IMG/VR virus record: IMGVR_UViG_3300003177_000017
Span: 1 to 64,000 of that record
Length of the DNA stretch: 64,000 nt
Reading direction: 5' to 3' (one strand)
DNA from: a virus
This document shows, in pieces, positions 1-64,000 of the stretch (within the stretch, counting starts at the first letter, position 1; each line of letters opens with the position of its first letter). The translations under genes and the position numbers were made by a program. Below the pieces are notes generated by a model. That model saw nothing but the letters and a program-made list of their open reading frames with translations, was not told the origin of the DNA and ran no database searches.

Positions 1-240
1 CGTTTTTTTTAAACCAAATACTGTCATTAGGCTGAACTTAATTCTGTTTAAATGTAAATAATCAAATATAATTCATAATATGGTGATTTTATTGTAAACG
101 TATGGTTAAAATAATAAATCTTAAATATAACAATAGGTTACAAATAGGGTACTCTACAGCCCTTTAAATACGTAATGTGTAGCAATGTGTATTACTGTAC
201 TAATACACTACATGTAACTAATAACGTATAAGGAGATACC
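1..240 (+). promoter_or_regulatory. Leader region upstream of the packaging operon
   Basis: No gene is visible here. The region is strongly AT-rich and ends in a good ribosome binding site (AGGAG at 231-235). An interrupted palindrome with 8-bp arms (GTGTATTA / TAATACAC, 187-208) lies about 30 bases before the first start codon and could be an operator or a transcript hairpin. No convincing -35/-10 pair was found, so promoter location is unresolved. The T-run at 3-10 may be the tail of a terminator belonging to a gene outside the window. Confidence 0.3.
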
Positions 241-1017
241 TTGACTAAAGCAAAATCAGCATCACGCGCACCACGAAGATCTAAATCTGAAATTCCAAAA
301 AAAGAATCAGAAATACAAAAACCTGAAATTTTAAAAACAAAAAAATACAATACCCAGCATATCAGGGGTCAGTTTACTAATGAGGTATATCCATCATTAA
401 GAGAAAATACAATAATTTTAGCTGATACAGAATTACGCATCGATCCAGATGATATTTATGTTGTATTTGGTGATGAAGTCATGGGGCAATATATACTTGA
501 TATGGACTTCAATTATATCCCTTATGCACAACAAATTTTAGTCAATGCTTTGATACAACGTACTAAAGAGATACCTATCACGTTCCATCCAGATGTAGTT
601 TATTCATTGACACAAGATAAAGAGAATTCTTTGTATTACAAAAAAACGCCTAATGAGGTAAGTGCTTTGTTAATGAAAGAGGGTACTAAGAATATAACGC
701 GTGACAAGGAAGCTGTGCTGTTAAGACAGAAACAGGATACATCGGCACAAGCAATAAGAAATAAACGCTCTACTGCGGTTAGATTCGCTGTGCAGCTAGG
801 ATATGACAGAACCTTTGTTAAAACTGTATTAGCAACTTTAGTAGAAGAAACAGATACCGGAATATTATCATTAGAACCTAAGCGTATTTGTGCATACATT
901 GATGACAGGATCAGATCTGATGCTAATACTAAAACCTTAGAAGAAAGAAAAGGTAATAAGAACATGGGAGCTAACCAAGCCAAACCTACTAAAAAATTAA
1001 ACCGATTACATAATTAA
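241..1017 (+). CDS. Hypothetical protein, possible packaging/small terminase role
   Basis: This 258-aa protein is not recognised by motif. It starts with TTG; AGGAG five bases upstream decides the start. The first ~35 residues are Lys/Ser/Pro rich and probably disordered, followed by an acidic middle and a helical, basic C-terminal half ending in a Lys/Asn-rich tail. It is the first gene of the operon and lies two genes ahead of the large terminase, the place where a small terminase subunit usually sits. No helix-turn-helix could be read with confidence, so that role rests on position only. Confidence 0.6.
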   Translation: MTKAKSASRAPRRSKSEIPKKESEIQKPEILKTKKYNTQHIRGQFTNEVYPSLRENTIILADTELRIDPDDIYVVFGDEVMGQYILDMDFNYIPYAQQILVNALIQRTKEIPITFHPDVVYSLTQDKENSLYYKKTPNEVSALLMKEGTKNITRDKEAVLLRQKQDTSAQAIRNKRSTAVRFAVQLGYDRTFVKTVLATLVEETDTGILSLEPKRICAYIDDRIRSDANTKTLEERKGNKNMGANQAKPTKKLNRLHN

Positions 1018-1025
1018 GGAGATAT

Positions 1026-1268
1026 ATGAACAATAACGCACTAGGATTGGATCAAATGATCCAATTATCAGAAATCAGTAAAAAATCTGAAGAATTTCCA
1101 GAGTTTGAAAGAAAATTATACTCAGGAATAAAGGATAAAATTTATCATTTATTATTAGCAGAATACAATGTTTGTGAGAATGCGAACGAACGATCAGCAA
1201 TGTTATTAGCAATAACACCAGCTATAATAGAATTTGGTATGACAGTAGAACAAGATAATCAAATCTAA
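1026..1268 (+). CDS. Small hypothetical protein upstream of terL
   Basis: An 80-aa acidic, helical protein with no recognised family. It has a clean AAGGAGATAT site before ATG and lies 8 bases after the preceding gene, so the two are very likely co-translated. Its stop codon is immediately followed by the 77-bp hairpin repeat. Its position between the operon-leading gene and terL suggests a part in packaging, but the sequence shows nothing specific. Confidence 0.6.
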   Translation: MNNNALGLDQMIQLSEISKKSEEFPEFERKLYSGIKDKIYHLLLAEYNVCENANERSAMLLAITPAIIEFGMTVEQDNQI

Positions 1269-1271
1269 GGC

Positions 1272-1348
1272 ACTAAACGAGCATTCTAAGAGGTTTTAAT
1301 AACTAAGTCATGCAATGGCAACACTTTAAGATTAAAACCTCTTAGAAT
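1272..1348 (+). repeat. 77-bp hairpin repeat, copy A (before terL)
   Basis: This segment is identical over 77 bp to 32675-32751. It holds a perfect 18-bp inverted repeat, arms 1283-1300 (attctaagaggttttaat) and 1331-1348, around a 30-base loop in which AAGT/ACTT and TGC/GCA can pair further. Homology continues 5 bp further left with one mismatch and stops exactly at the right arm's end. It fills the gap between the 80-aa gene and terL, whose start has no evident Shine-Dalgarno site. Function unknown. Confidence 0.9.
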
Positions 1349-1362
1349 GACTTGATATTAAT

Positions 1363-3078
1363 GTGTTTAATCGTGAAATATCTGAATATTATCAAGGTTG
1401 GGAAGCTGCTGATCAATATGCCTTTGATGTAATTAATGGTGATGTGATAACAAACATTCATGTAAAAGAAACATGTGCAAGATACATTTATGACAGAACA
1501 AGAAAAGATATAGAATTTAGAGTAGGTTGTGTGGATCAAGCAATTAAATTTACTAACTTACTAAAACACGTCAAAGGTGCAATCTCAGGCAATCCAATGT
1601 TATTAATGAATTGGCAAATATTCATTGTTGCTAATTTATTAGGGTTTTATTTTACAAAAGGGTTACGAAAAGGAGAACGAAGGTTTACAAAAGGATTATG
1701 TTTAGTTGGCAGGGGTAACTCTAAGACTACCTTAGCGGCATGTTTAAGCACATTATTCATGCTAACATCCCCTAATGGGTCTCCTAGCGTGTTCAGTGCA
1801 GCAAGGACTAGAGCGCAAGCTGCGTTATCATTTACTGATACAAAGAAAATGATAAATGGCGCAGATTTTAGCATCAGATCTATGTTTGAAGTACATTCCC
1901 ATGATATATCAGGGTTAATAAATGACAGTTTATTTAAACCATTGGCATCAGAAGCACAATCAGTTGATGGATTAAGATCGTCATTAAATATTATTGATGA
2001 ATTAGCCTCTCATACATCAGGTGAAATGATGTCAACATTAATAACTGGAACATCAGCTACTAAAGATCCACTAACCTTCAGCATATCAACAGCAGGAATA
2101 CAATTAGATGGTGTATGTGTTCACGAAAGAAATTTAGTCCGTGACATTAATGCTGATCTTATCAAAGAGGATTCTTATTTTGGAATTGAATTTAGTATTG
2201 ATGATGATGACGAATGGGATGACGAACAATGTTGGATAAAATCAAATCCAGCACTAGGTCATGCGGTTAATATTAACTCATTAAGATCTGAACTTGCTAG
2301 GGCAAAACAATCACAAGTAAATAAAACCGCATTTAAAACTAAATATCTTAATGTATTCGTTAATACTAATAATAATCCTTATATTAGCACAGATGAATTA
2401 GAAATAAATTGTGCTAGGAATAATTTAAATATTAAAAGTTATAAAGGGCGAGAATGTTATGTAGGAATTGACGGAGCGCAACGATTTGATTTAGCATCAA
2501 CAGCTTTATTATTTCCTGAAGATGATGGGTCATTGACTGTATTTTTTAGACATTATGTTCCTAGAGGAGCTTTAAAAAAATTAACTTCTAATAAATTTGA
2601 AATGTATACACAGTGGGAAGCAGATGGATTACTAACAATAACTGAGGGGAACTCAATAGATTTTGAATTCATTAAAGATGATATTAGATTTGCTGCTAAG
2701 AACTTTAAATTACAAATGGTAGGGTATGATCCGTATGCTTTGGCACAAGTAGCTATAGAATTAGAGAATGAAAAAATAGAAATGGTGGAAGTTAGACAAG
2801 GCTATGCTCAATTATCTGAACCATCTAAGCTGTTACAATCATTAGTTTCTGATGGACTTCTAAATTATGACAAAAACGATAAAGTATTTTTGTGGTGTAT
2901 GGCGAACGCATGTATGTCAGAAGATCAAAACGCTAATATTAAAGTGCATAAAGATAAATTAAAGATCCATGACAAAATAGATTGCGTCATTGCACTAATA
3001 ACGGGATTAAATCCACAAATATTAAAACAACCGAAGAAACATAATAGTTATACAACTAGAGGAATGATTTCTATCTAA
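1363..3078 (+). CDS. terL: Terminase large subunit
   Basis: This is the packaging ATPase-nuclease of the HK97/phage terminase-1 family, 571 aa and near full length. Visible are the N-terminal WQ-containing adenine-binding region (about residue 83), a Walker A variant GRGNSKT near 117-123, a Walker B ending IIDE near 210, and a C-terminal nuclease domain opening with GIDGA near 368. The start is GTG; an in-frame TGA at 1348-1350 leaves no other canonical start. No good ribosome binding site precedes it because the hairpin repeat ends only 14 bases upstream, which is unusual for such a highly conserved gene. Confidence 0.95.
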   Translation: MFNREISEYYQGWEAADQYAFDVINGDVITNIHVKETCARYIYDRTRKDIEFRVGCVDQAIKFTNLLKHVKGAISGNPMLLMNWQIFIVANLLGFYFTKGLRKGERRFTKGLCLVGRGNSKTTLAACLSTLFMLTSPNGSPSVFSAARTRAQAALSFTDTKKMINGADFSIRSMFEVHSHDISGLINDSLFKPLASEAQSVDGLRSSLNIIDELASHTSGEMMSTLITGTSATKDPLTFSISTAGIQLDGVCVHERNLVRDINADLIKEDSYFGIEFSIDDDDEWDDEQCWIKSNPALGHAVNINSLRSELARAKQSQVNKTAFKTKYLNVFVNTNNNPYISTDELEINCARNNLNIKSYKGRECYVGIDGAQRFDLASTALLFPEDDGSLTVFFRHYVPRGALKKLTSNKFEMYTQWEADGLLTITEGNSIDFEFIKDDIRFAAKNFKLQMVGYDPYALAQVAIELENEKIEMVEVRQGYAQLSEPSKLLQSLVSDGLLNYDKNDKVFLWCMANACMSEDQNANIKVHKDKLKIHDKIDCVIALITGLNPQILKQPKKHNSYTTRGMISI

Positions 3079-3116
3079 GGAACGATCATTAAAATTAAAA
3101 ATAAAGGAGATGACAC

Positions 3117-4442
3117 ATGAGTTTTAAATCGTGGATCTCGAAAAAACTACCTATAGAAACTAAGAGTAACCCTTACTCAGATTCCTCTTTTTTTGGAAAA
3201 ACATCAAACACTTTTGCCGGTATAGCGGTCACTCCAGATTCAGCAATTAGACATAACGATGTTTATACATGTGTCAGGATAAAGTCAGAAGCATTAGGGC
3301 AAATTCCTATACTGTTATACAGACAACAAGACAATATCAAATATCAAATAACGTCAGGTAGAGAATTTAATATATTTACCTTACGCCCAAATCCATACCA
3401 AACTTGGCAGGATTTCACTGAAATGTATGTAGCGGCATTAGAACTTAGAGGGAATTTCTTTGCTGAGATCAAACGCAATAAATATGGAAATGTTTATGAA
3501 ATTGTTCCTTTTAGATTTCAAGGATCTATATCAGTAAATATGAACTCTTTTGGACAAGTTTATTATACTTATTCAACTAACGGATTAAAGTCTGGAACTG
3601 CTACTAAAACATATCAAGCTAATTCTATATTGCACATTAAACTGAACTCATTAGACGGATATAGAGGAATGTCTCCTATATCGTATGCTGCACAAACTAT
3701 AGGTTCTGCTATCGCTGGAGAAACCCATGCTGCTAATTTATTCACAAACGGGGCAAGACCATCAGCAGTATTAGAAACAGATGAAAGTTTTGGTGATGAT
3801 TTTGAAATTGTAGAACGTTTAAGAAAACAATGGAATGATCTGCATAAAGGTGCTGCAAACGCTGGAAAAACAGCAATATTAGAAAATGGATTAACTTACA
3901 AAGCTATACAAATGTCAGCGGTAGACTCCCAATTAATAGAGCAACGTAAATTTTCAAGAGAACAAATATCTTCAATATTTAGGGTTCCTATTCACATGCT
4001 AAATGCTGCTGCTGGTATGAAATATAATACTATTGAGCAAAATAATATAAGTTTTTTTAGGGATGCTTTAATGCCTTTAGCTACAAAATTAGAAAACGCA
4101 ATAAATATAATTTTGCCTGTAGCACATAGTATTAAATTTGATCAGAAATCATTTATACGGGGTGATAGAACATCACAAGTATCTAATGTCAAAAATGAAA
4201 TATCAATGGGTACAATGTCAATCAATGAAGGAAGAATTGAATTAGGATTAGAACCTATTGATGGTGGAGATGTTTTTGTTATTGCTACCAATAATGCCAC
4301 ATACGGCACATGGAATAATTTAGATAAAATTCAGCAAGCAAATAATGGAAATCTTGTCAGTGCAAACATAAATCCAAATCCAGCAACAGCTACCGGTGCA
4401 AATGACAATACAAACCCAAAAGTTACAAAGGTAAAAAAATGA
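3117..4442 (+). CDS. Portal protein (HK97 family)
   Basis: This 441-aa protein forms the dodecameric portal through which DNA enters and leaves the head. The N-terminal stretch with NDVYTCVRIKSEALGQIP and the stretch YNTIEQNNISFFRDALMPL near residue 300 are typical of the HK97/phage_portal family. The C-terminal ~40 residues are Asn/Thr/Pro rich and probably disordered. AAGGAGATGACAC precedes the ATG. It overlaps the protease gene by four bases (ATGA), indicating translational coupling. Confidence 0.95.
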   Translation: MSFKSWISKKLPIETKSNPYSDSSFFGKTSNTFAGIAVTPDSAIRHNDVYTCVRIKSEALGQIPILLYRQQDNIKYQITSGREFNIFTLRPNPYQTWQDFTEMYVAALELRGNFFAEIKRNKYGNVYEIVPFRFQGSISVNMNSFGQVYYTYSTNGLKSGTATKTYQANSILHIKLNSLDGYRGMSPISYAAQTIGSAIAGETHAANLFTNGARPSAVLETDESFGDDFEIVERLRKQWNDLHKGAANAGKTAILENGLTYKAIQMSAVDSQLIEQRKFSREQISSIFRVPIHMLNAAAGMKYNTIEQNNISFFRDALMPLATKLENAINIILPVAHSIKFDQKSFIRGDRTSQVSNVKNEISMGTMSINEGRIELGLEPIDGGDVFVIATNNATYGTWNNLDKIQQANNGNLVSANINPNPATATGANDNTNPKVTKVKK

Positions 4443-5458
4443 ATAATATAAGTCAACGTTTTGAAGTTAAAGCAAATAATGACTCAACTGGTTCGTTCAC
4501 AGCGTATGGCAACGTGTTTAATATTATAGACGAAGCTGATGATATAACAATTAAAGGTGCGTTTTTGAAATCTATTCAAGAACATAAAGATAATAATACA
4601 ATGCCTAGATTGTTAGAACAACATGAACATAGATCAATGCCTATAGGAATAATCACGGATATTTTTGAGGACGAAAAAGGACTTAAATTTTCTGGTGAAT
4701 TAAACTTAGACACGCAATCTGGTAGAGAAGCTTATGCTTTATTAAAGCAGGGAGCAATAGATACATTTAGTATCGGGTATATAACAATTAAATCAGAACA
4801 ACAAAATCATAACGGTATTGATGTTAGGGCTTTATTAGAACTAGATCTCAAGGAGATAAGTTTAGTGACATTTGCATGTAATAAAGAAAGCAGAATAGAA
4901 AGTATTAAATCTGCATTAGTTAAACATGAAACTATAACAACAAAAATGGTACAGAAAGCATTACAAGAGTCTGGGCTATCAAATAGACAAGCTGAGCAAG
5001 CTATTAATCAAATCAAATCGGTAGATTTGGCAACAAAGGAGTCAGAAATGACCAAAGAAAAAAATACTAAATCGACTGAAACGATTGTAGATAAAGAACA
5101 AAAATCTGACAAAGTAGATGAAACGATTGTAGATAAAGAACAAAAATCTGACAAAGTAGATACCAAAGTAGATACCAAAGAACAAAAATCTAATTATTGG
5201 ATGAAAGATACACTTGAAGATCCAATCATATCAGTATCATGTTTACAAGATGTATTAATGTTTTTATCACCATCAGCACATGTTGCAATGATCGATATTG
5301 CAGAAAAGGATCGAGTTGCACAACTAGCAATTATTGATCCAGAAAAAAAATCTGATGAAACTTTAGATCAAAAACTAGATCAAGAACTAGAACAAGATAA
5401 AAAATCAAAAGAAATTAAATTAACTACTGAAGAAATTCAGAGTTGGTTCAAAGAATAG
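4439..5458 (+). CDS. Prohead maturation protease with C-terminal scaffold-like extension
   Basis: The first ~165 residues match the HK97 prohead protease (peptidase U35): H62 in LEQHEH, S111 in DTFSIGY and an acidic residue near 139 (LKEISLV) fit the catalytic set. It should cleave the capsid delta domain inside the prohead. The last ~170 residues are a Lys/Glu/Asp/Gln-rich extension absent from the minimal protease. They include two identical 14-residue repeats (ETIVDKEQKSDKVD) and a nested in-frame start at 5048. The extension resembles a fused scaffold. Confidence 0.92.
   Translation: MNNISQRFEVKANNDSTGSFTAYGNVFNIIDEADDITIKGAFLKSIQEHKDNNTMPRLLEQHEHRSMPIGIITDIFEDEKGLKFSGELNLDTQSGREAYALLKQGAIDTFSIGYITIKSEQQNHNGIDVRALLELDLKEISLVTFACNKESRIESIKSALVKHETITTKMVQKALQESGLSNRQAEQAINQIKSVDLATKESEMTKEKNTKSTETIVDKEQKSDKVDETIVDKEQKSDKVDTKVDTKEQKSNYWMKDTLEDPIISVSCLQDVLMFLSPSAHVAMIDIAEKDRVAQLAIIDPEKKSDETLDQKLDQELEQDKKSKEIKLTTEEIQSWFKE
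5048..5458 (+). CDS. Nested in-frame product, putative scaffolding protein
   Basis: Inside the protease gene an ATG at 5048, in the same frame (residue 204), is preceded by AAGGAG (5036-5041) at an ideal 6-base spacing. Translation from here would give a 136-aa highly charged, coiled-coil-like protein equal to the protease C-terminus. Lambda makes its scaffold Nu3 from an internal start in gene C in the same manner. The start signal is seen directly; its use and the scaffold role are inferred. Confidence 0.6.
   Translation: MTKEKNTKSTETIVDKEQKSDKVDETIVDKEQKSDKVDTKVDTKEQKSNYWMKDTLEDPIISVSCLQDVLMFLSPSAHVAMIDIAEKDRVAQLAIIDPEKKSDETLDQKLDQELEQDKKSKEIKLTTEEIQSWFKE
5078..5161 (+). repeat. Two 42-bp tandem repeats in the protease/scaffold gene
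   Basis: Units 5078-5119 and 5120-5161 appear identical and encode ETIVDKEQKSDKVD twice. A shorter degenerate piece (TKVDTKEQKS) follows. The repeat lies in the charged linker after the nested start codon and keeps the reading frame, so it lengthens the disordered part without disrupting it. Confidence 0.9.
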
Positions 5459-5537
5459 TAGGGATCTACTTATTCTGATTAGTGGGCGACTACTCAAACA
5501 ACAACATAACATAACAACACTAAGGTAATAAATCCCT

Positions 5538-6797
5538 ATGGATATTAATGAAATTAAATCAGCAGTAAAAACTATTGTTGAAGAAAAAAATGCAGAATTT
5601 GAAACAGAGCTAAAAGCAAAAAATGTTGCATTAGAAGAAAAAAATACTGAATTAGAAACTGTTCTAAATGAAGTTAAAAACAATCAAGCAGATCTAGAAG
5701 CAAAATTTGCTGAAACTGCAATTCAAACTAAAGATGTTGAAGATAAATTCGATATTAAAGCAGCTAATGTAGAACTTAAAAAAGCAATGTCAGGTGACAA
5801 ACAAGTAGAGATCAAAGCATTAGCTATTGGTGGTACTGGTGGTGAAGCATTAGCAATTGATCAGGAATTGGGTCGTGTAGTCATCGAACGCGCACGAGAA
5901 AATGTTGCAATTTTGGGCGCAGTAGGCACAAAATCTGTAGGATCAACTGATTATCGTGAATTGGTTCTTAAAACTTACCCAGCAACCGCAGCACAAGGCG
6001 AACAAATTGCAGGTGTTACTTGGACATCAACTGCTACCCAAACTTATGTTGAAGTAAAAATGAAAGTTGGTAAACAGTATGCTAAACCACAAATTTCTGA
6101 TGAAGCTGTTGCTGATCCACATATTGACATTTTTGCTCATTTAGAAACCTTGTTAGCAGAAGAAATTTCTCGCTATTGGGCTACACAAGTGTTAGGTGGT
6201 AATGGATCTGCAAACCAAATCAAAGGGATTTTGTATGATGGTAGCGATGCTGGCTTAACTGGTCACATGGATACGCGTGATCCTACAATTGGTGGTATAC
6301 AAGGTGAATCATGGAAAACTGCTGCGATTCGTAATCCAGAGGTATTCCCAGTAATTCCTACAGCAACAATTGGTGCTTTCCCTGTATTAGATAAAGACTT
6401 TATGAATTTATTGATCGATGCTACTGTAGTAGTACCTAGCAAATATCTTGCTAATTCAAAATGGACTATGAATAGACGGACTTTAGGTGCTATACGTAAA
6501 TTGCGTGACACCCAAGATCGTCCATTAGTTCAATTTGAAGCTGGTAACTTTAATCTAGTCGGTTATACAGTTATGCTAGAAGATTATATGCCTGATCCAG
6601 CAGTTGACTCTTTCCCAATTATATTTGGTGATTTGAAATCTGCATATAACTTAGTCAATATTGATGAAAGTTTCTTGATTGATCCGTATTCAACCGATGG
6701 AGCTGTTGTTGTTAAAACCTCTGTCCGTAAAGGTTCATTGATCGGTAACAACGATGCAATTGTAGTTATTCAAGCAACTGACAAAAATGGTATCTAA
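5538..6797 (+). CDS. Major capsid protein (HK97 fold)
   Basis: A 419-aa HK97-family coat protein. Residues 1 to about 90 form a Glu/Lys-rich coiled coil matching the delta domain that is normally removed by the protease. The mature part begins around the Gly-rich stretch GGTGGEAL. Ribosomes probably load at AAGG 14 bases before the ATG, a rather distant site. A perfect GC-rich hairpin follows the stop codon. Position after portal and protease is the canonical order. Confidence 0.95.
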   Translation: MDINEIKSAVKTIVEEKNAEFETELKAKNVALEEKNTELETVLNEVKNNQADLEAKFAETAIQTKDVEDKFDIKAANVELKKAMSGDKQVEIKALAIGGTGGEALAIDQELGRVVIERARENVAILGAVGTKSVGSTDYRELVLKTYPATAAQGEQIAGVTWTSTATQTYVEVKMKVGKQYAKPQISDEAVADPHIDIFAHLETLLAEEISRYWATQVLGGNGSANQIKGILYDGSDAGLTGHMDTRDPTIGGIQGESWKTAAIRNPEVFPVIPTATIGAFPVLDKDFMNLLIDATVVVPSKYLANSKWTMNRRTLGAIRKLRDTQDRPLVQFEAGNFNLVGYTVMLEDYMPDPAVDSFPIIFGDLKSAYNLVNIDESFLIDPYSTDGAVVVKTSVRKGSLIGNNDAIVVIQATDKNGI

Positions 6798-6812
6798 ATT
6801 CCTTTGATGTTT

Positions 6813-6830
6813 GGGGCTGTTTACAGCCCC
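6813..6830 (+). terminator. Hairpin after the capsid gene
   Basis: An 8-bp perfect stem GGGGCTGT/ACAGCCCC with a two-base TT gap between the arms lies 16 bases after the capsid stop and directly before the next ribosome binding site. It is followed by TTAATT rather than a long T-run. It may be a weak or partial terminator, or a stem protecting the abundant capsid mRNA. Confidence 0.55.
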
Positions 6831-6846
6831 TTAATTGGGAGATAAT

Positions 6847-7392
6847 ATGATAACCAAACAATTAACTTATCCTATATTAGATGTGGTAAATATTGACGAA
6901 GCATTAGAGCATTCAAGAATTACTGATGTGCAAGATGAAGTTATGGTACAAATGGCTTTAGAATCAGCACATTCGATGGTACAACAATGGTTAAATAGAA
7001 AACTGGTTCCTACCCAAATGATAGGATATTTATTAAATTTTGAAAATAATATAGTTTTACCATACTCGCCAATAATATCAATAGATAGTATTACCTATTT
7101 TGATGGGATCAATACAATTACTGTTCTAACAACAGATTATATATTTAATGACATAATAGGTTCGTTGCAATTCAAAAAAGACTTTTCTAAATATACAGAT
7201 TTTAAAATAACTTATACTTGTGGGTATAACACAACAGATTTAATACCTAACGCAATCAAACATTCTATTCGTATGACATTCGCTACATTGTATGAAATGC
7301 GAGAAGATGCTTTAACTGGAACACAAATAAATGAGGTTCCTGTATCAGCAAGAAATATTTTAAAAACCTTTAGATTAAGGACAACAAAATAA
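6847..7392 (+). CDS. Head-tail connector (HK97 gp6-like)
   Basis: A 181-aa protein of the gp6-like connector/DNA packaging family that docks under the portal. The N-terminal part (LDVVNIDEALEHSRIT, then helices rich in Glu/Gln and a QQWLNRKL segment) and the later GYNTTDLIPNAIKHSIRM motif near residue 135 are typical. I choose ATG 6847 over the upstream in-frame TTG 6835 because GGGAGA sits 4 bases before ATG. It abuts the next gene (stop/start overlap). Confidence 0.85.
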   Translation: MITKQLTYPILDVVNIDEALEHSRITDVQDEVMVQMALESAHSMVQQWLNRKLVPTQMIGYLLNFENNIVLPYSPIISIDSITYFDGINTITVLTTDYIFNDIIGSLQFKKDFSKYTDFKITYTCGYNTTDLIPNAIKHSIRMTFATLYEMREDALTGTQINEVPVSARNILKTFRLRTTK

Positions 7393-7718
7393 TGGCAATC
7401 AACTCAGGAAAATACAGACACAGAATTAAAATATATACTAATTCTGGAGTAAGAGATGTATACGGTGGTTTAGATAATACTAGAACATTGATCGCTAATC
7501 CGTGGTGTAAATTAAGAATTTTGGCTGATGTTGAAGTTGTAGGAACTACTACACAAGGGCAAACAAGGATAGAATTTGAGATCCGATATGCAAGATCCTG
7601 TGTAGAATTAACATCTGATATGTTTATTGTTTTTAAGAGTATTGATTACGATATTATATCAGTGATCAATCCTGAAGAACTAAATGAAAAATTGTTAATT
7701 ACTGCAATAAGGAGATAA
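7392..7718 (+). CDS. Head-tail joining protein (SPP1 gp16 / head-closure type)
   Basis: A 108-aa head-closure protein of the phage head-tail joining family. It begins INSGKYRHRIKIYTNS and has the central DVYGG element followed by beta strands (WCKLRIL, RIEFEIRY, DYDIISVINPEE), the usual pattern for this small beta-barrel. The start overlaps the connector stop by one base, and the gene lies two bases before the next one, so the three form one translational unit. Confidence 0.85.
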   Translation: MAINSGKYRHRIKIYTNSGVRDVYGGLDNTRTLIANPWCKLRILADVEVVGTTTQGQTRIEFEIRYARSCVELTSDMFIVFKSIDYDIISVINPEELNEKLLITAIRR

Positions 7719-7719
7719 A

Positions 7720-8094
7720 ATGTCCTTTATTGTAGATCTTAAAAATCATTTAGAAAGTGCAACAACATTTTCAGTATATCCGATACATATTCCACAAGGT
7801 TCTGCATTACCAGCAATACAAATGGATGAAATATCATCTGTTAGAGATCACAATTCAGATCTAGATAAATCAAACATAAAACGAAAACGAATACAACTAA
7901 CTATAGTTACTAATAACACTAAGCAAACTTTAGATACTAAAGAACTTATTGAACTGTTATATGAAAATTTTAGTGGGTTTATTGGTACATCAAATATATT
8001 AATAGCAAGAGTTGAGACTGGTGTGTCAACTTATGATAAACAAACACTAAATTTTGAATTCTCAATAGATATAATATTCAAAATTTTACTATAA
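7720..8094 (+). CDS. Tail terminator/completion protein (DUF3168-like)
   Basis: A 124-aa protein with the layout of tail completion proteins: a short N-terminal helix (VDLKNHLESA), the PQGSALPAIQMDEIS segment, a beta strand, then a helix (TKELIELLYENFSG) and two further strands. Such proteins cap the tail tube and join it to the head. It sits directly before the tail tube gene, where this family is found. An AAGGAGATAAA site precedes the ATG. Confidence 0.7.
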   Translation: MSFIVDLKNHLESATTFSVYPIHIPQGSALPAIQMDEISSVRDHNSDLDKSNIKRKRIQLTIVTNNTKQTLDTKELIELLYENFSGFIGTSNILIARVETGVSTYDKQTLNFEFSIDIIFKILL

Positions 8095-8124
8095 TTCAAG
8101 CATTTGACTTGATAAGGAAAGAAA

Positions 8125-8571
8125 ATGGCAGGATTAACGGATATTAGTGTCAGTAATTATACTGTACTTCAATATACCACAGACTCCGGTACTACATGGG
8201 TTGATATTACAAATGTTAATAGCATTGGTGATTTAACTGATGAAAAAACTATTGTTGATGTTCAAGAATATGGCGTGTCATATTTACGTAAATTAGTAGG
8301 TACTGCAAACGCTGGAACAGTGGATCTAACGGTAAACTTTAACCCAGCAGATACAAGTCATGTTTACTTATTGGCTTCATACAAATCTGGGTCACCAGAA
8401 ATGTTTAGATTAGTTATGTATAATACATCGGCTAAAACACTAGGAAATTACATACAATTCAATGGGTTTGTTGGAACTAATACAATATCTAATTCGTTTG
8501 ATTCATCTCGAACAGTAGTATTTAGTATTGCAGTAGATGGTGCATTAGGCGCACTTACTCCAAACTTATAA
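8125..8571 (+). CDS. Major tail tube protein
   Basis: A 148-aa beta-rich protein whose position between the tail terminator and the chaperone/tape-measure genes identifies it as the tail tube subunit (lambda gpV N-domain type). The middle contains the NAGTVDLTVNFNPADTSHVY element common in short tube proteins. The length fits a tube domain alone, without the extra Ig-like domain of lambda gpV. A rho-independent terminator follows directly, as expected for a very highly expressed gene. Confidence 0.8.
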   Translation: MAGLTDISVSNYTVLQYTTDSGTTWVDITNVNSIGDLTDEKTIVDVQEYGVSYLRKLVGTANAGTVDLTVNFNPADTSHVYLLASYKSGSPEMFRLVMYNTSAKTLGNYIQFNGFVGTNTISNSFDSSRTVVFSIAVDGALGALTPNL

Positions 8572-8578
8572 TATTATA

Positions 8579-8599
8579 ATGGGGCTATGCCCCATTTTT
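8579..8599 (+). terminator. Rho-independent terminator after tail tube gene
   Basis: Perfect 7-bp stem ATGGGGC (8579-8585) and GCCCCAT (8589-8595), loop TAT, followed by TTTT. It starts seven bases after the tail tube stop codon. Partial termination here would make tube mRNA more abundant than that of downstream tail genes. Confidence 0.8.
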
Positions 8600-8608
8600 G
8601 GATAAAAT

Positions 8609-9253
8609 ATGGCAGGAAAATCAACATCAAAAGATCAATTCTCGGTAACTACATATACTAAAGGATTTAAAGAACTTAGTGATATGTTACGATCATTTAT
8701 TGATCCAGTATTCAGGAAAAGAGCTTTGTTGGAAGCAGGTAGGAAAACAATGTTACCCTTAGTTCAAAAGTTTAGATCTGCTGCTCCTGAAATTAAAGGG
8801 GAAATGGCTAAAAAAAATCCAAACACTCCAGCAGGCATTTTGAAAAATTCTATTAAATATACAGCTAGTTACAACCAAGGGGTTAAATATAATAGACACG
8901 GAAAATATGTAAGTTTATCAAAATATGAATATGCAGGACAGATAAGAACAGGACAAAAATCAGAACAATTTGCTAAGGTTATGGAATATGGTAGACCTGC
9001 ATTTAAAGCAACTAGAGATGTTGTATTTGGAAATGTTGTATATCCTTATGATGTAATAATACCAGCGGTAAAACCAACAGCATTTATGCGTAAAACTTTA
9101 GACGCAAATTATTATAGAATGATCATAACATTTAAAAATGAACTTAAAAAATCTATTGATAAACGAAAACTACAAGAAATAAGAAAAATAAAAGCATCAA
9201 CTAGAAAGCTTATAAAAAAAGAAAAAATGCTTTCAAATATAAATCAATTATAA
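8609..9253 (+). CDS. HK97 gp10-like tail/connector protein
   Basis: A 214-aa basic protein resembling HK97-gp10-like minor tail or connector components: an N-terminal helical region (KGFKELSDMLRSF, then RKRALLEAGRKTMLPLV), a central VMEYGRPAF-like element, and the PAVKPTAFMRKTLD element followed by a long Lys-rich helix. It is longer than the usual ~130-150 aa. Here it follows the tube gene instead of preceding the tail terminator, a small rearrangement of the usual order. Confidence 0.7.
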   Translation: MAGKSTSKDQFSVTTYTKGFKELSDMLRSFIDPVFRKRALLEAGRKTMLPLVQKFRSAAPEIKGEMAKKNPNTPAGILKNSIKYTASYNQGVKYNRHGKYVSLSKYEYAGQIRTGQKSEQFAKVMEYGRPAFKATRDVVFGNVVYPYDVIIPAVKPTAFMRKTLDANYYRMIITFKNELKKSIDKRKLQEIRKIKASTRKLIKKEKMLSNINQL

Positions 9254-9270
9254 CAAATTAGGAGAACAAT

Positions 9271-9600
9271 ATGTTAGACAAATCTAAATTATTTAGCATT
9301 AAACCAAAAATTAAAAAAGTTTTTATAAAATCACTCAATGAAGATATATTCGTTAAAGAATTCGTTGTTGCAGAACGTAATAAAGTAAGAGAAGCAAATA
9401 AAACTGAGGATTATCAATTAATTATGATGATCTTAGGAATTTGTGATAAAGATGGTGTTCCTATTTTTGATATTGATGATGTTGAACATTTATCTAATTT
9501 ACCACAAGTAATAGCAGATGAACTGATGTTAGCGGTGGTAGATCATAATGAACCGAAGGATTCTCTTAAAGAAGCAAAAAAGTCGCCAGAGATCCAATAA
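9271..9600 (+). CDS. Tail assembly chaperone, short form (gpG-like)
   Basis: The 109-aa zero-frame product of the tail assembly chaperone gene, corresponding to lambda gpG. It is a small acidic protein with the typical helix-rich body (VVAERNKVREANKTEDYQL, then DGVPIFDIDDVEHL). It probably binds tape measure protein during tail assembly. The last 18 bases before its stop contain the AAAAAAG slip site. AGGAGAACAAT precedes the ATG. Confidence 0.85.
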   Translation: MLDKSKLFSIKPKIKKVFIKSLNEDIFVKEFVVAERNKVREANKTEDYQLIMMILGICDKDGVPIFDIDDVEHLSNLPQVIADELMLAVVDHNEPKDSLKEAKKSPEIQ

Positions 9601-10034
9601 GAAAATTTCAACTTGAATTATGTATAGCATGGGGGCAACCTATAGAATATATAGAGTCATTACCAGATTCTATTTTATCAGAATTTATGGCATTGGATAG
9701 TATAATGCCATTTACTCCATCAGCCCCAGCATATAGAGAGGGATTATTGTGCGCATTGTTATATAATCAAAATGCTACCAAAAAATCTAATACAATCTCA
9801 GTAGAAGAATTATTTCCATATCTAAAATCTGGCACACCAGAATGGTTGGAAGATCCAAGAATACAAAAGACAAAGAAATTACTAAAATCAATAAATTGTC
9901 ACTCACCAGATGTATATAAATCTAGCTATAATGACATTTGCGAAAAAATAAAAGAAGAAATTGTTATCGAAAAAAATAGTTCAGACCCAGACCAATATGT
10001 CATTAATAAATTAAAAGAATTCTTAACAGAATAG
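9271..10034 (+). CDS. Tail assembly chaperone, frameshifted long form (gpGT-like)
   Basis: A -1 frameshift at 9576-9582 fuses the first 104 residues to 150 residues of the overlapping frame, giving about 254 aa. The second part (ARDPIRKFQLELCIAWG, then LSEFMALDS) is the well-known T-domain signature, yet its ORF has no start with a ribosome site until an internal ATG in mid-domain, so it can only be made as a fusion. In lambda the two forms in fixed ratio coat the tape measure protein. Confidence 0.85.
9576..9582 (+). other. Programmed -1 ribosomal frameshift site A AAA AAG
   Basis: In the zero frame the codons read GCA AAA AAG, giving the classic bacterial slippery heptamer A AAA AAG also used in E. 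coli dnaX. An AAGGA element 15 bases upstream (9556-9560) could act as a stimulatory Shine-Dalgarno pairing. No strong downstream stem was seen. The zero-frame stop (TAA 9598-9600) lies 15 bases beyond the site. Confidence 0.85.
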
Positions 10035-10043
10035 GAGATACAA

Positions 10044-12749
10044 ATGGCTAAAAATCAAAGTGTTGGTCGAGTAAGTATAGAGATGACTGCTGACGTTGTA
10101 CAATTTGTTAATAAATTACACAAAGCAGACAAAGATGGCAATGGATCATTACTTAGAATTGCTAGGGGGTTCCAAAAGACCTCAGCAGCAGCTAAAAAAG
10201 GATCTAAAGGAATAGATGGGTTATCAGGTAGACTTAGAAATATGGGGCAAGCCGCAGCATTAGTAAGTGGACCAATGGGCGGCATATCATCAAGACTATC
10301 TGTTATGGGAACTATAGTTTCGCAGGGTCCACTTATAGCTGGAATAGCGGCAATAGGATTAGCATTTACTGCATTATATAAAATATTTAAGCACGGTGCT
10401 TTAATAGTTGATAATGATATAATGCAGTTAGCACAACTATCTGCAACTATAGATAGAACGGGTCATGCTGCTGGTATAACTACAGGTGAAGTTGATGCGT
10501 TTGCTCAAACATTAGCAATGAATACATTAGCATCTGTAACTGATGTTCGTAAAGCGATGGGTAAATTAGCAACATTCACCAAAATAACCGGACAAAATTT
10601 CTTTGACACTACAAAAATTGCTGAAGATATGGCGGCTGCTGGTTTTGGTTCTGTAATAGATAATGCGGTTCAATTAGGTAAAGCTTTGTCTGATCCTATT
10701 AAGAATTTGGGGGCATTAACAAGAAACGGAATAACATTCACTAATAAACAAAAATTATTAATTGTTGAATTAGCAAAAGAAAACAAGTTATATGAAGCTC
10801 AAGCTAAAGTATTAAAAATTATACATGATCAATTAGGTAATACTGCTACAGCACAAGCATTTAACACTATAGCCGGTGCAGCAGACACAATGGGACAAAG
10901 ATTCGATGATTTATCAAAAGTATTTGGTAATATGTCGCATGGTCCTATATTAGATTTTATGCAAGCACTTGATGATAAGATAAGAGTATTAACTTTATAT
11001 TTAGATCCTACATTTGAGTTTAAAATGAAGGCTCCAACTAAAGCCAGAAAGTATATTGAATCATTAGGACTAGATTTACACAAAGTTACATCCGGTCTTA
11101 TGCTTTCAAACATGACAGACTCATTTACTAAAGCTATAAAAAACATGAGAGGACAATTATTTTCTCTGGAATTAACTCAGCAAAGTGTAAGCAAAAAACT
11201 ATCTTCTGCTAGTTTAAATATTGGCGGTAAAACTCCACTTAATATTAAAAAAATTAAAGCATTGCAACTAGAAAAAGATTTAATTGACGCTAAAGTTTTA
11301 TCATTAAAAAAAGCATTAATAACAATAAAGTCATATAGATTACAAACAAAGGCTTCTACAGGTGAAGTTTCTGCAAATTTAAGCCATGAAGCTGATCTAT
11401 CAGCAGCTAAAAACACACAAAATAAAAAAGAATTTGAAGCTCGTATAGCTCAATTAAACAAAGAGTCTGATGTAGTAGCGAAAAATATAATTAAGCAAAT
11501 AAAACTAGAGGCTATACAAACACTAGCTGATCAAAAAGCATATAAAGCTAAACAAATACAATTAGAAAAAGAAAAAAAAGCAAAAGATAAAGCTTTTGCT
11601 GATGATGTGACTAGAAGAAATAAGGAAAACCATCTTAAAATTAATTCTGGTTTAGGATTAGCAGCCGATCTAAAAGGTAAAAAATATAGCGATTTATTCA
11701 AACTTAAACAAGAATTTGCTAATAAATCTGCTGCATTAGAAAATGCCATTGCAGCAGCATCTATGTTAAAAGATATTACTATCACACGTAATCTACTTGC
11801 AGCAAAAAAAGCCTTAGATAAAAAATATGCGGCTGATAAAGTAGCAATAGAAAATAAAGCTGCTATTAAGATAGCCGAAGATAAAGCTTTAGCTGTTGCT
11901 GCGGCTAAAAAAAAGTATAAGGATAACAGCGTTAAAATTAATTCTGGATTAGGATTAGCAGCTGATCTAAAAGGTAAAAAATATAGCGATTTATTCAAAC
12001 TTAAACAAGATTTTGCTGATAAATCTTCTACATTAGATACTGCTATTGCGTCAGCAAAAATGTTGAATGATACTACTGCTTTAACTGCACTATCAGATGC
12101 AAAATTAGCTTTAGTTCAACAATATGAGGATGATAAAGCCGCAATAGAAGATTCTGCTGCTGCTAATAAAAAAGCAAAAGATTTATCATTAATACAATTT
12201 ACAGCACAAGCTACAACTTCTGCTTTAAGTGGGTTATCTGATATGTATCAGAAAACAGGAAAAGATCATGCTCGCGCGCAAAAGAATATATTTTTATTAA
12301 CACAAGCGATAGCATTCGGAATGAATGTAGTCAATACACAATCTGCTATGAGTGATATAGCAGCATCAAAAACAATACCTGAATTAGCAAAACCAGCTTT
12401 AGCCGCAACTGCACTAACTGAAGGTATAATCCGTGGTGTAACCATTGCATCTGCTACAATAGGAGCATTTCATGGTGGTACTGACTCTGTACCAAAAGCC
12501 TACGACAATCAATCATTTTTACTTAAAGCCGGTGAGCGTGTCGTACAACCACAAGCCAATAAAGATCTTACTTCTTTCTTAAAAAATGGTAATTCTAACG
12601 GATCGATAACTGTATCCGCTCCAATAACCATACAAGGAAACGTGACGGATCAAAGATGGTTCCAAGCTGAATTAGTTAAAAATAGACAATTAATTTCTGT
12701 TGCTATTGATAAAGCAAAAAGTGAAAAACCAAATAGTAGATATAATTAG
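10044..12749 (+). CDS. Tail tape measure protein
   Basis: A 901-aa tape measure protein. It starts with a helical Lys/Ala-rich region, then a Gly/Ala-rich hydrophobic stretch (about residues 65-115), long coiled coils (400-710) and a hydrophobic segment (about 740-810). The C-terminus has FHGGTDSVPKAYDNQSFLL and GERVVQP, a signature of lambda-like tape measures. At about 0.15 nm per residue the tail would be roughly 130 nm. Residues around 532-729 are an internal tandem duplication of 99 aa. The preceding gene pair is its chaperone. Confidence 0.95.
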   Translation: MAKNQSVGRVSIEMTADVVQFVNKLHKADKDGNGSLLRIARGFQKTSAAAKKGSKGIDGLSGRLRNMGQAAALVSGPMGGISSRLSVMGTIVSQGPLIAGIAAIGLAFTALYKIFKHGALIVDNDIMQLAQLSATIDRTGHAAGITTGEVDAFAQTLAMNTLASVTDVRKAMGKLATFTKITGQNFFDTTKIAEDMAAAGFGSVIDNAVQLGKALSDPIKNLGALTRNGITFTNKQKLLIVELAKENKLYEAQAKVLKIIHDQLGNTATAQAFNTIAGAADTMGQRFDDLSKVFGNMSHGPILDFMQALDDKIRVLTLYLDPTFEFKMKAPTKARKYIESLGLDLHKVTSGLMLSNMTDSFTKAIKNMRGQLFSLELTQQSVSKKLSSASLNIGGKTPLNIKKIKALQLEKDLIDAKVLSLKKALITIKSYRLQTKASTGEVSANLSHEADLSAAKNTQNKKEFEARIAQLNKESDVVAKNIIKQIKLEAIQTLADQKAYKAKQIQLEKEKKAKDKAFADDVTRRNKENHLKINSGLGLAADLKGKKYSDLFKLKQEFANKSAALENAIAAASMLKDITITRNLLAAKKALDKKYAADKVAIENKAAIKIAEDKALAVAAAKKKYKDNSVKINSGLGLAADLKGKKYSDLFKLKQDFADKSSTLDTAIASAKMLNDTTALTALSDAKLALVQQYEDDKAAIEDSAAANKKAKDLSLIQFTAQATTSALSGLSDMYQKTGKDHARAQKNIFLLTQAIAFGMNVVNTQSAMSDIAASKTIPELAKPALAATALTEGIIRGVTIASATIGAFHGGTDSVPKAYDNQSFLLKAGERVVQPQANKDLTSFLKNGNSNGSITVSAPITIQGNVTDQRWFQAELVKNRQLISVAIDKAKSEKPNSRYN
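11637..12230 (+). repeat. 297-bp tandem duplication inside the tape measure gene
   Basis: Units 11637-11933 and 11934-12230 both encode a segment starting KINSGLGLAADLKGKKYSDL. The first ~100 bases of the two units are almost identical (including more than 40 bases without a difference), then identity falls while the coiled-coil character is kept. The unit length is exactly 99 codons, so the duplication lengthened the tape in frame. Confidence 0.9.
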
Positions 12750-12758
12750 GGAGACAAT

Positions 12759-13337
12759 ATGATACAATTTCCTACAGGATTAATAATTTCTAATGTACAC
12801 ATATCGCATTATACTCCTAATTTTATTAACACCTCATTGAACTTAAAAACAACAACGTATAATCGAGGAGTACATCAAATAAAAGGATCTTTTGATGTTA
12901 CTATAACTGGTGAACACGACAAAAGAATTTTTGAATCATTTTTAATGAAAATACAAGGTAAATTAAATCCATTTTTTATTAATTTAAAAGGAAGATTTAA
13001 TTCGCCTACAGTCACTTCACCATTAGTTCCTGTATCAGCAACAGCAACGATTGGAGCATTATCATTAAATACATCTACATTTATTGGTACAATATCTGAG
13101 GGGGATATGTTTACTATTAGTAATAGCACTAAGATACATATAGCAACATCTTTAACCACTACTAATACAACTCTTACATTTTTCCCTCCGTTAGCAAAAG
13201 GGTTATTAATAACAGACCAATTAAATTTTAAAGATGTTAATTTATTAGTTAGAACTACTACTGATGCACCAAACATGAGTTATACCCAGTCAGGGATCAT
13301 TCACACAACAAAAATAAAATTTGAGGAAGTTATATGA
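12759..13337 (+). CDS. Minor tail protein after the tape measure (distal tail/gpM-type)
   Basis: A 192-aa beta-rich protein directly after the tape measure, where lambda gpM or distal tail proteins lie. The N-terminal half (GVHQIKGSFDVTITGEH, then FFINLKGRF) has the pattern of the tail-tip ring proteins. The C-terminal half ends in alternating strands (TTKIKFEEVI). It overlaps the following gene by four bases. Family membership is inferred from position and fold pattern, not a diagnostic motif. Confidence 0.65.
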   Translation: MIQFPTGLIISNVHISHYTPNFINTSLNLKTTTYNRGVHQIKGSFDVTITGEHDKRIFESFLMKIQGKLNPFFINLKGRFNSPTVTSPLVPVSATATIGALSLNTSTFIGTISEGDMFTISNSTKIHIATSLTTTNTTLTFFPPLAKGLLITDQLNFKDVNLLVRTTTDAPNMSYTQSGIIHTTKIKFEEVI

Positions 13338-13858
13338 TATGTAATCTTGTACATCTGCAAATAAATGATTTAAATGGTGGGGTTATACATTATAGGCTAA
13401 GTACATCAAATTTTGATGTGTCCTTCAATGGAAATACATACACATCAACAGGTGATCTTCTTAAAATAACAAACTCAGAAAACACAAATCAAATATCAAA
13501 AACTGGTATAAAAATAACAATGTCTGGGTTAGATCCAGCGTTTTTAACAGAAATAGACTCAGGTGCATATCTACGCGCTCCAATCGACATATACACGGTA
13601 AATATTCCAGATGGAACTAATGTAGTATCTAGCTACGCTTTTTACCACAGAGGATATTGTGATACCCCTGTAACCGGTATTGATTATACATCAAACAAGC
13701 TAACAGTTGAAATAGAAACTACTAATGTTTTTACAGATATTGATAAAACTCCTAGTTTAATGAGATCTTCATTATCTGCACATGCCAGTATTCATTCTGG
13801 TGATAAATTCTTTCAATATGTAGCAGACATTGACATTACCGAAATTTGGAAAAAATAG
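13334..13858 (+). CDS. Tail tip protein, DUF2163-like (gpL-type hub)
   Basis: A 174-aa protein with features of the DUF2163 / minor tail L family: ICNLVHLQI at the start, then NFDVSFNGNTYTSTGDLLKI, the conserved strand pattern ITMSGLD, and the RGYCDTPVTGID element. In related phages this protein joins the distal tail ring to the gpJ-like tip. It overlaps its upstream neighbour (ATGA) and is followed by a TTG-start gene after a good AGGAG site. Confidence 0.7.
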   Translation: MICNLVHLQINDLNGGVIHYRLSTSNFDVSFNGNTYTSTGDLLKITNSENTNQISKTGIKITMSGLDPAFLTEIDSGAYLRAPIDIYTVNIPDGTNVVSSYAFYHRGYCDTPVTGIDYTSNKLTVEIETTNVFTDIDKTPSLMRSSLSAHASIHSGDKFFQYVADIDITEIWKK

Positions 13859-13867
13859 GAGAATTTT

Positions 13868-14281
13868 TTGGATTCTATAACAAAAAAATTAAAATACATA
13901 ATTAATAAATATAATAATAAAGAACGTATATGTGGTGAAATTGATTGTAATTTAATGATTTTGGAATTATATGAACCTGAATATTATAACAAGCTTAAAG
14001 GTAATTATTCTACTATAAAACAAGGGATCAAATTAGCTAAAAAAACAATAGGTTATAGATCTATAAAAGAAATAATGGATAAATCAGGGAAATATACAGA
14101 GATCCCTTATAATTTTTGTGTGGCTGGAGATGTAGGCGTAGTAATGAATTCAAATTGTACATTTTTACATCTAGGAAAAGAATTGTTTATAATTAAAGAT
14201 ATAAAAAATAAAGAAATATTTAAAATTATAGATAAAAATTCAATAACACATGATATGTATAAATTCTATAGGAGAAATTAA
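13868..14281 (+). CDS. DUF6950/NlpC-like tail tip component
   Basis: A 137-aa protein with TTG start; AGGAG ends six bases upstream. The element GEIDCNLMILELYEPEYY followed by a GYRSIKEIMDKSG segment and FCVAGDVGVV matches the small Cys-containing proteins (DUF6950-like) found between gpL-like and gpJ-like genes, in the slot of lambda gpK. The D-C pair near residues 24-25 is the likely conserved core. Whether it is an active peptidase cannot be told; no clear catalytic His follows at the usual place. Confidence 0.6.
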   Translation: MDSITKKLKYIINKYNNKERICGEIDCNLMILELYEPEYYNKLKGNYSTIKQGIKLAKKTIGYRSIKEIMDKSGKYTEIPYNFCVAGDVGVVMNSNCTFLHLGKELFIIKDIKNKEIFKIIDKNSITHDMYKFYRRN

Positions 14282-17200
14282 TGTCAACATTAGAAATAAC
14301 ATTAATGTATATTGTTACCGCTATAAGTGTGTCCACATCAGTATATACATTATTAAATATGCCACAGCAGCAAGATATAGGATCAAAAACACAAAAACGT
14401 GGAACTGATGCCCCTAGAAAGGTCGCATACGGTAGGTCTATAATAGATAGTACAAATGTATATAATAATGTATTAAATGATAATTCTGCATGGATAGTTA
14501 AAGTATTTTCTTTGGGGGTTGGACCTATAACTGCTATAAGACAGGTATATGTTAACGATCTTCCTATATTAGAGCATGAAAATACAATATCCCCTGATGT
14601 AACATCATTAGTATCCCCAAACAACCCAAATGTAACATATACTTACACAAATAGTTCTTTTAGATTTAAACGTGATAACAATGATTTCGTACATCAGTTC
14701 ACCAGAAATCAAGACATTCAAATGCAATTCAGATATGGAAAAAATGCTGAGGTTGCCTCAGATTTAGCCATAGAATTTAGTGACAATGAATGGACTGTTG
14801 ATCACCGTGGCGATAGGGTTCCCCATGTTGTAATGTCTTTATATAGATCAACAAATACAGATACCCCTATATTATCTAGTGTATTTACACTTACTGCATT
14901 AGTTGAAGGAGTACCGGTACACGATCCTAGATTTCATGCAGCCGGAGTAAAAGAATACATACATTCTAATTCATCAGTACCAGCAATAAATGTAAATATA
15001 GGTAGAAATCCAGCTCTTTGTCTTTTAGATTTTTTAACTGATACTTATTACGGAATGAGTGTAGACTACAGTTATATCAATATACAAAGCTTTATGGACG
15101 CAGCAAATTGGACTGATACTAATAATTTACACGTAGATGGATCAGTAGATACAGGACAAAAATTTGGTGATTGTTTATCACAAATAATGTCATCATTTCA
15201 AGGGGTACTTGTATTAGAAAATGGGTTAATAACTTGTAAATATGAAGATATTGTATTAAATCCATACAGCACAACATTCGATGAAAATAATACAATATCA
15301 TTTAAAGATATAAAATCTGCATCACATAGTTCATATTATAATATAGTACAAACTAAGTACAAAAATACATTAATGTTAGAAAAAGGAGATGTATACCAGA
15401 TACCGGAAGATCTTAACTATATTCCCCAAGGTGCAACTAAATCAAGAATTCAAATAGATGGATTTAAAAAAGTAAAAACCTTAGATTTGCCTATGACATT
15501 AGGAAATTCTGATGGTGCATATCCAAAAGGTGGATATGGAATATCTTGGTTGATAAATGGAGTACAAAAATATTTTCATTTAGCTTATGGGAATGATTCT
15601 ATTGGATCAGGGTTTAGCCAAAGTCCTGTAGGAAAAACATTTGTAGGAACTTATATTGACACTACATTAGCAGATGCAGCAACTGCAATCAGCTATAATT
15701 GGACTAATATAAACAACTCGCAAGGATATCTTAATAAACAAGGTATTGCAGGGATAGATGTATCAAACGCTCAAGTAAGCTATTTACATATTGCATTTGC
15801 AGACTCAATATCTGGATCTGGTTTTAATCAAATTCCAACAAGTAAGACATACGTTGGAACTTATATAGATTTTAATTTGTATGACAGTTTAGATACTACT
15901 AAGTACACTTGGGGATCGTTGTACAATAATTTTGAAATAAATGGGATCATGGATGGCTCAGTAAAATTTTTTACTAACCGATTATATGTTAAAGCACTGC
16001 ACCAAAAAGGTGTGTCTATATCAGTAGATCTACAACAGTATCCAGTAAAATTATATGATGTTATAAAAATATCAAATAAATCAATAGGTTGGGTAGATAA
16101 ATTATTTAGAATAACAACAATAAATACATCAGTTAATGAGAATTCTTTTAATATTGGCGATTTAATTTGTGTTGAATACAACGATAATATGTACACAGGA
16201 TCGCTTGATGGATTAACTGGACGGAATATTAAAAGAACATATCAACATCTTAATCCAGTGACAAATTTAGTATTTAATTTACATAATTTTATAACCGATG
16301 GGTATGGTACATTAACTTGGACAAATCCTAACACGATAGGAAATCTTAGTTATAAAATTCAATATAAATTGTCCAGTGAAGTTGCATGGAAAGATACTGC
16401 CACCTCAGAAATAGAGCAAGCGGTTATTAATAACCTAAAACCAACACATTATGATTTTAGAGTTAAAGCTACAAGATTAAGATATTTTGATTCTGATTAT
16501 ACAGAAATTCTTAATGTGTTGGTATCACCAACGGTATTATTCCCCAACATAACTAATATTGCATCTGATTATAGTGGATTAGACTTTATTTATTCTTGGG
16601 ATGATATGGCACAAGTTGCTGTATTAAATACACAAGATCCAACAGATCCAAATTCCAATGGAACCAGTGGAAAGGTCATTGATTATTTCAGTCATTATGA
16701 AGTTAAAGTTTTTCATAATAATATATATAAACAAAGCTTTATCACATCTGATCCTAAATTTGTGTACTTATATTCAAATAATAAAACTAATGTATTATCA
16801 AGAGCTGTTAATATTGAAGTATATATTGTTGCAAAAGACGGCACAAAATCGACTGCACCAGCAATTATTTCTGGAACAAATCAGCAAATATCAGCACCAG
16901 CTAATATAAAAGTAAATGTATTATTAGGATTAGCTAACATATCATGGACACCAAGAACCGATTTAGATTTTGCTGGAACAGAAATTCACATATCAACGAA
17001 TTCTACTTATGTTCCATCAGCAACAACTTTAGTAGATAACCTACAATCAGAATCGACATATCAATATACTTATCCTGTAGGGGATATTGTAGATAGATAC
17101 ATTATATTAGGACACTATGATAATTTTAGTGAAACCGGTATAAATTATTCTGTACCTAAGTTAATATCAACAACTGCAGGATTTCCTGTAAGTGATGCAA

Positions 17201-20200
17201 AAAATCTTAGTATTAGCTCATCAAGTCAGATATTTAGTTATGATTCTGGTGGGGTGTTACAAAGTGCATCACAAATTAATTTTACAGCAAACAGACAAAA
17301 TATTAATACTAATGTAGTTTGGACTACCACCCCTAATGTGGCATCTGGATCTACAGATAATTTTGTGCTTACATCTACACAATTCGGTACACAACAATCA
17401 GTTAAAGTTACTGCAACATCAGGAACATTTGTAGATGAAATTACGGTTGTTAGATTACAAAATGGGATCAATGGTATAAGTTATACTGGAACTACTGAAT
17501 ATTATAAATTAACTAATTCTGTTACTGCCCCAACAGTAGCTTCTGGTGGATGGTTAACTACTCCTTCAACTCCTATATCTACAAATAAATACTTATGGAA
17601 TTATAATAAAAATAGTAAATCAGATGGTACTAGCACAAACAGTTCAGTTAGTCTAATAACTCAGTATGTTAAAGATGGTAAAGGCATTTCTAGTATTACA
17701 GAGTTGTACCAATTGGGAGTTAGTTCTACAACTGCTCCTACTGGCACATGGTCAACAAGTTTTTCTGGTGCTGGTGCAATATCTAGTGCATTACCGTATA
17801 TGTGGAATAAAACCACAATAATTTACACAGACACGACAACCAATACCATTATTACTATGATTGCGGCTAAAGGTATAAATTCAATAACTGCAATATTATC
17901 TAATGAAAGTCATACTATACCAACGGACTCTGCTGGTAATAATGGTAACTACATAGGATCTGCAACTACAGTTAGATTATATGAAGGCGCGACAGAATTA
18001 ATATATGATGGAATTGGTACATCTAATTCTACATGGAAAATTACTGTTACCGCAACTAATATAACTGCTGGAACATTGGTTGATCAAGGAAACTATGTTT
18101 TAATAAATAATAGTTCTGCTATGACTGCTGATGTTGCAACAATAAGCATTGTTATATCAGGTGTCAGAGCTAATGGAACTCCATTTAGCATAACAAAACA
18201 ACAGTCATTGTCTAAATCTAAAACTGGGTTGTCCGCAGCACCAGCTATTAGAGGTTCTAAACATTTTTACTTAGATGTATCACCCTTATATAATCTTAGT
18301 GCTACCGCTTTTGCTACAAATGCGGATATAGCAATAACAAATGCAGGTGAAGCAAAGGTAAATAGAGATGTTGTTACATTAACCAATCCCACTCAAAAAT
18401 ATTCTGAAACTAAATATTGGGATACTGTACCAACAACTCCTGTATGGGCTACTGTTACTGAAGTGGTCGATGGTAGTTTAATTGTTAATGGTACAGTCGG
18501 GGCTAATCAGATAAATACAACTGATCTGTTCTCTACTGATATTACAGCATCAGGTGTAATAACTGGCGGAACAATTCAAACAAGAAGCGTTGTCATACCT
18601 ACAATACCAACTGCTAGAGTTATACTTAAAGATGTAAGTACCAGCATAGCTTCACCAATTACTGTCTATGACAATACTAATGCTCCGTTACTAAAAATAA
18701 ATAGTAAAGGGAAACTAGATTTCTTTGGTAATCTACAGGACGGAAGCATAACACAAGGAATGTTAGCTCCTAGTTTATTAGCCTTATTAACTCAGTCAGG
18801 GGCAACCGTAACTGGTGGATCTACAACTGGTGGAAGCGCGTCAACTGGCGCTGTTTCCGTTTCCTCTGGTACATATAACACTACATTAACTATTGCAAAT
18901 GCGGCTACTACCCCTGTTAGTTTAGCTTTTAGTTTATATGACTCAGGAAACAATACTGGCGGTGTTGTATACACTTCTCCTACATGGCATATTAGTATTA
19001 CTCAGACTGACTCTGCTAATACTACAACAACGGTGTTTGACTCAGCTACAACCATTTATGGAGCTGCATGGTCAGAACCAGCTGGCGGTGGGTTTACAGA
19101 TCATTTATTAGATTTATCTTATACAAATACTATCGCAACTCCAAGTGTTGCTGTGGCTGGTTCAACAACTTACAATATAATAGTTACTAGAACCTCAGCA
19201 GCAAGTAGTTCTGTCAGCCCCATTTTGCATTTTTCAGCAACACAAGCTGTTATATCAGGTGGAACTTATACTTTACCAACTGCTTCTACAACGGTTTCAG
19301 GTGGTATTAAAGTCGGTAATAATTTATCAATTGATGTTAATGGTAAATTATCGTCAACCGACACTAATACTGTTTATACCCACCCAGCAACACATCCTTG
19401 GAGTATTTTAACTGGTGTTCCTGTTTATGCTACGAGATGGCCATCGTTGGCTGAAATTGGTGCTTTGGGTTCAAGTGCCACTGCTGCTAATTCAATTTTG
19501 TTAAATGGTATTGATAGTACACAATTTTTGAGATCTGATGTTGCTGATACAATGGTTGGTAAACTAAGTTTTGCTGGGGAGTTTCAATTAGTTATTGATA
19601 ATACAGCAAACGCTGGTGTTAATGTTATACGCCAAGATATTGGCATGGCATATTTAGGAACACAAAAAAATTGTGGTATATCCTTTTATCGCGGTGGCGC
19701 GGCAACAGGTGGTTGGTTAGAATTTTATACTAATAATGGTACATCTCACATGAAGTTAGATGCCATTGGTAATCTAACAAATACTGGTAATATAACACCA
19801 ACAGGAGCATTTTTAACTAATCCAAATGGTACTGGAAATACTTTATCTATTAGTGGTATCCCAAATGCGAGCGCAACACAAGCTTCGGTAGCTGTTACAA
19901 ACGGCAATTTACATTTAGATGCCGTTAGTAGTAGTTCTATATACCTTAATTATTATCACGGTACATTAGGTGTAAAATTTTGTGCTGGTAATGGTACAGT
20001 AGTCGCAGTCATGGGACCAGATGGTGATTTATGGAAAGGTGCTGCCGATAATACTGGATACAAATATTGGAATTCAGGTAACGATGGTTCAGGAAGTGGA
20101 TTAGATGCAGATTTATTAGATGGTATTGATAGTACAGCCTTTGGACAGCTTTCTAGTACACAAACATGGACAGGTACGAACACATTTTCTAATGTCAATA

Positions 20201-22026
20201 TACAAGGCAGTATTCCAGTAAAATCAACACAAGATGTTATGGGCAGCGGTCATGTTTTATATGATATGACTGATATGATCGAAAATAACTCTAATATTGC
20301 TGAACTTAATGCTTCTTTAACGGCAGGTAAATTTGCGGTAATGCCGATTGGTTCACCAGCTAGTAGAGGGATTTCAACCACAACAGCAGCAAATTATTAC
20401 TCTGCGTATATACCAGTTAAATTGGGCGAAAAAATTACAGTAGAAATATATGCTATGCAAACAGGAAGTACTGCACGCGCTTATATGGGTATTGAAAGAT
20501 ATGATAAAGATAAAAAACCTATAGCTGTTAATAACGGTACTTATTATTCTGCATTAACTGATACTTTATTGACCACAGCTTGGACTAAATATAGTTTCAC
20601 TAGTATAATGCTAACAACTCATACGCCATATCTTGGTTCTGATGGTGGAGCAGTTTGTTATATAAGACTTAGATTATTATGTAATTACGCTACTACTGGT
20701 CAAGCGTATTACACTGGAATGCGTATACTTAGACAAGTTCAAGCCGCTGGTGGAATAGATTTAAATCCAGCGAATACAACAGTTACGAACACAACAAAAA
20801 TAATTAACTTAAACGCTGATTTATTAGATGGCATTGATAGCACACAATTTTTGAGATCTGACACAACAGATTACCAAAATAATACAATATATCAACGTGG
20901 CTATTTAGTTAATGAGACTGCTTATAGAGACCGAGGAGTGTATGGTAATTATGACCCAGCAAAAACTAATCATATTTGGTCTATGGGCGTTGCATATAGA
21001 AATGCTGCTGATGGTTCAACCTTTGGTAATTTGTATGGCTTAGCTTATAAACATGTTAATAACACCACAGGCGGAACAATGGCAGGCGGGCATCAAATGG
21101 TTTGGTGTCAGAATGGTACTGGAACTTCTGCTATGGGTACTAATATATGGACTTCTGGTTCAGTTTCTGCTGGCAACATGATTACGGGTACTAAATTTAA
21201 TGCAACTTCGGGTGGTTTAAGCTTCGACAGAACAACAAATAATTCTGCTATATGGTTTGCTAATGAGAACGATACTAATCATGTATTGTATAATACTTAT
21301 GCTGGTGTAAACGTTTTAGCAAGAACTGGTGCTGGAACCGGCACTGACGGAATTCGATGGAACACTTGGACAGGCTTAGAAATTCGTACAGGTAGTGGCG
21401 GAGTTAATCTAGCACTAAGTGTAACAGCAACCGATGTAAGAGTAGATAAAATATTACATGTTGGTGCTAGTAATACCGGATATTTTTATCAAGATGTTGC
21501 CAACAGAACTGCTTATGCAGGCGGAGATTTTTACATACAAAGTAGTGTTACTAATAGTTATAATTATGCTACTAACAATTATCATGGCAGTACTTCTGGC
21601 GATGCACAATTATTTAGAGGTAATACTCTTACAGGAAATAGTTGGTCATTAACAGGTGCAGGAGCTTTTAATACTGCTTCTGTAACGGCAACTGGTCTTG
21701 TCTCAGCAAGTGATTGTGTCGCAACATCTGATAGACGCGTTAAATATAATATTAAACCTATTGAAAATGCAGTTGATAAAATATTAAAACTAACAGGTAA
21801 TACTTTCAATCGTACTGATATGACAGACAGAAAACATGCTGGTATCATTGCACAAGATGTTGAACAGGTATTGCCTGAAGCGATATTCAAAACACCCGAT
21901 GAGAAACTTGGTGAAAAATTACAAGTATCTAATACAGCAATGATAGGTTTATTGGTACAAGCAGTTAAAGAACAGGCAACAGAAATAGCAGAACTTAAAG
22001 CGATAATTAAAAAGGATCTTAAATAA
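14281..22026 (+). CDS. gpJ-like tail tip/central fibre protein with C-terminal S74 chaperone
   Basis: This 2581-aa protein is the largest in the window. The first ~600 residues are gpJ-like hub domains, including two related inserts at about 430-475 and 500-548 (GSGFxQxP, then YVGTYID). Fibronectin-III-like modules follow from about 655. The C-terminal third is fibre-like, with LLDGIDSTxF trimer-shaft repeats near 1742, 1947 and 2183. Residues ~2475-2581 form a peptidase S74 intramolecular chaperone (ATSDRRVKYNI, then GIIAQDVEQVLPEA) that trimerises the fibre and removes itself. It probably recognises the host receptor. Confidence 0.92.
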   Translation: MSTLEITLMYIVTAISVSTSVYTLLNMPQQQDIGSKTQKRGTDAPRKVAYGRSIIDSTNVYNNVLNDNSAWIVKVFSLGVGPITAIRQVYVNDLPILEHENTISPDVTSLVSPNNPNVTYTYTNSSFRFKRDNNDFVHQFTRNQDIQMQFRYGKNAEVASDLAIEFSDNEWTVDHRGDRVPHVVMSLYRSTNTDTPILSSVFTLTALVEGVPVHDPRFHAAGVKEYIHSNSSVPAINVNIGRNPALCLLDFLTDTYYGMSVDYSYINIQSFMDAANWTDTNNLHVDGSVDTGQKFGDCLSQIMSSFQGVLVLENGLITCKYEDIVLNPYSTTFDENNTISFKDIKSASHSSYYNIVQTKYKNTLMLEKGDVYQIPEDLNYIPQGATKSRIQIDGFKKVKTLDLPMTLGNSDGAYPKGGYGISWLINGVQKYFHLAYGNDSIGSGFSQSPVGKTFVGTYIDTTLADAATAISYNWTNINNSQGYLNKQGIAGIDVSNAQVSYLHIAFADSISGSGFNQIPTSKTYVGTYIDFNLYDSLDTTKYTWGSLYNNFEINGIMDGSVKFFTNRLYVKALHQKGVSISVDLQQYPVKLYDVIKISNKSIGWVDKLFRITTINTSVNENSFNIGDLICVEYNDNMYTGSLDGLTGRNIKRTYQHLNPVTNLVFNLHNFITDGYGTLTWTNPNTIGNLSYKIQYKLSSEVAWKDTATSEIEQAVINNLKPTHYDFRVKATRLRYFDSDYTEILNVLVSPTVLFPNITNIASDYSGLDFIYSWDDMAQVAVLNTQDPTDPNSNGTSGKVIDYFSHYEVKVFHNNIYKQSFITSDPKFVYLYSNNKTNVLSRAVNIEVYIVAKDGTKSTAPAIISGTNQQISAPANIKVNVLLGLANISWTPRTDLDFAGTEIHISTNSTYVPSATTLVDNLQSESTYQYTYPVGDIVDRYIILGHYDNFSETGINYSVPKLISTTAGFPVSDAKNLSISSSSQIFSYDSGGVLQSASQINFTANRQNINTNVVWTTTPNVASGSTDNFVLTSTQFGTQQSVKVTATSGTFVDEITVVRLQNGINGISYTGTTEYYKLTNSVTAPTVASGGWLTTPSTPISTNKYLWNYNKNSKSDGTSTNSSVSLITQYVKDGKGISSITELYQLGVSSTTAPTGTWSTSFSGAGAISSALPYMWNKTTIIYTDTTTNTIITMIAAKGINSITAILSNESHTIPTDSAGNNGNYIGSATTVRLYEGATELIYDGIGTSNSTWKITVTATNITAGTLVDQGNYVLINNSSAMTADVATISIVISGVRANGTPFSITKQQSLSKSKTGLSAAPAIRGSKHFYLDVSPLYNLSATAFATNADIAITNAGEAKVNRDVVTLTNPTQKYSETKYWDTVPTTPVWATVTEVVDGSLIVNGTVGANQINTTDLFSTDITASGVITGGTIQTRSVVIPTIPTARVILKDVSTSIASPITVYDNTNAPLLKINSKGKLDFFGNLQDGSITQGMLAPSLLALLTQSGATVTGGSTTGGSASTGAVSVSSGTYNTTLTIANAATTPVSLAFSLYDSGNNTGGVVYTSPTWHISITQTDSANTTTTVFDSATTIYGAAWSEPAGGGFTDHLLDLSYTNTIATPSVAVAGSTTYNIIVTRTSAASSSVSPILHFSATQAVISGGTYTLPTASTTVSGGIKVGNNLSIDVNGKLSSTDTNTVYTHPATHPWSILTGVPVYATRWPSLAEIGALGSSATAANSILLNGIDSTQFLRSDVADTMVGKLSFAGEFQLVIDNTANAGVNVIRQDIGMAYLGTQKNCGISFYRGGAATGGWLEFYTNNGTSHMKLDAIGNLTNTGNITPTGAFLTNPNGTGNTLSISGIPNASATQASVAVTNGNLHLDAVSSSSIYLNYYHGTLGVKFCAGNGTVVAVMGPDGDLWKGAADNTGYKYWNSGNDGSGSGLDADLLDGIDSTAFGQLSSTQTWTGTNTFSNVNIQGSIPVKSTQDVMGSGHVLYDMTDMIENNSNIAELNASLTAGKFAVMPIGSPASRGISTTTAANYYSAYIPVKLGEKITVEIYAMQTGSTARAYMGIERYDKDKKPIAVNNGTYYSALTDTLLTTAWTKYSFTSIMLTTHTPYLGSDGGAVCYIRLRLLCNYATTGQAYYTGMRILRQVQAAGGIDLNPANTTVTNTTKIINLNADLLDGIDSTQFLRSDTTDYQNNTIYQRGYLVNETAYRDRGVYGNYDPAKTNHIWSMGVAYRNAADGSTFGNLYGLAYKHVNNTTGGTMAGGHQMVWCQNGTGTSAMGTNIWTSGSVSAGNMITGTKFNATSGGLSFDRTTNNSAIWFANENDTNHVLYNTYAGVNVLARTGAGTGTDGIRWNTWTGLEIRTGSGGVNLALSVTATDVRVDKILHVGASNTGYFYQDVANRTAYAGGDFYIQSSVTNSYNYATNNYHGSTSGDAQLFRGNTLTGNSWSLTGAGAFNTASVTATGLVSASDCVATSDRRVKYNIKPIENAVDKILKLTGNTFNRTDMTDRKHAGIIAQDVEQVLPEAIFKTPDEKLGEKLQVSNTAMIGLLVQAVKEQATEIAELKAIIKKDLK

Positions 22027-23333
22027 TGGCACATATTTCACTTTGGGTTAATACTAACGACATACCACAAGTGTCTTCAAATCCAGTTAATTCTAGTAGT
22101 TCGCCTATTAATATTAACCAAGGTGACACTGTAGAGTTTAGGTACTTTCAAAATTTATCTACTAATAATCCCGACGAGACAATATCTTTTCAAAGTTTTC
22201 CAGCAAATATTTTCACAAGTATCGCTGGCGGGTATAGTTTTACGGCTTTAGCAGAAATACAAAGTACAACACCACAAACATTTGTACCACATACTTCGGG
22301 TGGTTTTACAGTCAGTTCAACAGCAACGTTAGGTGCAACAACTGTTACTGCTAAGAATTTAACTCGTGGTGCTGCTAATACAATATACTTAAATGTTACC
22401 GGTACTGCACCAGTTGACATAACCCCTGATGCTTTCTCGTTGGGAGTAGATATAACAAATGCTCATCCGACTGAAATACAGTACTCAGAAATTGTGCATG
22501 TTTTAGGTATAAATGCACAAGTAAATGTTTCCGTTGCTGGCTCAGGAGCCGCAATACAGAAAAACTATAACGGCTCGTGGGTGACAAGTACAACTGCCCT
22601 GATAAACGACTCATTTATTGTTAGAGTACCCGCACCGCTTAATTACGGGTTATCTACGACTGTTACACTAACTATTGGTAATATGTCGGATGTCTGGGTA
22701 GTGTCCACCCCTTTAGTGCCACCTGTAATAGAGATATTAGACTCAACAATTACATCTTTACCTGTTTCACTAAACGCAGTAAAAAACTACTTTGGGGGTT
22801 TTGCAAATGTATACAATGTACCATCAACTAATAACTTATTAGCTTATGTTAGAGGGGGGGCATTTGTTCCTGATATTTCACAAAACTCAGCTATAAACAC
22901 TACTGTACCACTATCTTTAAAAAGTTTTTTAAACTCTAAGACAAGTTTTTTTATTGATACCCTACCTAGCACAAAAGCGTTAGTACAAAACGTACTGACG
23001 ACAGGGGGTACATTTCAATTAGTCTGGTCTGTACCTACGGATTGGTCGTTAGGTTTTGGTGCTAACATGTTTAGCCAAGCAGAATATAAATTTGTGTTAA
23101 CTGAAAATATATCGGCAAATACAGTTACCGGTATTATTGCAACAACTTCAACAGCAAGTATTAGCACTTACTCAACATCTAATACTATGATAACCTTAAC
23201 AACACCAGTAATTCCGAGTGCAGTTGAAAAGATGTATACTGGTCATATTGATTTTTATGCAAGAAGTATAGTTTCTCCGTATCCTATACTAACAACAACA
23301 GCGTATTACCGTTTTAATTTTTACGGTATATAA
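22026..23333 (+). CDS. Adhesin-like virion protein, function unknown
   Basis: A 435-aa Thr/Ser/Asn-rich all-beta protein with no family recognised. It appears to consist of several Ig-like sandwiches (strands such as GYSFTALAEIQ, NVSVAGSG, TVTLTIGN). It has no signal peptide or membrane segment. It starts two bases after the gpJ-like stop and its composition matches the fibre genes, so a tail-tip accessory or decoration protein is likely. Confidence 0.7.
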   Translation: MAHISLWVNTNDIPQVSSNPVNSSSSPININQGDTVEFRYFQNLSTNNPDETISFQSFPANIFTSIAGGYSFTALAEIQSTTPQTFVPHTSGGFTVSSTATLGATTVTAKNLTRGAANTIYLNVTGTAPVDITPDAFSLGVDITNAHPTEIQYSEIVHVLGINAQVNVSVAGSGAAIQKNYNGSWVTSTTALINDSFIVRVPAPLNYGLSTTVTLTIGNMSDVWVVSTPLVPPVIEILDSTITSLPVSLNAVKNYFGGFANVYNVPSTNNLLAYVRGGAFVPDISQNSAINTTVPLSLKSFLNSKTSFFIDTLPSTKALVQNVLTTGGTFQLVWSVPTDWSLGFGANMFSQAEYKFVLTENISANTVTGIIATTSTASISTYSTSNTMITLTTPVIPSAVEKMYTGHIDFYARSIVSPYPILTTTAYYRFNFYGI

Positions 23334-23366
23334 ATATTAATGTAAATAACCAAATAGGAAAACAAA

Positions 23367-23495
23367 ATGACAAATTTTTTAATTATAGCAGCTATTGTAG
23401 TTGTGGTAGCAGGTTTAGCATATACACACAAATTATCTAAAAATAACGTTAGTTCTGGTGCCAACCAAAAAAATAAACCAACTAACAAAAAGTAA
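23367..23495 (+). CDS. 42-aa single-pass membrane protein
   Basis: A small ORF with AGGAAAAC before ATG. Residues 4-20 (FLIIAAIVVVVAGLAY) form one hydrophobic helix, followed by a basic Lys/Asn-rich tail. It lies between two structural genes in the same direction with tight spacing (10 bases to the next start), which argues it is expressed. It could be a small lysis or membrane-modifying protein; nothing more specific can be said. Confidence 0.6.
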   Translation: MTNFLIIAAIVVVVAGLAYTHKLSKNNVSSGANQKNKPTNKK

Positions 23496-23504
23496 GGAAA
23501 TATT

Positions 23505-23885
23505 ATGAGTTTCGTTAAAACCTTCACAGACCCTCAAGGGGTTACACACACAAACGCATATTTTGAAGTTGCTTATGCTTCAAAAAGAAATGACAATTCT
23601 GACAGTTACACTTTAGATATTAAAGAAACTGTAGATGCTGCTGGCGTAGTTACAGGATTTACGTATACACCGACAACTAATGCGAATTCATTTTCTAATG
23701 TAGATTACAGAATGTATTATTGGACAAATAAAGCAGCAAAAACCGCAGGTAATATGCCTTATGTTTTAGCTAGCAAAAGTCCGATTGGTGAAGTACATAA
23801 TGCACAAAATCTTGATGCTACTTATGCTACTTTAACAGCGATGGCAGCAGCAGAAAAACATTGTCAAGCAGTAGTATTGGTATAA
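23505..23885 (+). CDS. Hypothetical virion-associated protein
   Basis: A 126-aa protein beginning MSFVKTFTDPQGV, with beta strands (YFEVAYAS, DYRMYYWTN) and an Ala-rich C-terminal helix. Not recognised as a named family, but small proteins with this opening pattern are common next to tail-fibre genes of siphoviruses. AAGGAAATATT precedes ATG. Confidence 0.6.
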   Translation: MSFVKTFTDPQGVTHTNAYFEVAYASKRNDNSDSYTLDIKETVDAAGVVTGFTYTPTTNANSFSNVDYRMYYWTNKAAKTAGNMPYVLASKSPIGEVHNAQNLDATYATLTAMAAAEKHCQAVVLV

Positions 23886-23986
23886 CAAGAAATAACAACC
23901 AAATAAAAATAACAAATAAGTTTTGTTGTGTTTAGTTACAAAGTAACAAGATGTTAAACATTTTTTAATAAAACTATTAGGAAATA

Positions 23987-24253
23987 ATGCAAGTGGAAAA
24001 CATGTATCTTACAACTATTGGTAATTGGACATTTGAAGTAGTTCAAATTAGAGCAAGAAAAACTATAAAACACAAAACACCTTATACTGGGATTCTAAAT
24101 ATAACTATTGTGGACGGAACGCCTCATATAGAAGGATTGTTGTCTAGATCTAAATTTAACAAATCTGATTTTTTATCAATAAAAAGATATATTAATAAAT
24201 TGGGGTTTAACTCAGTAGAATATATAAAATTCCCACCAATATTAAACAATTAA
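23987..24253 (+). CDS. Hypothetical protein
   Basis: An 88-aa basic protein without a recognised domain. It starts with ATG after AGGAAATA. A 100-base gap without a visible gene (23886-23986) precedes it. Predicted strands at the N-terminus (TIGNWTFEVVQI) and one helix (FLSIKRYINKLG). Confidence 0.5.
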   Translation: MQVENMYLTTIGNWTFEVVQIRARKTIKHKTPYTGILNITIVDGTPHIEGLLSRSKFNKSDFLSIKRYINKLGFNSVEYIKFPPILNN

Positions 24254-24264
24254 CAAGGATTTTT

Positions 24265-24541
24265 ATGGCAGTACAAACAGAACTAGCATTAAAATTTTCA
24301 GATTTGATATTAGTTGCAGTTCCAATCATGGCTGCAATTACTGACTGAGATCAAATTGCTAACACAAACTATAAATACCCATAAAGGTAAAGTAGAATTA
24401 ACTGAAGATAAAGTATCGAATTTAACTGATGAAATGATCAAGATGAAATTCTGCATTCAAGCATTAGATAATAAACAAGACAAAAATCATATAGAATTAC
24501 TTAATGCAATTGCAGGAATAACAAGGAACAATAAGGAATAA
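24265..24541 (+). pseudogene. Small membrane/coiled-coil protein gene split by a 4-bp duplication
   Basis: An ORF starting at ATG 24265 (site AAGGATTTTT) encodes 27 residues with a hydrophobic segment (LILVAVPIMAAI) and stops at TGA 24346-24348. The +1 frame continues directly with a helical Lys/Glu-rich domain (EIKLLTQTINTHKG onward) to 24541. The junction reads ACTGACTG (24340-24347); removing one ACTG joins the frames as AAITEIKLL. The gene therefore looks like a TM-plus-coiled-coil protein, in size like a small holin or antiholin, inactivated by a tandem 4-base duplication. Confidence 0.65.
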
Positions 24542-24551
24542 CATAAATAAC

Positions 24552-24776
24552 ATGAAAAAATCATATATCCTTAGGCTGATGATAGCCATAGACCAGCTTG
24601 GTAATGTTTTACTACTCAACGGTGACGAAGATTTAACAGTCAGCGGTCATGTTGGTTATCAGGCTTATATAACACATAATAAACGTTGGCTAATAGCTCA
24701 ATGGATCATTAATAAAATTTTTTGGTTTCAACCTGAGCATTGTTTTGTATCAATAGAATGGGATAGAGTAAAATGA
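24552..24776 (+). CDS. Small protein with HC-x2-SI motif (paralogue of 31097-31312)
   Basis: A 74-aa protein in which AIDQLGNVLLLNGDEDLTVS, a GHVGYQA turn, an aromatic helix and the closing EHCFVSI can be aligned with IDKKINALLLGDKNVTVS, GRVGLAS and DHCYNSI of the gene at 31097. Similar small HCxxSI proteins are frequent near phage lysis genes, with unknown function. The start has no strong ribosome site. It overlaps the next gene by four bases. Confidence 0.65.
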   Translation: MKKSYILRLMIAIDQLGNVLLLNGDEDLTVSGHVGYQAYITHNKRWLIAQWIINKIFWFQPEHCFVSIEWDRVK

Positions 24777-25522
24777 ACTTAGAACAATATTTAATAGCAA
24801 ACCCAACAGCTACGTTAGCGGCTACTCAAGCGTATACTGAAACTACTGATAAGAAGCGAGTAGGCTCAGGGCAAGCAAGAGGTTATTTCGCACAGACAGG
24901 TATTTGGCTGGCACTTAAATTAATACAAGGTGACTTAACACATGCTTTGTTTTCGTTAGCTGATGCGACTATTGTGACAGCGACTGATGCGAGTTCATAC
25001 TTTGGTTTTGATATGAGTAAAGCTGATGGTATTGCTAACATGGCAGGGTTAGATGCGATGGTAGCTGGTAACGTTATGACAACTGCACAAAAGACATCTT
25101 TTCTTGATATGATGATCACAAAGGTAACTCCCTTTAGCGCAACAACACAAGCAGATATTGACAATACACTTGCGTTAATTACGTTAAAAACTAATCCAAT
25201 TACACTTCAAGAAGTTACTTATCCAGCTGGGTCAGTTCATATTATACGTGGGGCTAACGAAAAGATTTATGTCAATGTTTCTGTATTGGCTCAAGATGCT
25301 ATAGCACAACCTGATAACCTAATTGCTACTGTATTTCATAAAGCAGCTGGTGATACGATTTATACTGAGGTTGCACAAGCAAGAGGTAATTTCCCTATTC
25401 CAGCGAATTGGAGTGGCTCTAAAGCATATATACTCAATCACAGCAACTTGTTACCTCATGTTCAAATCAAGCTTACATCTACTTACAATCGTGTGTTTAC
25501 TGCTAATACGTATACAGCGTAA
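24773..25522 (+). CDS. Hypothetical virion protein
   Basis: A 249-aa protein. The N-terminal half is Ala/Thr-rich and helical (residues 1-140; for instance QGDLTHALFSLADATIV and AGNVMTTAQKTSFLDMM). The C-terminal half is beta-rich (EKIYVNVSVLAQDA, HVQIKLTSTYN). No named family is recognised. It is coupled to the upstream gene by an ATGA overlap and is followed after 9 bases by the spike-like gene, suggesting a linker or baseplate accessory role. Confidence 0.6.
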   Translation: MNLEQYLIANPTATLAATQAYTETTDKKRVGSGQARGYFAQTGIWLALKLIQGDLTHALFSLADATIVTATDASSYFGFDMSKADGIANMAGLDAMVAGNVMTTAQKTSFLDMMITKVTPFSATTQADIDNTLALITLKTNPITLQEVTYPAGSVHIIRGANEKIYVNVSVLAQDAIAQPDNLIATVFHKAAGDTIYTEVAQARGNFPIPANWSGSKAYILNHSNLLPHVQIKLTSTYNRVFTANTYTA

Positions 25523-25531
25523 GGAGTTGTT

Positions 25532-28500
25532 ATGACAACTTTTTATAATGAAGCGTTGCCTGATATTGATTGGACTAATCCAAATACCAATAATCTTGTT
25601 GGGTTATTTTATTTTGACGGTACAAATGTAGTTGAAGTATTAACAGGTACAGTAGGCACTGGTACGCCTGTTGCTTCGGGTGATGGTTTTGTAGGTGAAG
25701 CAACGTTTAATATCAGTGATTTAGGGTTTAACTTCAATGATACTGTTACCCCAATAACTGTTTTAGTTGTCGGTAATATGTTGCAAACAACGAATGGTCA
25801 GGAGAATACACCATTAAAGCTGTCTAACTCTGTCACCACAATATTACATGATCAAAATCCTTGGTTTATTGATAGACCACCAACATTTTCAGCTAATTAT
25901 GATACTGCTGTAGCAGATGATTTTTTCGTAGCCTCAGAGGATACAAATAGTTTAGGTGTTATTATTAGAAGAACTAATCCCAATAACTACGTATGTTCTT
26001 TTTATCTAAATAATCGTATTGGTGTGCAATCTGTACCTACACTCCAACTTAGTGATACCTCTGATTTAACTCAATTAGTCTTTGGGGATACAGTACAAAA
26101 AAATAATATATTAGTAGTATTCAAAGGCGCTATACCTGTTGCACAGCTTGATGCTATTGATGCAGACCCTTATCAACTATTTCAAACTAAGCAAGACGTA
26201 CAGCAAGAGTATGGGTTGGTATTCCCAAATGAAGCATTTCCTACTACAGCACAGATAACATATACTGAAATTCCATTAGGCGCATCTTGGAGCATAGATA
26301 CAGACTTGTTCTGTACAGCGGGGTTTAATATTGTTGCAGGTGGTAACACCACTAATAGATTTTTACGTATAGATTGTACAGTAGGCAGTAACTCAGCAAT
26401 GTTAGCGAGAATTAATTCTGGTTTTGTTAGGACTATTCCGCTGCTAAGTGATTTTACTAATCAACGAATAGATTTTAAAATAACGCTTTCATTAGGGGGT
26501 ATTTTAACTGTTTATGTTAATGGGGTTCTACAAGGAAGCGTAACAAATGCAGCAGATGTTTCGTTGCCAATTGATAGAGTTAATGATTATGGCGGCATCA
26601 ACTCTACAGCTATAATGACAATATATAAACAAATCATAATAGACAATATAAACCCTGCAAACTCACGCCTATGGAATTTCAACAAAACCTTTGGTGATAC
26701 AGCCACAGATGAATTAAACGGTGCAATTGCTACTCTTAATGGCTTCCCTGTTGACTCAGGATATGTGAGAGGTGCTAATGGGTTGATTGAGGGGTATCAG
26801 TTTGATGGTGCGGGAATAACAGCAGCAATAACCAGTATTACAAATCCAGTACCCGTAGGCTCATCCCTAACATTTACTGGTACATGGGAAAATTTGAATA
26901 ATACTTTTCAAATGTTTGTTAATATATACACTACTGATTTCTTTAGTATAAATGCAGCAGGAAATTTACAAACCAGAATATCGTATAACTTAATGACATC
27001 TTCAACTACCTTAGTATCTGGTGCTGTTTTTACATTTAGAATTGAACGTACTGCAACACAGTATATAGTTTTCTTGAATGGTGTGGAACAATATCGACAT
27101 AATGAAATAGTCGATTTATCCCCTATGAATGGTTTTTCAAACATAACATACAAATTTAAAGGGCAAATGCAAAGTTGCATTATTAATGATGGGATTGCTG
27201 ATACTTATAATTGGGATGGAACCACAGGCGACCAAGCCAAAATAGTCGAAACTCAATCAGGCAATCATGCGTTTATCACAAACGATTCAGTAGTGAAGTG
27301 GCAACCTATATTAGTTAAAGATGTATTCACAGTCGGTGATTATACTGATGCTGGAGCATTTGCAGGTGCTAGACAAAATTCTCTTGGCGTTCAGGAATAT
27401 TTATTTTCTGGTACTCAAGCATTAGCAGCAACAATTCGCATTAACAACTCATCGGCAGACCAACTTTTATTTAGGGGTATTGGAGGTAACTTTAACGGTG
27501 ATATTAATCAAGCAGATGTAGCGAGATTGACCAGAACAGTTAGCAATAATTCAGTGGTTGATTTACGAATAGGCAATTTCAAGTTTGAAAATTTGATAAT
27601 AGATGCAGGCACAGAGCTACTTGGTCAGTATAATAATCATAACTTTGAGGTTGAAAATTGTGGTTTACTAGGTTGGGTATATTTAACAGATGCTACTAGA
27701 CATTTTAAAATGACAAATAGTGTTTTGCATACACCATTATCCAACAATCCTGCCATATTGACTTACTCACCAAACACTTCAGTAATAAACTCAGTGGTCA
27801 TACACGATGGATACACAGGTTGGGATTACGGAGCTTTGAGAGCAAGAGGGGGTGTAGGAAATATTAATGTAATTAACAGTATAATAAATAGTGTCGGTAA
27901 ATCTACAGAAGATGATAGTACAGTAGTTGGCATAACAGGTAATAATAATATACTTAGTACAAACGAGGCAACAGCCTTAGCAATTGGTACACAGGATGTC
28001 AATCTAAATACATATTTCACAAACCCAGCAACCAACGATTACACCATCAACACCACAGGTCAAACAGCACTCAAAACAAAAGGCTGGAACGGTACAGATA
28101 TTGTGGGATGGGCTTATGCTTCTGCTGTTGCAATTTCATTAGCTATTTCTGGTACAGTTTCGCCAAGTTCTACTGAAGTTGATATTGTCAATGGTGGAAA
28201 GACTTTAGTATTAACTTTAACAGGGGATACATGGCAACCTGCGGGTACGGCGTTTGATGCACAAAGACAAGCAATCATAAACGGATTAGTTTCTGCACAA
28301 TCTGAAATTACTGGCTGGAATAACGAAGTTAAAGGTAAAGAATTAGTAACTTCCGTTGTAAGAACTTCAAATACAATTGTTACAATTACATTATCAGCAG
28401 CAGTTAGTTATAATATAACTAATACAGAGACTATTACAACTACAATACCAGCATCTGCATTAACAACAACAACAACAACCAATTTAGCAGGTGATATTAC

Positions 28501-28579
28501 TTTTACAATTATACCAACTGCAACAGGGTTTAAAGTAGCATGGGCTATAAATTCAAATAAACTAATAGGAGCCTTATAA
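25532..28579 (+). CDS. Tail spike/adhesin with LamG-like and beta-helix regions
   Basis: A 1015-aa protein. The first ~600 residues contain two to three concanavalin/LamG-like sandwiches (SLGGILTVYVNGVLQG, TATQYIVFLNGVEQ). Residues ~605-850 look like a right-handed beta helix: short strands with repeated INSVV/INSII turns and Asn ladders (NFEVENCGLLGW, NVINSIINS). The last ~130 residues form a separate Ig-like domain (GTVSPSSTEVDIVNGG). This layout suggests carbohydrate binding or depolymerisation, but no catalytic residues could be assigned. GGAG lies 7 bases before ATG. Confidence 0.75.
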   Translation: MTTFYNEALPDIDWTNPNTNNLVGLFYFDGTNVVEVLTGTVGTGTPVASGDGFVGEATFNISDLGFNFNDTVTPITVLVVGNMLQTTNGQENTPLKLSNSVTTILHDQNPWFIDRPPTFSANYDTAVADDFFVASEDTNSLGVIIRRTNPNNYVCSFYLNNRIGVQSVPTLQLSDTSDLTQLVFGDTVQKNNILVVFKGAIPVAQLDAIDADPYQLFQTKQDVQQEYGLVFPNEAFPTTAQITYTEIPLGASWSIDTDLFCTAGFNIVAGGNTTNRFLRIDCTVGSNSAMLARINSGFVRTIPLLSDFTNQRIDFKITLSLGGILTVYVNGVLQGSVTNAADVSLPIDRVNDYGGINSTAIMTIYKQIIIDNINPANSRLWNFNKTFGDTATDELNGAIATLNGFPVDSGYVRGANGLIEGYQFDGAGITAAITSITNPVPVGSSLTFTGTWENLNNTFQMFVNIYTTDFFSINAAGNLQTRISYNLMTSSTTLVSGAVFTFRIERTATQYIVFLNGVEQYRHNEIVDLSPMNGFSNITYKFKGQMQSCIINDGIADTYNWDGTTGDQAKIVETQSGNHAFITNDSVVKWQPILVKDVFTVGDYTDAGAFAGARQNSLGVQEYLFSGTQALAATIRINNSSADQLLFRGIGGNFNGDINQADVARLTRTVSNNSVVDLRIGNFKFENLIIDAGTELLGQYNNHNFEVENCGLLGWVYLTDATRHFKMTNSVLHTPLSNNPAILTYSPNTSVINSVVIHDGYTGWDYGALRARGGVGNINVINSIINSVGKSTEDDSTVVGITGNNNILSTNEATALAIGTQDVNLNTYFTNPATNDYTINTTGQTALKTKGWNGTDIVGWAYASAVAISLAISGTVSPSSTEVDIVNGGKTLVLTLTGDTWQPAGTAFDAQRQAIINGLVSAQSEITGWNNEVKGKELVTSVVRTSNTIVTITLSAAVSYNITNTETITTTIPASALTTTTTTNLAGDITFTIIPTATGFKVAWAINSNKLIGAL

Positions 28580-29637
28580 TGGCATTTAAAAAGAATACTG
28601 CTGTAACTGGACTAACTATTGGTTTAGTAAGTGCTACGAACGGCTCAGCGGTAACAACAGGTACACCCGTTGGCTATGTCACAATAGATGGTGGAACACA
28701 AACTGCTATCGCTGATGTTACCCCAGTACATGAAGGAAATGGACAATATTCATTTAATCTAACTGCTGCGGAAACCAACGGTAATATTATCGGATTAACA
28801 TTTATTGACTCAGCATCACTTCCTGTTTATTATACAATAAAAACAGAAACTAAACTAACATCCGACTTGTTAGATTTTAACGCAGCACTCGATACAGTAG
28901 CGAGTGTTACGTTAGTTGGTACTTGTACATCTAATACAGATATGCGTGGAACAACTGGTGCTAACACAATAGCACCAGATAACAATTCAATTACCGCTAT
29001 TTTAGCTGATACTAATGAGTTACAGCTAAACCAAGGCAATTGGACGACAGCAACTGGGTTCAGTACATTTAATCCAGCACTCGATACAGTAGCAACAGTT
29101 ACTAATTTAACTAATCTTCCATCTATTCCAGTGAATTGGATCACTTCAACGGGTATAGCCGCAGCAGCATTAAATGGTAAAGGCAACTGGAACTTAGGTA
29201 AAACTGGGTATTCAATTCAAGGTACTAAAACAACTTTAGACTCATTATCTGATCTAACTGCTGCTCAAATTTGGGAGCATGATGTTAGTACAACAACAGC
29301 AGGGATAAACAAAGCTGGTAATGTAGTTCAAACTATTGCTACAGATACCACAACTGATATTCCGGCACTAATTTCTGCATTGAATAATTTGTCATCTACA
29401 CAAATAAAAGCAGCGGTATTATTAGCTCTACAAGATCCAACAACAGAGCCAACAACAATACCTGCTGCTACTGCATCTATAATAGATAAACTTAGTTATT
29501 TGTTTGCATATCGTGGTAATAAAATAAATCAAACTGCGACAGCACAAACATTAAGAAATCGTACAGATACATTAAATATATCTTCTGCTGTAGTTAGCTC
29601 AGATGGAACAACTACATCAAGAGGAACACATGCCTAA
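28579..29637 (+). CDS. Putative tail-associated adhesin module protein
   Basis: A 352-aa protein beginning AFKKNTAVTGLTIGLVSATN, a common opening of siphovirus tail-region proteins in which the N-terminal beta domain (GGTQTAIADVTPVHEGNGQYSF) is followed by Thr/Ala-rich linkers. Two FN/DAALDTVA-type repeats (FNAALDTVASVT, FNPALDTVATVT) occur near residues 100 and 158. The C-terminal third is helical. Start and stop are coupled to both neighbours by one-base overlaps. Function unknown. Confidence 0.65.
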   Translation: MAFKKNTAVTGLTIGLVSATNGSAVTTGTPVGYVTIDGGTQTAIADVTPVHEGNGQYSFNLTAAETNGNIIGLTFIDSASLPVYYTIKTETKLTSDLLDFNAALDTVASVTLVGTCTSNTDMRGTTGANTIAPDNNSITAILADTNELQLNQGNWTTATGFSTFNPALDTVATVTNLTNLPSIPVNWITSTGIAAAALNGKGNWNLGKTGYSIQGTKTTLDSLSDLTAAQIWEHDVSTTTAGINKAGNVVQTIATDTTTDIPALISALNNLSSTQIKAAVLLALQDPTTEPTTIPAATASIIDKLSYLFAYRGNKINQTATAQTLRNRTDTLNISSAVVSSDGTTTSRGTHA

Positions 29638-30368
29638 TGATAACTACAGATAATGATAGACTAAGCATCATGGGGTTATACCCTATTACTGCTAGTTTCT
29701 CTGCTGCTGATGTACAGCAATTTATACTTTATAGAGATCCATTGGTGGTCATTATAGGCGGTAGGTCGGTCATTTCTAATGTTACTGGTAATGGATTATT
29801 AACATCTACTTTCGATATACATAAATTACTATTATCTGCTATATCTGGGAATGGATTATTACCTACAGCTTTAACAACATCACGTATTCTAAGCTCTGTA
29901 ATAAACGCTGGTGGAACTTTAATAACTCAGATGCAGAAAGCTATTCCTCAGACATCAAACGTTAAGGGAAATGGTTTACAGGCTACATTAATAGCTAAAC
30001 AAATGCAGCAAACAACAATAATAAAAGGAAATGGATCATTAACATCCACTTTCGATATTATGAAAACTGCTTTAAGTTCAGTTAGTGGAAATACCTCTGG
30101 TGTTCTTGTTAACATAGAAAAATCTACAGCATTTGTTTCAACAGTTAAGGGAAATGGTTTATTAATTGACTCTATTCTAGTCAATAAAGAATTACAAACA
30201 ATAACAATTTCTGCTGGTGGTGTTGTAAAAACTATTTATATTCGAGATTTTAAAGATAATTCTATTATATTTATAAACTTAGATGTTTTTGCTGAAGATA
30301 CCCATGGGGTTTTCAATACATTATTAGGTCATACAGTTAAGGAGTTTACAGTTTATGGCAGTTTCTAG
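29637..30368 (+). CDS. GNGLL-repeat protein, unknown function
   Basis: A 243-aa protein built largely of repeats of about 21-24 residues, each centred on V-x-GNGLL or a variant (GNGLL, GNGLQ, GNGSL, GNTSG, AGGTL), spaced between residues ~45 and 200. Such a short regular beta-turn repeat suggests a solenoid or stacked-strand rod. The flanks are non-repetitive. One-base stop/start overlap with the upstream gene and a 14-base overlap with the next one tie it to the virion operon. Confidence 0.65.
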   Translation: MITTDNDRLSIMGLYPITASFSAADVQQFILYRDPLVVIIGGRSVISNVTGNGLLTSTFDIHKLLLSAISGNGLLPTALTTSRILSSVINAGGTLITQMQKAIPQTSNVKGNGLQATLIAKQMQQTTIIKGNGSLTSTFDIMKTALSSVSGNTSGVLVNIEKSTAFVSTVKGNGLLIDSILVNKELQTITISAGGVVKTIYIRDFKDNSIIFINLDVFAEDTHGVFNTLLGHTVKEFTVYGSF

Positions 30369-30708
30369 TCCTACCTCAATATCACATGGAAATTCATATA
30401 AATGGACTTTCAACATAAAACAACCAGATGGTAACATTAAAGATTTAACTGGTACTTTAAAGTTGAAATATCAAATAGCTAAAAGAGTCCAAAATTTACC
30501 TATAATTCAATACACATTAGTTGATCCAGAATTAAACATTTCTGATCCATTGTTAGGTAAAATAACACTGGATCTAGCATCAACAACAATCAACACAATT
30601 CCAGCCGGTTCTTATTACCATGAAATATGGCAAGTGAATGCTTTAGGCGAACCGGTAACTTTATTAGCTGAACGTCTTAACGTTGTTGATAAACTTATAG
30701 AATCATAA
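30355..30708 (+). CDS. Small beta-rich virion-associated protein
   Basis: A 117-aa protein starting MAVSSPTSISHGNSYKWTFN, with an Ig-like strand pattern (GTLKLKYQIAKRV, GKITLDLAS, SYYHEIWQVNALGEP). Proteins of this size and pattern that begin with a hydration-like HGxSYxW element are common near siphovirus tail fibres. The role is unknown. Its start overlaps the GNGLL-repeat gene, and AAGGAG lies upstream within that gene. Confidence 0.6.
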   Translation: MAVSSPTSISHGNSYKWTFNIKQPDGNIKDLTGTLKLKYQIAKRVQNLPIIQYTLVDPELNISDPLLGKITLDLASTTINTIPAGSYYHEIWQVNALGEPVTLLAERLNVVDKLIES

Positions 30709-30735
30709 CAAAATAACAAATAACAAAGGATACTT

Positions 30736-31080
30736 ATGCCATACACAGTACAAGGCAAGAATATAATGCTGAACGCTTTGGGCGTTACACACGTTTCATT
30801 ACATACCGCAGCTCCAACCGATGCAGGACTAAATGAAGTGACAGGTGGCACGTATGCTAGACAACCTATTGTATACGCCACATCAACTATTGGAATATTA
30901 GACGACAACGGATTGACATCACCAATCAACGTTCCAGCAGGTACAACAGTAGCCTATATAGGTTATTGGAATGCTTTAACAGCAGGAACATTTTTAGGGT
31001 ATGATGCAATTACCAATGAAGTTTATACTAACACAGGAACATTAAAAGTAACTGACTCTAAACTAGATCTCAACTTATAA
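30736..31080 (+). CDS. Tail fibre-associated protein (LHTAAPTDAG family)
   Basis: A 114-aa protein with the signature HVSLHTAAPTDAG followed by GGTYARQPI, typical of a small widespread family in siphovirus tail-fibre regions. The C-terminal half is a beta sandwich (TVAYIGYWNALTAGTFLGYD). The family is structural but not precisely assigned. AAGGATACTT precedes the ATG. It is the last clearly virion-type gene before the lysis cassette. Confidence 0.75.
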   Translation: MPYTVQGKNIMLNALGVTHVSLHTAAPTDAGLNEVTGGTYARQPIVYATSTIGILDDNGLTSPINVPAGTTVAYIGYWNALTAGTFLGYDAITNEVYTNTGTLKVTDSKLDLNL

Positions 31081-31096
31081 GGATCAGATTGAAATA

Positions 31097-31312
31097 ATGG
31101 AATTTTTGATATTTATAGATAAAAAAATAAATGCGTTATTACTTGGTGACAAAAATGTCACTGTTTCAGGTAGAGTTGGCTTAGCTTCATTGGAAGGATC
31201 AATCGGAGCTAAATATATAGAGCGTATGATCAACTTCATATTTTGTGATAAAGATCATTGTTATAACTCTATTGATTTAAACTATCAAACATTATCAATG
31301 AGGAAAAAATGA
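31097..31312 (+). CDS. Small protein with HC-x2-SI motif (paralogue of 24552-24776)
   Basis: A 71-aa protein with FIDKKINALLLGDKNVTVS, GRVGLAS, a helix and KDHCYNSIDL, the same order of elements as the 74-aa product at 24552. Its stop overlaps the holin-like gene by four bases, so it is the first gene of the lysis cassette. The family's function is unknown; its recurrent place beside holins suggests a part in lysis or in membrane association. Confidence 0.65.
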   Translation: MEFLIFIDKKINALLLGDKNVTVSGRVGLASLEGSIGAKYIERMINFIFCDKDHCYNSIDLNYQTLSMRKK

Positions 31313-31755
31313 TGGGAATTCCAATTATAGGATCTTTGATAGATGGAGTGATAAATTACTTCACTTTATCAAAAACAGCAAAAAATAAAATTCAATTAAT
31401 TAAAGAACAATCAAAAATTGATGAAGTTAAAAGAGAACAAGAATTAAAACAATCAGAACACACTAATAAAATTAAACGATTAGCACAAAACGATTCAGTA
31501 GAAGCTAATTATGATCTTACCGCATTAAAACAATCAGCATTATCTTATATTGATGAAGTCATGATCTTATGGGTGTTCACAATCATATCTTTATTATTTA
31601 TTCCTAGTTTACAACATTATGCAGTAGACGGATTTATAGCTATGCAAAAATATGTACCGGTTTGGTTCCAAGTTGTATTTGTCGGATCATTTATATCTAA
31701 ACTAGGATTAAGATTTTTGTTTTCAAAACGAACATTGTTCGGTAAAGTTGTATGA
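31309..31755 (+). CDS. Holin (GTA_holin_3TM-like)
   Basis: A 148-aa protein with an N-terminal short hydrophobic part (IPIIGSLIDGVI), a charged Lys/Glu helix (about 25-65), the NYDLTALKQSALSYIDE element, then two membrane segments (VMILWVFTIISLLFI and VPVWFQVVFVGSFISKLGL). This order matches the 3TM holins of the gene-transfer-agent type that permeabilise the inner membrane. It is coupled by overlap to its neighbours on both sides. Confidence 0.75.
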   Translation: MMGIPIIGSLIDGVINYFTLSKTAKNKIQLIKEQSKIDEVKREQELKQSEHTNKIKRLAQNDSVEANYDLTALKQSALSYIDEVMILWVFTIISLLFIPSLQHYAVDGFIAMQKYVPVWFQVVFVGSFISKLGLRFLFSKRTLFGKVV

Positions 31756-32009
31756 CAAAAGATATAATGCGGATACGTAGACATATAGCAATAACTTCTT
31801 TTGTCTGTATTATATTAACATTGTTTAGTGTACTACTAATGATATTTTTTGGAAACAAAGAGTTAGCAAATAATATGCTAAGTGCTACAGGAATAATATC
31901 ACCTATAATTTTAGCACTTACCGGTATTATTGCTCAATATGCACATACGTCATCACAACACGATAAAATTAAAATAAATCAAGGGGAAATACATGATAGA
32001 ACAGAATGA
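31752..32009 (+). CDS. Two-TM protein, possible second holin/antiholin
   Basis: An 85-aa protein with two clear membrane helices (about residues 13-34 and 44-63) and a charged C-terminal tail. It overlaps the holin stop by four bases. Small two-helix proteins beside a holin often act as antiholin or second holin; that role is inferred from topology and place only. Confidence 0.65.
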   Translation: MTKDIMRIRRHIAITSFVCIILTLFSVLLMIFFGNKELANNMLSATGIISPIILALTGIIAQYAHTSSQHDKIKINQGEIHDRTE

Positions 32010-32175
32010 AATTTATATTTATGAAAATGAACCAGTTAGAGTTACTCATTATGCACATCCTAATGCAATTGCAGTAGTTACACTCAAAGGAAAAGGATGT
32101 CAAGTTAAAGATATTGATCTTTTTGAGATCAACCCAGATGATTATAAACCAAAATCATCTGTAAAGACGAAGTGA
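31993..32175 (+). CDS. Small hypothetical protein in the lysis cassette
   Basis: A 60-aa protein with short beta strands (NEIYIYENEPVRVTHYA, AIAVVTLKGKGCQV). No membrane segment and no lipobox, so it is not an obvious spanin. It begins inside the preceding gene (17-base overlap) with GGGGAAATAC as ribosome site and ends one base into the endolysin start codon. Confidence 0.55.
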   Translation: MIEQNEIYIYENEPVRVTHYAHPNAIAVVTLKGKGCQVKDIDLFEINPDDYKPKSSVKTK

Positions 32176-32621
32176 TGTGTTGTAAAAGAAAATCTTTACC
32201 TTTATGTGTTAAAAATTTAGATATTATAAAAATATCAGAACATTTAGAATTAACTGCATATTATGATATAGTCAATGTACTGACTATAGGATATGGATCA
32301 ACATATAATGTAAAGGAAGATCAACACATCACTAAAGACGAAGCTGAAGATATGTTATTACGTGATGTTAAAATACCAGTGAATTGTATTAATTCTGAGG
32401 TGTGTGTAAAATTATCTCAAAATGAATTTGATGCTTTGGTATCTTTAGTTTATAACATAGGGATAGGAAATTTTAGAAACAGTACATTATTAAAATATCT
32501 TAACCTAGGTGAGTATAAAAAAGCTAGTAATGAATTTCCGAAGTGGCGCAAAGCTGGCGGAAAAATAATTCCTGGATTAGAACTACGCAGAGAACAAGAA
32601 AAAAGATTATTTTTATCATAA
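32175..32621 (+). CDS. Endolysin, T4-type lysozyme (GH24)
   Basis: A 148-aa glycoside hydrolase of family 24 that cleaves peptidoglycan. The catalytic triad spacing E-x8-D-x5-T of T4 lysozyme is visible at E22, D31 and T37 (SEHLELTAYYDIVNVLTIG), followed by the family motif LVSLVYNIGIGNF and a C-terminal GLELRREQEKRLF. There is no signal or anchor sequence, so export should depend on the holin. I prefer ATG 32175 (TGATG overlap) to the GTG one codon before. A strong terminator follows. Confidence 0.93.
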   Translation: MCCKRKSLPLCVKNLDIIKISEHLELTAYYDIVNVLTIGYGSTYNVKEDQHITKDEAEDMLLRDVKIPVNCINSEVCVKLSQNEFDALVSLVYNIGIGNFRNSTLLKYLNLGEYKKASNEFPKWRKAGGKIIPGLELRREQEKRLFLS

Positions 32622-32623
32622 TT

Positions 32624-32664
32624 AAAAAGCCCCGATAGCTAATATGCTATCGGGGCTTTTTTTT
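32624..32664. terminator. Bidirectional rho-independent terminator between converging blocks
   Basis: A perfect 16-bp stem (arms 32624-32639 and 32646-32661, core GCCCCGATAGC) with a 6-base loop and eight T on the + side. On the - strand the stem ends in five T. It lies three bases after the endolysin stop and faces the end of the leftward block, so it should insulate both. Confidence 0.93.
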
Positions 32665-32674
32665 CAATTAAGGT

Positions 32675-32751
32675 ACTAAACGAGCATTCTAAGAGGTTTT
32701 AATAACTAAGTCATGCAATGGCAACACTTTAAGATTAAAACCTCTTAGAAT
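32675..32751. repeat. 77-bp hairpin repeat, copy B (block junction)
   Basis: Identical to 1272-1348, in the same orientation, with 18-bp arms at 32686-32703 and 32734-32751. It follows the bidirectional terminator. Its right arm supplies the last codons (SKRF) and the stop codon of the leftward dNMP kinase reading frame, so the repeat defines that protein's C-terminus. The left flank shares AAGG and then one mismatch with copy A; the right flanks are unrelated. Confidence 0.9.
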
Positions 32752-33273
32752 TCGTGTTTATCCAATTGTTAATAATTTTTTCTACATTATAAAATAATTT
32801 TTTCAAGGTAGAGTTATTATATAAATGCACAATTTCACAATCTGCTTCATAGAAATAATTCCTTGAATCATTATCAAAAGAACAATCATCTCTATATATT
32901 TGAATTACTAATACATGATCTGCCCCAATCTCATTAATAACTAATTGTAATTCTTCTTTAAATCCTCCATCTGATATAATATTGATCCCTTTTTCTAAAG
33001 AATTACATAACATTTTACCAAAATAATTTTTACCATACACAGGTTTAATTAATTTTTCTGAGGTGGTGATCTACCAAATAATTCCTCTGTACATACTTCT
33101 TTAAGCTCTCTTGTATATAATTCATTCCATCTTTCATCAGATATTTGAGCTACAGCTTTTGCTATATCAAATAATGCAGTTTTAAATTCCTTATGATGAT
33201 AATTTGAAAAATGCTCTGCAATTGCATCTTTACCTGAATTTGGCGGAGCATTAAGTACAACAGCAAATTTCAT
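32735..33273 (-). pseudogene. Deoxynucleoside monophosphate kinase, frame-disrupted
   Basis: Two reading frames together make one dNMP kinase. The first (33273-33049) has the P-loop NAPPNSGKDAIAEHF and ends FGRSPPQKN. The second carries SEKLIKPVYGKNYFGK, then the NIISDGGFKEELQL motif, and ends at 32735. The frames differ by -1, and relative to the family a few residues between SP and SEK seem missing, which fits a short out-of-frame deletion near 33065. A slip at GAAAAAT could in principle restore a fusion. The intact enzyme would phosphorylate dNMPs for phage DNA synthesis. Confidence 0.75.
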
Positions 33274-33521
33274 TGTACTCTCCTACCAACAATATCCAAT
33301 CCAGAATATAATATTTCGTAATACTCTTTATATACACCGTCTTTTGATATAAACAAATGAACTGCTTTACCGTTAGGAATATTTTGTTGTTGTACTAAAT
33401 CACACATATAGTTTTTTGACCTAATTTTGAATATAAATTTACTTACATAAGAATCAAAATCACGCCAAAGATCTGGTTGATGTTGTTCTGGTTGTGTGAA
33501 GAAAGAACTTAAATCAGCCAT
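33270..33521 (-). CDS. Hypothetical protein between HD hydrolase and dNMP kinase
   Basis: An 83-aa protein, Gln/Asp-rich at the N-terminus, with a central FKIRSKNYMCDLV strand and a C-terminal KEYYEILYSGLDIVGRR. No family recognised. Its stop overlaps the kinase start (ATGA) and its start overlaps the HD hydrolase end, so it is translated as part of the nucleotide metabolism operon. Confidence 0.6.
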   Translation of the reverse strand: MADLSSFFTQPEQHQPDLWRDFDSYVSKFIFKIRSKNYMCDLVQQQNIPNGKAVHLFISKDGVYKEYYEILYSGLDIVGRRVQ

Positions 33522-34056
33522 TAGTTCTCCTTAATTTTGAAAACATTTTTAAGAATTCATTTTCTGCTTCTTTTGGTGTCCATAAGTATAAATTAACTCC
33601 TAAATGATCATACATATTAACCCAAGATAAATTTCCATGCAGTAAAACAGATTCGTCTTTTATTATATTAGTATCACCATAATCAGCAACAGAAGAATGT
33701 ACTAAATTAAATTTCTTCATAACTTGATCGGTGATTTGTTTTTCTAATTCTATGTATCCTTTTAGATGTGATTTTATAGGTCTAGGAATATCTACTAAAT
33801 ATGCTTCACTAGCATCGTGCATCAACGCATATAATGCTTGTGCAGGATCACTTGTTTGTAACATAACATATTCTGATAATATAACACAATGCTCTGCAAC
33901 CGAATAAAATTCTTTTACATGACCACTATACCGACATAAATTCGATAAAGCATGTGCAATATCGAATAAATCTATAGAATCAATACTAGGATCAAGAAAA
34001 TTGAATTGCTTTCCAGTATAAGTTTGAATAAAGTTCATGTTGTTTATATTTTTCAT
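33514..34056 (-). CDS. HD-domain phosphohydrolase, 5'-deoxynucleotidase-like (YfbR type)
   Basis: A 180-aa HD superfamily metal-dependent phosphohydrolase. It has the opening TYTGKQFNFLDPS, the conserved stretch HALSNLCRYSGHVKEFYSVA, a following EHCVILSE, and the doublet LMHDASEAYLVDIPRP. Known relatives remove phosphate from deoxynucleoside monophosphates, so in this operon it probably tunes dNTP pools or degrades host nucleotides. It overlaps both neighbours by a few bases. Confidence 0.85.
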   Translation of the reverse strand: MKNINNMNFIQTYTGKQFNFLDPSIDSIDLFDIAHALSNLCRYSGHVKEFYSVAEHCVILSEYVMLQTSDPAQALYALMHDASEAYLVDIPRPIKSHLKGYIELEKQITDQVMKKFNLVHSSVADYGDTNIIKDESVLLHGNLSWVNMYDHLGVNLYLWTPKEAENEFLKMFSKLRRTNG

Positions 34057-34265
34057 GCTTCCTCATTTAATTTTTGATCTATTAACATCATTAAGTTGTC
34101 TATAACAAAATCACCATTATTACCATCGAAATAAATAACATCATTCAGATCATCTGTGTTTTGTGATGAAAATGCTTCACCACAATAGAGACTCTCTCGA
34201 TCTATAATATTTAATTTAACAAACAGATCATAACCTTTATATTTTTCATAACAGTATAATTCCAT
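34053..34265 (-). CDS. Small hypothetical protein
   Basis: A 70-aa acidic, aromatic-rich protein (ELYCYEKYKGYDLFVKLNI at the start) with no recognised domain. The stop overlaps the HD hydrolase start by four bases. The start lies eight bases after the preceding metallophosphoesterase stop; AAGGATTAGT is the ribosome site. Confidence 0.55.
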   Translation of the reverse strand: MELYCYEKYKGYDLFVKLNIIDRESLYCGEAFSSQNTDDLNDVIYFDGNNGDFVIDNLMMLIDQKLNEEA

Positions 34266-34273
34266 ACTAATCC

Positions 34274-35869
34274 TTATTTTTTGTATTTGCCATTTTTTAT
34301 TTGAACAATAGCACGTTTACCATTTTTATAAGTTATAATGTTACTATGGCTCCATGAGCTATTCCCTATATTATATCCTTGATCTAGTTTACCAAGGACA
34401 CCAGCATAGTATACTCCATCTAAAATGAATGCGCTATGACTATGCCCTAAATTCATTTTTAATCCAGATTTAATGAAAGATGTAATTGATCCCCTTGCTC
34501 CGTTATTTCCATGATCCCCATGACTTCCGAATTCAATATTAGAAATAACAAAAGATTCATCGGTTTTTAGAAATAATACTTCACTTAGATCATTAAACAT
34601 ATTACAACTGTATTCAAATATAGAGAAATCTTTTGAATTCCCTTCTCTTATATTTTTATAACTTTGTAGCTGTAATTCTAAAAACAATTCAGCATTGACA
34701 GGATCATACCTATAATCTGTAGTTTTTAACCATCGCTGTAATGCTAGATCATGATTAGATTCAACAACAACAACTTGAGTATTTATTTCACTGAATTCAT
34801 CAACTAAATCAGAAGTCATTTTAATTTCGTCTTTAACTGACTGTGTTTTATTACATAACATTTTGTATAAAAAATAGGGATCTTTTATATTATGATGATT
34901 TCTAGCTTGTTGGTCTAAAACATCATGTAAAAATACATAATGAGGAATTAACTCGTTAACCATAGAATTATCTGATCTCCATGATACATCAGCAGCAACA
35001 GGGTCTAATTTAGCTGCATGAATATCACCCAAGTTTAGACATAAAATTGTATCTGTAGTATATCCAGCAGACGTATAATATGTATCTAAATCATAAAAAC
35101 TACCACTTTCAGTTTCAGCATTTAATTGTCTAGCAAACCATATTCCATCTGAATCAACCTCAACGAGCAATGCAGCGTATATATGATTAAATGCTGCTAT
35201 CTGTCCAGCTTTCTTTTGAATGTAGTTAGATAACGTTACACAGCCGGTAGAGTACATATTTTTAGTTTCTTTATATTTACTATTGGGTACAGGTTCTAAC
35301 TGTACTTTAGCATGAGGAACGATCATAGAATTATGCCCTGTGTATGAACTCATTCCTGAAAATACCCTTTTAGCAGTAGGTAAAATATTTAATTCCCCTG
35401 ACCAAACTAAATCATCAGTAATTTGAATGCTACAATCTTGAATATAATTTCTAATTTTTGGATCAAACCATAAATCATGTTCCCCATCTTTAGTTAAATT
35501 TTGAAACCCTGATTTATTATATGTGAATGTTCCAACAATAATTTCAGCATCTTTATGTTCAGCACAAACATTTAATGCTTTCCAAAATCTGTTATGAACG
35601 TGTGTATTATTTTGTGCTGAAGTGAATATAAATGTTTTCTTATCTGTAATATCAGAAATTTGAACTCTTTTGGTTAATGGAGAATTGATAAATCCACTGG
35701 CGATAGGTTTATTATCTTGTTCTTCCCAAAATTCTTTATATGTTCTACGCCTTAAAAAATAATTTATAGTTGATTTTGAGCAATTATATTTTCTTGATAT
35801 TTTTCTTGATGATAGGTTATCTTGTGTGGACAACCTTAATATTTCTACTAATTGATCTTCATTAAACAT
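34274..35869 (-). CDS. HTH plus calcineurin-like metallophosphoesterase
   Basis: A 531-aa protein. Residues ~5-45 look like a helix-turn-helix (RKISRKYNCSKSTINYFLRR). The C-terminal half shows metallophosphoesterase motifs in order: GDIH near 285, ESNHD near 377, GSHGDHG near 455 and GHSH near 475. This architecture resembles phage proteins annotated as T5 A1-like DNA transfer or nuclease proteins. A DNA-binding Mn-dependent nuclease acting on host or phage DNA is a reasonable inference but not shown by sequence alone. Confidence 0.75.
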   Translation of the reverse strand: MFNEDQLVEILRLSTQDNLSSRKISRKYNCSKSTINYFLRRRTYKEFWEEQDNKPIASGFINSPLTKRVQISDITDKKTFIFTSAQNNTHVHNRFWKALNVCAEHKDAEIIVGTFTYNKSGFQNLTKDGEHDLWFDPKIRNYIQDCSIQITDDLVWSGELNILPTAKRVFSGMSSYTGHNSMIVPHAKVQLEPVPNSKYKETKNMYSTGCVTLSNYIQKKAGQIAAFNHIYAALLVEVDSDGIWFARQLNAETESGSFYDLDTYYTSAGYTTDTILCLNLGDIHAAKLDPVAADVSWRSDNSMVNELIPHYVFLHDVLDQQARNHHNIKDPYFLYKMLCNKTQSVKDEIKMTSDLVDEFSEINTQVVVVESNHDLALQRWLKTTDYRYDPVNAELFLELQLQSYKNIREGNSKDFSIFEYSCNMFNDLSEVLFLKTDESFVISNIEFGSHGDHGNNGARGSITSFIKSGLKMNLGHSHSAFILDGVYYAGVLGKLDQGYNIGNSSWSHSNIITYKNGKRAIVQIKNGKYKK

Positions 35870-35871
35870 AA

Positions 35872-36078
35872 TTATCCTTTAAAAAAATTAATTTCGTGTT
35901 CTAATGCTTTTGCTTTATTACATAAGTGATCATTAATATCTTCATCTGTAGCTGTTTGTATTAAAGATTTATCTGCCCTTACTGTAGTAAAAGAATTACC
36001 TAAATAGATAAATACTGATCCTATTTCTACTATTTTATAATAATTACCTAAATAATATACATTATCATTTATCTTCAT
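35872..36078 (-). CDS. Small hypothetical protein
   Basis: A 68-aa protein with an SH3-like strand pattern (DNVYYLGNYYKIVEIGSVF, NSFTTVRADKSL) and a short C-terminal helix. No family recognised. Its start overlaps the DNA ligase stop by four bases, so translation is coupled to the ligase. Confidence 0.55.
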   Translation of the reverse strand: MKINDNVYYLGNYYKIVEIGSVFIYLGNSFTTVRADKSLIQTATDEDINDHLCNKAKALEHEINFFKG

Positions 36079-37475
36079 ATTACCTCTCTTGATGCTTGTT
36101 CTTGTTGAATTAAAGTTTCTAACGAGTCTGCATGATCTTTGTCAAACCTAAATTCCACTAATCTAGGTAAAAACAAACTTTGATGTTGTTTATTTTCTGA
36201 TGTTTCTCTTGAGTTATAACTTATTGTAGCAAAAGAAAATATATAATTATTAGCCCATTGCATGAATTCATCAGCAGTCATATTTTTTGATTTTTCTAAC
36301 CCACGATCAGCATCACTTAACCCAGATCCAACATTACATTGGACTAAACCATCTGATGTTTTTACATTAAATCCTCCAATACATCGCTCAAACTTAGTAC
36401 CTTTCTTACCATAATACCAACCGGTTATCTGCAAATCACAAGGAAATTCCTCTTTAAATTTTATCTGATCTGTTACTCGCTTATTTTTCCATAATGATGC
36501 AGGATCTTTAAGAATAGTTCCTTCTTCACCACGCAAGGTTAATTCTCTAAAATGTTCTTTAGCCTCAGTCAAATTATCTACCCATCTGCACTCGATAATT
36601 GAAATATATTCACTTTTAATTAAATCTAATAAGATAGTTAAGTCAGTCAACCTATTCAAATAAGCTCTGTTTTCCTTGGTTTTATTGAAATATATGTCTA
36701 TATCAATAATATCCCATGTAATATATCTAACTCGTAATGCTTCTTCTTCGGTGATAGTGCCTTTAATTGATTTGTTAAGAATGCCATTACCTGTTTTTCT
36801 GGGTAAAATCTTATTATTTTCATCTACAACGACAAGTTCACCATCTAATACAAAATTAATACTTGGTTTAATTTCGTTAGTAATATGATCTAGGTTGTGA
36901 AATTTATTACCATTTCCAGAATGTAATGAAACTTCATCTTGTTTAATCACAGCTATACATCTCGCACCATCGGCTTTTAATGAACTGATTGCAGGAAAAT
37001 TAATTTTTTTAATTTTTTTAAGATCATACGCTGAACATTTCATAACAGGGAACTTGGGTAAGAAATCTTTTTGAACTTTTTGTATAGATTTAATGCTCAG
37101 ACCACATTTTAAATTTCGTGCTAACACCATATCTACTAGATTTTTTTCCCATTGGGTTATTGCACTATAGATCTGAATTAGATCTATATGATCTTTGTCG
37201 TCAGCAGATCCTTTAAAATCTAAACGGTCTAACAAAATAAGTGCATCTAATAAACTGTGATCTACTGACTGATATGGGTCAGCAATTACCCCAGTGATAT
37301 AAAATGACAACTTAGGATCTAATACTATACGACTAAAATCAATAAAATCATTATATAATAAATCATCTGATTTTTTTAATTCTTGTAAATGTTCAATTTT
37401 TTTATTACCAGATAATGAATTTATTTGGTCTATAAAATTATAAAGTTTTCTTGTATCTGCATGTAAACAAAACAT
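36075..37475 (-). CDS. ATP-dependent DNA ligase
   Basis: A 466-aa ligase of the T4/T7 nucleotidyltransferase family that seals nicks after replication and repair. Motif I is SSLKADGAR, with the adenylated Lys near residue 164; VLDGELVV (motif III), RGEEGTILKD (motif IV) and DQIKFKEEFPCDLQITGWY (motif V and start of the OB domain) follow in order. The N-terminal ~150 residues are the helical domain seen in T4-type ligases. The start has AGGAG six bases upstream. Confidence 0.92.
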   Translation of the reverse strand: MFCLHADTRKLYNFIDQINSLSGNKKIEHLQELKKSDDLLYNDFIDFSRIVLDPKLSFYITGVIADPYQSVDHSLLDALILLDRLDFKGSADDKDHIDLIQIYSAITQWEKNLVDMVLARNLKCGLSIKSIQKVQKDFLPKFPVMKCSAYDLKKIKKINFPAISSLKADGARCIAVIKQDEVSLHSGNGNKFHNLDHITNEIKPSINFVLDGELVVVDENNKILPRKTGNGILNKSIKGTITEEEALRVRYITWDIIDIDIYFNKTKENRAYLNRLTDLTILLDLIKSEYISIIECRWVDNLTEAKEHFRELTLRGEEGTILKDPASLWKNKRVTDQIKFKEEFPCDLQITGWYYGKKGTKFERCIGGFNVKTSDGLVQCNVGSGLSDADRGLEKSKNMTADEFMQWANNYIFSFATISYNSRETSENKQHQSLFLPRLVEFRFDKDHADSLETLIQQEQASREVI

Positions 37476-37476
37476 G

Positions 37477-38310
37477 TTATTCTCCTACACTAAGTTTAGC
37501 TTTTATAGCTGGATACGGATCATAGTTATACAGTTTAAAATCTTTTGCAGTAAATGTCAATAATTCATCTAAAGTATCAAACTCAGGCAGAACTAAATCT
37601 GGTAAAGCTCTTGGTTCTCTTGATAATATTTCCTCTACTTGATTGATATGATTTGAATAAATATGGGTATCTCCAAATGTTCCTGTTAATGTTCCAGCTT
37701 CATACCCAGTAAGTTTAGCTAATATCATTAATATAAAACTATATGATGCTATATTGTAAGGCAACCCTAAGAAACAATCAACAGATCTTTGTACCCATTT
37801 TAAATCCATCACCCCGTCTTGAATATATAACTGGAACATCACATGACATGGCATTAAAGCAGCAGAATTATCTCGTTGTACTATTGGGTTCCATGAATTT
37901 ACAATATGATACCTTGACATAGGATCTTCTTTAATTGATTTAATTACATTTTGTATCTGATCAACTCCTTGATTGTTATAATTTCTCCATTGGTTCCCAT
38001 ACAGCGCACCTAAGTCAGCATTTCCTTCACCGCCCCAACGTTCTGCATCATTGGTCCAAATAGTCCAAGCATCTTCTTTAAGATCGGAATAATGTTTTAA
38101 ATCATCTAAGTTTGTGCTACCGGATAAAAACCATAATGCTTCCCCAATTATATTACTAAGTTTTAATTTCTTAGTAGTTAATAAAGGAAATCCTTCAGGT
38201 AACTCATGCGTTATATTCACATCAAATAATCCTACAACCTTACCTGTTCTAGTCTCTCGTACAGAACCAAATCCCAATACATCATACAATACATCTAAAT
38301 ACTCGTGCAT
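37477..38310 (-). CDS. thyA: Thymidylate synthase (ThyA type)
   Basis: A 277-aa ThyA enzyme that methylates dUMP to dTMP using methylene-tetrahydrofolate. Visible are RETRTGKVVGLFD, WFLSGSTN, the YGNQWR motif, the nucleophile in MPCHVMFQLY (Cys near residue 152) and the folate/dUMP loop QRSVDCFLGLPYNIASY. It is full length. AGGAGAATAAC precedes ATG. It sits between the ligase and exonuclease genes. Useful for a very AT-rich phage with a high dTTP demand. Confidence 0.97.
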   Translation of the reverse strand: MHEYLDVLYDVLGFGSVRETRTGKVVGLFDVNITHELPEGFPLLTTKKLKLSNIIGEALWFLSGSTNLDDLKHYSDLKEDAWTIWTNDAERWGGEGNADLGALYGNQWRNYNNQGVDQIQNVIKSIKEDPMSRYHIVNSWNPIVQRDNSAALMPCHVMFQLYIQDGVMDLKWVQRSVDCFLGLPYNIASYSFILMILAKLTGYEAGTLTGTFGDTHIYSNHINQVEEILSREPRALPDLVLPEFDTLDELLTFTAKDFKLYNYDPYPAIKAKLSVGE

Positions 38311-38311
38311 G

Positions 38312-38935
38312 TTATTCTCCTATTTTTTGAATTAATTGATAATGTGCATATTGCAGTTGCATTATATCTCTTGCGCAATCACATTTACTATCATGCTTGA
38401 TCATATTAGGAATGTCAATCATATTATTCAAATATCCTCTATTTTTATGTGTTGGATCTATATGACACCCAATAGAATCAATGGCTGTTCTAATATCTCT
38501 ATGACTCCAATAAGGAATAGGATTAACCTCACCATAACTTTGATATAAACTATCAAGTATACTGAAATCAAAAGAATTTCCTCTACTCCAAGCATGTGCA
38601 TCTGACTTAGAACTTAAATCATATTGTTGTTGTTCTAAATATTTATAAAACATAGAAAACAAATCTTTTGGATTTATATCTTTTTCATTAGGTTTTACCA
38701 TTAAATCAAAAGCTTCTTTGTTCTCTTTTTTCTTCCAAAATTCTATAGTTGATGTTGATGTTGTTCTTCCACAAGATAATTGAGATTTCCAATCCAATTT
38801 AACATCGAAAGCTTTTTTTACTAATTCATTAAACGGGATCATATCACTAGGATCAAAAACAATACAAGTGAAGTTAGTAACTGCTGCGGTAGGTGTAGTA
38901 TCTAAAGTTTCTAAATCTATAATTAAGTTTTTCAT
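38312..38935 (-). CDS. dexA: DexA-like 3'-5' exonuclease (DEDD family)
   Basis: A 207-aa DEDD exonuclease resembling T4 DexA and the Rv2179c-like family. Exo I is IIDLETLD (D7, E9), the substrate loop has TIEFWKKK, Exo II is WSRGNSFDFSILDSL, and Exo III is the KHDSKCDCARDIMQLQ segment with the closing Asp. In T4 it degrades DNA ends and trims single strands. It starts after an AGGAATAT site and is followed by thyA with one base between. Confidence 0.85.
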   Translation of the reverse strand: MKNLIIDLETLDTTPTAAVTNFTCIVFDPSDMIPFNELVKKAFDVKLDWKSQLSCGRTTSTSTIEFWKKKENKEAFDLMVKPNEKDINPKDLFSMFYKYLEQQQYDLSSKSDAHAWSRGNSFDFSILDSLYQSYGEVNPIPYWSHRDIRTAIDSIGCHIDPTHKNRGYLNNMIDIPNMIKHDSKCDCARDIMQLQYAHYQLIQKIGE

Positions 38936-38941
38936 ATATTC

Positions 38942-40279
38942 CTATTTACAAAAGTGTGTGGCAATTGATGATCTTGTTATTGCAGTATATAACATTTTCT
39001 TTATATTAGCACTAATTTCAAAAGCTAAGAAGTTAGGGGTGTAAATAAATGTATGATCAAAAGTAGATCCTTGAGCCTTATGTGCTGTCATACAATATAT
39101 ATGTTTAAATGGATCAAACATTTTTTTTAATCCCTTTGGAATATCTTTTTTAGCTAATTTAGCATAAGACACCACAGTATTGTTATAATATTCTAATGAT
39201 GTAGTTTTAATAACAACTACATCATGTAAGGTTCCGTCTAATTTAGATTTTATAGACATATCCCAAGTATCTACACCGCTAGGAATAAGTGGATCTTCTT
39301 TATAGCCATCGCATATAGACATGATCTCAAATTCTTCCGCATTTTTATATGTCTCAGTGCCGCTTTGAGCTACTATAATTTCCCCGACAATATATTCATC
39401 TACATTACCGTAAATTGCTTTTCTTATAGCTGTATTAATTTCCTCAACTCCCATGATCTCTTTGTTATTATGAGTTATTTTTTTATTAGTATAACATATA
39501 CATCTACAAAAATCTGGATCAGCTTTGAAATTATATGATTTGAAATATGCAACTAAGGTGTTAACAAAATCAATAGGGGTGTGATTAAATACCCCATGTC
39601 CATTTTTATCTACATTATGAACAATATTTGGGATCATAGGACTAACATCATCTTGACTTTCCCTGAATTTAGTTGCCAATGCAATTATAGGGTTATCTAA
39701 CGCACATCTAACAACCTCAGTAAGATTTGACTGTTTTTTAATTTCAGTAAATACCCTAGAGTCCTCTGGAGTAGAATTATAATCTGAATTTACTGGTTGT
39801 ATTTGGCATACATCACCAATAAAGATCACAGTCTTAGAATCACAATCTTTAATATATTCAAATAGATCATCACCAATCATAGAAGCTTCATCTATGAATA
39901 AAATATCATAACTGTATTTAGACTTGAATTTGTCTTGTACACAAATTTCTCGTTCTCCCCGTTGTACTAATTTTAAACCAAGTGCAGAATGAATTGTTCT
40001 TGCATCAATCCTATGGTTGATCCCTTGTTCATTAGCCATACTTTCAATAACTTTAACTGCTTTATGGGTTGTACCGGTAAGTCCTATACTTGTAGCCATA
40101 GGTAATGATTTAATTATATCTACAGTTACTGTAGATTTACCTGAGCCAGCAACACCATTCAGTGTATGAAACCTATCTTCCTGAGTTAGTTTAGATTGAT
40201 TTATTGTATCGAGTATTTCTTGCTTAACCTTTTGTTGGGCTTCAGTTAGTTTAATACTAGGTTTTTTTTGTGTATTGAT
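38942..40279 (-). CDS. Dda-like SF1 DNA helicase with apparent ATC start
   Basis: An SF1B helicase of the Dda/RecD2 type, about 445 aa. The P-loop GVAGSGKSTV and the preceding helix (LTEAQQKVKQEILDTI) lie upstream of the first canonical ATG (40099). The frame is open back to a TAG, and at the place where the start belongs, six bases after AGGAG as in neighbouring genes, the codon reads ATC (40279-40277); ATT is just before it. Further motifs are DILFIDEASM, FIGDVCQIQPV and MTAHKAQGSTFDHTFIY. It probably remodels forks or removes proteins from DNA. Confidence 0.85.
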   Translation of the reverse strand: MNTQKKPSIKLTEAQQKVKQEILDTINQSKLTQEDRFHTLNGVAGSGKSTVTVDIIKSLPMATSIGLTGTTHKAVKVIESMANEQGINHRIDARTIHSALGLKLVQRGEREICVQDKFKSKYSYDILFIDEASMIGDDLFEYIKDCDSKTVIFIGDVCQIQPVNSDYNSTPEDSRVFTEIKKQSNLTEVVRCALDNPIIALATKFRESQDDVSPMIPNIVHNVDKNGHGVFNHTPIDFVNTLVAYFKSYNFKADPDFCRCICYTNKKITHNNKEIMGVEEINTAIRKAIYGNVDEYIVGEIIVAQSGTETYKNAEEFEIMSICDGYKEDPLIPSGVDTWDMSIKSKLDGTLHDVVVIKTTSLEYYNNTVVSYAKLAKKDIPKGLKKMFDPFKHIYCMTAHKAQGSTFDHTFIYTPNFLAFEISANIKKMLYTAITRSSIATHFCK

Positions 40280-40288
40280 AATATTCTC

Positions 40289-41194
40289 CTATATTCCTAC
40301 GTATTCTATTGCATCATGGGCTGAATCGTATAATTTTTTATCGTTGTAAAAACTACCATCTAAATCATCCAATTGTCTAGCCATTTGTACAAGTTCGTCA
40401 ATTGATAACGGATAGTTTATTCGTTTGGCATTATAACACACTTTAACCATAAATTTATATAATGCTAAGTGATGTTCTCCTGCTAAAGTTAACTGATATT
40501 CTTCAATCATGCGATCATAACAAAACGGGCATTTCTTGGCTTGTATATTAAAACATGGTATTTTTTTAGTTTTTAAATAAATTTTTCTTTTTAGACCACT
40601 AAGTTTATTTTTTTGTTGATACTTTTGTTCTTCTGCTGGTGACGGAAATTCTGAGATTAGTTCTTCCCAATTTAACTTTTCTCCATCAGATGACATAAAT
40701 ATATGATAGTAGTTGTCTTTATTATCATACATCGCTGGTATATACATTAGTCTTGATTTATCTTTAGTTTGTTTATCTACTACATTACCAAGTTTTTCAT
40801 TAATTGCATACCATAATTGTGATAGCACTTCTTTAGATGCAAATTTATGTAATTCAAAAATTACCCTGATCTTTATATGATCTTTAGTGCAACTAGGAGA
40901 TGAATAAATTAAACAATTATAATTTAGTTTAATTTTATTAATATCATCAAGACTAATGCCAGAGTCAATATCAAGCATCACTATATCCCACCCTAAAACG
41001 TTCTCATTAGCCCGTTTAGTGTTAGGTGCATATATAGCACTAGAAATCATTCCTTGCTCGCTATATTCCCCTTTAGCCGGCTTATGCCCTTTTACTTGTG
41101 ATATAGTTTTCATGGTTTTAATAAAATTATTCCAAGACATTTCTGCTTGCTGTGGTGTGTTACTAAAGTTAGAATTAAAGAAACTAAATTTCAT
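40289..41194 (-). CDS. Putative primase (AEP-like) or replication initiation protein
   Basis: A 301-aa protein. The core has VMLDIDSG near residues 72-79, then CLIYSSPSC and HIKIRVIFEL about 20-35 residues later, a pattern of archaeo-eukaryotic primase catalytic domains (D-x-D, Ser/His, Arg). A CPFCYD motif near 220 and a helical C-terminus follow. No DnaG-type primase was found in the window, which suits a priming role. The start overlaps the previous stop. The assignment is by motif pattern only. Confidence 0.6.
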   Translation of the reverse strand: MKFSFFNSNFSNTPQQAEMSWNNFIKTMKTISQVKGHKPAKGEYSEQGMISSAIYAPNTKRANENVLGWDIVMLDIDSGISLDDINKIKLNYNCLIYSSPSCTKDHIKIRVIFELHKFASKEVLSQLWYAINEKLGNVVDKQTKDKSRLMYIPAMYDNKDNYYHIFMSSDGEKLNWEELISEFPSPAEEQKYQQKNKLSGLKRKIYLKTKKIPCFNIQAKKCPFCYDRMIEEYQLTLAGEHHLALYKFMVKVCYNAKRINYPLSIDELVQMARQLDDLDGSFYNDKKLYDSAHDAIEYVGI

Positions 41195-41616
41195 TATGCA
41201 CCAGCCTCAAACAGTCTTAGTTCTAATATGGTTCTAAGATGATTGTTCCTGAATTTTAAAGAATCAACCATTGTGCTTATGCTCTCAATAGCAGCTTCCA
41301 TAGCAGATATACGTTCTTTTTGTTCACAAAGGGTATCATCTGACTCTAAGTAAATACTTAGTTGCTTTGCATTGTTACACATATAATCGAAGGGTTCATT
41401 TTTATACGACTCTGCTTCTCCTTGATAGAACTGCATACGAATACGAGTTAATTTATATAACTCAGATTTTTGTTTTTCTAAATAACATTTATAATCATAG
41501 CTATATTTAATATATTTTGATAACAACTTAACCGACCGATGTATCTCCATCTCTAAATCATTTGATAATATTGAATCTTGTTTTATTTGTTCCAACAATT
41601 GTACAATAGTGATCAT
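41194..41616 (-). CDS. Coiled-coil hypothetical protein
   Basis: A 140-aa protein that is almost entirely helical with Leu/Glu/Lys heptads (QLLEQIKQDSILSNDLEMEI; MEAAIESISTMVDSLKFRN). No family recognised. It overlaps the UvsW-like helicase stop (ATGA) and ends at the primase-like start codon, so it is translated together with replication genes and may be a partner of one of them. Confidence 0.6.
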   Translation of the reverse strand: MITIVQLLEQIKQDSILSNDLEMEIHRSVKLLSKYIKYSYDYKCYLEKQKSELYKLTRIRMQFYQGEAESYKNEPFDYMCNNAKQLSIYLESDDTLCEQKERISAMEAAIESISTMVDSLKFRNNHLRTILELRLFEAGA

Positions 41617-43148
41617 AATTCCTCCATATTAACATGCTTAATATTAAGTGTAAATTGCTGCTGATTATAGTATTCTGTTCTTGCTAACCCGTGTTCAAAC
41701 ACATAATTCTTATAAGCTCCTATACAATAATCATCAACTATATCATAAAATGTAACATTGTTGTCAAATTTACTCAATCTCAATAATCTTCCCACTGATT
41801 GCAGAACCTTTACTTTAGATTTTGATGGATGTGCTAATATTAAATTATTTAGTCTTTTTATACTGATCCCTGTGCTTATTGTACCAATAGAACCGACTAT
41901 AATAGAGCCATCTTCTATTTCCATTGATTTTCTTATTTCCTCTCTTGTTTCTTTATCAACTGATCCATTATACAAATATACTTTACGATTGGTATCCTTT
42001 AGCATTTTAACTAGAACTTCACCATGTTCAATTTTATGGATCATCACAATAGTATTGCCTGTTAAAGAATTGGCAAGATCTACTAGGTACTGATTTCTTA
42101 ATTCTGACTCAGTTATATATTTAATTTCTTCTACATAATCAGCTTTTTTTCTAACATTTTTTCCTTTGTCATCTATTCCCCTAATAGCAGATCTAAGGAA
42201 CTTACACTCTTGTTCTGAGTATTTTAATATTTGTGCTTCTATTACTAAATTAGCTATCCTAGAATCATCCATTAATTCTTTAGTTGATATAACATTAAAA
42301 ACTTCTCCAAACAACCCAACTAATGACATTTCATTACTTTTCGATTCAGATAAAGTACCAGTAAGTCCTATTCTTACATTAGCATTAACAGATTTATTAA
42401 TTATATCAGTTAAAGATTTTGCTGCTGCGGTATGAACTTCATCGTTAATAATAACTTTAAATTCTTCAAAAAAAGAATTCAAGGGTTTAGTTTTACTATT
42501 AGACATAGACTGATATGTAGTTAATACAATTTGTTTATCTTCTTCTAGTTTTCCCTTAGACATCTTAGTAATATAATCATCTGGGTTCCAATCTATATCA
42601 GAACTATAATCCCTAAAATCTGAGTGTAATTGAGTTACTAACCCAACATTAGGAACCATAATTAAAAATCGTTCATTTGGGTACATTTTTAAGTACACTT
42701 GGATCAACAAATATATAACAAGACTTTTTCCCGATGAAGTTGGGCTTAACAAAATAGCACGTTGTTGTTCCAGTGCATAATGCGTGGCTTCTAATTGATA
42801 CAAGTAAGGAGTTATTCTTTCACCCCCAGAACATACACTCAGACTATCTACAAACGATTCTAAGCGATGTTCATCTAACTTCAATGCAGTTATTGCAGGG
42901 TCAATAAAAAATGTCTTATTATGCAGCTCACAGGCTTCTATGACTCTTTTATATAATCCTAACGGAAGTATACCATTAGCTGTCATAAGATATAACCGAC
43001 CATCCCATTGTTTATTTTTAAAAGCTGGATGAAATCTATAATTATCTGCCATAAAACTAAATTTTTCTCTAAGTAATATAACGAAATCGAAATCATTAGT
43101 ATCAATTTGAATTTTAGACTCATTAATTTTCCTGATCACAATATTCAT
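41613..43148 (-). CDS. uvsW: UvsW-like SF2 DNA helicase
   Basis: A 511-aa helicase very similar in layout to T4 UvsW. The N-terminal domain has FSFMADNYRFHPAFKNKQWD and GLYKRVIEAC; then motif I PTSSGKSLV, motif II NDEVH, motif III GLTGTL, and the C-terminal motifs VGSIGTISTGIS and SVGRLLRL. UvsW unwinds R-loops and recombination intermediates and controls origin use in T4. It overlaps both neighbours. Confidence 0.92.
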   Translation of the reverse strand: MNIVIRKINESKIQIDTNDFDFVILLREKFSFMADNYRFHPAFKNKQWDGRLYLMTANGILPLGLYKRVIEACELHNKTFFIDPAITALKLDEHRLESFVDSLSVCSGGERITPYLYQLEATHYALEQQRAILLSPTSSGKSLVIYLLIQVYLKMYPNERFLIMVPNVGLVTQLHSDFRDYSSDIDWNPDDYITKMSKGKLEEDKQIVLTTYQSMSNSKTKPLNSFFEEFKVIINDEVHTAAAKSLTDIINKSVNANVRIGLTGTLSESKSNEMSLVGLFGEVFNVISTKELMDDSRIANLVIEAQILKYSEQECKFLRSAIRGIDDKGKNVRKKADYVEEIKYITESELRNQYLVDLANSLTGNTIVMIHKIEHGEVLVKMLKDTNRKVYLYNGSVDKETREEIRKSMEIEDGSIIVGSIGTISTGISIKRLNNLILAHPSKSKVKVLQSVGRLLRLSKFDNNVTFYDIVDDYCIGAYKNYVFEHGLARTEYYNQQQFTLNIKHVNMEEL

Positions 43149-43444
43149 TATCGCTCACTTTTGTTTAATCTACCTTTAAGTTCACTGTATTTTAACCACC
43201 GTTCAACTTTTTCCATTTTGTTAAGAATTGAATTGTCATCAACTATATTTTCTATACTGCGGTTAAACAGCATTTCGATACTAGCAACCAAGCCATTAAT
43301 CTCTCGTAATAAACCTACCTCATTAGACTCATTGATAGATAAATTAAACCCGTCAATTCCAAATCTTAATGCCTCACAGCATAATTTTTGGACTTCTGAG
43401 CATTCCTCGGCAACTATTGTTAATAAATGATCTTGTTTATTCAT
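43148..43444 (-). CDS. MazG-like nucleotide pyrophosphohydrolase
   Basis: A 98-aa all-helical protein with LTIVAEECSEVQKLCCEALRF near the N-terminus and a second acidic helix (SNEVGLLREINGLVASIEML). The EExxE arrangement matches small phage MazG-like pyrophosphohydrolases, which hydrolyse non-canonical or alarmone nucleotides. It starts one base before the end of the small membrane protein gene and ends at the helicase start. Confidence 0.7.
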   Translation of the reverse strand: MNKQDHLLTIVAEECSEVQKLCCEALRFGIDGFNLSINESNEVGLLREINGLVASIEMLFNRSIENIVDDNSILNKMEKVERWLKYSELKGRLNKSER

Positions 43445-43635
43445 TAGTATTCCTCAAAAAGTGATATTATAAATATTAATACAAATAAAATTACTGCGAT
43501 GTAATAATCTCTGTATTCAATAAATGCAGGAAAAACTTTTAATGTATCTACTATAAAAATAGATATTATCAAAAACACTACTACAGATAATGCTTGTAAT
43601 ATACTTAATGCTATGTTTATGGTCCAAGTTTTCAT
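43444..43635 (-). CDS. Small two-TM membrane protein
   Basis: A 63-aa protein with two hydrophobic helices (about residues 10-31 and 44-60) joined by a short polar loop (VFPAFIEYRDYY). No family recognised. It lies in a run of overlapping replication genes and could place a phage protein at the membrane or modify it; nothing specific is visible. Confidence 0.6.
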   Translation of the reverse strand: MKTWTINIALSILQALSVVVFLIISIFIVDTLKVFPAFIEYRDYYIAVILFVLIFIISLFEEY

Positions 43636-43648
43636 GTTATGTCCTCAG

Positions 43649-44575
43649 TTAAAGTAAAGGTAATAGATCTTTTTTTAACAATGTAGCTACATCTTTTGAT
43701 ATAAATTTGTGAATGTTTTTCAAACCATCAATTTTTTTGTAATTTTCTGGTATTACTTCATCTTGTATTAGATCTTCAATGACATCTTTACAGTATAAAC
43801 CTAATACCGAACCAAAATCTTTTTGATCTAGTTCACCAACTCCGCCTAGTTTTGATATTACTGATAGCAATCTATTAGAAGTAATATAATTACCAAAATC
43901 AACAGAGCATTGCATAACATGTTTAACTTTCTTTTTTATTTCAGAGAATTTTTCATTTTTATTTTTAATGATAAGAATGTTGTTATTATGATCTACACAA
44001 TGCTGATAATGCCCTTTAATTACTACACCTTCCATTATAGAACCAGATTTACTTATTTTTGTCGATGTGTCGTTTTTGTACATCAAACAATCGTTTAATT
44101 TACCAGAATAAAGAATTGGTGCTGTATCAAACCCAGTACAACAAAACAATTCATACGCTTCTTTGGGTGAGTAAAAGGTCAAACTTCCATCTTTACGCAA
44201 GATAGCTAAATCAAACGCATAGAATTCAACTTCATTATTATATTTTACTCTACCATTTATTTTTTCGCCTATCAATTCACCATAAATAATTATTTGCTCC
44301 AAATCAGGCATACGACCATTTAGTAAAGACCAAATTAATTTTATTCTTTCTTTGTGTGCGTCAATAACAGATTGGCAATTATAAAATACACCGTCAATAA
44401 ATTGTGTTCTTGATCCAAATTTAATATTTTCATCACTGTTCATATACATACTAAAATTAGCGCCATCTAATTTTTCAAAACAACAAAATATTTTATTTAC
44501 ATAATGCAATTCTACATAATTTATAGTTCTTTCTCTATATGAATTAACTAAACTTGGATATTTAAAAAATTTCAT
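43649..44575 (-). CDS. RNA ligase 2-like (Rnl2 family)
   Basis: A 308-aa nucleotidyltransferase. Motif I is FEKLDGANF with Lys35, the same number as the T4 Rnl2 nucleophile. FGSRTQFID (Ia), IYGELIG (III), MEGVVIKG (IV) and IIKNKN (V) follow. The family seals nicks in double-stranded RNA and RNA-DNA hybrids. No polynucleotide kinase partner is seen nearby. It begins right at the sliding clamp stop codon, so it is in the replication operon. Confidence 0.88.
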   Translation of the reverse strand: MKFFKYPSLVNSYRERTINYVELHYVNKIFCCFEKLDGANFSMYMNSDENIKFGSRTQFIDGVFYNCQSVIDAHKERIKLIWSLLNGRMPDLEQIIIYGELIGEKINGRVKYNNEVEFYAFDLAILRKDGSLTFYSPKEAYELFCCTGFDTAPILYSGKLNDCLMYKNDTSTKISKSGSIMEGVVIKGHYQHCVDHNNNILIIKNKNEKFSEIKKKVKHVMQCSVDFGNYITSNRLLSVISKLGGVGELDQKDFGSVLGLYCKDVIEDLIQDEVIPENYKKIDGLKNIHKFISKDVATLLKKDLLPLL

Positions 44576-45183
44576 TATCTCTCCGATGCTATATAAAAAG
44601 TTATTTTAGGTTCTTTGCTTTTAAACACAACAACCCCTGATGTCGATATATTAACAGTGTAGTCAGTCAAGATCAAGTTTAATTTATTTTTAATTGAATG
44701 TTTTATGTATATTTCAAAATCTTGATCTGATTTTTGATGAAGATTAATGTAAATGTTATTATTTTCTGAACATAATAATATATCTTCTGTTTTATTAGCA
44801 GCACTTGCTCTAATGATCTTATCAAATGAATTACTAGGTAAATCAAATTTGTGTTTAATATCCAACTCTCCTAATTTTCGATCAAGATAACATAAATCTT
44901 CTTTATTGGATTGTCGATATGTAGATCTTGCTTCTTTATCTTCTATAATAATATTAGTTTCGTTAAAAGTTAGAATTGGATCATCAAATAAAGATAATTG
45001 TCTTAGAAAATTTTTAAGATCATGTAAAGCAAAAGGTTCCAATTCTGTATCTACTTCTGCTACCATTAACCTATTTCTATCTGGGTTTATTGATGATATT
45101 ACCTGTCCTTTCTCGACAACTAAATGATTGCTGATCTTGGCACAATGAGTTAATATATCATAAACTTCTTGGGTTAATTTCAT
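44575..45183 (-). CDS. Sliding clamp (T4 gp45-like)
   Basis: A 202-aa protein resembling T4 gp45, the trimeric DNA polymerase clamp, slightly shorter than the 228-aa T4 form. Similar are the opening MKLTQEVYDILTHCAKI, GQVISS, the DLKNFLRQLSLFDDP element near residue 58 and IEDKEARSTYRQ near 85. The C-terminal half follows the beta pattern of the second clamp domain. It overlaps the methyltransferase gene by 26 bases. The clamp loader genes lie at 61.6-62.9 kb. Confidence 0.82.
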   Translation of the reverse strand: MKLTQEVYDILTHCAKISNHLVVEKGQVISSINPDRNRLMVAEVDTELEPFALHDLKNFLRQLSLFDDPILTFNETNIIIEDKEARSTYRQSNKEDLCYLDRKLGELDIKHKFDLPSNSFDKIIRASAANKTEDILLCSENNNIYINLHQKSDQDFEIYIKHSIKNKLNLILTDYTVNISTSGVVVFKSKEPKITFYIASER

Positions 45184-45904
45184 TGGTTATCCTTTTTTCT
45201 GCTATATTAAAATAATTTTCATCTAACTCTATACCAATAAATTTACGATTCAGATTTTTACAAGCTACTCCAGTTGTTCCAGATCCCATACAAAAATCCA
45301 AAACAGTTTCACTTTCGTTTGTATAAGTTTTAATTAAGTACTCCATTAGTGCTACGGGTTTTTGTGTTGGGTGTAATGATTTTCCTTTATCCCCAAAGCA
45401 TCCTCTAAATAAAAGTGTTTCATTTGGATAACTCATATCAACCGGTATCTGTCTAACTGACTCTGCAGTCATACTTCCGTAATTGTCTGCTTGTTTTCTG
45501 TTTGTAGTTGGCGGTCTAATATTTTTAGGCAATTTTTTAGTTAATTGGGGATTATATAAACATTGTTTTTTATAAAAAACACTTATAATCTCATTCCTTC
45601 TCATTGGCATTCTTTTGGCATTAAGATGGTTAGTTGCTTTATCTTTTTGCCATACCCAATCATACTTAAATTGCTTTAAATTACTAACACGTAATAAACT
45701 AGAAAAAGGTTCAGCCCCAAAAATTACAATAGCACCATTAGGTTTAATAATACGTTTTAGTTGTACCCACATAGGTTCAAATGGTATTATAGAATCCCAT
45801 TTACAAGCGGTAGTGCCATAAGGTGGATCAGTCAATATCATATCAACACTACCAGAGGGTATTTCTTTCATTAATTCTAAACAATCACCTTTCATTAATT
45901 TCAT
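45158..45904 (-). CDS. DNA methyltransferase (N4-cytosine/N6-adenine, DPPY type)
   Basis: A 248-aa beta-class modification enzyme. The catalytic motif TDPPYGTT is at residues 25-32 and the AdoMet motif DFCMGSGTTG near 215, with the HPTQKPVALMEYLIK element just before it, an order typical of site-specific MTases in phages. It probably protects phage DNA from restriction. The recognition sequence is not predictable. A 36-aa remnant of a related gene is at 60316-60426. It overlaps the FEN-like gene by four bases. Confidence 0.9.
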   Translation of the reverse strand: MKLMKGDCLELMKEIPSGSVDMILTDPPYGTTACKWDSIIPFEPMWVQLKRIIKPNGAIVIFGAEPFSSLLRVSNLKQFKYDWVWQKDKATNHLNAKRMPMRRNEIISVFYKKQCLYNPQLTKKLPKNIRPPTTNRKQADNYGSMTAESVRQIPVDMSYPNETLLFRGCFGDKGKSLHPTQKPVALMEYLIKTYTNESETVLDFCMGSGTTGVACKNLNRKFIGIELDENYFNIAEKRITNEINPRSL

Positions 45905-46809
45905 TGGTTATCCTTTAATTTAGATGGATAAAAATCAGAACAACATTTCGCTAACAAATACATTTTGTGTTTTTGTAAATATTGTAATGTTTTTCCATCT
46001 GAATTCAATCCATGTTTTTTGTTAAACTCTGATTTTATTTGGTTAACTAAAATATTCGGTTGGTTATTGATCCCTATCAGTTTCCAATTTCTTAGATAAT
46101 TTTTAGTGTAACCTAATTCTTCCAATTTATCTCTTAACACATTTGTATTATAACAGATCCACAGTTCATCTTTTAGTTTTTGTGTTACAGCTGGCGAGCG
46201 CAAAGGTTTAATACCTTTTTCTTTATCCTGTTGTTGTTTCTTAAAAAAATCATCACTACATTTAATATTAGGAACACCATCAACTTTATCTCCTGATATA
46301 ATTAACTCGAACTCGAACCTAATTGAATCGTCTACAGAAAACATACTTTTAGCATAAGGTCTATACATATCAACTGATAAATTTTTAGTACAAGCAACTA
46401 AATCTTTATCGTTAGAAATAATTAAAGTTTTTTCTTTGATGTCTTTAGTTAAAACTCCAATAATATCATCTGCTTCTGCTCCTTGTGTTTGCACTGTTTG
46501 ATAAGGAAAGTTGTTTGTAATATCTTTCTGAATATCAGTAAAATATTTCATGATCTGTCCCCAATCTAATTTAGAGTCATCTTTAGCGTTTTTTCTTACC
46601 CATTTATATTCAGGAAATACATCTTGCCTCCAAGAATGACTATCAAAACAAATAACCATATTACCATAACTATGTCTAAATTTAGCATTATATGATCTGA
46701 TCATATTTAAAATTATATGCTGAATTTGTGAGAAATCAGGTTCTTTGTTATCTTTTAAATCTGCATGTAAAGCGGCAAAAAATGTTCCACTTGCATCAAG
46801 TAATATCAT
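45901..46809 (-). CDS. rnh: FEN-like 5'-3' exonuclease / T4 RNase H homologue
   Basis: A 302-aa protein of the T4 Rnh/FEN family that removes RNA primers. The N-terminal MILLDASGTFFAALHA carries the first Asp. Further acidic metal ligands are in QTQGAEADDIIGVL and IISNDKDLVA, and ISGDKVDGVPNIKC marks the helix-hairpin-helix zone. Length equals that of T4 Rnh (305 aa). It overlaps neighbours at both ends. Confidence 0.88.
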   Translation of the reverse strand: MILLDASGTFFAALHADLKDNKEPDFSQIQHIILNMIRSYNAKFRHSYGNMVICFDSHSWRQDVFPEYKWVRKNAKDDSKLDWGQIMKYFTDIQKDITNNFPYQTVQTQGAEADDIIGVLTKDIKEKTLIISNDKDLVACTKNLSVDMYRPYAKSMFSVDDSIRFEFELIISGDKVDGVPNIKCSDDFFKKQQQDKEKGIKPLRSPAVTQKLKDELWICYNTNVLRDKLEELGYTKNYLRNWKLIGINNQPNILVNQIKSEFNKKHGLNSDGKTLQYLQKHKMYLLAKCCSDFYPSKLKDNQ

Positions 46810-47326
46810 AACATCTCCTTTCTTTTAATAATTTATGAAAATCTACAGGTTTATAATCTGTGTGTTCAACACAGACGTTGATATATCTTTTGTCATAATA
46901 ATGGATTAGATCGAATCCACGCAACATTACCAATTTGTCATGTAGATGTCCATGTATGTTATGTGAACGTCCTCTAAGCTCTTGTTCATGTATAGGACAA
47001 TGACTTAACCAAACTCCCTTTAAACTGTATAATGCTTTTACATCATCATACACGTCCACTAGATCTCTCATTTTTATTCCATGTTCTAAATCATGGTTCC
47101 CACATATCAATAATTTTTTTGTACATCTTATAGATTTGATTTTTTGCAACCACTCTTTACTAAATGCTATATCTCCTAATAATATCAAAGAATCGCGTTT
47201 ATTTACATTTGATGCTAAATTATCAAATATTATGTTATGATGTTCCTCTGGAGAACTAAAATTTGTTCTGTACTTACAGATATTACGGTGTCCTAAGTGT
47301 AGATCGGACGAAATTAATAAGCTCAT
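46796..47326 (-). CDS. Calcineurin-like metallophosphoesterase
   Basis: A 176-aa single-domain phosphoesterase with all core motifs: SDLHLGH (D8, H10), LLGDIAF, CGNHD, LSHCPIHE and HGHLH. Phage members of this group are often annotated as phosphoesterases of unknown substrate. It overlaps the RNase H-like gene by 14 bases. Unlike the 531-aa enzyme at 34.3 kb it has no added DNA-binding domain. Confidence 0.9.
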   Translation of the reverse strand: MSLLISSDLHLGHRNICKYRTNFSSPEEHHNIIFDNLASNVNKRDSLILLGDIAFSKEWLQKIKSIRCTKKLLICGNHDLEHGIKMRDLVDVYDDVKALYSLKGVWLSHCPIHEQELRGRSHNIHGHLHDKLVMLRGFDLIHYYDKRYINVCVEHTDYKPVDFHKLLKERRCYDIT

Positions 47327-47613
47327 GCTGGATCTAAATCCTTATATGTTATAATGAGATTTCCTTTAGTCCAAAGAGAAACAAAACCCATGATGACATC
47401 TCTTTTATCTAGTGGAGATATAATTATATCAACAGCCGCAAAAAATATAACAATTATACTAAATATATAACTTAACGGGTTCCACGGATTTAGATGTATG
47501 TTATACTCAGATTTTGTTACATCATAATATCCAACAATTATTTTTAAATAATGTAAACATTTACCTAATTTACTTAATTTGTATCGGTATTCCAATTGTG
47601 TTCTTGTTCTCAT
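47323..47613 (-). CDS. Hypothetical membrane-associated protein
   Basis: A 96-aa protein, basic at the N-terminus, with one membrane-spanning stretch (SYIFSIIVIFFAAVDIII, about residues 49-66) and a second weaker hydrophobic region. No family recognised. It overlaps the genes on both sides by four bases. Confidence 0.55.
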   Translation of the reverse strand: MRTRTQLEYRYKLSKLGKCLHYLKIIVGYYDVTKSEYNIHLNPWNPLSYIFSIIVIFFAAVDIIISPLDKRDVIMGFVSLWTKGNLIITYKDLDPA

Positions 47614-47810
47614 ACATCCCCCTTGTAATATCTTAGTGCATTTAATAAAATAGAAATTCTTTCAATATTATAAGTATCAATACATGATGTAATTTCATCA
47701 CTGAATACATAGAAATCTACATCTTTAGCTATATCATTAAAATCATTAAAATCTATAATATCTAATTTATTAATATCATCATATAATTCTTTAATTTCTT
47801 TTGGTATCAT
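47610..47810 (-). CDS. Small acidic hypothetical protein
   Basis: A 66-aa, Asp/Ile-rich protein (LYDDINKLDIIDFNDFNDIA near the start) predicted as two helices. No family recognised. It follows the gene-32-like SSB gene after a GC-rich hairpin, with AAGGATTCTA as ribosome binding site just beyond the hairpin. Confidence 0.55.
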   Translation of the reverse strand: MIPKEIKELYDDINKLDIIDFNDFNDIAKDVDFYVFSDEITSCIDTYNIERISILLNALRYYKGDV

Positions 47811-47820
47811 TAGAATCCTT

Positions 47821-47839
47821 ATAGGGCATTGCGCCCTAT
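47821..47839 (-). terminator. Hairpin after the ssDNA-binding protein gene
   Basis: A perfect 7-bp stem ATAGGGC/GCCCTAT with a 5-base loop, 13 bases after the SSB stop codon and directly before the next ribosome site. No T-run follows, so it may be a weak terminator or a stem that stabilises the abundant SSB mRNA, like the hairpin after the capsid gene. Confidence 0.5.
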
Positions 47840-47852
47840 TAAATTAGGTAGG

Positions 47853-48893
47853 TTAATCACTTAGGTCAATGCTAGAAAACACGTCTGTATCCGGAACAGA
47901 TTGATTAGCAAAAGGATCTTCTTCAATGCTTAGTTGTGATTCTGGTTCTGTATTAGTAATATTTGCAAACACGTCTGTATCTAATTCTGGTTCTGTATTA
48001 GTAATATTTGCAAGCACGTCTGTATCTGTTTGTGGTTCTGATTGTGGTTCTGATTGTTTTTCTTTCTCAAAAGGATTAGCACCGGCTTTAGCAGCAACTT
48101 CAGGATTGAATTCTTCATCCATGATTTTAGCGACATATCGACCGCCCAACACCTTGATCATTTCTGCCTTTAATTCATCATACGATTTGTAATTTGATTC
48201 TGATTCAAATTCTGCTAAATCATACATAGAATTATATAATTTCTCTTGCACTTCTTGTCTACCACCAGCTAACGGTGATACTTGTTCAAATTCAGAGCTA
48301 TCATAACTAAGGCTAAAATCACCATTTTCTGATCTTATTCTAAAATTTGCCCCTTGATCCCAATCAAAAAATTCTAATGGTTTCTGATCTTCAAATTTAG
48401 GAAACCATGCTGCTTCTAATTTTTTAAGAATTGCTGGACCAAATTGATATAACATCACTTTACCATTATTTTCTGGGTTTGCTTTATCATCTAATACTAC
48501 GATATTAGTGATGTATTTTTTCTGAACTTTACGTTTACGTGCCATTGCAGCTTCAGCACCATTTTTACGTTCAGCATCAGGAATTTTAGCCCAATGTGCT
48601 TTATTTAATTCTGATACTGGATCAGGCTTATTAATACTAGATAAATTTCTGTTCCAGTAACTATTACTGCCGTTTTTGAAACTAAATTCAGTCCAAGCAA
48701 CCCACGGTACTGTAGGTTGTCCATCTGCATCATATCGTGGTAAGAAACGGATCAATGATGTACCTATACCGCTATCAGTGCTATATCTATGTTTCCATTG
48801 TCTAGGATCACGCGTAGAACTACCATCATCTTGAATTTTTGTTTTCATTGCAGCGTTGTTTACTTTGTTTTTTTTAATATCAGCGAATGACAT
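47853..48893 (-). CDS. Single-stranded DNA-binding protein (T4 gp32-like)
   Basis: A 346-aa gp32-type SSB. The N-terminal basic region (FADIKKNKVNNAAMKTKI) precedes an OB-fold core with LIRFLPRYDADGQPTVPWV, then KKYITNIVVLDDKANPENNG and VMLYQFGPAILKKL, as in T4 gp32. No Cys/His zinc cluster of the T4 type is visible. The C-terminal ~80 residues are acidic, include two 15-residue repeats (TDVxANITNTEPE) and should be the protein interaction tail. It is the third gene after a strong promoter. Confidence 0.88.
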   Translation of the reverse strand: MSFADIKKNKVNNAAMKTKIQDDGSSTRDPRQWKHRYSTDSGIGTSLIRFLPRYDADGQPTVPWVAWTEFSFKNGSNSYWNRNLSSINKPDPVSELNKAHWAKIPDAERKNGAEAAMARKRKVQKKYITNIVVLDDKANPENNGKVMLYQFGPAILKKLEAAWFPKFEDQKPLEFFDWDQGANFRIRSENGDFSLSYDSSEFEQVSPLAGGRQEVQEKLYNSMYDLAEFESESNYKSYDELKAEMIKVLGGRYVAKIMDEEFNPEVAAKAGANPFEKEKQSEPQSEPQTDTDVLANITNTEPELDTDVFANITNTEPESQLSIEEDPFANQSVPDTDVFSSIDLSD

Positions 48894-48902
48894 ATATTTT
48901 CC

Positions 48903-49499
48903 TTATTTATCTAAATATTTAGATAATATTTGTTGTAGTTTAGGGAAGTTGGCTCTCATAAAATCTTGATATTTTACTATTTTTAGCCTAATTTTTGGGT
49001 ATAAAAATGTGTCTGTTATTTCTTTGTCGAATTTTTCAATAATTCCTCCTGATGTTATTCTATTGATCGCACATACAGTATTTAATGCTATATGCCCTCC
49101 GTTTAATAATTGCAATACTATCGGTAAAGCATCTGATTTTGTGCCAAATAAAGCTTTTATTCCATGTCCTAATCCCTGCATTTTCTTTAAATCTTGTTCA
49201 AAATTATAACACAAATTTTTCATCTGTGCTTTATGATCAGCATAACAACAATAAGTCATTGTACTTGGATGATTATTTCCTTGCATCATATTAGCCATAT
49301 AATACACAATTAAATCACCTTCGTAATATTTTTCAGCAAGTGCATAAAAGAACTTACAATCATATCTTTCATCCAATTGTAGTTTAGTTCCTCTAATTCT
49401 TATTCCCTTTTTAAACAAGTTATAATTTTTTGAATTAAAATGGCTCTTTACTGCAATATAACATTTAAACGCTTGTAATCCTGATACACCTGTGATCAT
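48903..49499 (-). CDS. Replicative helicase loader (T4 gp59-like)
   Basis: A 198-aa helical basic protein resembling T4 gp59 in its opening (GVSGLQAFKCYIAVKSHFNSK, Asn/Tyr-Lys run, IRIRGTKLQLDERYD, then FFYALAEKY). It is similar in length and predicted structure and is encoded next to gp32-like SSB, as in T4. It should load the replicative helicase on SSB-covered forks. A gp41-type helicase is not in the window and may lie beyond its right end. Confidence 0.75.
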   Translation of the reverse strand: MITGVSGLQAFKCYIAVKSHFNSKNYNLFKKGIRIRGTKLQLDERYDCKFFYALAEKYYEGDLIVYYMANMMQGNNHPSTMTYCCYADHKAQMKNLCYNFEQDLKKMQGLGHGIKALFGTKSDALPIVLQLLNGGHIALNTVCAINRITSGGIIEKFDKEITDTFLYPKIRLKIVKYQDFMRANFPKLQQILSKYLDK

Positions 49500-49696
49500 A
49501 CCGCCTCTTTAAATTTAACAAAACCATCACCATCTGATAAATTATTTGTTCTATCCAGAATAACATAATATTTATATTTCTGTAAAGTTATAGTGAAATA
49601 TTCTCCTTGGTTAAGAAAATTTTTCATAGTTTTGAAAGCAACATCAACATCAATGAATTCTCTGTATACTAATCTACCATTTAATTTAACTTTCAT
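49496..49696 (-). CDS. Small hypothetical protein, first gene of the SSB operon
   Basis: A 66-aa protein (KVKLNGRLVYREFIDVDVA, then YFTITLQKYKYYVILDRT) with an alpha/beta pattern and no recognised family. It is the first gene after the promoter at 49727-49755, with ACGAGAACATT before the ATG, and overlaps the gp59-like start by four bases. Confidence 0.6.
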   Translation of the reverse strand: MKVKLNGRLVYREFIDVDVAFKTMKNFLNQGEYFTITLQKYKYYVILDRTNNLSDGDGFVKFKEAV

Positions 49697-49726
49697 AATG
49701 TTCTCGTTAATTATTTCAACATTTAT

Positions 49727-49755
49727 ATATTAAATATTATATTAATAAATGTCAA
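49727..49755 (-). promoter_or_regulatory. Sigma-70-type promoter for the 66aa-gp59-gp32 operon
   Basis: On the - strand a perfect -35 box TTGACA (49755-49750) is followed after 17 bases by TAATAT (49732-49727). It lies about 30 bases upstream of the first start codon in a short AT-rich gap, the only sizeable gap between the polymerase and SSB genes. The host RNA polymerase should use it without phage factors. Confidence 0.7.
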
Positions 49756-49775
49756 CACTATTTTAATACTAAATA

Positions 49776-52337
49776 TTAAATAAATAATGGATCAAGAGTT
49801 GGTTTTGGTTCTATATCCCATCCTATAACGTCTGTAATGCCAGTTATAGGCTTAATAAATGTTTTATAATACATTGTATCATAATCTACTTTATTATCTA
49901 ATTTGAACTCTTTTGGGAACACATCAACAAACCCTATAACATTTTGATTTAATCTGTTAGGTTCTTCAAGATAAATATATCGCATTTTATCGCCATTGTT
50001 AATAACTTCATAATCAGTCAGTGATAATTTTTTAAGTTCATTGTTATAGTTTATTGCTGCTCTGGAGTTAAATGGTACAGTAACATCGTGCCTAAATGAT
50101 CCGTCCGGTCTACAATAACTTTCCTCTAGTTTATTTACTCCCTTTGGAGCTGCTATTTGATGTACACTAAAAGTGTTGTATTCTTTATGAAAATCTTTTA
50201 TATAATTTTGCAATTCTAACTCATTCTTGGTTAGAATTATTTTTACAGTTTCTGTCATGGCATTTCTACACACTTCTGGAGTTGATGATTTAACTAAATC
50301 TAATCCCATTATTTTTAAATACGGTTCTTTAATTGTATATCTAACCCCCTCCATATCTAGTACATTAGCTGCATATCTTTTCTTTGCAACAAAGAATACA
50401 TCACTAGCAATCATTTCTCTAGCCATAACCATTTTTTGCTGAAATGCTTTGGTATAATTCGCTAATTCTTGATACCATTTATCAAACAAAGGCTCTAACT
50501 TAGATTTGCACCACCGATCAAGGTATTCCACTATTTCCATAGTTTCCATATTTTTACAATTCAACTCTACAAACCTTTCCATAGAAAACATAGTCGAATC
50601 TGTATCAGTTGCATAAATATATCTAACATTATCAGTGCATAATAGTTCATTGAAATATGTATTCAATTTATTATTTATCCATTTAATTGATAGCTGTCCA
50701 CTTGTTGTTATTGATTCTGCTAATCGAATATCAAATAAAGAAAAATGTACATTAGCTAATGCACCATAAGCAGAATTAAGTGCTAATTTACGACACAATT
50801 GATTCCCGTCTTTTATTCTATATTGCTGCATCTCATGATCATATTCTTTTTGAGATTTACTTGTTATGATATTATCTTTAATTGATATAGCTTTTTGATG
50901 ATGCGTCAGCATTTCCTTTTTTATCTTTTTCCTTTCATTATACAATTTTTCCATCAATCTAGGTAATAATCCCTGACTATCAGTTTTGAAGGTACAACCA
51001 TTTGGAGTCACACATAAGTTATTAGGTATTGATATATCCTCGTTAGCTATCATTTTGTCTATATTTATATCTAATTTTAATGTAGTAATTTTCTCAGGAC
51101 TTATATTATATTGCATAATCAGATGTGGATAGAGAGAATTTAAATCACTCGACATAAGCCATTTATGTTTACCTATTTTTGGATCTAATACAAATCCACC
51201 AGCAAAACTTTGCTGCTGCTGATCTTTTTTTGGCGGTGTGATAATATTATCATCTATAGTATTTTTATAAATAATATTTTCCCATAATCCTACTGGACTG
51301 GACACTTCACTGAAATTTATTCCAGCTAAATATCCTAAACTGAAAGTAACATCAAAGAATCCTAATTTATCATCTAAACCTTTAACAATATATACATCAA
51401 TAATATTATAAATTTGATACAAATTTGGATCTTTTTTGTTTAAAGTTTTTAGGTTAGAAGCAACTGAGCTGTAATCTACTTTTTCCGATACTTGTTCAAC
51501 GCCCCCTATAAATCCTAATTTATAACTCTCTCTAGGCTTAAATCTATTTTTCTTATATAAATTAATATAATCTAGATCATTTACACCTAAAATATACACT
51601 TGTTGATATTCTTTATTAAAAGTATTGATTTTAGTTTTGATCTCGCATACATTCCACGGTGATAATTTTTTAGGATCTAAACCAAGACGTGTTAATCGGT
51701 TAAACAAATAAGGAAAATCAAATCCGCTTGAATTCCATCCAGATACATTAACTGGGAAATTAGATTGCCAAAACCCTAATAAACCTTTTAATAACTGGGT
51801 TTCATTTTTGAATTTTACGTGTTTAATATTTTGTATGTTGTATTTACTAAGAAGATCTGAGTTTTTATCGAAATCATATAAACTAAATAAATAATAACAA
51901 TCTGTTATATTGTCATATATTGTTAAACAATCAACCTGCCATTCTGCTAACATAGGATCAGGAAACCCCTTATCACTAGGACATTCAATATCTATAATAA
52001 ATGTTCTTATTAATTTAGGGTTATATTCGTTATTCTTAAATTGCTCATGCAAAAAAGTTAAGTTAAAATTTCTATTTCCATAATAATCAATGCCGGTATC
52101 TTTAGCTTCAAATATTGCTTTATTTGCGTCTTTAATTGTGTCGAACTGTATTCTTTTAAGTTTATCACCATGTAAAGATGTGTATTTAGATATGCTTTTA
52201 ACTGTGTTTTTAACTGTGTTTACTGTTTTAATATATAATGATGGTTTATATTTCAACTTAGTTCTAATTTCTTTGTTATTATTTATATACCTAAGTAAAA
52301 TATTATTTCCTCTTTTATGACAACTTAAATAAAACAT
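49776..52337 (-). CDS. DNA polymerase, family B (T4 gp43-like)
   Basis: An 853-aa replicative polymerase. The 3'-5' exonuclease is present (FIIDIECPSD near 115, VSGWNSSGFDFPYL near 200). Polymerase motif A is SDLNSLYPHLIMQYNISPEK near 395, motif B KLALNSAYGALAN near 512, and motif C YATDTDSTMF near 572. Close in size to T4 gp43 (898 aa). The C-terminal end should carry the clamp-binding residues. It should work with the gp45/44/62-like proteins in this window. The start overlaps the preceding broken gene's stop. Confidence 0.95.
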   Translation of the reverse strand: MFYLSCHKRGNNILLRYINNNKEIRTKLKYKPSLYIKTVNTVKNTVKSISKYTSLHGDKLKRIQFDTIKDANKAIFEAKDTGIDYYGNRNFNLTFLHEQFKNNEYNPKLIRTFIIDIECPSDKGFPDPMLAEWQVDCLTIYDNITDCYYLFSLYDFDKNSDLLSKYNIQNIKHVKFKNETQLLKGLLGFWQSNFPVNVSGWNSSGFDFPYLFNRLTRLGLDPKKLSPWNVCEIKTKINTFNKEYQQVYILGVNDLDYINLYKKNRFKPRESYKLGFIGGVEQVSEKVDYSSVASNLKTLNKKDPNLYQIYNIIDVYIVKGLDDKLGFFDVTFSLGYLAGINFSEVSSPVGLWENIIYKNTIDDNIITPPKKDQQQQSFAGGFVLDPKIGKHKWLMSSDLNSLYPHLIMQYNISPEKITTLKLDINIDKMIANEDISIPNNLCVTPNGCTFKTDSQGLLPRLMEKLYNERKKIKKEMLTHHQKAISIKDNIITSKSQKEYDHEMQQYRIKDGNQLCRKLALNSAYGALANVHFSLFDIRLAESITTSGQLSIKWINNKLNTYFNELLCTDNVRYIYATDTDSTMFSMERFVELNCKNMETMEIVEYLDRWCKSKLEPLFDKWYQELANYTKAFQQKMVMAREMIASDVFFVAKKRYAANVLDMEGVRYTIKEPYLKIMGLDLVKSSTPEVCRNAMTETVKIILTKNELELQNYIKDFHKEYNTFSVHQIAAPKGVNKLEESYCRPDGSFRHDVTVPFNSRAAINYNNELKKLSLTDYEVINNGDKMRYIYLEEPNRLNQNVIGFVDVFPKEFKLDNKVDYDTMYYKTFIKPITGITDVIGWDIEPKPTLDPLFI

Positions 52338-52544
52338 TATTCTATTACTCCTGCTTTCTTAATTTCTATAATATCATCTGCTGAAAATCCACAGTTTTTT
52401 GAGTTTAATTATATCCTCAATGACTATTTTATTTTCAATGACAATAGGGTAAACCCCGAATTGTGTAGTTACTAGAACACCGTTTTCATCATATATATAT
52501 ATATATCACCTGTGTGTGTTGTACTTTAAATATTGTGGTTTCAT
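52337..52544 (-). pseudogene. Small gene upstream of DNA polymerase, disrupted at CA/TA and A tracts
   Basis: ATG 52544 (GGAGAAATT before it) opens a frame reading MKPQYLKYNTHR, then TGA (52508-52506). The same frame continues after a (AT)8 tract as YDENGVLVTTQFGVYPIVI and so on. At a run of six A (plus strand T 52395-52400) the sense leaves this frame; with one A fewer it would read NCGFSADDIIEIKKAG to a TAA at 52337. So a ~68-aa protein has at least two lesions, both beside short repeats. Family unknown. Confidence 0.55.
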
Positions 52545-52560
52545 AATTTCTCCTTTAACG

Positions 52561-52671
52561 TTAGTAAAGTTTACTAACCAGTCTGCTATTTTGCCTATCT
52601 TGTTGTTTCAACTTCTTTACTAATTGTAGTATAGACCAATAATCATTTAGTCTTTTGGTTTTCTCTAACAT
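52561..52671 (-). CDS. Possible 36-aa Lys/Gln-rich peptide
   Basis: A short ORF whose ATG overlaps the stop of the 89-aa gene. It encodes a basic helix (LEKTKRLNDYWSILQLVKKL). Coupling and codon use like its neighbours support it; its length alone does not. Function unknown. Confidence 0.35.
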   Translation of the reverse strand: MLEKTKRLNDYWSILQLVKKLKQQDRQNSRLVSKLY

Positions 52672-52934
52672 AATTGTTCATGTTGTTCTTGTTTTACTTC
52701 TTTAAGTAAACTTTCTACACTTAGAGCAAACCGTAGATACCCTTCTGATTCAATAGCTGATACAGTTAGATTATGTTTTTCCATATCTTCCTTCAAGTAT
52801 TTAGCATCTTCTATCAGATCTAATAAAGAATACTCTAAATGTTCATACATATACTTGTATGTATCTTCATCATTAATTAACTGCTGTGCTTTTGCATGTA
52901 TTAACTGTTCTAATTCTTGTTGTAAATGTTTCAT
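52665..52934 (-). CDS. Helical hypothetical protein
   Basis: An 89-aa Glu/Leu/Gln-rich helical protein (KHLQQELEQLIHAKAQQLI, later LLDLIEDAKYLKEDMEKH). It shows no recognised family. It overlaps the next upstream gene by four bases (ATGA) and has AGGAGAACTAAA as ribosome binding site. Likely part of the short accessory genes preceding the polymerase. Confidence 0.6.
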   Translation of the reverse strand: MKHLQQELEQLIHAKAQQLINDEDTYKYMYEHLEYSLLDLIEDAKYLKEDMEKHNLTVSAIESEGYLRFALSVESLLKEVKQEQHEQLC

Positions 52935-53119
52935 TTTAGTTCTCCTGTATACTGGCTAATTACTTTGTGTACTGAACAACTCGCCCAACACATGCTGTGT
53001 TTTCTTTGGTTAGCATTATGTTCGTCTACTAGTTTATTAACGGTTTCCGCATCTTGATAAACGCCCTCTATAGTAAATCCTTCATAATCTACGTGGTGTT
53101 TTAATATATAAACTTTCAT
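52931..53119 (-). CDS. Small hypothetical protein
   Basis: A 62-aa protein starting KVYILKHHVDYEGFTIEGVY with strand-rich N-terminus and a short helix (AETVNKLVDEHNANQ). This pattern (report of a value, then a paired 'EGVY' element) is common in small phage proteins of unknown function. AAGGAAAACTAAC precedes the ATG. Confidence 0.6.
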   Translation of the reverse strand: MKVYILKHHVDYEGFTIEGVYQDAETVNKLVDEHNANQRKHSMCWASCSVHKVISQYTGELK

Positions 53120-53147
53120 GTTAGTTTTCCTTCAATTTAATAAATGG

Positions 53148-53342
53148 TTATAAATAACATTTGAGGCTATCACACCAGTTTTTACGCTCAAGCGCTCGTA
53201 AACGTCTAACTACGTTCCCTCGGGGGTCGTAGCGTTTAGCTCCTTTTGCTTTTCTATTATTATAAGCTGTCGAATCTTCTCTGTTTAACCGTGAATTATT
53301 AAACTGTATCCTAGTATTTGCTAAATTTCCTAAATAAGTCAT
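53148..53342 (-). CDS. Small basic hypothetical protein
   Basis: A 64-aa strongly basic protein (about one quarter Arg/Lys), for example NNRKAKGAKRYDPRGNVVRRL. It could bind nucleic acid, but no named motif is visible. The start lies six bases after the stop of the next upstream gene, without a strong ribosome site, so coupling is likely. Confidence 0.5.
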   Translation of the reverse strand: MTYLGNLANTRIQFNNSRLNREDSTAYNNRKAKGAKRYDPRGNVVRRLRALERKNWCDSLKCYL

Positions 53343-53347
53343 TTTAT

Positions 53348-53557
53348 CTAATCACTAAACCATTCGTAATTATCTTTGAAAAACTTTTCTGCAACTAACC
53401 ACATATCAGATGAGTCTTTATCATTTATAGCAATCATATCGCCCACTCTAGGACTACCATTTTTCTTATCTGATTCAGATATACTAATTGAACATGTTAA
53501 TAACCCCTCTACCCAAGGTGTCATTTCTTGTAGATATTTCTTTTTATAAAATGCCAT
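53348..53557 (-). CDS. Small hypothetical protein (MIAINDKD type)
   Basis: A 69-aa protein with EMTPWVEGLLTCSISISE, then GDMIAINDKDSSDMWLVAEKF, a pattern of small phage proteins of unknown function. AGGAGATAAA lies before the ATG. No membrane segment or metal site. Confidence 0.6.
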   Translation of the reverse strand: MAFYKKKYLQEMTPWVEGLLTCSISISESDKKNGSPRVGDMIAINDKDSSDMWLVAEKFFKDNYEWFSD

Positions 53558-53584
53558 TTTATCTCCTAATTTATTTAATGAAGG

Positions 53585-53751
53585 TTATCGTGCTAGAGCC
53601 TTTTTAACTGCTGCGGTAACACCACGTTTATTTTGTTGCATTAACACATACTCTGCATCTTCTTGTGTTAATAGCGTAGTTCTTGTTTTATCTTTAAAAA
53701 CAACTCTAAATATTTTCCTCTAATACTTACAATTTCATATTCTATAGTTAA
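53585..53751 (-). pseudogene. Small disrupted gene (EYEIVSI family), copy 1
   Basis: One frame gives IEYEIVSIRGK, the next gives FRVVFKDKTRTTLLTQEDAEYV and on to a stop at 53585. They join if the run of four A on the - strand (plus 53713-53716) had a fifth A. The upstream end aligns with the copy at 55.1-55.25 kb (LKYEIVTIGDK, then LTQE). No canonical start codon is in frame; an AGGA lies before it. Protein would be about 55 aa and basic at its end. Confidence 0.45.
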
Positions 53752-53781
53752 TTCCTAAATTACACTTACATTTCAGGATTA
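53727..53781 (-). repeat. 55-bp repeat in small-gene cassette, copy 1
   Basis: Matches 55238-55292 at 51 of 55 positions by eye. It covers the ribosome-site region and first codons of the EYEIV-type reading frame. Both copies follow a small membrane-protein-like gene ending TAACACTG, so a whole cassette seems duplicated. Confidence 0.8.
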
Positions 53782-53784
53782 TAA

Positions 53785-53816
53785 TTAATCCGTATTTTGT
53801 TAGAAATACGGATTAA
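53785..53816 (-). terminator. 12-bp stem hairpin in the cassette
   Basis: Inverted repeat TTAATCCGTATT / AATACGGATTAA with an 8-base loop, between the 58-aa membrane protein stop and the broken EYEIV gene. There is no clear T-run, so it could be a weak terminator or an RNA processing stem. The homologous place in the second cassette (about 55300-55320) keeps only an imperfect stem. Confidence 0.5.
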
Positions 53817-53834
53817 TTCCGCTTATTTACAGTG

Positions 53835-54011
53835 TTATATTGCCTTAATCGCGTTATCTAGCTTTTTGCCAAACCAGCCAATAAACATCAATATATTAGC
53901 TATTGCTAATCCTGCGAATATTAATGGGCTTAAAATAATCAAAATATGCCAATAAATAAACCCATACTTAATGCACATTTTTTTATAGTGTTTCCATCTG
54001 TCTATTTTCAT
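53835..54011 (-). CDS. 58-aa membrane protein
   Basis: An ORF with GGGTGAT before ATG. It starts with a basic segment (KIDRWKHYKKMCIKYG), then one long hydrophobic stretch (about residues 18-47) and a short basic/acidic tail. Its stop region TAACACTGT matches that of the 59-aa gene at 55346-55525, its positional counterpart in the second cassette. Function unknown. Confidence 0.55.
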   Translation of the reverse strand: MKIDRWKHYKKMCIKYGFIYWHILIILSPLIFAGLAIANILMFIGWFGKKLDNAIKAI

Positions 54012-54167
54012 ATATCACCCATAAAATTTAGTGCCAAAGGCAAATATAACAACAAATTACAAAGGAAAAATACTCGCTGCGCTTAAAGCGTATTTTCCTC
54101 TGAATTAAAAGGTTATGTAGTTTTATCTTTCTTTGCGTATGCCGCGTAATACGCTTAATAATAAAGG

Positions 54168-54407
54168 TTAGTTTGTTTTACGCGCTAATCTTGTGTCTAT
54201 AAATAAATCAGAATTACTTGCTATTTTTGCCAGAAATCGCGGAACCCTTATCCATATGTATGGTAGTAACATATAGTTAAAACGGATGGCACTTTTTCCT
54301 GTTTCAGTGATTCGTGTAAAACATAAACTAACAACTGGCTCAAGCGGATTGTTTACAGTCGGTTGTTTTGTCATGCGTTCTAAACAAGCTTTGTAATTTG
54401 TTGTCAT
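54168..54407 (-). CDS. Hypothetical protein
   Basis: A 79-aa basic protein (NYKACLERMTKQP at the start, PYIWIRVPRFLAKI in the middle). No recognised family. GGAGAAAAATATA precedes ATG. The - strand gap before it (54012-54167) shows no gene. Confidence 0.5.
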   Translation of the reverse strand: MTTNYKACLERMTKQPTVNNPLEPVVSLCFTRITETGKSAIRFNYMLLPYIWIRVPRFLAKIASNSDLFIDTRLARKTN

Positions 54408-54449
54408 TATATTTTTCTCCGTTATTTCGTGGCAACGTTAGCCTAAAGG

Positions 54450-54617
54450 TTAGTTTGCTAAACCAAGCTTAGCGGCACAGCCAAGCAAACCCACTTCAAA
54501 CAACTCTGGCTTATTGTTAAACCAGTTAGTTAAAGTCTGTAATCTCTGCCCTGTTAACTCGCTAACTTGAGTTAGTGATTTTAATCCTAACTCTTTAGCT
54601 TGTTTGCTTGCTGTCAT
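54450..54617 (-). CDS. Small HTH-type DNA-binding protein
   Basis: A 55-aa protein from ATG 54617. ASKQAKELGLKSLTQVSELT followed by RLQTLTNWFNNKPELF reads as a helix-turn-helix of the Cro/small regulator kind, with the recognition helix RLQTLTNWF. A longer in-frame start exists upstream but overlaps the preceding gene and lacks support. Lying in the accessory zone with its own upstream promoter, it may be a local transcription regulator. Confidence 0.65.
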   Translation of the reverse strand: MTASKQAKELGLKSLTQVSELTGQRLQTLTNWFNNKPELFEVGLLGCAAKLGLAN

Positions 54618-54621
54618 AATT

Positions 54622-54870
54622 TTACTCGCTACAGTATTCAACACGAACAAAATCACCACCCAAATCAGAGGCAATAAAGTAGCCCGTACTTGTATACGGA
54701 GCCGTTATTCCGTTAGCAATTTCTTGTACACAAACACCAACAAAGCCTTTTACCTCTAAACAGTCAAGAAAATTAACAGAACTATCTGTGTTGAACATTT
54801 CAATGATTGAAGCCTTGATGGATTCTTTGACAGTTAAGCCTTTTATGATGGATACATTTAATACTTTCAT
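54622..54870 (-). CDS. Hypothetical protein, first gene after a promoter
   Basis: An 82-aa protein from ATG 54870 (MKVLNVSIIKGL; the upstream start at 54900 is less likely because AGAG lies before 54870). An alpha/beta pattern with a conserved-looking GYFIASDLGGDFVRVEY end. It is immediately followed by the HTH gene, so the pair may be a control unit. No family recognised. Confidence 0.55.
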   Translation of the reverse strand: MKVLNVSIIKGLTVKESIKASIIEMFNTDSSVNFLDCLEVKGFVGVCVQEIANGITAPYTSTGYFIASDLGGDFVRVEYCSE

Positions 54871-54923
54871 AATAATAATCTCTATATTTAATGTCGGCAC
54901 TTATGTTTCGACTTGATGAAACT

Positions 54924-54951
54924 ATTATACCGAACTATTTAAAGAATACAA
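54924..54951 (-). promoter_or_regulatory. Promoter upstream of the HTH gene pair
   Basis: A perfect -10 box TATAAT (54929-54924) with TTGTAT at 16 bases (54951-54946). The start point would lie near an interrupted palindrome GTTTC-N8-GAAAC (54905-54922), which could be an operator for the downstream HTH protein. The -35 match is only partial. Confidence 0.55.
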
Positions 54952-55067
54952 CAGTTATTTTAAATTAATTTAGTAGTAACATAACAAGGCAATTCAATCG
55001 GACTAACTACGCTTGCTGTTTAAATTTAAAGGTTAGGCGGTTAATCTATTTCACCCCGTACTTTGTG

Positions 55068-55084
55068 TATATATATATATATAT
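55068..55084. repeat. 17-base TA dinucleotide tract
   Basis: An uninterrupted TA run in a segment (54952-55109) in which I see no gene on either strand. A second long tract lies at 52491-52506 and a short one (63181-63188) inside dam. Such tracts are prone to slippage. Confidence 0.9.
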
Positions 55085-55109
55085 CTGTCGCTGTTAATAA
55101 CGTACCTGC

Positions 55110-55220
55110 TTATACATCATTATTAATTATAATGTGAATTACTGGCTTGCTAACTATACCAAATTGATCACATGCGTAATTTTCTATAGCCTCAAACATT
55201 TGTTCTTGGGTTAATATCAT
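55110..55220 (-). CDS. Small hypothetical protein, EYEIV cassette copy 2
   Basis: A 36-aa ORF with GGAG eight bases before ATG: it begins MILTQEQMFEAIENYACD and ends in a hydrophobic strand. Upstream in the same frame the sequence LKYEIVTIGDK continues back to a TAG without a canonical start, parallel to the broken copy at 53.6 kb. So this is either a complete short gene or the remainder of a longer one. Confidence 0.4.
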   Translation of the reverse strand: MILTQEQMFEAIENYACDQFGIVSKPVIHIIINNDV

Positions 55221-55237
55221 TTCTTTATCTCCAATAG

Positions 55238-55292
55238 TTACAATTTCATATTTTAGTGTTAATTCCTAAATTACACTTACTTTTCAGGATTA
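55238..55292 (-). repeat. 55-bp repeat in small-gene cassette, copy 2
   Basis: Matches 53727-53781 at 51 of 55 positions. Together with the similar stop context TAACACTGT of the upstream gene it marks an old duplication of a gene cassette about 1.5 kb apart. Confidence 0.8.
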
Positions 55293-55345
55293 CACTTAAC
55301 CTGTATTTCTGTTGAAACACGGAATAATTCTATTGATTAACAGTG

Positions 55346-55525
55346 TTAGTTCGCAAAACCTAACATCAAACCCATAGGTAATATCACTATTTTTATTGCT
55401 GTATTTTTTCCATTTGTAAATGTGCCTACATGTAATAGGTAAGTATCTTCACCTTTACTCCATAATAGAGATTTTGCGAAATTGAGTATTATTACAAATC
55501 TCCAAAAACTTAAATTAATTTTCAT
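55346..55525 (-). CDS. 59-aa hypothetical protein with hydrophobic ends
   Basis: A complete ORF (AAGGG nine bases before ATG is closest to a ribosome site) with hydrophobic N-terminal (FWRFVIILNFAKSLLW) and C-terminal (IKIVILPMGLMLGFAN) segments, possibly two membrane helices. It overlaps the end of the restored frame of the neighbouring broken gene (ATGA-type). Positional counterpart of the 58-aa gene at 53835. Confidence 0.5.
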   Translation of the reverse strand: MKINLSFWRFVIILNFAKSLLWSKGEDTYLLHVGTFTNGKNTAIKIVILPMGLMLGFAN

Positions 55526-55723
55526 CCCTTATACTCTTATTAAATGCAGTGTCTTCCATGTGTTTCATTACGTACTCAAATGTTAATTCTGCCATAGTCC
55601 TACTCCAGCATTCATAACCATTTTTCATCACTTTAATAGCAGCAGGACTTTGTTCATCATCCCACTCATTCGGATCATCTGTAAACACAATTTACGCATC
55701 TGTGTTTCTAAATCATAATCCAT
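55515..55723 (-). pseudogene. Small acidic-protein gene with a one-base deletion
   Basis: ATG 55723 (GAGGAAATGTT before it) reads MDYDLETQMRKL and then leaves sense. The -1/+2 frame continues FTDDPNEWDDEQSPAAIKVM to a stop overlapping the next gene. Adding one A to the AAA run (plus T 55691-55693) joins them as RKIVFTDDP. The ~69-aa product would be acidic. Family unknown. The short A run makes a true mutation as likely as a sequencing error. Confidence 0.6.
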
Positions 55724-55767
55724 AACATTTCCTCAATTTTGGTAATTTGTTATTTGTTAAATAAATT

Positions 55768-56223
55768 TTATTCATCATAAATCCCTAATGCCTTAGCTAC
55801 TGCAATAATATCTTCTTTGTTTGTCCAGCATAACCCGCGTTTAATTAGTACTCTTTCATACTTATAATCAGTAAAAGTATCCTGGGTATACCCATGGCGC
55901 GCGCTACTAGTTAAGCTAAAGTATTGTTGATTATATTCTAACTTTTCCACTGGTGGATTAGCTTTTACTTTTACACCAAATACTGTGATTTCTGTTTTAG
56001 CTATTCTGTAACTGTACCCTGTTAAATTCACCCAATTGCTATAAATAGGGCCCTTTCTTTCCCAATTGCTAGGGTATCCATTTATTTTATATTCTAATTC
56101 AGCACCGTTGATCCAAGCGCGCAGTATTTTTCTATTGTCTATAATTTCTTTCAAATCTAAAATATTTAATTTGTTATCATCTAAGGATAAGTATATTTTT
56201 GCTTGCTCTTTTGTGATTTTCAT
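55768..56223 (-). CDS. Hypothetical accessory protein
   Basis: A 151-aa protein with an opening helix pair (KITKEQAKIYLSLDDNKLN, then ILDLKEIIDNRK), a central aromatic beta part (NWERKGPIYSNWVNLTGYSY) and the end KRGLCWTNKEDIIAVAKAL. Proteins of this make-up are common phage accessory products of unknown function. Stop/start overlap with the next gene. Confidence 0.6.
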   Translation of the reverse strand: MKITKEQAKIYLSLDDNKLNILDLKEIIDNRKILRAWINGAELEYKINGYPSNWERKGPIYSNWVNLTGYSYRIAKTEITVFGVKVKANPPVEKLEYNQQYFSLTSSARHGYTQDTFTDYKYERVLIKRGLCWTNKEDIIAVAKALGIYDE

Positions 56224-56723
56224 TAGCTCACCCCAAATATTAATCTAATCTCTTTCTGCATGTTCTCTAACACCCACGCAATAGCTTCTTCACTTGTAGT
56301 GTACAAAGCCAATTCAGTATGTTGTGTTAGCACATACCATTCACAATCAAATACCTTTCTATTATACTTATAAGCAAAGTAGTATTTCCTTTGGCGGTTG
56401 TTAGACCAATCAACTTCTTCTTGTTCAAGTTCCCTAAGCTTGTCAATAACAGCTTGTTTAGCAACCATCTTATTATTAACTAATTCAGCCTCCTCTTTTG
56501 TTTTAAATACATTGCCTCTAGCGAATCTACGTTTATCAATAGTGTGATTAGCCCAAGTATCTAAAATATACACCCCCATACTATCCATGAAATAATATTT
56601 ACCGCCAAACTCAGGTTTCCATCTACCTTTCTTAATTGGTTTAGTTTTACTAATAGGTGCATAACCAGCTGTTAATAGGTCTGATTCACTTATTTGTACA
56701 TTATTTATTTTTACTGTTTTCAT
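56223..56723 (-). CDS. Accessory protein, tandem paralogue A
   Basis: A 166-aa protein, start ATG 56723 chosen by alignment with its paralogue at 57123-57623, which has the same length. Both share KTxxINxVQISExDLLxAGY, the block KTKPIKKGRWKP, then ARGNVFKTxxEAELVNNKMV and a C-terminal TTSEEAIAWVLENMQ. Similar proteins with RGNVFKT-EEA occur in many phages; function unknown. DNA identity is high at both ends and lower in the middle. Confidence 0.7.
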   Translation of the reverse strand: MKTVKINNVQISESDLLTAGYAPISKTKPIKKGRWKPEFGGKYYFMDSMGVYILDTWANHTIDKRRFARGNVFKTKEEAELVNNKMVAKQAVIDKLRELEQEEVDWSNNRQRKYYFAYKYNRKVFDCEWYVLTQHTELALYTTSEEAIAWVLENMQKEIRLIFGVS

Positions 56724-56802
56724 TAGTTTATTCTCCAATAAGTCAATTTTATTGCCCATAACTCTGTACCAGTTATGGGTTTCATATCTAGCATTTTCAT
56801 TA

Positions 56803-57123
56803 TTATTCCTCTAGTTCTACTTTACGTAGTATATAACCGTTTGGTTCACAAAAACCAGTTTCCCAATCTTCTGTCATATTAATATAGTCCAATTCATATA
56901 CTCCATCATCAACTTGTTGTAAATTATCTATTAATGATAACAAGTCAATTTCCTCGCAGATTTCATCATTGAGCAAGTCATGTCCTTTTGACTTTCTTTT
57001 TAGTGTAGTTAGTACTTTTGCATAAAAGTATTCATTGCCTCTTTTGAATGTTTTTGTTTTGAGTCTTACTATTGTTCTGTTATTATCGTGTGGTGTTTCT
57101 ACTCCCAAGGTTAGTGGCTTCAT
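56803..57123 (-). CDS. Hypothetical protein between the two paralogues
   Basis: A 106-aa protein with an N-terminal strand region (LGVETPHDNNRTIVRLKTK), a basic middle and an acidic end (YELDYINMTEDWETGFCEP). Its start overlaps the stop of paralogue B. Not recognised. It was probably carried along in or inserted into the tandem duplication. Confidence 0.55.
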   Translation of the reverse strand: MKPLTLGVETPHDNNRTIVRLKTKTFKRGNEYFYAKVLTTLKRKSKGHDLLNDEICEEIDLLSLIDNLQQVDDGVYELDYINMTEDWETGFCEPNGYILRKVELEE

Positions 57124-57623
57124 TAGCTCACCCCAAATATCAGTTTAAGTTCGGCTTGCATGTTCTCTAACACCCACGCAATAGCTTCTTCACTTGTAGT
57201 GTACAAAATTGATTCAGGGTATTGTGTTAGCACATACCAATCAATTTTAAATTTGTGAGTATGATGATCATAACTAAAGAAATATTTCCTTTGCGTGCTA
57301 TTAGACCAATCAATTTCCTTTCGCTCAAGTTCCCTAAGCTTGTCAATAACAGCTTGTTTAGCAACCATCTTATTATTAACTAATTCAGCTTCTGATTCTG
57401 TTTTAAAGACATTACCTCTAGCAAACCGGTGAATATCGATAGGGTGTGCATCCCATATATCTTGATTTAGTATACCACTTGCACTAATGCGCCAATAAAT
57501 ATCACCAAACCCAGGTTTCCATCTACCTTTCTTAATTGGTTTAGTTTTACTAATAGGAGCATAACCAGCTGCTAGTAAATCTTCTTCACTTATTTGTACA
57601 TCGTTAATTGTGATTGTTTTCAT
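57123..57623 (-). CDS. Accessory protein, tandem paralogue B
   Basis: A 166-aa paralogue of 56223-56723. I choose ATG 57623 over an upstream in-frame start because the shared leader (AAAGAGAAATATATT) lies directly before it and the alignment with paralogue A begins here. The central ~50 residues differ most, which suggests divergence or selection on that part. Confidence 0.7.
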   Translation of the reverse strand: MKTITINDVQISEEDLLAAGYAPISKTKPIKKGRWKPGFGDIYWRISASGILNQDIWDAHPIDIHRFARGNVFKTESEAELVNNKMVAKQAVIDKLRELERKEIDWSNSTQRKYFFSYDHHTHKFKIDWYVLTQYPESILYTTSEEAIAWVLENMQAELKLIFGVS

Positions 57624-57668
57624 AATATATTTCTCTTTTAATTTATGTTGTTTATCAATTTCTATACT
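57624..57668 (-). promoter_or_regulatory. Shared leader, copy C
   Basis: On the - strand it reads GTATAGAAATTGATAAACA, then AACATAAATTAAAAGAG and the run ATATATT before ATG. The block AAATTGATAAACAACA followed by a short spacer and RAAGAG recurs at 58089-58136 and 58525-58568. It probably combines a promoter or mRNA leader with a ribosome site (AGAG). Confidence 0.6.
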
Positions 57669-57709
57669 TTTCAATAACTGACTAACATACGGCTTTGGTA
57701 GGTGAGTTC

Positions 57710-57916
57710 TCATACCTTTGACCCCCCGACAGATAATAGGGTATCAACATCGCGTAAATGACTAGACGTATCACTATGACTTTTTGCAAGCTCTAAAGCA
57801 ATCATAGAGCCTTGGGGTATTTCTAAGTTAGCGATAGCATAACAATTGGCTTTAGTTGTGCTAGGCTCTAAGGTTTGTGCAAACTTAATCATTGCATTTT
57901 TGGTTTTAGGTAGCAT
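57710..57916 (-). CDS. Small hypothetical protein
   Basis: A 68-aa protein (PKTKNAMIKFAQTLEPSTTK, then LEIPQGSMIALELAKSH) with one probable helix at each end. It starts inside the end of the 60-aa gene (11-base overlap). Not recognised. Confidence 0.5.
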   Translation of the reverse strand: MLPKTKNAMIKFAQTLEPSTTKANCYAIANLEIPQGSMIALELAKSHSDTSSHLRDVDTLLSVGGSKV

Positions 57917-58088
57917 GGTTATTCCTTAAATCTTTGAGTGTTACTTTAGTGAATCCTGAAGGTGTTTTTAGCCACATCCCGTAAATATCTTCATAGACAA
58001 CCCCCGTGTAGTCTGCCAAATACCAGCCGTTATCACCAACATCCCAGTAACATTTACGTTTAAATGCCCTCAGTTTAGTTACCCTCAT
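57906..58088 (-). CDS. Small hypothetical protein
   Basis: A 60-aa strand-rich protein (KCYWDVGDNGWYLADYTGVV, then MWLKTPSGFTKVTLKDL), probably a small beta barrel. It is preceded by a copy of the shared leader and begins ATG 58088. Family unknown. Confidence 0.6.
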   Translation of the reverse strand: MRVTKLRAFKRKCYWDVGDNGWYLADYTGVVYEDIYGMWLKTPSGFTKVTLKDLRNNHAT

Positions 58089-58136
58089 AATATATTACTC
58101 TTTAAGTTGTGTTGTTGTTTATCAATTTATGTATAC
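58089..58136 (-). promoter_or_regulatory. Shared leader, copy A
   Basis: On the - strand: GTATACATAAATTGATAAAC, AACAACACAACTTAAAGAG, then TAATATATT before the ATG at 58088. It differs from copy B at only a few positions over ~40 bases. TTGTATACAT upstream may be part of a promoter. Confidence 0.65.
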
Positions 58137-58149
58137 AATAAGAATGTAA

Positions 58150-58524
58150 CTAGATGTTACTCATATCAACAACTTCACCAAATGAATCTTCGAAATAAGT
58201 TTCGTTACTATTTTCGTCATATTTGTTTTTATACCAATAACCTCTAGAATTTTCAAAATAAGTAACATTACCATTTTCGTCAAATATACGTTTATGCCAA
58301 TAACCATCAGAATTTTCTAAATAAATTTCATCTACACTTTTCTTCGCATCTCTAACACGAGAATCATTATTTAATATCTGTTGTTTCGAAACGAATTCTC
58401 TTTCGCATTCATTACATACGGAATATTCCATTGAGATCGATAATACTGATCCTTTATAGGAAATACTTTCAATATCATCTAATTGTCTAATACTTTCTGA
58501 TTTACATATTTTGCAATTGGTCAT
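58150..58524 (-). CDS. YgiT/MqsA-like zinc-finger protein with Y-W-D-E-N repeats
   Basis: A 124-aa protein. The N-terminal part carries CKIC and CNEC (residues 4-7 and 37-40), followed by SRVRDAKKSVDEI, as in YgiT-type/MqsA-related zinc-binding antitoxin domains. Instead of the usual HTH, the rest has about 2.5 repeats of 20-24 residues (GYWHKRIFDENGNVTYFENS, GYWYKNKYDENSNETYFEDS). It therefore seems a fusion of zinc domain and repeat tail. No toxin gene is adjacent, so an antitoxin role is unsupported. Confidence 0.7.
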   Translation of the reverse strand: MTNCKICKSESIRQLDDIESISYKGSVLSISMEYSVCNECEREFVSKQQILNNDSRVRDAKKSVDEIYLENSDGYWHKRIFDENGNVTYFENSRGYWYKNKYDENSNETYFEDSFGEVVDMSNI

Positions 58525-58568
58525 ATAAACTCTTCAAGTTATGTTGTTGTTTATCAATTTATGCATAC
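58525..58568 (-). promoter_or_regulatory. Shared leader, copy B
   Basis: On the - strand: GTATGCATAAATTGATAAAC, AACAACATAACTTGAAGAG, then TTTAT before the ATG at 58524. Near-identical to copy A. Part of it overlaps the end of a possible 30-aa ORF. Confidence 0.65.
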
Positions 58569-58626
58569 TAAAAGAATGATAAACTAATACTTCATTATTT
58601 TGTAATTTATACGTAAATTTAGTCAT
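58534..58626 (-). CDS. Possible 30-aa peptide
   Basis: A short ORF beginning at the TAATGA overlap with the 59-aa gene (TKFTYKLQNNEVLVYHSF). Its end lies in the shared leader. The only support is the coupled start, so it may not be a real gene. Confidence 0.25.
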   Translation of the reverse strand: MTKFTYKLQNNEVLVYHSFSMHKLINNNIT

Positions 58627-58805
58627 TATCTATCACATTCAGCTAATATCTGTTTATGTATTTCAGGTGATAATGTGTTGAGAAACGGTTCAAGTGCTGA
58701 AATCAAGTCTACTATTTTATCTTCTCGTTCTTGACAACGTTTCTCGACATTCGCCATTTGTGTTCGTAACATTTTTATTTGTTGTCTTAATTCAATTTTA
58801 TTCAT
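58626..58805 (-). CDS. 59-aa coiled-coil protein
   Basis: A complete ORF starting at ATG 58805 inside the end of the Imm-like gene, with GGGAAAACAAAA upstream. It is a helical charged protein (NKIELRQQIKMLRTQMANVE) ending in a short helix with LSPEIHKQIL. Not recognised. Likely real by coupling and codon use. Confidence 0.55.
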   Translation of the reverse strand: MNKIELRQQIKMLRTQMANVEKRCQEREDKIVDLISALEPFLNTLSPEIHKQILAECDR

Positions 58806-59364
58806 TTTTGTTTTCCCATTTTAAAAATAATTCGTTTAATTCATCTTTCATTACTGACTCTGCTACTGACCATGATGCTGCCCGTGCTAACCATGTTACT
58901 GACTCTGCTAACTGTGATGCTGCCCATGCTGCTGACTCTGCTGACTCTGCTGCCCATGCAGCTGACCGTACAGCTGACCATGCTGACTCTGCCGCTGACT
59001 CTGCTGACTCTGCTAACTCTGCCGCTAACTCTAATTCTTTCTTTGTTATTTTTTTATTTATAAAATCCTTTTTAGCTTGTATAGCTAGTCGCGGTCTTTT
59101 GTCATCAGGATAAATACTTTCAAAATTATGTAAACATGACATCGCCCAATCACAACCAAGTAGATTTAAATCATCTTTTTGATTTTGACTGAACTCTGAA
59201 TACGAAACAGAAATAAGCCACCAAATATCAGACCACCTATTTGAATCTAAAGCTTGTGATAGTGTAACAATATTATCGCCATGTGCTTGTTTAAATGTTT
59301 TTATAAAACTATTTGAACAAGAAGGTAGTTTTTTTAATTCTTTTATATCTAATGTTGTTTTCAT
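58798..59364 (-). CDS. Imm-like protein with Ala/Ser repeat
   Basis: A 188-aa protein. The middle reads NLLGCDWAMSCLHNFESIY, PDDKRPRLAIQAKKDFI, which matches the conserved core of the putative immunity (Imm5-like) family of phage and bacterial proteins. Residues ~112-170 are a low-complexity helix of AESAES/AAW units encoded by repeating GCTGACTCT-like blocks (about 58850-59037 on +). The family's function is unproven. In a phage it might be an anti-toxin or superinfection factor, which is speculation. Confidence 0.7.
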   Translation of the reverse strand: MKTTLDIKELKKLPSCSNSFIKTFKQAHGDNIVTLSQALDSNRWSDIWWLISVSYSEFSQNQKDDLNLLGCDWAMSCLHNFESIYPDDKRPRLAIQAKKDFINKKITKKELELAAELAESAESAAESAWSAVRSAAWAAESAESAAWAASQLAESVTWLARAASWSVAESVMKDELNELFLKWENKNE

Positions 59365-59930
59365 TATTTATCCCATCCTTCAGGTTTATACTTGTTTAAC
59401 CAATTAATAAACTTCTCAGCAGCCCAGGGGTGCATATAGATATTTGAGGTTTCATAATATCTTGATGTTGTAGCTACCCATTCTTTACTGTGTGTACTGT
59501 ATCCTACGTAACAATTTTCTGATCCTTCTGCAAAGTTATAACCATCAGCAAATTCTAAAGCTTTACGAGTGAACCAAATATTTGAGTATAAATGCTTACC
59601 AACTAACAAAGCTTCTTCTTGAGGCATAGCTAAGTTTGCTTTATTTAGGTTTTTTACATTTTCTGCTGATGTCCATAAATAGGCAATAATTTTACCTGTA
59701 TAATTGAAGTCCGGTGTGAAACATTTTCTGCTAACACGAGGAAACATCGGCTTCTCTGGTGCTAGTAATTCTTTCTTTAATTCTGCTAACTCTTTTTCTA
59801 GTTGTTCAATTTTTTGTATTGGTTTCATTTCCTTCTCCAGTTCAGTTTCTTGCCAAGTGTTGTTTTTAGAAAATCCACTATGTGTGTCTAGCCAAGGGCA
59901 TAGTGGTGTCTCAAAGTCATCATTCATCAT
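59364..59930 (-). CDS. Hypothetical protein with coiled coil and aromatic C-domain
   Basis: A 188-aa protein. Residues ~28-58 form a coiled coil (KIEQLEKELAELKKELL). The C-terminal half has many Trp/Tyr/Phe residues (NIWFTRKALEFADGYNF, HPWAAEKFINWLNKYKPEGW), a pattern seen in phage accessory proteins that adjoin paralogue families like those at 56-57 kb. Unknown function. The start lies at the nuclease stop. Confidence 0.6.
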   Translation of the reverse strand: MMNDDFETPLCPWLDTHSGFSKNNTWQETELEKEMKPIQKIEQLEKELAELKKELLAPEKPMFPRVSRKCFTPDFNYTGKIIAYLWTSAENVKNLNKANLAMPQEEALLVGKHLYSNIWFTRKALEFADGYNFAEGSENCYVGYSTHSKEWVATTSRYYETSNIYMHPWAAEKFINWLNKYKPEGWDK

Positions 59931-60265
59931 TTTATATGCCCCAAATCAATCATCTTCTGATTAACAGATACCCCATCACCTTTTAAATAAACTGTACCTA
60001 GCCAACGATATTTACCAAACTTGTTAGATTTAATAAGTACATCTTTACCGTCTACAAAATCTTTCATAGCAGCAGTAGCCAGCAAACCTAAACGCTTCTC
60101 TTCAGCAGATTTAGGTCTATAAGTTTCAGGAGAATCATAATCAAGCATTCTAAAACGTACTTTAGTAAAGATGTTAAATCCTAAGTCAACTATTGCATCA
60201 ATAGTGTCTCCGTCTACAACACGAGTTACTTTTGCATTAAAAGTGTAATTGTTTCTAAGTTTCAT
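59927..60265 (-). CDS. Thermonuclease family nuclease (SNase-like)
   Basis: A 112-aa staphylococcal-nuclease-type OB-fold domain. VTRVVDGDTIDAIVDLGF supplies the conserved Asp/Thr, FRMLDYDSPE (Arg and Asp of the site) follows, and the Lys-Tyr-Arg-Trp-Leu-Gly segment closes the fold. The second Glu of the full-length enzyme would be at the SAEEKRLG helix. It is compact, ends early and lacks a signal peptide, so it acts inside the cell. It could degrade host DNA or be a debris-clearing enzyme. Confidence 0.85.
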   Translation of the reverse strand: MKLRNNYTFNAKVTRVVDGDTIDAIVDLGFNIFTKVRFRMLDYDSPETYRPKSAEEKRLGLLATAAMKDFVDGKDVLIKSNKFGKYRWLGTVYLKGDGVSVNQKMIDLGHIK

Positions 60266-60315
60266 AATTTATCCCTGATAAAGAAATTTCTTAAAAATTT
60301 CTGCTACTAAACTGT

Positions 60316-60426
60316 TTATTTGCTTTTGTCAGGTATATCGTCCATCAGCTGCAAGCAATCGCCTAAGTGCAAAATAGGCTTAACAAAATGGTCAACTTGA
60401 CATTCATTACGCTGGGCTTCATTCAT
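60316..60426 (-). pseudogene. Truncated DNA methyltransferase remnant
   Basis: A 36-residue frame from ATG 60426, overlapping the previous stop (TGAATG). It ends with KPILHLGDCLQLMDDIPDKS and then stops. This equals the start of DPPY-type MTases (compare KLMKGDCLELMKEIPSGS at 45.9 kb), where a VDxILTDPPY motif should follow. So the gene lost all but its N-terminus, or the frame is broken by a deletion. Confidence 0.6.
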
Positions 60427-60560
60427 TGCAAGTTATCTTCACCATCTAATTCAGATTGTAAATCGTCATAATCAGGTTCTTCACCATCTAATTCAGATTG
60501 TAAATCGTCATAATCAGGTTCTTCATCATAAAACTTTTTATAAAATTCAAGATCTTTCAT
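60423..60560 (-). CDS. 45-aa acidic repeat protein
   Basis: An ORF encoding MKDLEFYKKFYDEEPDY and two 14-residue acidic repeats (EEPDYDDLQSELDG). The repeat is a perfect or near-perfect 42-bp tandem on the DNA. The stop overlaps the MTase remnant. Function unknown; a DNA-mimic role is conceivable but unsupported at this length. Confidence 0.5.
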   Translation of the reverse strand: MKDLEFYKKFYDEEPDYDDLQSELDGEEPDYDDLQSELDGEDNLQ

Positions 60561-60581
60561 TAGCTTACACCTTCATTAAAA

Positions 60582-60665
60582 TCAATTGTCATCTGGGTCA
60601 TTCATATTATCTAAAGGTTTAAATTTTAAATACACTACTTTTTCTAACCATTTTTTAACTTTCAT
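60582..60665 (-). CDS. Possible 27-aa peptide
   Basis: A short ORF (KVKKWLEKVVYLKFKPLDN) with GGAAATAAA before ATG and a basic-then-acidic make-up. It ends 22 bases before the acidic repeat ORF. Weak support. Confidence 0.3.
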   Translation of the reverse strand: MKVKKWLEKVVYLKFKPLDNMNDPDDN

Positions 60666-60720
60666 TTTATTTCCAATTATTTTTTCTTAAATGACAGGCG
60701 AAATTACCCACAATTATAAC

Positions 60721-61263
60721 TTATAAAAAACTACCTAATTCTACTTTCTGATGATCTTGTTTCTTTATTATTTTATCATCATATTTTCTATGTATAGTAA
60801 ATGCAGCATTTAATTTATATAAATCTTCAAGTTCTAAATCCTCTGATATATCATCTACATCGTCATCGACAGTACAGTGAATAAAGTGTTCTACCCCAGT
60901 TTCGTTTAATTCCTTATTATACAAAACCGCTTCGGTAAGTTCTGCGCCATCATAGAATTTTAAATTGTTATTTTCTAATACTGCATTGATTGCACCAGTG
61001 TAATCTTTTACGCCTAATAAATAAGCAAATCCAGAAATAGTCACATCTAAATCACATGCAGCATCCAATGCTTCTAAATCATCATATAATTCTACTGCGT
61101 CTATTGCTTCAATTAATTCTTCCTGAATTCTTAATAATTGATTAAGCAATATTTCTTTCCTTTGTTCTTTGTTCTCTGGTGTATTATCTGGTGGATTTTT
61201 TCCACACATACTATTCCATATAGATACTCGCTCAAATGTTGTATTGTTTTCTAACTCAGTCAT
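60721..61263 (-). CDS. All-alpha NTP pyrophosphohydrolase-like protein
   Basis: A 180-aa acidic protein. The N-terminal VSIWNSMCGKNPPDN and RIQEELIEAIDAV, followed by AACDLDVTISGFAYLLG and AINAVLENNNLKF, have the E-rich helix pattern and closing NN-x-K/S of phage MazG-like/all-alpha pyrophosphohydrolases. Possible role in removing unwanted nucleotides or alarmones. The start follows AGGAGACAAA. Confidence 0.7.
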   Translation of the reverse strand: MTELENNTTFERVSIWNSMCGKNPPDNTPENKEQRKEILLNQLLRIQEELIEAIDAVELYDDLEALDAACDLDVTISGFAYLLGVKDYTGAINAVLENNNLKFYDGAELTEAVLYNKELNETGVEHFIHCTVDDDVDDISEDLELEDLYKLNAAFTIHRKYDDKIIKKQDHQKVELGSFL

Positions 61264-61271
61264 TTTGTCTC

Positions 61272-61535
61272 CTAATAATATACATACAAAAATTCATTTT
61301 CTTCTATCTGTATAGCTTCAAACAGATTTATGTTATACCAATAATTATTATAATCATCCCACCCAACTTTAGATCCGGTTGCGGCAATAAAAAATGTACA
61401 TACCCCATTAATAGGGGAATATATAATTTCAGTTACTAAATCTCCAAACATTTCTACTGCACAATCATGTGCCTGTTCTGTTACAGATGAAAATTCTGAA
61501 CTAACCGCTACTGATTTTAAGCTTACATTTGACAT
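61272..61535 (-). CDS. Hypothetical protein
   Basis: An 87-aa alpha/beta protein (SVTEQAHDCAVEMFGDLVTE, then GVCTFFIAATGSKVGWDDY, ending in EENEFLYVYY). No family recognised. AGGAAAAATA precedes its ATG, which itself follows the 10-bp tandem repeats. Confidence 0.55.
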   Translation of the reverse strand: MSNVSLKSVAVSSEFSSVTEQAHDCAVEMFGDLVTEIIYSPINGVCTFFIAATGSKVGWDDYNNYWYNINLFEAIQIEENEFLYVYY

Positions 61536-61550
61536 TATTTTTCCTAATTT

Positions 61551-61590
61551 TTAGTTATGTTTAGTTATGTTTAGTTATGTTTAGTTAAGT
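61551..61590 (-). repeat. Four 10-bp tandem repeats
   Basis: Three units TTAGTTATGT and one TTAGTTAAGT (+ strand). The last unit overlaps the stop codon of the clamp loader small subunit. A 10-bp period equals one helix turn, so repeated binding of a protein on one DNA face is possible; simple slippage is the plain alternative. Confidence 0.9.
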
Positions 61591-62010
61591 TTTTATTCGG
61601 TTGCGCTCTTTAAGTGTTTTCATTATTTCAGCAATTTCTTTGTCTGTCAACACATAAATCATTTCTTTTACTATTTTTTTACTGAAATACTTCATTAACT
61701 CAATATCTTTAGATTTTTTTATATATTTTGACCGTGATGTTACCTTTGGCATCATAATTAAATATATCAAATGTTGCATTTCTTTTGGTAATTCGCTTAG
61801 CTTATTTAGTTCTCCAGCATACAACACTGATCCTAAGTTTTGCCCTAATATGTTATTTATTGTATAACAATCATATAATTTTAGCAAAGGATCAACTGTT
61901 CTTAAATCTATATTTGATAATATTTTATTCACTGCATCAAAAATATTAAGTGATTTCTCTTTAACTCCGTCTTTGTGTTGTTCAGTTATATTCCCCCAAA
62001 GATCAATCAT
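61585..62010 (-). CDS. Clamp loader small subunit (T4 gp62-like)
   Basis: A 141-aa helical protein after the gp44-like gene, overlapping it by eight bases, as in T4 where gp44 and gp62 adjoin. The segment HLIYLIMMPKVTSRSKYIKK resembles the YLMxAxPRxKRYxKW region of gp62, and the AVNKILSN part the N-terminal helix. It is shorter than the 187-aa T4 protein. The assignment rests on position and limited similarity. Confidence 0.65.
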   Translation of the reverse strand: MIDLWGNITEQHKDGVKEKSLNIFDAVNKILSNIDLRTVDPLLKLYDCYTINNILGQNLGSVLYAGELNKLSELPKEMQHLIYLIMMPKVTSRSKYIKKSKDIELMKYFSKKIVKEMIYVLTDKEIAEIMKTLKERNRIKT

Positions 62011-62905
62011 TCATAATACCTACTAACGCTGACAATAAGTTTAATTCTCTGTTAGGAACACTAGAATCAAACTTCTGTGCTTCAGCAATACTCACAACAA
62101 ATTGAATTAATTTCTCTCCTTGCAGATATTTTTCTACGTTGTTATAACATTCTGAGTAAACTGAGTCTATATTACAATCAGCTACCCATTGTTTAATTTT
62201 TACAAAATTTTTATTTTGTAATATAGTAAACAGATCTTTAATATCTGATCCTTGTTCTGATCCTAGAGATAATTTTTGTGATGTAATATTTTTTTGAAGT
62301 TCATTTAATATTCTTCGTTGATCTGGATAATATTTTTTCACTAATTTAATTATATCATTTGGATCATTATTAACCTTTTCAATATTTAAAATATTTAAAC
62401 ACAATCTAGCAAAATCTTGAGCGAGTTCATTCGTTTTATTTTTAGGAATATTAAAATCAAATGTAGCACATCTTGAGTGCAAAGCTGGAATAACTTTATC
62501 AGGATAATTGCATGTTAATATAAACCTAACATCATCATGTTGTTCCATAAAATTTCTTAGTCCTTGCTGCACGGCTTTAGTTAATCCATCACATTCATCA
62601 ATAAATATCAGTTTTAATTTAGCACCAGATAACGATACACATGATGTAAAATCTCCAAGTTCCCTTAATGTTTCAATGTTAAGTGTACCATTTGAACCAT
62701 TAAATTCTAAATGTTCACAATCTAATTCATTAATTAATATTTTTGATACTGTAGTCTTTCCTGTACCGGCAGAACCGCTAAATAATAAATTAGGAATATT
62801 ATTTATTTTTATATATTCGTTGAATTTTTCTTTAAATTCTGTTGGTAATATACAAACAGTCATGTTGTGTGGTCTGTACTTATAAGTAAATAATTTATTT
62901 AGCAT
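62003..62905 (-). CDS. Clamp loader large subunit (T4 gp44-like AAA+ ATPase)
   Basis: A 300-aa AAA+ ATPase like T4 gp44, which loads the clamp on primed DNA. TYKYRPHNM opens as in RFC/gp44. Walker A is GSAGTGKTTV near 44-53, Walker B LIFIDECDG near 99-107, sensor 1 FILTCNYPDK, and the SRC motif LHSRCATFDF near 146. C-terminal helices follow. Full length (T4: 319 aa). The partner clamp and polymerase are at 44.6 and 49.8 kb. Confidence 0.92.
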   Translation of the reverse strand: MLNKLFTYKYRPHNMTVCILPTEFKEKFNEYIKINNIPNLLFSGSAGTGKTTVSKILINELDCEHLEFNGSNGTLNIETLRELGDFTSCVSLSGAKLKLIFIDECDGLTKAVQQGLRNFMEQHDDVRFILTCNYPDKVIPALHSRCATFDFNIPKNKTNELAQDFARLCLNILNIEKVNNDPNDIIKLVKKYYPDQRRILNELQKNITSQKLSLGSEQGSDIKDLFTILQNKNFVKIKQWVADCNIDSVYSECYNNVEKYLQGEKLIQFVVSIAEAQKFDSSVPNRELNLLSALVGIMND

Positions 62906-62906
62906 G

Positions 62907-63718
62907 TTATCCTCTGGTCATTATAAGTTCTTTAATTTTTCCTCTAGCATCTGCTTTACCTGATACAGAACGTTGTACTTCAACCTCATTGATTTTAAAA
63001 TCTTTATATAATTCTCGTATTGCTGATGTGTTTGAATTGCTAGCTATAACTCTAACCCCACAATTAGAAGCCCTAAGCAACCCGTCACGAAGTCTTATCT
63101 GGTCAGGCATACAAAAGCCATTCTTTGTGTATTTAAACTCTGTAATCGTGTCTGTCGCACTAACATAAGGTGGATCTGCATATATATAACATCACCTTGT
63201 TTTGCATTTTGAATACAAACGCAGGAATCATCAGAACTGAATTTATAATTCAATAATTGAAAATAATCATTGAATTCTAAGAGGCTGTTATTATTTTTCT
63301 TAATGTTTCCAGAACCGACAGGAGTATTAAAATGTCCTTTTAAATTCTCTCTATATAAACCTTGAAACCCTGTTCTGTTTAAATATATAAATAACGCAGC
63401 AATAGATAATGGATCGGTTGCTGTATTAAATTGATCTCTTAACTGATAATAATTATCTCTACCTTCTTCCAACAAAGGTAACAAAATATCAATAACTTCA
63501 TTTGGGAAATTAATAATCATTTTATGTGTTGTGATTAATTTATGATTTAAGTCATTTAAAATATAATTATTTGCTTTTACATTTAATGCTACTGCACCAG
63601 TACCAACAAAAGGTTCAATAAAGGTTCCTTTTACTTCACCTATAGCATCTAACACATGACTTAGAATTCTTTGTTTAGATCCTACCCATCTAAGATAAGG
63701 GCGTTTATGATCAGACAT
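62907..63718 (-). pseudogene. dam: Dam-type adenine methyltransferase interrupted at DPPY
   Basis: Two frames form one D12-class (Dam) enzyme. The first (63718 on) has YLRWVGSKQRIL and FIEPFVGTGAVALN and runs into a TA tract (63181-63188) at GDVIY. Beyond it the sense frame reads ADPPYVSATDTITEFKYTKN and continues into MPDQIRLRDGLLRASN to 62907. One TA unit fewer restores an intact ~270-aa enzyme with its catalytic DPPY (63176-63165). As written, the product stops at 63095 and lacks the active site. Confidence 0.8.
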
Positions 63719-63884
63719 AAAATATTCCTAATATAAATAGCATAATTACTATTGTAGTTCCTGCTCCGGCTGCGACTATATCTTTTGCTTCTTTGTATCT
63801 TACTCCATCAGCACAACAAATAATGATCCCATAGTTTAAAAGAAATAACATACCTAACATAAATCCTTTGAATTTAATATTCAT
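63711..63884 (-). CDS. 57-aa two-TM membrane protein
   Basis: A small ORF starting at ATG 63884 after AAGGAGGCAGC, the strongest ribosome site in this part. Two hydrophobic helices (about residues 8-24 and 38-57) flank a short charged loop (DGVRYKEAKD). Its stop overlaps the dam start. Function unknown. Confidence 0.6.
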   Translation of the reverse strand: MNIKFKGFMLGMLFLLNYGIIICCADGVRYKEAKDIVAAGAGTTIVIMLFILGIFYV

Positions 63885-64000
63885 GCTGCCTCCTTAATAT
63901 TTAAAAATGCTAATACTGTTGCTAAATTAATACTATCTGCTTTATGCCAAGTTTGTTCGTTTATAGAACAACACCACTGATTTTCTATAAATTCAATTTT
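63881..64000 (-). CDS. Partial gene at the right window edge
   Basis: The last 39 codons of a frame open to the window end (IEFIENQWCCSINEQTWHKA and on to KEAA, then TGA). Its stop overlaps the start of the 57-aa membrane protein (ATGA), which supports it as a real gene. Family unknown; the N-terminus lies outside. Confidence 0.5.
   Translation of the reverse strand, partial: KIEFIENQWCCSINEQTWHKADSINLATVLAFLNIKEAA

Follow-up and report, generated by a model that had tools for sequence, protein, structure and literature searches.

A family of folded intergenic elements dispersed at gene boundaries in unrelated viruses

What a short hairpin-bearing repeat is doing directly in front of the terL gene of a marine phage, and again at an unrelated locus of the same genome, is the question raised by this stretch of DNA. 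The window analysed here is 64,000 nucleotides long and comprises positions 1–64000 of a linear IMG/VR record of 71,164 bp. A repeat search of the window aligned 1266–1348 with 32669–32751 at 82 of 83 positions, with one mismatch. The exact stretch is 77 nt and is the longest exact repeat of the window (16–18 nt in 10 shuffles), which bears out the first-pass annotation of a 77-bp direct repeat identical base for base. That annotation had also described an 18-bp perfect stem with a 30-base loop that can pair further (AAGT/ACTT), and the same arms and loop were found in both copies. The right edge of the homology is exact at ...CTTAGAAT, as had been claimed, and on the left the homology extends to TCAA with a 2-nt indel. 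The two copies fold as RNA with z = −8.2 and −8.1, and as single-stranded DNA with z = −8.1. A covariance model search of the 71,164-bp record found no third copy.

1260–1352, + strand: element copy A, span of covariance model R1 (94.8 bits), core about 1262–1348; repeat with copy B
1283–1300/1331–1348, + strand: hairpin arms of copy A, 18 bp perfect
1301–1330, + strand: loop of copy A, 30 nt, with the ACTAAGYCATGCAATGGC motif
32665–32755, + strand: element copy B, R1 span (85.4 bits), shared core 32669–32751; also in contig L006
32686–32703/32734–32751, + strand: hairpin arms of copy B, 18 bp perfect

The loop motif ACTAAGYCATGCAATGGC is conserved in the close relatives L093/L094 only. A leader peptide in the loop (MQWQHFKIKTS) was considered and rejected, as the substitutions do not look coding.

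An obvious objection, anticipated at the first reading, is that one copy could be an assembly artefact. Copy B and both of its flanks occur at 100% identity over 1200 bp in an independent contig, IMGVR_UViG_3300003873_000133 (L006), and thus copy B is not the artefact of one assembly. For copy A the objection keeps its force to the extent that this copy is present in a single assembly, but its flanks, terS and terL, are syntenic with relatives. The surroundings of copy B are as follows.

32624–32661, + strand: intrinsic terminator, apparently bidirectional, after the endolysin and directly left of copy B
32735–33273, − strand: dNMP kinase, phrog_139 on both halves, stop inside copy B

Copy B does supply the last codons and stop of the dNMP kinase (...S-K-R-F-stop), as had been noted from the letters, and the kinase ORF itself is frameshifted. 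The frameshift, near 33050, splits the gene into 33049–33273 and 32735–33040; because it is identical in the independent contig, the kinase may be a true pseudogene or be read by a programmed shift.

Pattern scans and comparison with terL relatives showed the repeat to be one member of a family present in other viral records. The family, which had no name before, consists of folded elements in several unrelated viruses, with the layout box1 (ATTCTAAG), 15 nt, box2 (TTCTAAG), 50 nt, box3 (CTTAGAAT). A member is about 87 nt long and aligns almost without gaps between lineages that have little else in common. The boxes of the window copies are:

1264–1269, + strand: box1 of copy A, TCTAAG (alignments A4/A5 and sequence)
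1284–1290, + strand: box2 of copy A, TTCTAAG, base of the hairpin, in the left arm 1283–1300
1341–1348, + strand: box3 of copy A, CTTAGAAT, end of the right arm (1331–1348) and right homology edge
32687–32693, + strand: box2 of copy B
32744–32751, + strand: box3 of copy B, right edge; its minus-strand reading gives the last kinase codons

Other intact copies lie in viral records 3300022695/97, two 3300023313 contigs, 3300025012/24999, 3300002231 and 3300025131. The members L093/L094, L105 (=L128), L263, L142=L165, L195 and L227 were found by pattern scans or as terL relatives; L142 and L165 come from one phage, with records of 99 kb and 62 kb. R1, built from all of these members except L263, scores members at 58–95 bits. 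The closest relatives (L093/L007 and L094/L008, terL 90–91% identical to that of the window) carry two diverged copies before terL, about 76% identical to the window copies and 97–99% to each other. Between these two copies are a 41-bp tandem repeat and a tRNA-like gene, and an Acb2-like anti-CBASS gene precedes the pair. L105, whose terL is 70% identical, also has two copies before terL, and it was their near-gapless alignment with the window copies that revealed the box1/box2/box3 architecture. The last refined pattern scan yielded L263 and two further copies, L264 and L265, which score 17 and 35 bits with R1 (built without them) and are graded only as probable because coding look-alikes reach 22–39 bits with R2, the model that includes them. 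All family searches required the boxes, so their conservation is partly built in. The exhaustive scan covered viral contigs and host genomes were sampled; few lineages are known.

Blast against INPHARED phages and PLSDB plasmids gave no match covering the element, and none was found in 398 Pseudomonadota genomes by model and pattern, the model search there being a weak one that scored 10 candidates per genome. Several candidates were set aside. The pattern TCTAAG-N15-TCTAAG-N50-CTTAGAAT returned at least 119 stretches, almost all of them a coding motif (SKVSKMSSKELKRDLLLFAK..LFLEL); a second coding family in a later pattern scan was likewise a look-alike, and matches in Rhodobacter L095 and phage L005 were due to chance. 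Beyond the close group, the nearest terL relatives are Vibrio phages of about 100 kb with 50–51% identity. In henriette and 2.058.O, terL is preceded by a hairpin (TTTCAATTARCGTCCATRCATGG; degenerate in V6Aob) that resembles the element by eye but received no R1 score. V6Aob, a Vibrio phage, has a set of 106-nt intergenic hairpin repeats of its own before small early genes (L102:8773–8878, 9346–9451, 9771–9876), and henriette also has intergenic repeats of 91–122 nt. Additionally, the L142 phage carries an apparent half copy, of the box1-box2 side only (L248:12854–12901), and a different repeated hairpin leader (GGGCATTNAAAGCCCTT...) near small genes (L248:573–636 and 1016–1079).

Comparison with the relatives shows what has changed around copy A.

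1026–1268, + strand: probable small terminase gene (80 aa), with its end in box1 of copy A
1363–3078, + strand: terL (PHROG phrog_9, E=2e-136), GTG start

The terS candidate has no family match and was assigned by position and synteny with L093/L008; its stop codon, TAA at 1266–1268, falls within box1. The terL gene of the window has no visible Shine-Dalgarno sequence (1349–1370) and is missing the first 11 codons of its relatives, whereas L093 and L008 retain both AAAGGAGAGATATG and the 11 extra codons. The earlier remark that copy A displaces the ribosome site of terL was therefore right. Relative to L093, the window is without the Acb2-like gene, the tRNA region and the beginning of terL, including the ribosome site. 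On the left, the junction between copy A and L093 coincides with an ATCAA present in both, which is what a deletion through short homology should produce; the Shine-Dalgarno sequence and codons were likely lost by deletion. Two features of the relatives may be recorded here: L008:982–1245 encodes an Acb2/Tad1-hairpin domain protein (PF24729) in the variable terS–terL gap, and L093:1106–1178 is a tRNA-like gene with an odd anticodon loop, located between two elements and preceded by the 41-bp tandem repeat, which contains TATAAT.

Members of the family lie at gene ends in diverse phages, most of them marine. A same-strand gene stops inside the element or within about 25 nt of its start in copy A, L093_1, L105_1, L263 and L264: the stop codon is inside box1 in copy A, 5–7 nt before box1 in L093_1, L263 and L264, and 23 nt before it in L105_1. 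L093_2 is at the 3' end of the tRNA-like gene, copy B and L227 lie at convergent late/early junctions, and the L195 element is upstream of a terS–terL pair. L165 is the exception, being away from same-strand gene ends. Given this spread over gene ends, a tRNA and convergent junctions, the front of terL is one site among several. The two copies had also been said to bracket the structural module; they do so in the window phage, but this is not general, since both copies precede terL in L093 and L105.

The element has dispersed recently within genomes. Copies A and B, 82/83 alike, lie at unrelated loci; L105_2 and L263 are 88% identical over 111 nt at different loci, with homology that begins at box1 and ends just past a fourth box. 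L263 is an early-region contig from the same metagenome as L105 and likely belongs to the L105 phage. Similarly, the L093 copies are 99% alike, against 76% between the window and L093. Some members occur in phages without other detectable similarity to the window, and together with the recurrence of nearly the same copy at unrelated loci, in both the window and the L105 group, this indicates dispersal. The first-pass suggestion of a minute mobile hairpin thus gains support from the family in unrelated phages, the near-identical copies and their sharp edges.

With a rough probability of 0.5, we read this as a dispersed, structured intergenic element that acts at gene boundaries as a short unit of exchange and is PeSL- or MITE-like in behaviour. 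The element codes for nothing and would be non-autonomous. The unit would be copied from gene boundary to gene boundary and between unrelated phages, with its edges at or near the outer boxes. Copying could be performed by a recombinase or transposase acting in trans, or by phage homologous recombination, as proposed for the T4 PeSL cassettes. Once in place, copies could serve as portable seams, such that the intervening genes would be inserted or deleted when copies recombine or when their edges are joined illegitimately. L093 has an Acb2-like gene plus element and a tRNA-like gene plus element where the window has one element. The element probably helps to reshuffle viral gene modules; the route of copying, and shuffling as a selected role rather than a by-product, are what we infer. 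No empty site representing the state before or after insertion was found, and no recombinase could be linked to the element. Joining of phage modules at gene boundaries has so far mostly been deduced from outcomes, and a findable element with fixed boxes at the seams of unrelated phages makes guided shuffling by DNA structures testable.

The PeSL are reportedly promoter-terminator stem-loop cassettes of T4-like phages, for which Arbiol, Comeau and Krisch are said to have proposed modular shuffling. The likeness is that of dispersed intergenic stem-loop units between phage genes. A PeSL, however, holds an early promoter and an intrinsic terminator, while the element has no T-run and only some copies have a TATAAT-like sequence beside them. 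Neither copy A nor L093 880–1330 gave a terminator call, and the terminator at copy B is separate; TATAAT-like repeats are seen by eye between the L093 copies, where a sigma-70 scan was not above chance. Similar to MITE and REP palindromes, the element is small, non-coding, intergenic and present in several copies with inverted ends, box1 and box3 being 97% paired (18 bp perfect in L195). Unlike these, it has no transposase seen adjoining it, no target duplication evident by eye and a low copy number, and has so far come from viral genomes only.

The box1-box2-hairpin-box3 strand folds as RNA or as single-stranded DNA, with compensatory changes keeping the fold. Box2 pairs with box3, and the A/T stem adjoining them covaries (0/500 shuffles). 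Across the nine sequences of alignment A4, the 18-pair helix has 85% of its cells paired and covariation is 0.239, compared with 0.125±0.025 in shuffled alignments (0/500); a 12-sequence alignment gave a similar result. In a sliding control, no shift of the partner gave a higher value for any measure; values fell or, at best, stayed equal. The signal is located in the A/T stem and the three pairs adjoining the boxes, the boxes themselves being invariant and thus providing no covariation information. Box3 has a second possible partner in box1, which is complementary to it as well, so that the two left boxes compete for pairing. There are 12 G-T cells and 3 A-C cells, an excess which suggests that the + strand is the folding strand.

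These compensatory changes, and a family in unrelated phages, strengthen the structured RNA role listed among the first proposals. The element could be a cis-acting intergenic RNA, namely an RNase III site, a 3'-end protector or an attenuator switching box1/box2 against box3, whose hairpin shapes the 3' end of an mRNA or tRNA and whose copies have spread through usefulness. The G-T excess on one strand and the two alternative partners of box3 speak for it, and an RNA role also fits elements located at the 3' ends of genes and of a tRNA and oriented along transcription. But the strand that folds is in some cases not the one transcribed, given that copy B lies behind a strong + strand terminator and that L165 has the reverse orientation; it is unusual for RNA hairpins to combine a diverged loop with a constant box2-box3 spacing, here 50 nt; and no Rfam model reached its gathering score in the window, with chance matches only near copy A. 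A small phage ribozyme or CRISPR repeat was rejected for want of an Rfam match. An RNA role as the full explanation is possible but tentative, and the dispersed exchange unit may have one in addition.

The folded strand could instead be an attC-like single-stranded site for another tyrosine recombinase, with gene plus element forming a cassette. As in attC (PMC9892861), there is a folded hairpin with conserved outer inverted boxes, a variable (here covarying) interior, and the order gene, then site: a gene or tRNA precedes the element in the same orientation, with the stop codon of one in box1. An attC site has two pairs of boxes (1L-2L, 2R-1R); four nested boxes occur in L263 and L105_2 only. 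Moreover, attC sites are known in virulent marine phages (PMC9892861), and L227 and G004 carry a tyrosine recombinase. The R boxes of attC, however, read RYYYAAC ... GTTRRRY (PMC3053210, PMC9892861), whereas nearly all aligned members have TTCTAAG/CTTAGAA and never AAC/GTT; the left boxes are 15 nt apart, most members have one right box and lack box4, and the length is fixed. PF00589 is absent from the window record, in which no integrase was found, and from L093 and L105, both incomplete. We consider such a site unlikely. A phage cassette system independent of IntI, in which gene-plus-hairpin units with AAG/CTT boxes are recombined by a putative tyrosine recombinase, is likewise doubtful; if true, virulent marine phages would swap accessory genes (anti-defence, tRNAs) next to terL in an integron-like manner.

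One member touches an integrase gene directly. The first 69 nt of the L227 element match the coding strand of its own tyrosine integrase at 51/69 positions without gaps (at most 36 in shuffles), in the region of the box-I arginine (MRFKGSHVHFKPFYLVALYTGMR; L249:13381–13449, minus strand, and L227:1535–1603). This may be a copied piece of the gene, antisense regulation or a clue to origin. The idea that all elements derive from integrase genes was rejected, as L227 alone matches its own integrase and the other translations contain no integrase domain.

A packaging (pac/cos) site recognised by the terminase, one of the first proposals, would suit copy A, L093, L105 and L195, all of which adjoin terminase genes. 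Other members do not: in the circularised record of L227, a 38 kb phage, about 13 kb separate the element from terL, L263 is in an early region, L165 is near methyltransferase genes and copy B is 31 kb from terL. Additionally, by R1 the element is absent from three Vibrio phages whose terL is 50% identical. As packaging is no common denominator of these placements and the element is not specific to the terminase region, this role is very unlikely. An ordinary terminator or a chance hairpin, suggested by the position at gene ends, is the least probable reading of all, given that copy A has no T-run and no terminator call, that the terminator at copy B is a separate hairpin, and that conserved boxes at fixed spacing across unrelated phages refute chance.

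Finally, the window contains other repeats. Perfect or near-perfect tandem duplications of 42–45 nt, in whole codons, are present at 5077–5160, 60436–60519 and 47939–48028, and are probably repeats within protein-coding genes. A paralogous pair, 56219–56735 and 57119–57635, lies in the early region at a spacing of 900 bp with 83–84% DNA identity.
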